This document shows, piece by piece, positions 1 through 40,225 of a stretch of DNA of 40,225 nucleotides. Position numbers and translations under genes: made by a program. Position 1 is the first letter of the stretch, and the number at the start of each line of letters is the position of its first letter. Origin of the DNA: Parcubacteria group bacterium GW2011_GWA2_38_13b (lineage in GTDB: Bacteria > Patescibacteriota > Minisyncoccia > GWA2-38-13b); contig LBUF02000019.1 in assembly GCA_000992445.2 (NCBI GenBank), forward strand, positions 10,111-50,335. The letters run 5' to 3'. Below the pieces are notes generated by a model. The model ran no database searches. It was not told the origin of the DNA and was given only the letters and a program-made list of their open reading frames with translations.

Positions 1-158
1 GAAAGCCGCCTATGCCCTAAACCGACTTTTTTATCGGGGGAAATATAAAAACTGGCGCCATCCGGTCCCCGGTGCGCCAAAGTATCCCGCATCCGCAAAA
101 GCAATTTTTCATCCACTGCTTTCCCCTGAAAATTATATATTCCTACGATTCCGCACAC
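1..158 (-). CDS. asnB: asparagine synthetase B, N-terminal part (cut by window edge)
   Basis: The first 52 codons begin at a GTG (158-156) with the N-terminus MCGIVGIYNF, the hallmark of class II glutamine amidotransferases. Cys2 becomes the catalytic nucleophile once the initiator Met is removed. Further on, LAHRGPDG and GLGHRRLS are the conserved blocks of the AsnB glutaminase domain. The enzyme uses glutamine-derived ammonia and ATP to convert aspartate to asparagine. The GTG start is preferred because it puts the catalytic Cys at position 2, and a purine stretch GAGGGG lies a few bases upstream. The synthetase domain lies outside the window. Some relatives act in surface-sugar or peptide modification, so the exact substrate is inferred; the family assignment is firm. 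Confidence 0.9.
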   Translation of the reverse strand, partial: MCGIVGIYNFQGKAVDEKLLLRMRDTLAHRGPDGASFYISPDKKVGLGHRRL

Positions 159-286
159 CCCGCCCCTCAAAAGTATATTGTCCCGTTTTTTCCAAAACGT
201 TAAATACTTTTAAAATTAAAATGATTAATAATATACCCCCGCCATTTCTAAAATAAGTTTTAGATACTCTTGAAGGACGAGGTGCA

Positions 287-2038
287 TTACAAATTTTCTT
301 TTTTAACTCTTTGAGTTTCTATATACCACTTATTGACATCGGAAAATCTTTGCGAAGGCATTACCACCTTATCAATTTCAATGCCCTTAATTTTATTTGA
401 AACGGCGTAAAGATAATGAGGACTATAGAGAAAAACCGCCGGAACATCATTGATAAGCAAATTTTGAAATTCCTCATATTTTTTAGCGCGCTCTTCAACC
501 GACACCGTTTGTCTGGCTTCTTCAAGCAATTTATCCGCATTGCGATTATCGTAAAGCGATAAATTTAGTCCGGGATCTTTTTTCTGCGAAGAATGCCAAA
601 ACGAAAAGGGGTCGGGAAGATAACTTAAAATTTGTCCAAATAAAAGCGCCTGATATTTTCGCGGCCTAATGTATTCCTGCTGAATTTCTCCGATGCTCTT
701 TGAATCAACAGTAATTTTTACGCCAACCTGCCCCCAGTTTTTCTTCAAAAATTCGGCAACATTAAGCAATTCCGGCCAATTGGTTGTCGCCAGCGTAATC
801 TCCAACGGCACAATTTCTTCCTCTTTCTTGTCATTTTTTATTTTCTTTTCCCTAAAACCGTCGCCGTCCAAATCCCGCCAACCGGATTCTTCCAATATTC
901 TGGCGGCTTCTTCCGGCAAAAAATCATAAATTTTAATGTCGGAATTGAAACCCAAAAGATCCGGCAAAATAGGAGAATTTACTGTTTCTGCGTTGCCGCC
1001 CAAAATTTCATCAACAATTTTTCGTTTATCGGTCGCATAATTCAAAGCTAATCGCACATTCTTGTCGGCCAAAACAACCGACTGATTTTGATTGAAAAAT
1101 ACGGAAAAATATCTCGGCAATTTTAAAGAATAAATATTGGCATGATCCTTGATTTTATTTCTATTTTCAGCGGAAAGAAAATTTATTCCCTGCGCCAATT
1201 TATTATTATAAATTTGCACCATTACTTCCGGCGAATCATAAAAACTGAACTCCAACGCGGAAATATACGACCGTTCCGAATAATAATCGTCGAAAGCGGA
1301 AAATTCCATAGATACTATTTTGCCAAGTTTGTCTTTCTGTAGTTTTTTAAACTTATACGGTCCAGATCCTATAGGCTGCAAATTAAACTTGGCCAAAGGA
1401 AAATTCTGAGGAAGAATATCCTGCCAAATATGTTTCGGAATTATCCCAATGGTTGTGTTCTCCAAAAAAGGAGCATAAACATTATTTAAAGAAAATTTTA
1501 CCGTATAATCATCGACTTTTTCCGCAATAACTCCCTGCCAATTCACCCTTATCGGACTGTGGTATTCAATATTTTGAATAGTTGCTATCGTAAAAATTAC
1601 ATCATCCGCCGTCAAATCTTCCCCGTCGTGCCATTTGATATTTTTTCGCAAATAAAAAGTGTATATTTTGCCGTCGGCGCTAATTTCGTATTTTTCGGCC
1701 AAATCCGAATCAATCCCTCCCGATTTATTATATTTGGCAAGCCCGGAAAAAATAATAATGGAAAGATCCCTGTCGGCATCATTGGTTTGGGCAAGCACCG
1801 GATTGATATAACGCGGTTCGCCCAATATCGCTTCGGTATATTTTCCGCCGAAATCCGGACCGATTTCCGTATTCTTGAAATAATATAAAAAAAACCAACT
1901 CAAAGAAGTAATTATAATAACGGCACCCAAACAAAAAACCAACAACTTTTCTTTCGCCGGCAAAACTCGCCAAATGCAAAAAACCTTCTCCCGAAAAGCA
2001 GGTTTTGTTTCGCTGAAAAATTTTTTTATACTGAACAT
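287..2038 (-). CDS. family-5 extracellular solute-binding protein, membrane anchored
   Basis: A 583-residue protein of the peptide/nickel-binding (SBP_bac_5) family. The mature part opens with the typical EAILGEPRYINPVL block, followed by LAEKYEISADGKIYTFYLR and WHDGEDLTADDVIF, and DGFREKK further on. Instead of a lipobox there is one hydrophobic segment at about residues 33-53, so it is probably held at the membrane with the binding domain outside. Family members deliver oligopeptides to an ABC permease, but no permease or ATPase of that type is encoded here. It starts 10 bases after secG on the same strand and probably shares its transcript. No ribosome binding site is visible. Substrate is unknown. 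Confidence 0.87.
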   Translation of the reverse strand: MFSIKKFFSETKPAFREKVFCIWRVLPAKEKLLVFCLGAVIIITSLSWFFLYYFKNTEIGPDFGGKYTEAILGEPRYINPVLAQTNDADRDLSIIIFSGLAKYNKSGGIDSDLAEKYEISADGKIYTFYLRKNIKWHDGEDLTADDVIFTIATIQNIEYHSPIRVNWQGVIAEKVDDYTVKFSLNNVYAPFLENTTIGIIPKHIWQDILPQNFPLAKFNLQPIGSGPYKFKKLQKDKLGKIVSMEFSAFDDYYSERSYISALEFSFYDSPEVMVQIYNNKLAQGINFLSAENRNKIKDHANIYSLKLPRYFSVFFNQNQSVVLADKNVRLALNYATDKRKIVDEILGGNAETVNSPILPDLLGFNSDIKIYDFLPEEAARILEESGWRDLDGDGFREKKIKNDKKEEEIVPLEITLATTNWPELLNVAEFLKKNWGQVGVKITVDSKSIGEIQQEYIRPRKYQALLFGQILSYLPDPFSFWHSSQKKDPGLNLSLYDNRNADKLLEEARQTVSVEERAKKYEEFQNLLINDVPAVFLYSPHYLYAVSNKIKGIEIDKVVMPSQRFSDVNKWYIETQRVKKENL

Positions 2039-2048
2039 TCGTGGTATT

Positions 2049-2270
2049 TTAGATACTGAAAATAATCCGAAACATCGTTGATCCGATAAATAAAGTGGCT
2101 AGAATAATCGTTGCGATAAATAAAACGCGCTCTAATCCCCTTTTTGTCCTATAAATATTTCCATCGCCCCCAAATGCTCCCGACAAACCAGACCCTCTTT
2201 GCTGCATCAAAATCGCAATAATCAAAATAACAGACACTATAATTTGCCCGATATTAAAAATATTTGACAT
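2049..2270 (-). CDS. secG: preprotein translocase subunit SecG
   Basis: A 73-residue protein with two membrane segments (about 7-24 and 50-70) joined by a glycine-rich loop QQRGSGLSGAFGG, the classic SecG signature, followed by a basic stretch RTKRGLER. SecG is the small accessory subunit of the SecYEG channel that helps SecA-driven export across the cytoplasmic membrane. The length is normal for the family. It is the first gene of a short operon with the solute-binding protein downstream, and a good promoter lies about 70 bases upstream (2341-2369). Confidence 0.92.
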   Translation of the reverse strand: MSNIFNIGQIIVSVILIIAILMQQRGSGLSGAFGGDGNIYRTKRGLERVLFIATIILATLFIGSTMFRIIFSI

Positions 2271-2340
2271 ACCCGATATATTTAATAAATAATTAACTTC
2301 CTAATTAAAAAAGCGCTATTATACGCTAATTTATACTTTT

Positions 2341-2369
2341 AGGATAGCATTAAAATGGACGTAAGTCAA
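2341..2369 (-). promoter_or_regulatory. sigma-70-like promoter of secG
   Basis: On the minus strand TTGACT (2369-2364) is separated by 17 bases from TATCCT (2346-2341). Predicted transcription start is near 2334, giving a leader of roughly 60 bases before the secG ATG at 2270. Assigned by match to the bacterial consensus only. Confidence 0.6.
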
Positions 2370-2392
2370 CGAAAATAGGCTTAATACGTAAA

Positions 2393-2424
2393 AAATCGCC
2401 CCGCAATACTATGTGGGACGATTT
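2393..2424 (-). terminator. intrinsic terminator after the DUF1385-like pair
   Basis: A 13-base stem (2393-2405 with 2412-2424, one mismatch and one G-U pair) with a 6-base loop. It lies just past the stop of the gene at 2434 and is followed on the minus strand by a run of U residues. Confidence 0.75.
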
Positions 2425-2433
2425 CGTATTATT

Positions 2434-3132
2434 TTATCCAATTTTAATAATTTTCTCCGCTTCTTGCGCCAACTCCAATGTTTCTTTAAGTTTATTAAAA
2501 CTTGACTCTGGAATGGTAAAAAATTTCCGATCCAAAAAACTTACTGCTGCACATATCAAAATACAATATAGCGTAGATACGAATATCCAAATGAGCCAAA
2601 ATTCCGCGCTATAAAAACTAAAAAAATATTTATGCACAGCCGCCAAAGACAAATAATAGAAGCACAGAAAAGAGCGTCCCAATCCCCCTATCGTTCCGCA
2701 TCCGATATTTTCTTTCGGCGCTTTTCGCAAATTATCCATCGTTACCGATACTCCACTTAAAAGCAGACTTATAACCTTACGCTCGCAAATATGCCATTCC
2801 CGTTTATCGCGATCAATCAAAATCCAAAATAATTCCCAAAAAGAAGAAAAAGAAACAAATATCGTGAAAAAACCAAGATAATATACAAAGCCCGAACCGC
2901 CCAAAATCAATTCTAATAAAAATATGGCCGGCAAACAAAAAAACGATGCGGCAATGAAACAAAAAATAAAAGATCGCAAAAATTTTCCCGCCAAAGGATA
3001 ATGATCGCAGCTTTTCGTACTCAACCGAATATCCTGACAACGATTTTCTAATTTGATTTTTATACCGAATCCATAGGAAGTCGATGACCCCTCAATGTGC
3101 TCTATTTCCGTTTTATTCTTCAAAATCCTCAC
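2434..3132 (-). CDS. DUF1385-like membrane protein, divergent paralogue
   Basis: A 232-residue protein with about four hydrophobic segments. Between the second and third lies REWHICERKVISLL (about 111-124), then NLRKAPKENIGCGTIGG (about 134-150). This matches the DUF1385 (YqhQ-type) pattern HGAEHK followed by a cysteine-containing RxxCGT block, but the histidine/glutamate motif has decayed (HICERK instead of HGAEHK). The next gene upstream (3113-3811) is a paralogue with the better motif, and the two reading frames overlap by 20 bases, so they are probably translated together. Function of DUF1385 is not established. The C-terminus ends in a short helical tail LAQEAEKIIK. Confidence 0.65.
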   Translation of the reverse strand: MRILKNKTEIEHIEGSSTSYGFGIKIKLENRCQDIRLSTKSCDHYPLAGKFLRSFIFCFIAASFFCLPAIFLLELILGGSGFVYYLGFFTIFVSFSSFWELFWILIDRDKREWHICERKVISLLLSGVSVTMDNLRKAPKENIGCGTIGGLGRSFLCFYYLSLAAVHKYFFSFYSAEFWLIWIFVSTLYCILICAAVSFLDRKFFTIPESSFNKLKETLELAQEAEKIIKIG

Positions 3133-3811
3133 CCCCTCCTTCCGTAAATCTTTTTATGCGCAAACCTAATTCTAATGTTTCTTTCGTTTTTTCTTCGCAC
3201 GGTTCGGCAGTCAACAAATATTTCTGCGCCGGTCGCCAAAACCAATTATCGCATAATTTTTTGTATTGATTGAAAAACACGAAAAATAAAACAACAAATA
3301 TTATCCAACCATACGCGTCTCCGATAAAATACTGCAATATCTTATCTAACCAGATAATCATAGCGCAATAAATAAACAAAGTTTCTCCCCATACAATAGA
3401 ACGGCTGCCGCAACAAGCAGATATCCGGGAAGAATTTTTAAAATCGGAAATATCCATCTTCCCGCAATTCATCAGTAAATCTATTAACTTATGTTCCGCT
3501 CCATGCCATTCCCTAAAATCACGATTAAACAATAAGCTTAAGGGGACAAATCCGTTTTTAATCATTGAAATCATAAAAGAAAATAATCCAAAACAATATT
3601 GAATACTGAATATTTCCGTTAAAAACAATAAAAAAACATTATAAACCAAAAAAAGAATTACAACATAATACAAATCTGGCGCACTCAAAAGATGCCGTTC
3701 AAAATTCTTCGTTTTAAAAGAAACCATGTCCGATATGCCTCGCAATTTAATTTTTATGCTTATTCCCGATTTACCCGCAGTCCCGTCAAATCCGGTAATT
3801 TTATATACCAT
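3113..3811 (-). CDS. DUF1385-like membrane protein
   Basis: A 232-residue membrane protein with hydrophobic segments at about 46-66, 69-90, 138-158 and 162-180. The cytoplasmic motif REWHGAEHKLIDLL (100-113) and the following FKNSSRISACCGSRS (124-138) agree with the conserved core of DUF1385/YqhQ proteins, where the H-x-x-E-H and Cys residues could bind a metal; that binding is inference. It shares length, layout and the C-terminal signature KETLELxxxxxR/E with the downstream neighbour, so this is a tandem duplication. The sequence reads as a slightly shortened member. No ribosome binding site is seen. Confidence 0.68.
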   Translation of the reverse strand: MVYKITGFDGTAGKSGISIKIKLRGISDMVSFKTKNFERHLLSAPDLYYVVILFLVYNVFLLFLTEIFSIQYCFGLFSFMISMIKNGFVPLSLLFNRDFREWHGAEHKLIDLLMNCGKMDISDFKNSSRISACCGSRSIVWGETLFIYCAMIIWLDKILQYFIGDAYGWIIFVVLFFVFFNQYKKLCDNWFWRPAQKYLLTAEPCEEKTKETLELGLRIKRFTEGGGEDFEE

Positions 3812-3921
3812 CTAACATCCCCCTGTAAATACCACCCTTGATTTCAAAAAACCATAAAATACTTTACTATACGATATAATAATTACAGACGAAAGGCAAG
3901 CGCCTGGATATTACGGCACAC

Positions 3922-3950
3922 TTGACCATATAATAGTTTTTTGTTAAAAT
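3922..3950 (+). promoter_or_regulatory. sigma-70-like promoter of the tRNA-fMet locus
   Basis: TTGACC (3922-3927), 17 bases, TAAAAT (3945-3950). The predicted start (about 3957) lies immediately before the degenerate tRNA copy at 3961 and about 155 bases before the intact tRNA gene, so the transcript would carry both. Confidence 0.55.
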
Positions 3951-3960
3951 TTATTCGTAT

Positions 3961-4064
3961 CGTGGGGTAGAGCAATTGGCAGTCCCGAAAAATCAAAAAT
4001 CTTTGATTTTTAGATTTTTCGAGGATCCCGATTCCTGCCAAGGACGGAACATCGGGACTCGTCG
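3961..4064 (+). pseudogene. truncated, interrupted copy of the tRNA-fMet gene
   Basis: Positions 3961-3982 repeat the first 22 bases of the initiator tRNA gene at 4111 with one mismatch (CGT for CGC at the start). After 75 unrelated bases the next seven tRNA bases, CTCGTCG, reappear at 4058-4064, and then similarity stops in the anticodon stem. The copy cannot fold as a tRNA because its 3' part is missing. It lies between the promoter and the intact gene. Confidence 0.75.
3983..4057 (+). repeat. 75-base palindromic insert within the tRNA copy
   Basis: The insert begins TCCCGA and ends TCGGGA, perfect 6-base terminal inverted repeats. It contains an AT-rich hairpin (GAAAAATC...GATTTTTAG) and a second one, CCCGAT paired with ATCGGG near the right end. 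The exact boundaries are defined by the tRNA sequence resuming on both sides. Confidence 0.65.
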
Positions 4065-4110
4065 CAATTTATTATAAAACATAATTTAAAGTATTAAAAA
4101 AAATTATTAC

Positions 4111-4183
4111 CGCGGGGTAGAGCAATTGGCAGCTCGTCGGGCTCATAACCCGAAGGTTGCCGGTTCGAGTCCGGCCCCCGCAA
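4111..4183 (+). tRNA. initiator tRNA-fMet (CAT)
   Basis: A 73-base cloverleaf. The anticodon loop CTCATAA gives CAT, and the anticodon stem carries the three consecutive G-C pairs GGG/CCC that mark the initiator. The acceptor begins C1 and position 72 is A, giving the C-A mismatch used by the formylase and initiation factor 2. The T arm GGTTCGAGTCC is normal. No CCA is encoded (the gene is followed by CTTTTAA). A strong terminator follows within 4 bases. Confidence 0.95.
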
Positions 4184-4186
4184 CTT

Positions 4187-4230
4187 TTAACAAAAACCAC
4201 TCCGCAGTATTGCGGAGTGGTTTTTGTTAA
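4187..4230. terminator. bidirectional terminator between tRNA-fMet and pfkB
   Basis: A perfect 20-base stem (4187-4206 with 4211-4230) and the 4-base loop GTAT. The arms carry AAAAA and TTTTT near the base, so U-rich ends arise on both strands. It serves the tRNA (plus) and the convergent sugar kinase gene (minus), whose stop lies 14 bases away. Confidence 0.88.
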
Positions 4231-4244
4231 ATATAATAAAAATA

Positions 4245-5267
4245 TTAAATATTTTCCCGCTTAATGTCCAAATTCTCCCACCTCTTATCCAAAAAATCTT
4301 CCTGAGTTAAGATTTTATTTTTAGCGCCAATGTGTTCAACAACGGAAGTAGCGTTAGCGCTGCCCAATTTAATGGCATATTCAATCGCTTCCGGCGAAAA
4401 TATTTTCGCCATTTTTCCCGATTTGCGCAATAAACCCGCCAAAAATCCCGAACCGAAAGCGTCGCCGGCGCCCGTTCTATCAATGACCTTTTCTTCCTTA
4501 TAAATACCGGCTTTATAAATTATTTTACCGTCTGAAACCCAAACACCATTCGGACCGTCGGTCATAACGGCAAGCCCGTCCATTAAACCATCGAAAACGC
4601 TGAATATCTTTTTAGTATCTTTGTAGTTTTCTCCGGTAAGTTCCGCCGCTTCTTCGCGATTCAAGATTATAATATTCACTTTTTTTAATATTTCTTTCCA
4701 AGCGTTTTTCCCCAATTTTATCTGAGTTTCACCGGGATTAATTGCGACCTTGACGTCTTTTTCTTTTGCAAAATCCAATAAAGGATCAAAAAATTCCGCC
4801 GAATCGGCAGAAAGATGCGTTATGTAAAACCATTTGGATTTTAACTTCTCCGTTCTTATTTCATCTTGATCAAAAAAACCGGAAGCGCCGCGATGCACCA
4901 AAATCGTCCGTTCGCCACTCATTGAAGAAAGAATAATCGAATAAGCGGTCATATTTTTTTTATCATTAACGACTAATCCGGTAAAAACGCCCTCCTTGAT
5001 CAATTCTTCAATAATGTCTTTGCCGCCGGAATCTTCTCCAACGCGGCACAAACAAGCCGCTTTAAAACCTTGACGCGCAAATGCCACGGCCGTATTTGTC
5101 GCGCCGCCACCTGTGGCAAAAATCAAATTATCAATATCAATCTTAGAACCCAAGCTTAAACATTCCGCTTTTCCGGTAGAAAACCTGGCATCAGCCAAAA
5201 TCTTAAAAGCTTCACTTTTAATAAAAACATCGCGCGTTGCCGTCCCGATTGTAATAACATCAAACAT
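4245..5267 (-). CDS. PfkB-family sugar kinase
   Basis: A 340-residue ribokinase-fold kinase. N-terminal TIGTATRDVF and the glycine motif GGGATNTAVAFARQG (53-67) form PfkB signature 1. DRTGAGDAFGSGF (263-275) is signature 2, containing the anion hole and the catalytic base Asp269. NPGE and NREEAAELTG (about 178-212) are the usual spacer motifs. It transfers phosphate from ATP to a sugar or nucleoside. Because transketolase, rpe and rpiB are encoded in the same co-directional run, a pentose or ketohexose phosphate role is plausible, but substrate cannot be read from the sequence. It is the last gene of the run and ends at the bidirectional terminator. Confidence 0.88.
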   Translation of the reverse strand: MFDVITIGTATRDVFIKSEAFKILADARFSTGKAECLSLGSKIDIDNLIFATGGGATNTAVAFARQGFKAACLCRVGEDSGGKDIIEELIKEGVFTGLVVNDKKNMTAYSIILSSMSGERTILVHRGASGFFDQDEIRTEKLKSKWFYITHLSADSAEFFDPLLDFAKEKDVKVAINPGETQIKLGKNAWKEILKKVNIIILNREEAAELTGENYKDTKKIFSVFDGLMDGLAVMTDGPNGVWVSDGKIIYKAGIYKEEKVIDRTGAGDAFGSGFLAGLLRKSGKMAKIFSPEAIEYAIKLGSANATSVVEHIGAKNKILTQEDFLDKRWENLDIKRENI

Positions 5268-5308
5268 ATTATTTTTAAAAACAAAACAATCTGAATCCTT
5301 AAGATACC

Positions 5309-5725
5309 CTATCTCTTTTCCTTTAAACTAAACGGTTTTCGAAACAAAGTATCCCCTTTTTCTGTTTTTTTTCTATAATAAATCATTTCCGATTCTTTCC
5401 CGCAATCTTTGCACACAACACGTTCCTCTCGGCATTCTCCGCTTTTCAATTTATTGCAATCATTGCAAATAAAATTACAAATATCGCCATATCCTTCTCT
5501 TTCCCCGCTTTCTTTATTAAATTCATCGAAATATTGCGCTTCATCTGCTCCGTCTAAATCTTTCAATGTTCCCGGGACAAGCTTATTACTAACTATTACC
5601 TTATAAGTTCCATCTTTATCTTTAATTAGATGCTCGTCATCTTGCTCATATTCTCCTGTAAATTGATGCGGTTTCACGATGGCTTCATTAGGCGGAACCG
5701 CTTTAAAAACTTCTCTTTTTTTCAT
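5309..5725 (-). CDS. hypothetical protein with C-terminal zinc ribbon
   Basis: A 138-residue soluble protein of no family I recognise. The N-terminal two thirds are acidic and polar (GEYEQDDEHLIKDKDGTYK). The C-terminal third holds the cysteine pairs CNFICNDC and CREERVVCKDCG (about 84-110), consistent with a zinc ribbon that may bind nucleic acid or protein. The ATG at 5725 has no clear ribosome binding site. It lies between the transketolase C-half and the PfkB kinase on the same strand, 41 bases upstream of the kinase. Role unknown; the zinc ribbon is inferred from cysteine spacing. Confidence 0.6.
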   Translation of the reverse strand: MKKREVFKAVPPNEAIVKPHQFTGEYEQDDEHLIKDKDGTYKVIVSNKLVPGTLKDLDGADEAQYFDEFNKESGEREGYGDICNFICNDCNKLKSGECREERVVCKDCGKESEMIYYRKKTEKGDTLFRKPFSLKEKR

Positions 5726-5743
5726 AAAATTATTTTTTATTTT

Positions 5744-5814
5744 TTACCCCATTAGAAGTTCATGAAACCTCGTCTTAATATCTATTTACTTTAATAAACT
5801 TCTAACGGAGTTTA
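5744..5814. repeat. family-1 palindromic element, copy 1
   Basis: Ends TTACCCCATTAGAAGTT (left) and the inverted AACTTCTAACGGAGTTTA (right), with about 35 bases of unique AT-rich sequence between. The right end runs over the last codons and TAG stop of the transketolase C-half gene. Same family as the elements at 11188, 13211 and 21312. Confidence 0.75.
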
Positions 5815-6809
5815 CGTTTCAAAACTTTCAACACCGCTTCTTTTATATCTTTTACGCCCATTCCAAATTTTTCAACCAGTTCGTTTGGCGTTCCGGATTC
5901 GCCAAACCTGTCGCGAACGCCGATTCTTTCCAATGGAGCCGGATAATTTTCCGCTAAAATTTCGCATACAACCGAACCCAAACCGCCGTTTATTTGATGT
6001 TCCTCAACAGTCACCACCGCGCCGCTTCTTTTAGCAGCGTCGATTATCGTTCCCGTGTCCATCGGCTTTATCGTATGGTTATTAACCACAATACATTCTA
6101 CCCCTTCTCTTGAAAGTTCGTCAGCCGCAAGTATCGCATTGTGAACTAGCGGCCCGCAAGCAATTATGGCAACATCGGAATTTTTTCCGTCCAAAGAAGG
6201 ATCGCGAAAAATAAACGCCTTGCCGATTTTAAACGGAGTTTCTTCGGTAGTTATTACCGGCGTCTTTTCCCGCGTTAAGCGCAAATAAACAGGACCATTA
6301 AATTCCGCCGCGGCCATTGTCGCTTTTTTCGCTTCAATTGAATCGCACGGCGCAATAACGGTCATTCGTGGTTGAACACGCATTAAGGCAATATCTTCGA
6401 GCGCTTGGTGAGTCGCGCCATCCGGCCCCACGGAAATTCCCGCGTGCGCGCCCACAATTTTAACATTTCTTCCCGAATAACTTATTAAGGTTCTGATTTG
6501 TTCATTATTGCGTCCCGGCGAAAAAACAGCGTAAGAGGAAATGAAAGGAATCTTGCCACTATGTTCAAGCCCGGCCGCTACCGCCGCCATATTCTGTTCC
6601 GCCACGCCCATTTCAATAAACCTGTCAGGAAATTTTTCCTTAAAAATGCTCGTCATGGTTGAATCGGTCAAATCGGCGCATAACGCCACGATATTTTTAT
6701 TTTTTTCACCAGCAATCGCAAGTCCCTCGCCATAACCATGGCGAGTTGGAATTTGCTCAATATCCTCATCATATATTTTCGAATTAAGTTTTACGTTTGA
6801 ATTAATCAT
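5802..6809 (-). CDS. tkt: transketolase, C-terminal subunit (split enzyme)
   Basis: A 335-residue protein covering the pyrimidine-binding and C-terminal domains of transketolase. GVAEQNMAAVAAG (68-80) holds the conserved Glu71 that activates the cofactor thiamine diphosphate. RTLISYSGRNVKIVGAHAG and VGPDGATHQALEDIALMR are typical transketolase blocks, and the C-terminal domain contains TVEEHQINGGLG and GVRDRFGESG. Together with the N-terminal subunit at 8756-9598 it would form one active enzyme that moves two-carbon units between sugar phosphates. The two halves are usually adjacent; here four unrelated genes are absent but three lie between. The last codons and TAG stop come from a palindromic element. 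The gene starts 7 bases after the 336-residue gene. Confidence 0.93.
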   Translation of the reverse strand: MINSNVKLNSKIYDEDIEQIPTRHGYGEGLAIAGEKNKNIVALCADLTDSTMTSIFKEKFPDRFIEMGVAEQNMAAVAAGLEHSGKIPFISSYAVFSPGRNNEQIRTLISYSGRNVKIVGAHAGISVGPDGATHQALEDIALMRVQPRMTVIAPCDSIEAKKATMAAAEFNGPVYLRLTREKTPVITTEETPFKIGKAFIFRDPSLDGKNSDVAIIACGPLVHNAILAADELSREGVECIVVNNHTIKPMDTGTIIDAAKRSGAVVTVEEHQINGGLGSVVCEILAENYPAPLERIGVRDRFGESGTPNELVEKFGMGVKDIKEAVLKVLKRKLR

Positions 6810-6815
6810 AATTTA

Positions 6816-7826
6816 TTATTTTAATATTTTCTCCAATGTGCCATCGGGAATATCTAATTTTAATTTTTCGGTTATTCCCCTAAACACCCTTTTCTTCTGT
6901 TCAATATCCCATAATTTTTCCGGTCCGCCCGGCGGCTTACCCATACTCAACCACAAATCATATAAATCTTTTGAATGTTTCGTTGTAAGCCCGATCAATA
7001 TAATATCATCTACGCCCAAATTTGAAATACCACGATTCTTCACTCTTTCTATTTGCTTTTCTTTATACTCCAATAATCCATTCCAACCAGCATTTCCACC
7101 CTTAGTAGCCAATTGGAAACCTAATCTTTGAAACTGCCGGATATTTTTTTCCATTTCATCTTCATCTACTGTTTTTACTCCTCTTTTGTGAGAAAAAATT
7201 ACTATTTTAAAATCAATTTTCTGCCTCACATCTTCTTTGATATTTGGTCGTACAATTTTAATTTCCAAATCAATTATTTTAGAAATACCATAAGATAAAC
7301 GGGTCATAAATTCTCGAACCATTTCTTCGCTGATCATACCAACATCTTCTGATTTTATTTCTTTGCCAAAATCAATATCGGACTTTACTGATTTATTAGC
7401 AATCGCTCCCTTGCGTTCACCCGCAGACAGCTGGCTTTTAATTATTTCTTTATCATAAATATCCTCAATATCTCTCCTTGCTTCATTGGCTAAAATTCTT
7501 TTACTGATCTTGCGATAAACATCTTCCGGCATTTCAGAATCCGGCATATATTTAACGCCCCAATTATAATCCGCCATTACATCACCCAAAGAAAGTTTAT
7601 ATTCTTTGCCCTTATAATCACATATAAAGTTTTTCCCATATTCTCCTTTTTTATCGTATTTAAAAATTATCCTGTTTTTAATATCGTCCCAGCGGATTTC
7701 TTTTATTTTATCCAATTCTTTTAATTTATCTTTAAGATTATACATCTTTTTCTGTTTTTCTATTTCAAAAAAACTAAACTCTTTTTTTTCTTCCGTATTA
7801 AAATTTGAAAATATCTCGTTTTCCAT
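6816..7826 (-). CDS. hypothetical protein, possible nuclease-like fold
   Basis: A 336-residue soluble, lysine-rich protein not matched to a named family. The N-terminal 110 residues are polar and helical, and DRKISKRILANEAR-like helices follow. The best-ordered part is residues 185-290: DVRQKIDFKIVIFSHKRG, then FQLATKGG about 35 residues later, then EYKEKQIERVKNRG and DDIILIGLTT. An acidic residue after a strand, followed by a strand with an internal Lys and a Lys-rich helix, is loosely like a PD-(D/E)XK nuclease core, but this is a low-confidence reading. It sits between the AbiEii-type toxin gene (18 bases upstream) and the transketolase C-half (7 bases downstream), so it may belong to the accessory insertion rather than to metabolism. 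Confidence 0.5.
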   Translation of the reverse strand: MENEIFSNFNTEEKKEFSFFEIEKQKKMYNLKDKLKELDKIKEIRWDDIKNRIIFKYDKKGEYGKNFICDYKGKEYKLSLGDVMADYNWGVKYMPDSEMPEDVYRKISKRILANEARRDIEDIYDKEIIKSQLSAGERKGAIANKSVKSDIDFGKEIKSEDVGMISEEMVREFMTRLSYGISKIIDLEIKIVRPNIKEDVRQKIDFKIVIFSHKRGVKTVDEDEMEKNIRQFQRLGFQLATKGGNAGWNGLLEYKEKQIERVKNRGISNLGVDDIILIGLTTKHSKDLYDLWLSMGKPPGGPEKLWDIEQKKRVFRGITEKLKLDIPDGTLEKILK

Positions 7827-7843
7827 AATTATATTTTAAAAAA

Positions 7844-8461
7844 TCATTTCAAACTAAACCGAATCAATTCCTTTCTTACAACATCATCATTGACTTCAAA
7901 TCCTTTTACGTAACTAATTTGTTCGGTATAATCTATGTCTTTAAAATAAACTAATTGCGCCCGAAACATTTTCTCGTTGAATTCGGAACCGAAAATTAGT
8001 TTAGCTCGTTTTATAACCCGACCAATACCGTAATTTTTCATAATAAAGTAAAGATCAATGTAATCTTTCCATCTCGCTCTCCGGCCCAAAGCGTACGCTT
8101 TCATTGCCGCCAATGTCAATAAATCCGGCATTTTTATTATATTATCAAATTTTTCTGAAAAATTTATCTTAAAAGGATAATGAAAAAAAGTAAATCTTAC
8201 TTTATTGATAATTAAAGTATATTGGCCATCCTCGTCTCTGATAACTTTATCTATTTTATTAAACTTCAAAATTATTTTTCTGATTTTCAAGTTTTGAAAT
8301 TCTTTATCGGTAAAAATATCGAAGTCGACCGAACGGCGATGACCAATTAAAAGAGCAACAGCTGTTCCGCCAACCAAACCAAAATCTTTGGAAAACGATT
8401 TAACGAGCGGCAAAAGTTCCATTTGTTCTTTTATTAAAATTTCGGGGTGTATTTTAGGCAT
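7844..8461 (-). CDS. nucleotidyltransferase of the AbiEii/AbiGii toxin family
   Basis: A 205-residue minimal nucleotidyltransferase. Residues 31-50, GGTAVALLIGHRRSVDFDIF, give the GG...S-x-D-x-D catalytic site with Asp46 and Asp48 as metal ligands. The downstream motif KAYALGRRARWKDYIDLYFI (121-140) is the conserved K...R/K-x-x-D-x-x-D of AbiEii-like enzymes. Known relatives are toxins that transfer nucleotides to tRNA and take part in abortive phage infection; that role here is by family inference. Its start overlaps the end of the small gene at 8454-8708 by 8 bases, the usual toxin-antitoxin coupling. The pair is lodged between the two transketolase halves. Confidence 0.78.
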   Translation of the reverse strand: MPKIHPEILIKEQMELLPLVKSFSKDFGLVGGTAVALLIGHRRSVDFDIFTDKEFQNLKIRKIILKFNKIDKVIRDEDGQYTLIINKVRFTFFHYPFKINFSEKFDNIIKMPDLLTLAAMKAYALGRRARWKDYIDLYFIMKNYGIGRVIKRAKLIFGSEFNEKMFRAQLVYFKDIDYTEQISYVKGFEVNDDVVRKELIRFSLK

Positions 8462-8708
8462 ATTGTTTAAAATACAATTTAAAATAATTTATTATTTTAG
8501 AATCATAATTGATTCTTTTTTGTTTTAATTGTTTTTTAAAAATATCGGCAACTTTTTTAACCCCCAGTATAGAAATTAATTCTTTGATGTCCCCGAAATC
8601 ACCGTCATTCAAAGTATGCTCTACGATACTTTCTTGCGAAAGACGCTCAATGTCCTTGACATACCAAACAAGATATGGCCTTTGTTTTATAAAATTATTG
8701 ATAGTCAT
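8454..8708 (-). CDS. small DUF6922-like protein, probable antitoxin partner
   Basis: An 84-residue protein: TINNFIKQRPYLVWYVKD, then SQESIVEHTLNDGDFGDIKELISILG. The layout (a short helix pair opening with a W-Y motif, then an 'N-x-G-x-x-x-D-x-x-x-L' stretch) resembles DUF6922-type partners that commonly precede AbiEii nucleotidyltransferases. It has no recognisable winged-helix antitoxin domain of the AbiEi type. It overlaps the downstream toxin-like gene by 8 bases. Antitoxin function is inferred from position only. Confidence 0.55.
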   Translation of the reverse strand: MTINNFIKQRPYLVWYVKDIERLSQESIVEHTLNDGDFGDIKELISILGVKKVADIFKKQLKQKRINYDSKIINYFKLYFKQYA

Positions 8709-8755
8709 AGATAGATATTTTTTCTAACAATTTTATTTATTATACGAATAATGAT

Positions 8756-9598
8756 TTACTCGTGTTCGCTCTTTATCTTACCCCTTAATGTCCTTAATTG
8801 GTGCAATGCCGCTTTCGCTTCTTCCTGGCCCGGCGACTTGCCGTGCCACGCGAAATCAAATTCCATAAAATCTACTCCTTTGCCGGGAATCGTATGCGCG
8901 ATAATGCAAACGGGTTTTTCAAAAATCGCTTTCGCTTCATTGCAAGCGTCAATTATCGCTTCCATATTATGACCATCAACATCAATGACATGCCAATTAA
9001 ACGCCTCGTATTTGGCGCGTAAAGGTTCAAGTGGCATAATATCTTCGGTGTAGCCGTCAATTTGAATATTATTACGATCAATTATCAGCGTTAAATTATC
9101 CAATCTATGCTTTCCCGCCCATAAAACCGATTCCCACCAAACTCCGCTATCATGCTCTCCATCCGAACCAAGACAATAAACAAAATTCTTCTTTTTGTCC
9201 ATTCTCAATCCATAAGCCAGTCCGCAAGCCTGTCCTAAACCGGAACCCAGCGGTCCCGAAGAAAACTCTATCCCGGGCAATGATTCACTATGCGGATGAC
9301 CCTGTAAGCGCGTGCCAAATTTACGCAAAGTCATTAATTCTTTCTTTGAAAAATAACCGGCGTGCGCCATAGTGGCGTATTGCACCGGACAAATATGCCC
9401 ATTGGATAAAACCAAATAATCGCGCTCGTCCCATTTCGGATTTTTGGGATTATGCTTTAAAATATCAAAATAAAGCGCGGTAAAAACATCGGCCATGCCA
9501 AGGGGACCGGCCGAGTGGCCGGAACCGGCCTCCAAAAGCATTTTTATTATATCTTCACGAATTTCATTCGCCTTTTTTTCTAATTCTTTTATAATCAT
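8756..9598 (-). CDS. tkt: transketolase, N-terminal subunit (split enzyme)
   Basis: A 280-residue protein covering the diphosphate-binding domain. SGHSAGPLGMADV (26-38), RDYLVLSNGHICPVQYA (59-75) and EFSSGPLGSGLGQACG (111-126) are characteristic. The thiamine diphosphate/Mg motif runs from GSDGE (144-148) to RNN (175-177). HTIPGKGVDFME is the usual substrate-channel block near the C-terminus. It needs the C-terminal half at 5802-6809 to be active. Encoded 17 bases downstream of the metal permease and about 50 bases upstream of the toxin-antitoxin-like pair. Confidence 0.93.
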   Translation of the reverse strand: MIIKELEKKANEIREDIIKMLLEAGSGHSAGPLGMADVFTALYFDILKHNPKNPKWDERDYLVLSNGHICPVQYATMAHAGYFSKKELMTLRKFGTRLQGHPHSESLPGIEFSSGPLGSGLGQACGLAYGLRMDKKKNFVYCLGSDGEHDSGVWWESVLWAGKHRLDNLTLIIDRNNIQIDGYTEDIMPLEPLRAKYEAFNWHVIDVDGHNMEAIIDACNEAKAIFEKPVCIIAHTIPGKGVDFMEFDFAWHGKSPGQEEAKAALHQLRTLRGKIKSEHE

Positions 9599-9615
9599 AA
9601 GTATAGATTAAAAAT

Positions 9616-10380
9616 TTAATTTCTTTTCCATTTTAACATTAAAACGAATATAAATACAGCGACAAGAACGATGGCCGCGCCGGACGGAAAAGCGAATATG
9701 TCGCTCAAAATAATGCCTAAAACAGCGCTAAAACCGCCGATAATCGCCGCCCCGTAAGAATATTGATTAAAAGTTTTAGTGGCATTTTTGGAAGCGGCCG
9801 CGGGAATAATTACCAACGCGCCCATAAGCAAAGAACCGACAAATTTTACTCCAAGCGCCACCACCGCCGCCACCATTAATAAGTATGCCAAATTGTAAAA
9901 ATCCGTGTTTATCCCCCTTGATCGCGCCAAATCATCGGAAACAACGCTAAAAATCACTTTTTTGGAAATAAATTTAGTGAAGAAAAAAATAACGATTGAA
10001 AAAATAACTATTAACGGTAAATCAAATGATCGAATACTGGAAATATCGCCAAACAACGCTTCGATGAGTTCCGGCTCCGGCGTAATTAAAATACCGACGG
10101 CAAGACTGGCGGTAAATATTATGCCAACAAGATTTTCAACCGGAAGTTTGGTTATTTTCTCAAGTTTCCAAATTATGAAAATCCCAAAAACAAGAAAAAA
10201 TAAAGCGCCTATGAAAGGATTAAAATCGTAGACGAGGCCAAGCGCCATACCGGGCAAAGCGACGTGAGAAAGCGCGTCACCGACCAAACTCATTCTTTTC
10301 ATAACCATTATCGCGCCCAAATAACCGGCGGTTCCGCCGACAAAAAAACCGATTAAAATTGTAATGTATAAATCCGACAT
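9616..10380 (-). CDS. metal ABC transporter permease (ZnuB/MntB type)
   Basis: A 254-residue polytopic protein of the ABC-3 permease family with about seven to eight hydrophobic segments. The N-terminal GGTAGYLGAIMVMKRMSLVG and DALSHVALPGMALG blocks are the conserved core that faces the metal path, and LVGSLLMGALVIIPAA-like sequence (about 180-196) marks the late conserved segment. It moves zinc, manganese or iron inward together with the ATPase encoded 3 bases upstream (10384-11121). No periplasmic or lipoprotein binding component is present in the window, nor a Fur-type regulator. Metal specificity cannot be decided. Confidence 0.88.
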   Translation of the reverse strand: MSDLYITILIGFFVGGTAGYLGAIMVMKRMSLVGDALSHVALPGMALGLVYDFNPFIGALFFLVFGIFIIWKLEKITKLPVENLVGIIFTASLAVGILITPEPELIEALFGDISSIRSFDLPLIVIFSIVIFFFTKFISKKVIFSVVSDDLARSRGINTDFYNLAYLLMVAAVVALGVKFVGSLLMGALVIIPAAASKNATKTFNQYSYGAAIIGGFSAVLGIILSDIFAFPSGAAIVLVAVFIFVLMLKWKRN

Positions 10381-10383
10381 ACT

Positions 10384-11121
10384 TTACTTTTCTTTATGTT
10401 TATGCGCATATTGACCCTTTATATGATGATGTAAAACCGCCTCTTCGCCGTAAAGCAACTGCAAGCTTTCGGTCGTCAGAGCATGAATCGGATGGCCGTA
10501 ACAAACCTGCTTCTTGTTGAGGCAAAGCACTTTATCCGCGTATTTATTAACAACATTCAAGTCGTGGGAAATCAACACAACGGCAAAGCCCTTTATTTTT
10601 TGAAGGTTTGAAAGCACCTTATAAACATTGTCTTCGTTGCCCATATCAACGCCGGCTGTCGGTTCGTCAAAAAGCAAAACATCGGGATTGCTCGCCAAAG
10701 CGGAAGCTATTAAAACGCGCTGAAATTCTCCGCTGGAAAGCGCGCCGATTTTTTCCTTAAAAATATTCGGATATTTGTCTTCTCCGGCAACAGTCATACC
10801 AACGCCCATAAGACGCAATAAAACTTTCGCGTTTTTAATATCAATGTCCTGCAAATCAAAAAAATCGCCGATACTTAACGGAAAATCTTTTTCTATTGAA
10901 ATTTTCTGCGGAACATATCCTATTTTCACTCCATTTTCCCATTGGATTTTCCCTTTATACGTCAAAAGGCCCAAAAGGGCCCTGAAAAGAATTGTTTTAC
11001 CGGCGCCATTCGGACCGATAATCGCCAATGTTTCATTTTTTTCCACTTGAAAATTAAGATTTTCTACAATCTCTCTTCCTTCAATTGAAATTTTTAAATT
11101 TTCTACGATAAGCAAGCTCAT
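10384..11121 (-). CDS. metal ABC transporter ATP-binding protein (ZnuC/MntA type)
   Basis: A 245-residue ABC ATPase: Walker A GPNGAGKT (36-43), Q-loop near VPQK, signature LSSGEFQRV (128-136), Walker B VLLFDEP (148-154) and H-loop His186. The C-terminus is histidine-rich (HHHIKGQYAHKHKEK), common in zinc-transport ATPases. I chose the ATG at 11121, giving MSLLIVENLKI, which aligns with the family start. An in-frame GTG at 11175 would add 18 residues, but that stretch is encoded by a palindromic element (11122-11187). No ribosome binding site is seen upstream. It pairs with the permease gene 3 bases downstream. Confidence 0.9.
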   Translation of the reverse strand: MSLLIVENLKISIEGREIVENLNFQVEKNETLAIIGPNGAGKTILFRALLGLLTYKGKIQWENGVKIGYVPQKISIEKDFPLSIGDFFDLQDIDIKNAKVLLRLMGVGMTVAGEDKYPNIFKEKIGALSSGEFQRVLIASALASNPDVLLFDEPTAGVDMGNEDNVYKVLSNLQKIKGFAVVLISHDLNVVNKYADKVLCLNKKQVCYGHPIHALTTESLQLLYGEEAVLHHHIKGQYAHKHKEK

Positions 11122-11187
11122 ACCAATTTTGTTGAAATTTTGGAGCGAAACTTTGTTGAGCGAACAAAATTTCACTACAAAATTGAG
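11122..11187. repeat. family-2 palindromic element, copy A
   Basis: An imperfect palindrome built on AATTTTGT..GAAATTTTG and its inverse ACAAAATTTC..ACAAAATT. It aligns over its whole length with the element at 34321-34383. It abuts the start codon of the metal ABC ATPase gene. Confidence 0.7.
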
Positions 11188-11228
11188 TACCCCGTTAAAT
11201 GGCGGCTATCGCCTATCTAATGGGGTAA
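11188..11228. repeat. family-1 palindromic element, copy 2 (short form)
   Basis: TACCCCGTTAAATGGCGG at the left and CTATCTAATGGGGTAAA inverted at the right, with an inner hairpin GGCGGCTATCGCC. Its right end supplies the last residues (LPH) and TAG stop of rpe. Confidence 0.7.
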
Positions 11229-11930
11229 AGGTTTTGTTGCCAAAAATTCATCTCCGCCAACTGGCGGATCGAATTTTTGGACAAAGCCCTTTAATTCTTT
11301 AATAGCCGCCCCTATTCCTTGCCGATGTTTGTATATAAAACTGCCTGCCGCTAAAATATCCGCTCCGACCGCGATAACTTTTCCTGCCGTTTCCACATTT
11401 ATGCCGCCGTCAACCTCAACGCGTTTTTCCGGAAAATTATTTTTAAAATCTCCTACTTTCAATAAAACGGTTTCAATAAATTTTTGACCGCCAAAACCCG
11501 GCTCTACGGTCATCATAAAAACAATATCAATTTTATCCAAATACGATCCTAAAACACTCCATGGAGTCGCAGGATTTATCGCTACGGAAAATTCCAATCC
11601 GGCATTTTTTACTTTATCAACAATTTCACCAATCTTATCCAAATGCCCAATAAAAGATTCATAATGAACAATAATTCTTTTCACGCCGCTCTCAATCCAT
11701 TCATTGATACTTTTCCACGGCTCCATTATCATTAAATGCGCCTCAATTTTAACTTTCCACTTTTTACTTTCAACTTTCAACTCAACGGGATTATTCCATG
11801 TTTTATTAGATACAAATTTTCCGTCCATAATATCCAATTGCGCCCAATCCGCAAATCCCTCCACTTGTTTTATTTTTTCATGGAGTTCGTCAAAACTTTT
11901 CGCTATTATCGCCGGTATAATTTCCACCAT
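11217..11930 (-). CDS. rpe: ribulose-phosphate 3-epimerase
   Basis: A 237-residue TIM-barrel enzyme that interconverts ribulose 5-phosphate and xylulose 5-phosphate. AQLDIMDGKFVSN (30-42) carries catalytic Asp33 and metal-site residues, EAHLMI (63-68) the metal-binding His65, MTVEPGFGGQKFIE the mid-barrel phosphate loop, and EVDGGI the second catalytic Asp. The conserved fold ends near residue 215 (AAIKELKGF). The last 22 residues are encoded by two consecutive palindromes and the stop codon is inside the second. A lysine-rich stretch at 52-60 (VESKKWKVK) lies where the family normally has a shorter loop. It starts 4 bases after the upstream coiled-coil gene. Confidence 0.92.
   Translation of the reverse strand: MVEIIPAIIAKSFDELHEKIKQVEGFADWAQLDIMDGKFVSNKTWNNPVELKVESKKWKVKIEAHLMIMEPWKSINEWIESGVKRIIVHYESFIGHLDKIGEIVDKVKNAGLEFSVAINPATPWSVLGSYLDKIDIVFMMTVEPGFGGQKFIETVLLKVGDFKNNFPEKRVEVDGGINVETAGKVIAVGADILAAGSFIYKHRQGIGAAIKELKGFVQKFDPPVGGDEFLATKPLPH
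11240..11280. repeat. hairpin element in the 3' end of rpe
   Basis: An almost perfect inverted repeat with arms of 19 and 18 bases (11240-11258 and 11263-11280) around AACT: CCAAAAATTC..CTCCGCC and GGCGGATCGAATTTTTGG. It is translated in frame as part of the Rpe tail (FDPPVGGDEFL). Confidence 0.7.
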
Positions 11931-11934
11931 ATAT

Positions 11935-12234
11935 TTACTGCATTTCTTTTTTTTGATTTTTTAAAACCGCCACTTCTCTCTCCAGAAAACCGATTCTATT
12001 ATTCAAATCTTCCAGTTCGTGCTTTTTATTTCCAAATTCTATGGATATTTCTCGAAAAATTTCTTTTAAATTTTTATGTAACTTATCAATCTCCTCGGGC
12101 ATATTCAACATACGATACGCCCTGTCCATTGCCGGCGTTTCTTTGTTTTTCACTTTTTTTTCAACTCCTTCATCCTTATTTTCACCGATAAATTGTTTTT
12201 TAAAAAATCCGTCTATTTTTTCGAATAATGGCAT
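11935..12234 (-). CDS. small coiled-coil protein
   Basis: A 99-residue soluble protein of unknown function. After a basic N-terminus (MPLFEKIDGFFKKQF) and a charged linker come heptad-like repeats from about residue 48 to 97 (MPEEIDKLHKNLKEIFREIS, then ELEDLNNRIGFLEREVAVLK), suggesting a dimeric coiled coil. It is encoded between rpiB and rpe on the same strand, 4 bases before rpe, so it is co-transcribed with pentose-phosphate genes. I see no catalytic motif. Confidence 0.6.
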   Translation of the reverse strand: MPLFEKIDGFFKKQFIGENKDEGVEKKVKNKETPAMDRAYRMLNMPEEIDKLHKNLKEIFREISIEFGNKKHELEDLNNRIGFLEREVAVLKNQKKEMQ

Positions 12235-12243
12235 AAATTAATA

Positions 12244-12293
12244 AACGGCCATTTAACGATGCTTTTAATCAATCATCGAAAAAGACCGTTTTA
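12244..12293. repeat. inverted repeat between rpiB and the coiled-coil gene
   Basis: Arms AAACGGCCATTTAACGATG and CATCGAAAAAGACCGTTTT pair imperfectly around a 12-base loop. It begins directly after the rpiB stop. It could attenuate or stabilise the transcript; there is no clear U-tract for termination toward the next gene. Confidence 0.5.
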
Positions 12294-12295
12294 TG

Positions 12296-12745
12296 TTATT
12301 GATCTATTTTTTTTATTCTTCTTATATGCTTTTCTCCATCACTAAACGGGGTTTCCAACCAAAGTTTAACTAATTTTTTTGCTTTTCTGATACTCAATGC
12401 TCTCGCGCCTAACGATATTACATTGGCGTTATTATGTTCGCGCGACATTTTAGCGCTATACTTATCATAGACTAATGCCGCCCTTACGCCATTGATCCTG
12501 TTCGCCGCCATCGCTTCACCCTGCCCGGAACCGCCGATAACAATTCCCCTGCTATTTTCCCGACATTGAGCAATAACCTTGGCGACAGGAATTATAAAGT
12601 CCGGATAATCATCATTTTCATCAAATCTATAAGCTCCCATATCCTCAACATCATAACCCAAGTCAAGAAGAAATATCTTTAATTCTTCCTTTAACTTGAA
12701 CCCGGCATGATCCGTCCCGATGTATATTTTTACTCCATTAGACAT
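12296..12745 (-). CDS. rpiB: ribose-5-phosphate isomerase B
   Basis: A 149-residue RpiB. TDHAGFKLKEEL (11-22) is the phosphate/substrate motif, and VIGGSGQGEAMAANR (69-83) the active-site loop. In the E. coli-type enzyme this loop carries a catalytic Cys (CGTG); here the position is Gly and Glu77 is present, as in the actinobacterial type that uses a Glu base. HNNANVISLGAR is the C-terminal motif. It interconverts ribose 5-phosphate and ribulose 5-phosphate, feeding rpe and transketolase encoded downstream. A good ribosome binding site AAGGAGG lies 9 bases before the ATG at 12745, in contrast to most neighbours. Confidence 0.92.
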   Translation of the reverse strand: MSNGVKIYIGTDHAGFKLKEELKIFLLDLGYDVEDMGAYRFDENDDYPDFIIPVAKVIAQCRENSRGIVIGGSGQGEAMAANRINGVRAALVYDKYSAKMSREHNNANVISLGARALSIRKAKKLVKLWLETPFSDGEKHIRRIKKIDQ

Positions 12746-12790
12746 TTTTTATTCCTCCTTAAATATCTTTATTTTAACTACTGCTATTTA

Positions 12791-13189
12791 CTATACACGC
12801 GCCGATGGCTGACTTTCCAATTGGATGATCCGCGCTTCATGATCTTCCATTTTATCATCAACTCTTCTATAAGACACCGTATGCGCCGCTTGTTCCTCCC
12901 GTATTATTTTCAGCTCCTTGATTATCTTGTCATTACTCGTAAGCACCTCATCGCGGCTATTTATCACTTCCTCGCGAAGTTGTCTTAATTCCCCTTTTGT
13001 TGCCAAACCAACGATTATTGTTGCCAAACCGGCAACGGCTTCTTTCAGCTCATCCTTTGTTGCCAAACCGGCAACGGCTTCTTTCAGCTCATCCTTTGTT
13101 GCCAAACGCTCTTTTATATCGTTAAAATCTTGCTGAATAACAACAGCCAATTTACCTAAAGTCATTTTTTGTTTTTTTATTTTTTTCAT
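12791..13189 (-). CDS. coiled-coil protein with tandem 13-residue repeats
   Basis: A 132-residue, highly charged helical protein. Residues about 30-56 contain two identical 13-residue repeats (LATKDELKEAVAG type) plus partial ones on each side, followed by a long helix (LRQLREEVINSRDE and IIKELKIIREEQAAH). The repeat is mirrored at DNA level by a 39-base unit (13021-13098). Such proteins are frequent in CPR genomes, but function is unknown. The reading frame opens at ATG 13189 without a clear ribosome binding site. A family-1 palindrome separates it from the glutamate dehydrogenase gene upstream. Confidence 0.6.
   Translation of the reverse strand: MKKIKKQKMTLGKLAVVIQQDFNDIKERLATKDELKEAVAGLATKDELKEAVAGLATIIVGLATKGELRQLREEVINSRDEVLTSNDKIIKELKIIREEQAAHTVSYRRVDDKMEDHEARIIQLESQPSARV
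13021..13107. repeat. 39-base tandem repeat inside the coiled-coil gene
   Basis: Two identical 39-base units (13021-13059 and 13060-13098) beginning TTGCCAAACCGGCAACGGCT, then a 9-base partial unit. A more diverged partial copy lies just before, near 13000. 39 bases is 13 codons, so unit number can change without a frameshift. Confidence 0.85.
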
Positions 13190-13210
13190 ACCGTATATAG
13201 ATTAAATTTG

Positions 13211-13314
13211 TATACTCCGTTAGAAATTTTCGTTTTTTATAATTTCATCTCCATTAATTAGCACCGTCCCATTAAAAGATTCCCCCAACGGAACAAATTT
13301 CTAACGGGGTAAAT
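13211..13314. repeat. family-1 palindromic element, copy 3 (long form)
   Basis: Left end TATACTCCGTTAGAAATTT, right end AAATTTCTAACGGGGTAAAT inverted, about 65 bases of AT-rich filler between. It fills most of the spacer between the glutamate dehydrogenase and coiled-coil genes. Confidence 0.7.
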
Positions 13315-13341
13315 AAAAGTTTATACCGCTATTTTAACATC

Positions 13342-14652
13342 CTAAAACCCGCCGCGCAAATTCATTGCCCTTGATATTCTTTCAATGGCAAGAATATAAG
13401 CGGCCGTCCGCATATCGGTATTATATTTTTCAACAATTTTAATGACATCTGCTAAACTGCCTGCCATTAATTTATGAAGCTTTGACAATACCGCCCCTTC
13501 TTCCCATTGATCTCCCTGAAGATTCTGCATCCACTCAAAATAACTTACAACGATACCGCCGGCATTAGCTAAAATATCCGGAATCATCAAAACCCCTCTT
13601 TTTTTCAATATTTCATCAGCTTCCGGATTTATCGGTCCATTGGCCATTTCCAAAATAATTTTCGCTTTAATTTTTCCGGCATTTTCTTTGGTGATTTGAT
13701 TTTCCAGAGCCGCCGGAATCAAAATATCCACATCGGATTCCAGGAGATCTTTATTGGAAATTACCTTATAATTTCCCTGCGCTTCGCACATATTGCCGAC
13801 ACAATAACATCCCGATACCGTTCCCGTTTTCTTAACGCAATCGATAACTTCAAAAATATTAAATCCATGTTCACTTCGTATTCCGCCTTGAACATCGGAA
13901 ATTGCCGTTATCTTAAATCCCTCCTTATAAAGCGCTTGCGCTATCGAAGAACCGACATTGCCAAAACCCTGAATTGCTACGGTTAATTTTGAAAAATCAG
14001 AATGATCGCCCATTAAACGAATAGGGCATTTATTTTTTCCTTTTTCAAATTTATCGCAAAAATAATTTTTTTTCAAAAAATCAATCAAGACAAATGCACC
14101 GCCAACCCCTGTCGCGTTCTCACGACCGTATGAACCGCCTATTTCAACCGGCTTCCCCGTAATAACCGCCGGGGAAAAATTATCCGTTATCTTACTGTAT
14201 TCATCCATCATCCATGCCATAATTTGCGCATTCGTATTTACATCCGGCGCCGGAATATCTTTCCATGGCCCGATGTTTTTATAAATCGCTTTGATATATC
14301 CCCTGCTAAGCGATTCAAGTTCTTTTTGCGAAAGTTTAAACGGATCCACCGCGATTCCGCCCTTTGCTCCACCCAGCGGTATATTCATTACTGCCGCTTT
14401 TAATGCCATCCAAACCGCCAAAGCCTTCATCTCGTCCAAATTAACGCCCGGATGAAATCTTATGCCGCCTTTAAACGGCCCGCGCGCGTTATTATATTGA
14501 ACTCTCCAACCCTTATATTTTTTCCCTCCGGCCGATACCTTGAATTCTAAAATTTTTTGCGGTTTTTTAAGTTTCTCCAAAACACCGCCGTCAATGCCTA
14601 AAAATTTTAAAGTTTCTTCAATTTTATTTATGGTGGATTTATATAATTGCAT
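13342..14652 (-). CDS. gdhA: Glu/Leu/Phe/Val dehydrogenase (glutamate dehydrogenase type)
   Basis: A 436-residue NAD(P)-dependent amino-acid dehydrogenase. NNARGPFKGGIRFHPGV (54-70) and IPLGGAKGGI (91-100, catalytic Lys97) form the substrate pocket, with PAPDVNT (135-141) supplying the catalytic Asp. The Rossmann fold begins at VAIQGFGNVGSS (225-236), and PAALENQIT and NAGGIVVSYFEW follow. The most likely reaction is reversible deamination of glutamate to 2-oxoglutarate. An unusual cluster CYCVGNMC (282-289) sits in the coenzyme domain and could bind a metal or form a disulfide. The gene begins 2 bases after thioredoxin reductase, so the two are surely co-transcribed. Confidence 0.88.
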   Translation of the reverse strand: MQLYKSTINKIEETLKFLGIDGGVLEKLKKPQKILEFKVSAGGKKYKGWRVQYNNARGPFKGGIRFHPGVNLDEMKALAVWMALKAAVMNIPLGGAKGGIAVDPFKLSQKELESLSRGYIKAIYKNIGPWKDIPAPDVNTNAQIMAWMMDEYSKITDNFSPAVITGKPVEIGGSYGRENATGVGGAFVLIDFLKKNYFCDKFEKGKNKCPIRLMGDHSDFSKLTVAIQGFGNVGSSIAQALYKEGFKITAISDVQGGIRSEHGFNIFEVIDCVKKTGTVSGCYCVGNMCEAQGNYKVISNKDLLESDVDILIPAALENQITKENAGKIKAKIILEMANGPINPEADEILKKRGVLMIPDILANAGGIVVSYFEWMQNLQGDQWEEGAVLSKLHKLMAGSLADVIKIVEKYNTDMRTAAYILAIERISRAMNLRGGF

Positions 14653-14654
14653 AA

Positions 14655-15584
14655 TTAAATTTTATTTAAATAATCAACAACACTTAAAGCCGCCGTCGCT
14701 CCATGTCCGGCCGCTACAATAATTTGTTTGTACAAAATATTCGTAACATCGCCGGCGGCAAAAAGTCCGGAAATATTCGTTTCGCACTTTTCATTTACTA
14801 GTATGGCGCCGGTTTTATCTTTATTGACTTGCGTTAAAAATTCACTATTGGGAATCATACCGATATTGACGAAAATTCCATCCAGCGCGATTTTATTCAA
14901 TTTACCGCTTATTAAATCTTCATACTCCATGGCGTTAACCATATTTTCTCCGATAATATTCAATATCCGGACATTATAAATAAATTCAACGTTTTTTGCT
15001 TTTTTCAATTTATCTACCATTACTTTTTCGCCGCGCATTTCGGAATTGATCGTTAAAATATAAATTTTTTTGGCAATTCCAGCAAGCATCAAAGACGATT
15101 CCAGCGCGGAATTGCCGCCACCGATAACCGCTACGATTTTATTCTTGAAAAGTGGACCGTCGCAATTCGCGCAATAACTTACTCCTTTTTGATAAAATTT
15201 TTCTTCCCCCGGAATACCCAAACGCTTGTGCCGAACACCGGTTGCCACCAAAACGGTTTTGGATTTATATTCCAAAGTTTTTTCTCCATTTTTCGCTTCT
15301 ATCTTAAAATCGCCACTCTGTCCGCCCACATTTACAACCTCAACTCCATCTTCTATTTTAATATTATAAAAATCCAAATGCTTTTTAAATTCTTTCACAA
15401 GTTCCATTCCGTTTATTGTCGAAAAGCCCGGATAATTGCCAATTTCATCGGTTAAAGCAATTTGACCGCCAATATCTTTTGTTATTATAGCAACATTCAA
15501 ATTACTTCTCGTGGCATATATTGCGGCGGAAACAGCCGCGGCCGATCCGCCGATAATAATCAAATCTTTTGCCTGAATTTCCAT
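14655..15584 (-). CDS. trxB: thioredoxin reductase
   Basis: A 309-residue flavoprotein. IIGGSAAAVSAAIYA (10-24) binds FAD and VIGGGNSALESSLML (153-167) binds NAD(P)H. The redox-active pair is C138-A-N-C141 in the frame SYCANCDGP. The C-terminal FAD motif GLFAAGDVTN is present. It reduces thioredoxin or a similar partner; none is encoded in the window. It is the first gene of the long minus-strand run, divergent from ftsH, and ends 2 bases before the dehydrogenase. Confidence 0.9.
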   Translation of the reverse strand: MEIQAKDLIIIGGSAAAVSAAIYATRSNLNVAIITKDIGGQIALTDEIGNYPGFSTINGMELVKEFKKHLDFYNIKIEDGVEVVNVGGQSGDFKIEAKNGEKTLEYKSKTVLVATGVRHKRLGIPGEEKFYQKGVSYCANCDGPLFKNKIVAVIGGGNSALESSLMLAGIAKKIYILTINSEMRGEKVMVDKLKKAKNVEFIYNVRILNIIGENMVNAMEYEDLISGKLNKIALDGIFVNIGMIPNSEFLTQVNKDKTGAILVNEKCETNISGLFAAGDVTNILYKQIIVAAGHGATAALSVVDYLNKI

Positions 15585-15642
15585 AAAAATTTACGATTAA
15601 ATTAACTTTTACAATTAATATATTATATCATAGATGAAACAA

Positions 15643-15671
15643 TTGACAAAACCGGCGTAAAAAACTAATAT
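15643..15671 (+). promoter_or_regulatory. sigma-70-like promoter of ftsH
   Basis: TTGACA (15643-15648, perfect -35), 17-base spacer, TAATAT (15666-15671). The predicted start near 15678 coincides with the left edge of the long palindrome at 15675-15860. Confidence 0.72.
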
Positions 15672-15674
15672 TCC

Positions 15675-15860
15675 ATACTGAGATGGTTGCAAAACTATTT
15701 CGTGGCGAAATTTAGATATTTTTATTTGAAGCGAGAAATGCCAGCGGAATGGTTTGAACCGTAATATAATTACGGTGAAAATCATTTCGCGCCAGCACGA
15801 CGAAGCTTTAAATAAAAATAGCAAATTGCAGCAGGAATAGTTTTGCAATCATCTCAATAT
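15675..15860 (+). repeat. 186-base imperfect palindrome in the ftsH leader
   Basis: The left arm starts ATACTGAGATGGTTGCAAAA and the right arm ends with its inverse TTTTGCAATCATCTCAATAT. Further matched blocks are TATTTTTATTTGAAGC against GCTTTAAATAAAAATA and ACCGTAAT against ATTACGGT at the centre (about 15767). Mispaired segments break the stem at regular intervals. The whole 15585-15893 gap holds only the promoter, this palindrome and the ftsH ribosome binding site. RNA from the promoter would fold into one long hairpin. It may be a mobile element remnant or a regulatory leader. Confidence 0.85.
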
Positions 15861-15893
15861 CCGTTCATTGAAATCAAATTTGGAGGGGAAATA

Positions 15894-17831
15894 ATGAAAA
15901 AAATGTTTTTTAAAAAGGAAACGGTAAAAAGCAAAAATTTCCTGACAATGCTTGTTTTAGTGATACTTTTTTTTGCAATCGGAATAACGGCAATTCAAAG
16001 TAAATATGCCGTTGCCATTGATCCGCAAAAAATCAGCGAATCAATGAAAAATCAAAAAAAATCCGATGGCGAATATTATTCCGCGTATTACGAATTGAAC
16101 GAAACAGAATTCCGCACAATGGTTGAAAACGCAAATTTCAAAGAAACGATTATAAAAAAAGAAGAATTGGGCTATAAAATTATCTGTCAAAACAACGGGA
16201 AAAAATATATTTTTAATGTTATTACCGAAAATAAACTGGCGGAAATACATCAATTCTTACAGGAAAATAATGATAAGGTGAAAATAAGTTTTGAAAAACC
16301 GCCTTCAATGAAAGGGTTATGGGGATTACTGGGCATAATGCTCATAGTTTTCATTTTCGTTTTAAGCTTCAATATGATCAATAATACAATTCGAAGCCGG
16401 CGCGGCGGCGCAGGAAGCACCCAATTCAACGAAACAAAAAAATTCACCCAAGCCAGAATTGAAATATTCAAACCGGGCGATATCAAAACAACCTTCAATG
16501 ATGTCGCCGGCTGCGATGAATCAAAACTTGAATTGCAGGAAGTAATTGATTTTCTAAAAAACCCGAATAAATACAGAAAATTAGGCGGTAAAATCCCAAA
16601 AGGAGTATTATTGGTCGGTTTTCCGGGATGCGGAAAAACCCTGCTCGCCAAAGCCACTGCCGGAGAAGCCGGAGTGCCATTCCTTACTTTAAGCGGTTCC
16701 AGCTTCGTGGAAATGTTTGTCGGAGTGGGAGCGGCGCGCATAAGAGATCTATTTGAACAAGCCAAAAAAAATACCCCCTGCATAGCATTTATTGATGAAA
16801 TAGATTGCCTGGGAAAGAAAAGAACGGCCGGTCCGAATTCACACGACGAGAAGGACCAAACGCTTACCGAATTTTTAACGCTTATGGATGGTTTTCAGGA
16901 TAATTCAGGACTGATTGTCATCGGTGCGACAAACAGACCGGACAGTTTGGATCCCGCATTTAAACGGCCAGGCAGATTCGACAGAACCATAGTCGTGGAT
17001 AAACCGGATATAAAGGGCAGAATCGGAATATTAAAAGTTCATACAAAAAATATTCTGATAGCGCCCGATGAAAAAGAAACGATAATAAAAACAATCGCCG
17101 AAAGAACGCCGGGATTTTCCGGAGCGGATTTGGCGGCCGTAGCCAATGAAGCCGCTATGTTGGCCGCGAGATACAATAAAGAAAAAGTATCGCTTGAAGA
17201 ATTCAACTCGGCAATGATGCGAGTTCTGACAGGCATAGAACAAAAAAGCAAATTATTAGGTCCGAAAGAAAAAAATATTGTAGCGCATCACGAAGCCGGA
17301 CACGCCGTTATCCAATTCTTCATAGAAAAAAAAGATGTCCACAAAATCAGTATCATAAGGACAGAAAGAGCTTTGGGTTATACTTTCGGTCTGGCGACAG
17401 AAGACAAATACTTACACACCAAACAAGATCTGAAAAATACAATAAAAGGCCTTTTGGGCGGGAGAGCGGCCGAAGAAATGCTTCTTAAAGAAATATCCAG
17501 CGGCGCGCAAAATGATCTCGAAAGAACGACCGAACTAGCCATGCAATATACAAAAAAATTCGGTATGGATGATAAAGTCGGCCTAAGGTCATTTGGAGTT
17601 TCTCAAGAAAATTATCTGGGGGACGACTGGTCAATCGACAAGGGATATAGCGAAAAAACCGCTCAACAAATAGATGAAAGCGTAAATTCGCTCTTAAATG
17701 ATTGCTATAAAGAAACCAAGGAAGCAATTATGGAGCATAAAGTAAAAATTAAAATTATAGTCCAAAGACTTCTGGAAAAAGAGGTCTTGGAAAAAGAAGA
17801 GATTGAACAAATATTGAAAAGCAACTCATAA
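15894..17831 (+). CDS. ftsH: ATP-dependent zinc metalloprotease FtsH
   Basis: A 645-residue membrane-bound AAA protease. Membrane segments lie at about 17-36 and 141-160, enclosing an extracytoplasmic domain. The AAA module has Walker A GFPGCGKT (242-249; usual form GPPGTGKT), pore loop [10 protein letters not shown], Walker B FIDEID (299-304) and arginine-finger region RPGRFDR. The protease site is HEAGH (466-470) with the third zinc ligand Asp541 in AQNDLERTT. It degrades misassembled membrane proteins and short-lived regulators. I start at ATG 15894, preceded at 6-7 bases by GGAGGGGA; an in-frame ATG at 15843 would lie inside the palindromic leader. The promoter is at 15643, and a terminator overlaps the stop codon. 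Confidence 0.95.
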
Positions 17832-17846
17832 AGAGTTGTTTTTTTT
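17822..17846 (+). terminator. intrinsic terminator of ftsH
   Basis: CAACTC (17822-17827), loop ATAAA, GAGTTG (17833-17838), followed by eight T residues. The TAA stop codon lies in the loop. Confidence 0.8.
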
Positions 17847-17864
17847 AATTATCAGCCGGATTCC

Positions 17865-17907
17865 CGCCGCTCCCCGTCCCGCAGTACTTGCGGGACGGGG
17901 AGCGGCG
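17865..17907. repeat. perfect GC-rich palindrome between convergent genes
   Basis: A 19-base perfect stem (17865-17883 with 17889-17907), loop GTACT, arms CGCCGCTCCCCGTCCCGCA and inverse. GC content is far above its surroundings. No T-run follows on either strand, so it is not a standard terminator. It may help insulate the convergent ftsH and htrA genes. Confidence 0.8.
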
Positions 17908-17918
17908 TTCCCGATATT

Positions 17919-19178
17919 TTACTTTTTCTCCGTTAAAATAGCTTTTAATGTTTTTTCATCGCCTTTATGTAAAATCTTGATTGTCATCGTATCGCCTACG
18001 GATTTTTTGCCGACGCTATCGGCAAGTGTATGTTCTTCGGTAATTTTTTGCCCGTCAATTTCAAGAATAATATCATTTTCCATGATGCCCGCCTTATCGG
18101 CCGGGCTACCGGGAATTACCGCCAAGTCCTCCAGATTTTGACCGCGCTGAACCAAAGCGCCGTAATCAACTTTCAAATTATTCGCTTTTTGGATAGTTTC
18201 ATTTATTAAAACATAACGCACGCCTAAAAACGGCGTAATAATTTTTCCCTTTTCCTTAACGTCTTTTATATCTTTTTTCACGACATTTATCGGAAGAGCA
18301 AAACCGATATTTTGCGCTCCTTGCGCGATAGCGGTATTAATGCCAATAACCTCTCCTCTTAAATTAAGTAATGGTCCGCCGGAATTTCCTTGATTTATCG
18401 CCGCGTCCGTCTGGATAACTTGCTCCAATTTTTCCGCCGCGCCGTTGGAAGCGGCAGCGGTAATTGAACGCGCGAGGCCGGAAACCACGCCGATTGAAAC
18501 GGTATTCCTGAATTCCCCAAGCGCGTTGCCTATGGCGATAACACTTTGCCCTATCTGCAAATTATCAGAATCGCCCAAAACCACAGTAGGCAAATTTTTT
18601 TCGTCTATTTTGATTATGGCAACGTCTAAAATCGGATCGCGCGCTAAAACTTTAGCGTCATATTTTTTACCGTCATTCATTAAAACCGTGTATTCCGCTT
18701 CCATATCTTCCACTACGTGCTTATTGGTAACAATCATTCCGTCGAAAGAAACGATAAATCCCGTACCTCCGCCAATCTCTTTCTTTTCCGTTCCTTTCTG
18801 CCGTTGTTGCGGAATATAAAAATTAAAAGGAGAATTATTGCCAAAAAAATCATTAAAACCATCAAAAGGATTAATGGAATAATTTTCAAATACCGGTAAA
18901 TCCTTGCTTATTATTATGCTTACCACGGCCGGCGAATTTTTTTTGACCGCGTCTATAATCATTTGTTCCTGGGTTGTCGGCGGCACATATTCTTTAACAA
19001 TCTGCAACTCTCCGTTAACTATTTCAGTTTTCTCAACAACGGATTTGGGATAAAAATTGGGAAATAATTTTGGCGCGAAAAGTCCAGCGCCGAAACCAAC
19101 AACGGAAGAAACAACAAAACTCGCGACTATAATTATTATTATCAATTCTTTTTGGGTAAATTTATTGACTTTTTTCAT
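17919..19178 (-). CDS. htrA: HtrA/DegP-type serine protease with PDZ domain
   Basis: A 419-residue protein with a signal-anchor at about 12-34, a trypsin-like domain and one C-terminal PDZ domain (about 316-415). The catalytic triad is His154 (TNKHVVE), Asp185 (ILDVAII) and Ser266 (NQGNSGGPL). A flexible segment with FDGFNDFFGNN and polar QRQKG lies between the anchor and the protease core. It is expected to work outside the cytoplasmic membrane on unfolded proteins. It is convergent with ftsH, the other quality-control protease, separated by a GC-rich palindrome. No clear ribosome binding site precedes the ATG at 19178. Confidence 0.93.
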   Translation of the reverse strand: MKKVNKFTQKELIIIIIVASFVVSSVVGFGAGLFAPKLFPNFYPKSVVEKTEIVNGELQIVKEYVPPTTQEQMIIDAVKKNSPAVVSIIISKDLPVFENYSINPFDGFNDFFGNNSPFNFYIPQQRQKGTEKKEIGGGTGFIVSFDGMIVTNKHVVEDMEAEYTVLMNDGKKYDAKVLARDPILDVAIIKIDEKNLPTVVLGDSDNLQIGQSVIAIGNALGEFRNTVSIGVVSGLARSITAAASNGAAEKLEQVIQTDAAINQGNSGGPLLNLRGEVIGINTAIAQGAQNIGFALPINVVKKDIKDVKEKGKIITPFLGVRYVLINETIQKANNLKVDYGALVQRGQNLEDLAVIPGSPADKAGIMENDIILEIDGQKITEEHTLADSVGKKSVGDTMTIKILHKGDEKTLKAILTEKK

Positions 19179-19249
19179 AAATTAAGCTATAATTATTAGT
19201 TAGGTTCTTTACCATAATCATATTATAAGAAATTTTCCGGAGGTGTCAA

Positions 19250-19459
19250 ATGAAAAAACTTTTACGGATACTGGCGTGTGTATTTTTATTTGGAGCGCCG
19301 CTCACGGTAAAAATATTAAAAAATTCATGGGCGCAACCAATGGATATTCACGAATATGCGACTGGAAAAACACGCCAACTTAGTGTCGACGAAAAAATAC
19401 TTATTTATTGTTACGCAATTTTTGGACCAATAGGATTATTAATCGCCCTAATAAGCTAA
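19250..19459 (+). CDS. small membrane protein, 69 residues
   Basis: An unrecognised protein with a signal-like hydrophobic N-terminus (LLRILACVFLFGAPLTV), a short polar middle (DIHEYATGKTRQLSVDEK) and a hydrophobic C-terminus (ILIYCYAIFGPIGLLIALIS). Probably two membrane segments, or a cleaved signal plus one. A near-perfect ribosome binding site CGGAGGTG lies 7 bases before the ATG, which supports real translation. It is followed 16 bases later by a second tiny gene with an equally strong site. Function unknown. Confidence 0.7.
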   Translation: MKKLLRILACVFLFGAPLTVKILKNSWAQPMDIHEYATGKTRQLSVDEKILIYCYAIFGPIGLLIALIS

Positions 19460-19475
19460 TAGGAGGGGAAATAAC

Positions 19476-19559
19476 ATGCTTATCTTTAATTTTTTTGCAA
19501 TCGTTATCGCAATCGTAGCATCAATTATATATCTCAAAACTAAATTTTCAAATAGTTAA
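19476..19559 (+). CDS. tiny membrane protein, 27 residues
   Basis: ATG 19476 to TAA 19559 encodes a single hydrophobic helix (FNFFAIVIAIVASIIYL) with a positively charged tail KTKFSNS, so the C-terminus should stay inside. The ribosome binding site AGGAGGGGA, 6 bases before the ATG, is the same as that of ftsH (GGAGGGGAAATAA before the start in both). Position downstream of the 69-residue protein and upstream of a terminator makes a two-gene unit. Too short for usual gene finders. Function unknown. Confidence 0.62.
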   Translation: MLIFNFFAIVIAIVASIIYLKTKFSNS

Positions 19560-19573
19560 CAACACATAATTTC

Positions 19574-19608
19574 AGCCAATTTTGCTAAGCAAAATTGGCT
19601 ATTTTTTT
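19574..19608 (+). terminator. terminator of the small membrane-protein unit
   Basis: A 12-base perfect stem (19574-19585 with 19589-19600), loop TAA, then ATTTTTTT. It may also serve the convergent desulfurase gene, which ends at 19615. Confidence 0.85.
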
Positions 19609-19614
19609 AATATT

Positions 19615-20898
19615 TTATTTTCTCAATTTTTCAATCATTTCCGGCAAAATTTTCAAAACTCTGTCAATTTCTTCTTGCGTCGTAAATTTTCCAAAACTAA
19701 ACCGCACTGAACTCATCGTTTCTTTTTTAGAAAGCCCCGTTGCCAGCAAAACATACGACGGTTCAATGGCTTTGGCTTGGCAGGCGGAACCGGACGATGC
19801 CATAATTCCCGCTTCATCAAGCGCAATAAGCAATGTCTCCGCTTCCGCGCCTTTAAATAAAATATTGCTTATATGCGGCGCGCGCGGCGCGCCACCGCCG
19901 TTTACGCTCGTATTTTTTATATTTTTCAACAAATTTTCTTCAAAATAATCGCGCAAGCTCGTTATATTTTGAATTTGTGATTTTGGATTTGTGATTTTAT
20001 TGAAAATTGGAAATTGAAAATTGAAACTTGGGTGCCTGATAATTTCAACAGCTTTTCCTAATCCTACTATGCCTACTACATTTTCAGTGCCTGAACGGAG
20101 CCCGAATTCCTGACCTCCTCCTTCAATTAATGGTGCAATCGGCGTGCCGTCTTTAACAAATAAAACGCCGATGCCTTTTGGTCCGCCGATTTTATGGGCC
20201 GACAAAGAAAGCAAATCGCAACCGAGATCGCGAATATTTAACGGCAAATATCCGGCCGCCTGAACCGCGTCAATGTGAAACAATGGGTATTGAATGCCTA
20301 ATTTTGACCTATTTTCCGTTTTCCATTCTTTTATTATTTTTCCTATTTCTCCAATGGGCTGAATAACGCCGGTTTCATTATTAACATACATCGCGGAAAT
20401 CAATGCCGTGTTTTCTTTTATTTTATTTTTCAGATTATTTATATCCACCGCGCCATTTTTATCAACGGGCAAATATATCGCTTCCACCAATCCTGATTTC
20501 TCCAACGATTCAACCGGTTTCAAAACCGACTTATGCTCAATTTCGTTCGTAATAATGTGAACTTGAAACTTACCTGCCCCGTAGCGTCCCGCCAACGGCG
20601 GGACTGCTTCGGAGAAGCTTGAGACTTGAAACTTATTAATAACACCTTTTATCGCCAGATTATTCGCTTCCGTGGCGCCGGAAGTAAAATATACTTCAAT
20701 GAAATTGCAGCCCAAAAAATCCGCAACTGTTTCGCGGGCTTTATCAACAGCCACTCGCGCCTCCTGCCCTAAAGAATGAGTTGACGACGGATTGCCGAAT
20801 TTATCCTCCAAATATAGCTCCATCGCTTTTTTTACTTCCGGGTCAATCGGCGTCGTCGCGGCATAATCAAAGTAAATTTTTTCCACAATACTGGACAT
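19615..20898 (-). CDS. cysteine desulfurase, class I (IscS/NifS type), with in-frame inserts
   Basis: A 427-residue pyridoxal-phosphate enzyme: YFDYAATTPIDP at the start, TSGATEANNLAIKG (72-85), HIDAVQAAGYLP (208-219), cofactor Lys236 in SLSAHKIGGPKG, and catalytic Cys373 in the class I loop MASSGSACQAK. It removes sulfur from cysteine for Fe-S clusters and thiolated tRNA. It is longer than typical (about 385-400) because of two extra stretches. Residues 89-109 lie between two copies of KFQV and come from an insert flanked by 12-base direct repeats. Residues 289-311 (PSFNFQFPIFN...) come from AT-rich simple sequence. Both fall at surface-loop positions judged by alignment to memory of the family. 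Encoded 25 bases after the SufS-like gene. Confidence 0.9.
   Translation of the reverse strand: MSSIVEKIYFDYAATTPIDPEVKKAMELYLEDKFGNPSSTHSLGQEARVAVDKARETVADFLGCNFIEVYFTSGATEANNLAIKGVINKFQVSSFSEAVPPLAGRYGAGKFQVHIITNEIEHKSVLKPVESLEKSGLVEAIYLPVDKNGAVDINNLKNKIKENTALISAMYVNNETGVIQPIGEIGKIIKEWKTENRSKLGIQYPLFHIDAVQAAGYLPLNIRDLGCDLLSLSAHKIGGPKGIGVLFVKDGTPIAPLIEGGGQEFGLRSGTENVVGIVGLGKAVEIIRHPSFNFQFPIFNKITNPKSQIQNITSLRDYFEENLLKNIKNTSVNGGGAPRAPHISNILFKGAEAETLLIALDEAGIMASSGSACQAKAIEPSYVLLATGLSKKETMSSVRFSFGKFTTQEEIDRVLKILPEMIEKLRK
20561..20635. repeat. in-frame insert with 12-base direct repeats in the IscS-like gene
   Basis: ACTTGAAACTTA occurs at 20561-20572 and again at 20624-20635. The 51 bases between include the hairpin TCCCGCCAACGGCGGGA (20587-20603). 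The period is 63 bases, exactly 21 codons, so the reading frame is kept. Confidence 0.8.
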
Positions 20899-20923
20899 AA
20901 TTTATAAAAATATGGAACCCATT

Positions 20924-22357
20924 TTATTTTATCCGCAATTTATATGCTCCATTTTCGTAGATATAATCCCTTTTCCATTTTTTCTCCGCAATCATCTTAA
21001 CTCCCCTGATTAATTTATCAACATCTTTTTTATTATTAAATATTCCTAATGACGCGCGCAAAGTGCCGGGAATTATTAAATTTTCCGTTTCGGTAATTCC
21101 CTTTTGTTTTTTTGCCAATATTTTTTTTATTTTTTCAATATCTTTTTTATTTAATTTCAATAATTGTTTTAAGTAAATATGCGCACAATGGCAACCGTTG
21201 CGAATCGCCGCGCCCGCTTCATAATTCAGTATGGCGACCGCCAAACTATGATGAATATTTTCTATATTAAACGAAACAAGACCCAAATGCCATTCAAAAT
21301 TTAAATCGCCGTAAACCCCGTTAGAAGTCCGATTTACCAAAGACATGTCGGCATCCCGCACTGCGGGGTTACTTCTAATGGGGTAAATTTTTACTTGCGG
21401 TATCTTTTTTAATTCACCGACTAAATATTCGAACAATTCCATTTCGTGTTTTCTAATATTTTTCATACCGATTTTTTTCAGCCACTTCATCGCTTCACCT
21501 AAAACAATCGCGCCGGCAATATTCGGCGTTCCGCCTTCGTGCCGTTCCGGAGATAAAGAATAATTAACTTCATCGGGTAAAACATAATTTATCGTTCCGC
21601 CTCCGGGTCTATACGATTCCGCTTCATCCAATATCGCTCGCGGCGCATACAAAAACGCAACGCCCGGCGCGTACATTTTGTGTCCGGCGCCAGCGAAAAA
21701 ATCAATACCGTATTTTTTCACATCTAACGGCATATGCGCCAACGCCTGCGCGCCATCAATTAAAATCTTAGCGCCGTATTTATGCGCCAATTTCGCCATC
21801 AAACCGATATCCGATAAAATTCCGGTTACATTGGAAACGCCGGAAACCGCGACTAATTTAACATCGTATTTTTTCAATTTTTTTTCCAAATCCGCGTAAT
21901 CAATATTGCCAAATTCATCAACGCAAAAAAGCTCAACAACATTATCGCGCAAATATGGCAAATAATTGGAATGATGCTCCATCTCACTCGCAAGAACAAT
22001 GCCTTTTTTATTTTTTATCAAATGCGCCGCCAAATTCAAGGCATCCGTCGTATTATAAGCAAAGATTATTTCGTGCGTTTTTTTATCACCGCCGATAAAA
22101 TCCATCGCTATTTTCCTCGCTTCTTCATATTTTACGGTGGAAATTATAGAAAAATAATGCGCGCCCCTGTGAACATTGGAATAATATTTATTAAAAATTT
22201 CGCAAAATTTCTTCTGTAAAAACAACGGCATCGGAGTTGACGCCGCGTTATCCAAATACGCGATTGATTCTCCATGAAAATCGCCCCTGCCAAAAACAGG
22301 ATATTTTTCTTTTAGCAAAGGAAATTCTTTTCTAATTGAATTCCAATTTATATTCAT
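20924..22357 (-). CDS. cysteine desulfurase, class II (SufS/CsdA type), with in-frame element
   Basis: A 477-residue pyridoxal-phosphate enzyme. LDNAASTPMP, NVHRGAHYFS and ILIDGAQALAHMPLD lead to cofactor Lys227 in GAGHKMYAPG. The catalytic Cys391 sits in IRNGCHCAH, the class II loop (family form RxGHHCA). It is longer than the usual 405-415 residues. A C-terminal extension ends KWKRDYIYENGAYKLRIK, and 24 residues (326-349) are encoded by a family-1 palindromic element sitting exactly between VKIY and GDLNFEWHL. The gene overlaps the upstream nuclease by 4 bases (ATGA), suggesting translational coupling. No SufB/C/D, SufU or IscU gene is present in the window. Confidence 0.88.
   Translation of the reverse strand: MNINWNSIRKEFPLLKEKYPVFGRGDFHGESIAYLDNAASTPMPLFLQKKFCEIFNKYYSNVHRGAHYFSIISTVKYEEARKIAMDFIGGDKKTHEIIFAYNTTDALNLAAHLIKNKKGIVLASEMEHHSNYLPYLRDNVVELFCVDEFGNIDYADLEKKLKKYDVKLVAVSGVSNVTGILSDIGLMAKLAHKYGAKILIDGAQALAHMPLDVKKYGIDFFAGAGHKMYAPGVAFLYAPRAILDEAESYRPGGGTINYVLPDEVNYSLSPERHEGGTPNIAGAIVLGEAMKWLKKIGMKNIRKHEMELFEYLVGELKKIPQVKIYPIRSNPAVRDADMSLVNRTSNGVYGDLNFEWHLGLVSFNIENIHHSLAVAILNYEAGAAIRNGCHCAHIYLKQLLKLNKKDIEKIKKILAKKQKGITETENLIIPGTLRASLGIFNNKKDVDKLIRGVKMIAEKKWKRDYIYENGAYKLRIK
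21312..21386. repeat. family-1 palindromic element, copy 4, inside the SufS-like gene
   Basis: Left end TAAACCCCGTTAGAAGT, right end ACTTCTAATGGGGTAAAT inverted, and an inner hairpin GCATCCCGCACTGCGGGG. Unlike copies 1 and 2 it is read in the frame without a stop, adding 24 codons. Confidence 0.82.
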
Positions 22358-39335: not shown

Positions 39336-39341
39336 TATAAT
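39336..39341 (+). promoter_or_regulatory. possible -10 element upstream of tRNA-Pro
   Basis: A perfect TATAAT about 87 bases before the tRNA. A TTGCCG lies 19 bases upstream, longer than ideal. Confidence 0.35.
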
Positions 39342-39427
39342 ACCGAGTTGTCGTAGTATGCTTGCTTCTTGCCCGCTTCACCCGTCAAAGTTTTGCACAG
39401 CAAAATTTAGGCAGGCAAGAATTTTAT

Positions 39428-39498
39428 CGGGCTATAGTGTAATGGTAGCACGAGTCCTTTGGGAGGATTTAGTCTGAGTTCAAATCTCAGTAGCCCGA
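39428..39498 (+). tRNA. tRNA-Pro (TGG)
   Basis: A 71-base cloverleaf. Acceptor CGGGCTA pairs with TAGCCCG, discriminator A. Loop TTTGGGA gives anticodon TGG. T arm CTGAGTTCAAATCTCAG. No CCA encoded. Confidence 0.94.
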
Positions 39499-39777
39499 AA
39501 ATATAAAAATTGGGCGGATGAAAGAGCAGATAGACTGGGTTTCCGCCCGAGGCGGACCAGCCTGCCTGCCGGCAGGCAGGCCTTGGGCTGGCAATTCCCA
39601 GCACCCCGACCAACTTAAACTTTTTTCAAAATCAGAGGCGACTGGTTGCTCGTTCGCCCCGCCTTCGGCGGAATTGGAGGCCGTATTTCGCAAAGCGAAA
39701 TGCGCCGCCATAGAAGATGTTGCCCTTGCCCCAGCCCTCCCGTGCGCGGGCAACGACAAGGAACTCTCTAATTTCGT
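39499..39777. other. GC-rich, palindrome-rich spacer without a gene
   Basis: Base composition is much richer in GC than elsewhere. It holds a perfect 20-base palindrome (39561-39580), CCGCCTTCGGCGG (about 39660-39672), ATTTCGCAAAGCGAAAT (about 39685-39701) and GCCCGAGGC...GCCTTGGGC pairs. Open frames through it are translations of these repeats and run into the tRNA. I see no convincing gene. Confidence 0.6.
39561..39580. repeat. perfect 20-base palindrome
   Basis: CCTGCCTGCCGGCAGGCAGG reads the same on both strands. Related fragments occur near 31510-31560. Confidence 0.85.
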
Positions 39778-39806
39778 TTGACTAAATCGTAAAAAGTTCA
39801 TATACT
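39778..39806 (+). promoter_or_regulatory. sigma-70-like promoter of the XRE regulator
   Basis: TTGACT (39778-39783), 17 bases, TATACT (39801-39806). Predicted start near 39813, inside the operator that follows. Confidence 0.75.
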
Positions 39807-39809
39807 AAT

Positions 39810-39825
39810 ATTAACAGGTGTTAAT
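39810..39825 (+). promoter_or_regulatory. probable operator of the XRE regulator
   Basis: ATTAACAGGTGTTAAT, a perfect inverted repeat with 7-base half-sites around GG. It covers the predicted transcription start, where a bound repressor would block the polymerase. Confidence 0.65.
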
Positions 39826-39862
39826 AGGTTGTGCAATTAAAGTATAGTAAAATTTTACTACA

Positions 39863-40072
39863 ATGTCAAAAGATATATCAACTATAGCAACGAATATAAA
39901 AAAATACCGAGATAAGCTCGGCGTTTCGCAAGACAAGTTGTCCAAACTTGCTGGCGTTACTTTGCATACTTTAACTAAAATTGAGACCGGAGCAACGACC
40001 GATCCCCGTATTAAAACACTAAAGAAAATTGCCAAGGGATTAAATGTAAGCGTTGACGATTTAATAAAATAA
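39863..40072 (+). CDS. XRE-family transcriptional regulator
   Basis: A 69-residue single helix-turn-helix protein of the Cro/CI type: IKKYRDKLGVSQDKLSKLAG (12-31), then VTLHTLTKIETGA with the recognition helix and a terminal helix LKKIAKGLNVSVDDLIK. No dimer or sensor domain follows. The gene has a close-to-consensus promoter and a palindromic operator at its own start, so autorepression is likely. A membrane-protein gene begins 6 bases after its stop and should be under the same control. Confidence 0.87.
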   Translation: MSKDISTIATNIKKYRDKLGVSQDKLSKLAGVTLHTLTKIETGATTDPRIKTLKKIAKGLNVSVDDLIK

Positions 40073-40077
40073 ATACT

Positions 40078-40225
40078 ATGAGCAATATAATTTTGCAAAA
40101 TCTAAATACCATTGCGTTCTTCTCCATTTTGCTTTTGTCAATTTTCGTTGCCGTTTTTTTGTTCTTGATATTTTTGAAAAGAAATCAGAAAAACAATATA
40201 TCCGCTAAACTTGATGAGATGTATT
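40078..40225 (+). CDS. membrane protein, N-terminal part (cut by window edge)
   Basis: The first 49 codons: a short polar start (MSNIILQNLNT), one strongly hydrophobic helix (about 12-33, IAFFSILLLSIFVAVFLFLI) and a basic stretch LKRNQKNN, giving an N-out, C-in orientation. The next residues ISAKLDEMY look like the start of a cytoplasmic helix. It is 6 bases after the XRE regulator and probably co-transcribed. Family cannot be judged from the visible part. Confidence 0.65.
   Translation, partial: MSNIILQNLNTIAFFSILLLSIFVAVFLFLIFLKRNQKNNISAKLDEMY

Follow-up and report, generated by a model that had tools for sequence, protein, structure and literature searches.

The IscS-type cysteine desulfurase gene found in the window (the whole 40,225-nucleotide stretch of DNA analysed, part of a genome of 875 kb in 21 contigs) encodes an extra loop, and the DNA coding for this loop carries a hairpin bracketed by a 12-base direct repeat. 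The locus thereby raises the question of whether the repeats are the footprint of an inserted element, as the preliminary description of this DNA had proposed, or belong to the sequence in which the hairpin resides.

The extra loop of the IscS-type protein

The gene product is assigned to PF00266 over residues 8–414 (Pfam, E 8.6e-72) and matches solved cysteine desulfurases of the PDB with E-values down to 2.6e-88. It is an IscS-type enzyme of the Aminotran_5 fold that keeps the PLP lysine (SAHKIGGPKG), the histidine of EHKSV and the loop cysteine of SGSAC. Its closest named relatives in the GTDB collection are found in Wildermuthbacteria and other Parcubacteria (~43%), which on the strength of this one protein suggests a patescibacterial organism; the nearest IscS among the genomes searched is ~52% identical. 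The coordinates of the gene and of the features within it are listed in Table 1.

The layout of the insert is the one first described: the 12-mer ACTTGAAACTTA is present exactly twice, its copies starting 63 bases apart, the hairpin TCCCGCCAACGGCGGGA is located between them, and the frame reads KFQV-SSFSEAVPPLAGRYGAG-KFQV-HIITNEIEHKSV with 17 residues separating both KFQV. The single-strand fold of the hairpin is far stronger than that of shuffled sequences (z = −4.4 as DNA and −4.5 as RNA). It was also correctly perceived that a hairpin-bearing element is inserted in frame in this gene and missing from its homologues. The loop extending from IKG to HIIT has 28 residues, against 8 to ~20 in most of the 32 further IscS-type sequences compared from the class to which the genome belongs, solved cysteine desulfurase structures show a gap opposite SSFSEAVPPLAGRYGAG, and a paralogue encoded by the same genome lacks the hairpin-coded residues. 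These alignments therefore show that the extra loop was inserted in this lineage. Long loops are found in two or three relatives and have unrelated sequence. A unique core together with homologues sharing the loop had been expected to speak against an insertion; the 51-base core is indeed unique in this genome by blastn, though its palindrome is a member of a family (see below), and the homologues do not share the loop.

The AlphaFold model of the protein (12 homologues supplied) has an intact fold with a pTM of 0.86, and pLDDT values below 50 are confined to residues 1–3, 95–109, 259–264 and 290–303. Residues 95–109 coincide exactly with the extra loop. Residues 290–303 correspond to a second heptad insert, the HPSFNFQFPIFNKITNPKSQIQN segment, which is missing from most homologues and predicted to be disordered. 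The extra loop keeps the frame and occupies a surface loop that connects a helix to a strand, which makes it probable that the enzyme remains functional; we infer that the protein is expressed and active.

Table 1. Features of the IscS-type gene and of its insert (window positions).
Feature	Positions	Strand	Remarks
IscS/NifS-type cysteine desulfurase gene	19615–20898	−	427 aa, open reading frame intact
Second heptad tract, encoding HPSFNFQFPIFNKITNPKSQIQN	19966–20030		Tandem Repeats Finder period 7 and 14; gap in homologue alignment; pLDDT <50
Left heptad units GAACTTG + AAACTTA	20559–20572	+	Holds left 12-mer (20561–20572); lag-7 identity; ends in TTA beside the left end of the element
Palindromic element CCTGCCCCGTAGCGTCCCGCCAACGGCGGGACTGCTTCGGAG	20573–20614	+	Covariance model R1; minus-strand reading encodes most of SEAVPPLAGRYGAG
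Inner hairpin GTCCCGCC-AAC-GGCGGGAC	20586–20604		Sequence varies, pairing kept across the family
Right heptad units AAGCTTG + AGACTTG + AAACTTA	20615–20635	+	Holds right 12-mer (20624–20635); in phase with the right end of the element
Insert-spanning peptide stretches SPKESLRDPTGQA and DPEGVASRPYGAG			IscS-type protein

A palindrome family with a covarying stem

The 75-base stretch delimited by the repeats matched other genomes of the class as two separate pieces, TTACCTGCCCCGTAGCGTCCCGCC...GGCGGGACTGC and GAAGCTTGAGACTTGAAACTTA. The first piece is found elsewhere with a constant head CCTGCCCCGTAGY, a stem that changes while its pairing is kept, and an RCTWCGGGG tail. The exact pattern of the window's own palindrome, which is too strict, had no match in the collection of genome contigs. 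A strict palindrome pattern reached just 8 genomes in the whole class and a covariance model (R1) was therefore built from an alignment of 18 copies. In this alignment 90% of the helix cells are paired and 27 cells are compensatory, against 8 in shuffles. The set was then extended to 113 distinct copies (138 matches), of which 94% of the helix cells are paired (76% when shuffled) with a covariation score of 0.453 (0.107 in shuffles and no more than 0.103 when slid); note that the 113-copy alignment was fitted to R1, so that the 18-copy alignment provides the cleaner pairing count. The family consensus is CCTGCCCCGTAGY, a covarying stem and tRCTWCGGGG, with a total length of 36–45 bases.

The window copy has all these components (CCTGCCCCGTAG head, covarying inner stem and RCTWCGGGG tail) and matches R1 at positions 20570–20614 with 51.3 bits and an E-value of 1.1e-8, a score to be read knowing that this copy belonged to the 18-sequence training set. 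Further copies in the same genome form an inverted pair located between two genes of contig C1 (141215 on the minus strand and 141269 on the plus strand). R1 matches were identified in 138 of the 384 genomes of the class (E ≤ 0.01) and in 38 of ~266 sampled genomes from the other classes of the phylum (E ≤ 0.001), and zero matches were obtained at E ≤ 0.1 when 13 genomes containing known loci (4 Patescibacteria and 9 from other groups) served as controls. No Rfam family gave a match, the search yielding one chance-level snoRNA hit below the cut-off, and no description of the family was found in the open-licence papers searched. Most copies have a left flank with T-G or T-A at its end, which resembles a preference for certain target sites. 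In contig C22 of another genome (G105; loci L059, L073 and L080) inverted palindrome doublets are found between ribosomal protein genes (S19, L22, S3 region) in a REPIN-like arrangement.

Heptanucleotide units on both sides of the palindrome

The sequences bordering the window copy are organised in units of seven bases, the full arrangement being GAACTTG-AAACTTA-palindrome-AAGCTTG-AGACTTG-AAACTTA. When the two flanks are joined, 25 of 49 positions are identical at lag 7 (permutation p 0.0007, rising to 0.005 after correction for the choice among lags 4 to 12). This is the period-7 self-similarity of a heptanucleotide tandem array, with units that are degenerate here (5/7). The 9 bases AAGCTTGAG between the end of the element (CGGGG) and the right 12-mer continue the 7-base pattern. 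The right-hand stretch has 86–100% matches, without the palindrome, in dozens of other genomes, and its sole match elsewhere in its own genome (contig C4, position 9901) is a pure AAACTTG array from which the palindrome is absent.

Same-phase heptads enclose the palindrome in several other genes: AAATTTTG and AATTTTGAATTTTG lie to its left and right in SecA, GGATTTGGGATTTG and GGATTTGGGATTT in a FemAB protein, and TTGATTCTTG and ATGCTTGATTC in ProRS, while the palindrome of locus L186 is flanked by CACTTTG units, also in phase. Identical or near-identical heptads are present on each side in SecA, FemAB, ProRS, MiaA and other hosts. Among the 113 copies, the two flanking 7-mers match at 6 or more of 7 positions in 10, where ~1 is expected, and this holds for lag 7 without offset only; there is no excess at lags 5, 6 and 9, and lag 8 gives one copy against 0.35 expected. 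Period-7 arrays are also more frequent than in Markov shuffles, both in stretches of the own genome (13 versus 2) and in the class loci (24 versus 0), the latter having been chosen for carrying the palindrome.

The end of the palindrome family at CGGGG, the heptad-like character of the 9 bases that follow and the same-phase arrays found elsewhere thus lead to a reading that explains the 12-mers and the 9 extra bases as well as the parallels seen in other genes. We consider it quite probable that the extra loop is a family palindrome nested in a heptanucleotide array, the 12-mers being units of that array and not an insertion duplication. A short tandem array, roughly (RRNYTTG)n, would have been located in the coding sequence first. 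The palindrome (CCTGCCCCGTAGY-stem-tRCTWCGGGG), whose family is phylum-wide, would have entered it afterwards directly 3′ of a TTA or TTG, leaving array units on its two sides as the 12-base direct repeats. Its movement may be non-autonomous, an enzyme supplied in trans probably recognising it as a hairpin. A 12-base repeat is, moreover, less unusual in this DNA than its appearance suggests, because an exact 12-mer is repeated within 100 bases at ~7 separate places of the window, several of them in tandem or heptad tracts. Elsewhere in the window, a perfect 39-bp tandem repeat of 2.3 copies spans positions 13018–13107.

Heptanucleotide tandem arrays are known from heterocystous cyanobacteria as STRR repeats. 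The arrays described here resemble them in having tandem 7-base units scattered across the genome, but their units are AT-rich, degenerate and varied (AAACTTG, AATTTTG, GGATTTG, CACTTTG and others), they are also intragenic and some of them host the palindrome.

The interpretation first given to the repeats, a 51-base element bounded by a 12-base target-site duplication, now appears unlikely. It draws on the exact identity of the 12-mers, on the near-normal length of the loop that is left when the core and one repeat are deleted (NNLAIKGVINKFQVHIITNE), on the alignment of KFQV to ordinary helix residues of homologues, and on the palindromes found beside a repeated host stretch in five MnmA genes (see below). 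However, the family boundary CCTG...CGGGG leaves the 9 bases AAGCTTGAG before the right-hand repeat unexplained within such an element, and the same stretch of 9 plus 12 bases is found elsewhere without the palindrome. The enrichment at the junctions is at 7 bases, not 12. Near-identical flanks are present in only ~9% of the copies, where the lag is always 7 bases and a longer heptad array is often involved; fixed-length direct repeats flush with both ends, as in a transposon or MITE, are not found in most copies. Nor do flanking repeats accompany every insertion, since the clean ones in PheRS, RF2 and a mercuric-reductase-like protein have no direct repeats. Flanking repeats that would naturally be read as transposition footprints can thus be leftovers of heptad arrays.

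In five MnmA genes belonging to four families (L250, L252, L253, L256 and L265) the native P-loop strand (KxVxVAMS) is present twice, with the palindrome inserted in frame between its copies, as in RKVVVAMS-PRKSLRDFAGQAGGTEKK-RVVVAMSGGVDSS, where it follows the repeated native first strand. The strand copies differ at synonymous sites and the repeated host stretch is not heptad; most other MnmA proteins listed lack this arrangement. An ancient insertion accompanied by duplication, and since conserved, could explain it, and so could repeated insertion at one site. Insertion with duplication is therefore possible for some members of the family, because these palindromes are flanked by repeated host sequence that is not heptad.

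Palindromes in conserved genes and their possible mobilisation

Long open frames contain 43 of 116 distinct palindrome copies. The palindrome was found in frame in 25 Pfam-supported host ORFs, the window gene included, which code for many unrelated conserved proteins: MnmA, SecA, AspRS, PheRS, ProRS, MiaA, RF2, ribosomal protein L18, HsdM, a histidine kinase, FtsZ (in its tail), MltG/YceG, FemAB-like proteins and a mercuric-reductase-like protein. Of these ORFs, 23 (all except L175 and L211) read one and the same element strand, and in them the palindrome encodes (S)PKESLRDPTGQA or (D)PEGVASRPYGAG; the window insert SEAVPPLAGRYGAG corresponds to the second frame, of the (D)PEGVASRPYGAG type. 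A stop is present in one of the three frames of the opposite strand, which alone predicts ~60% same-strand reading, against 92% observed. Comparison with solved homologues reveals clean gaps of 12–13 residues in PheRS, RF2 and the mercuric-reductase-like protein. Of the 43 coding-like copies, 38 have a length divisible by 3, compared with 41 of the 73 others. The true start codon could be situated downstream of those insertions that are near an annotated start (MnmA, L139, L159 and L211).

Protein-coding palindromes have their best-known examples in Rickettsia. According to a review (PMC10969869), the Rickettsia palindromic elements (RPEs; Ogata et al. 2000, 2002) are ~100–150 bp long and, being inserted in frame, add a surface segment to the products of many unrelated conserved genes in a reduced genome. 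The 25 host ORFs identified here follow the same pattern, but the present copies measure 36–45 bp, outside that length range, belong to another phylum, have their own consensus and lie partly in heptad arrays (as set against published descriptions of the RPEs). RPE-4 and RPE-6 are shorter and carry CGTC ends (PMC3733652). What defines the REPs is a tag, GTAG or CGTC, at one end, and those with GTAG accompany RAYTs (Di Nocera et al. 2013, PMC3733652). The same paper lists GTAG REPs in Proteobacteria, Cyanobacteria, Chloroflexi and PVC, and CGTC REPs in five phyla, Patescibacteria not being among them; some of the intragenic REPs, single or in inverted doublets, reside in frame in genes of tRNA synthetases and tRNA modification enzymes. 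The family described here shares with them the form of a short palindrome (20–40 bp in REPs) occurring as singletons and inverted doublets. It differs in that its GTAG is base-paired inside the helix (alignment columns 12–15), no terminal GTAG or CGTC tag being found outside the stem. The palindrome family, the intragenic REPs and the RPEs are the same kind of thing, and the best reading of the palindrome is that of a Patescibacterial counterpart of the other two.

That the palindrome would be the REP of one of the three RAYT genes of this genome is highly improbable. RAYT-length Y1 transposases are encoded in 54 of 93 genomes of the class, and inverted palindrome doublets are known in G105 and in the own contig C1. 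Against this, the palindrome motif was found near none of 30 RAYT loci, which are flanked by other palindromes, RAYT presence does not track the family (29/46 versus 25/47, p = 0.40), and GTAG lies inside the stem and is not a terminal tag; RAYT is accordingly not supported as the mobiliser. In the own contig C15 (L133), the RAYT gene at 2075–2797 contains a long in-frame palindrome, CGAGGCCCGACCTCACTCAG...CTGAATGAGGTCGGGCCTCG (2555–2597), with related palindromes beside it. Even less credible is an expansion of the native loop by a lineage-specific, low-complexity IscS insert unrelated to mobile repeats: the IKG–HIIT loop ranges in the class from ~8 residues to the high twenties and is predicted to be disordered here, but the DNA fits, with E ~1e-8, a covarying palindrome family of unrelated genes and intergenic spaces, a recurrence that largely refutes it.

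Beyond the nested palindrome of the IscS-type gene, we lean slightly towards the view that Patescibacteria carry an undescribed, phylum-wide group of mobile protein-coding palindromes. These would enter at TTR, often within heptanucleotide arrays, be read nearly always from one strand, decorate universal proteins of translation and secretion, occupy repeatedly one site in MnmA and depend on a mobiliser other than the resident RAYT. If the family is mobile, the streamlined Patescibacterial genomes build peptide segments of essential proteins from selfish DNA, which would help to account for odd insertions in tRNA synthetases, release factors and Fe-S enzymes. The family would then also provide a marker for insertion polymorphism, and annotators and structural biologists should be cautious with such loops, as they would be repeat-derived.

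The adjoining SufS-type gene hosts a different element, as had been noticed at the outset. It is found in frame at window positions 21315–21384, where terminal inverted repeats delimit it (ACCCCGTTAGAAGT...ACTTCTAATGGGGT). In 110 class loci (366 kb, window included) the end motif CCCCGTTAGA/TCTAACGGGG of this element was counted 22 times, against 0 in the reversed control, by which measure the element is a member of a second dispersed family. Other peptide insertions look recurrent, such as RQGFGGQ in an IscS and IFAKASAGKE beside a palindrome (L028 and L050); they suggest that these genomes contain more coding repeat families.
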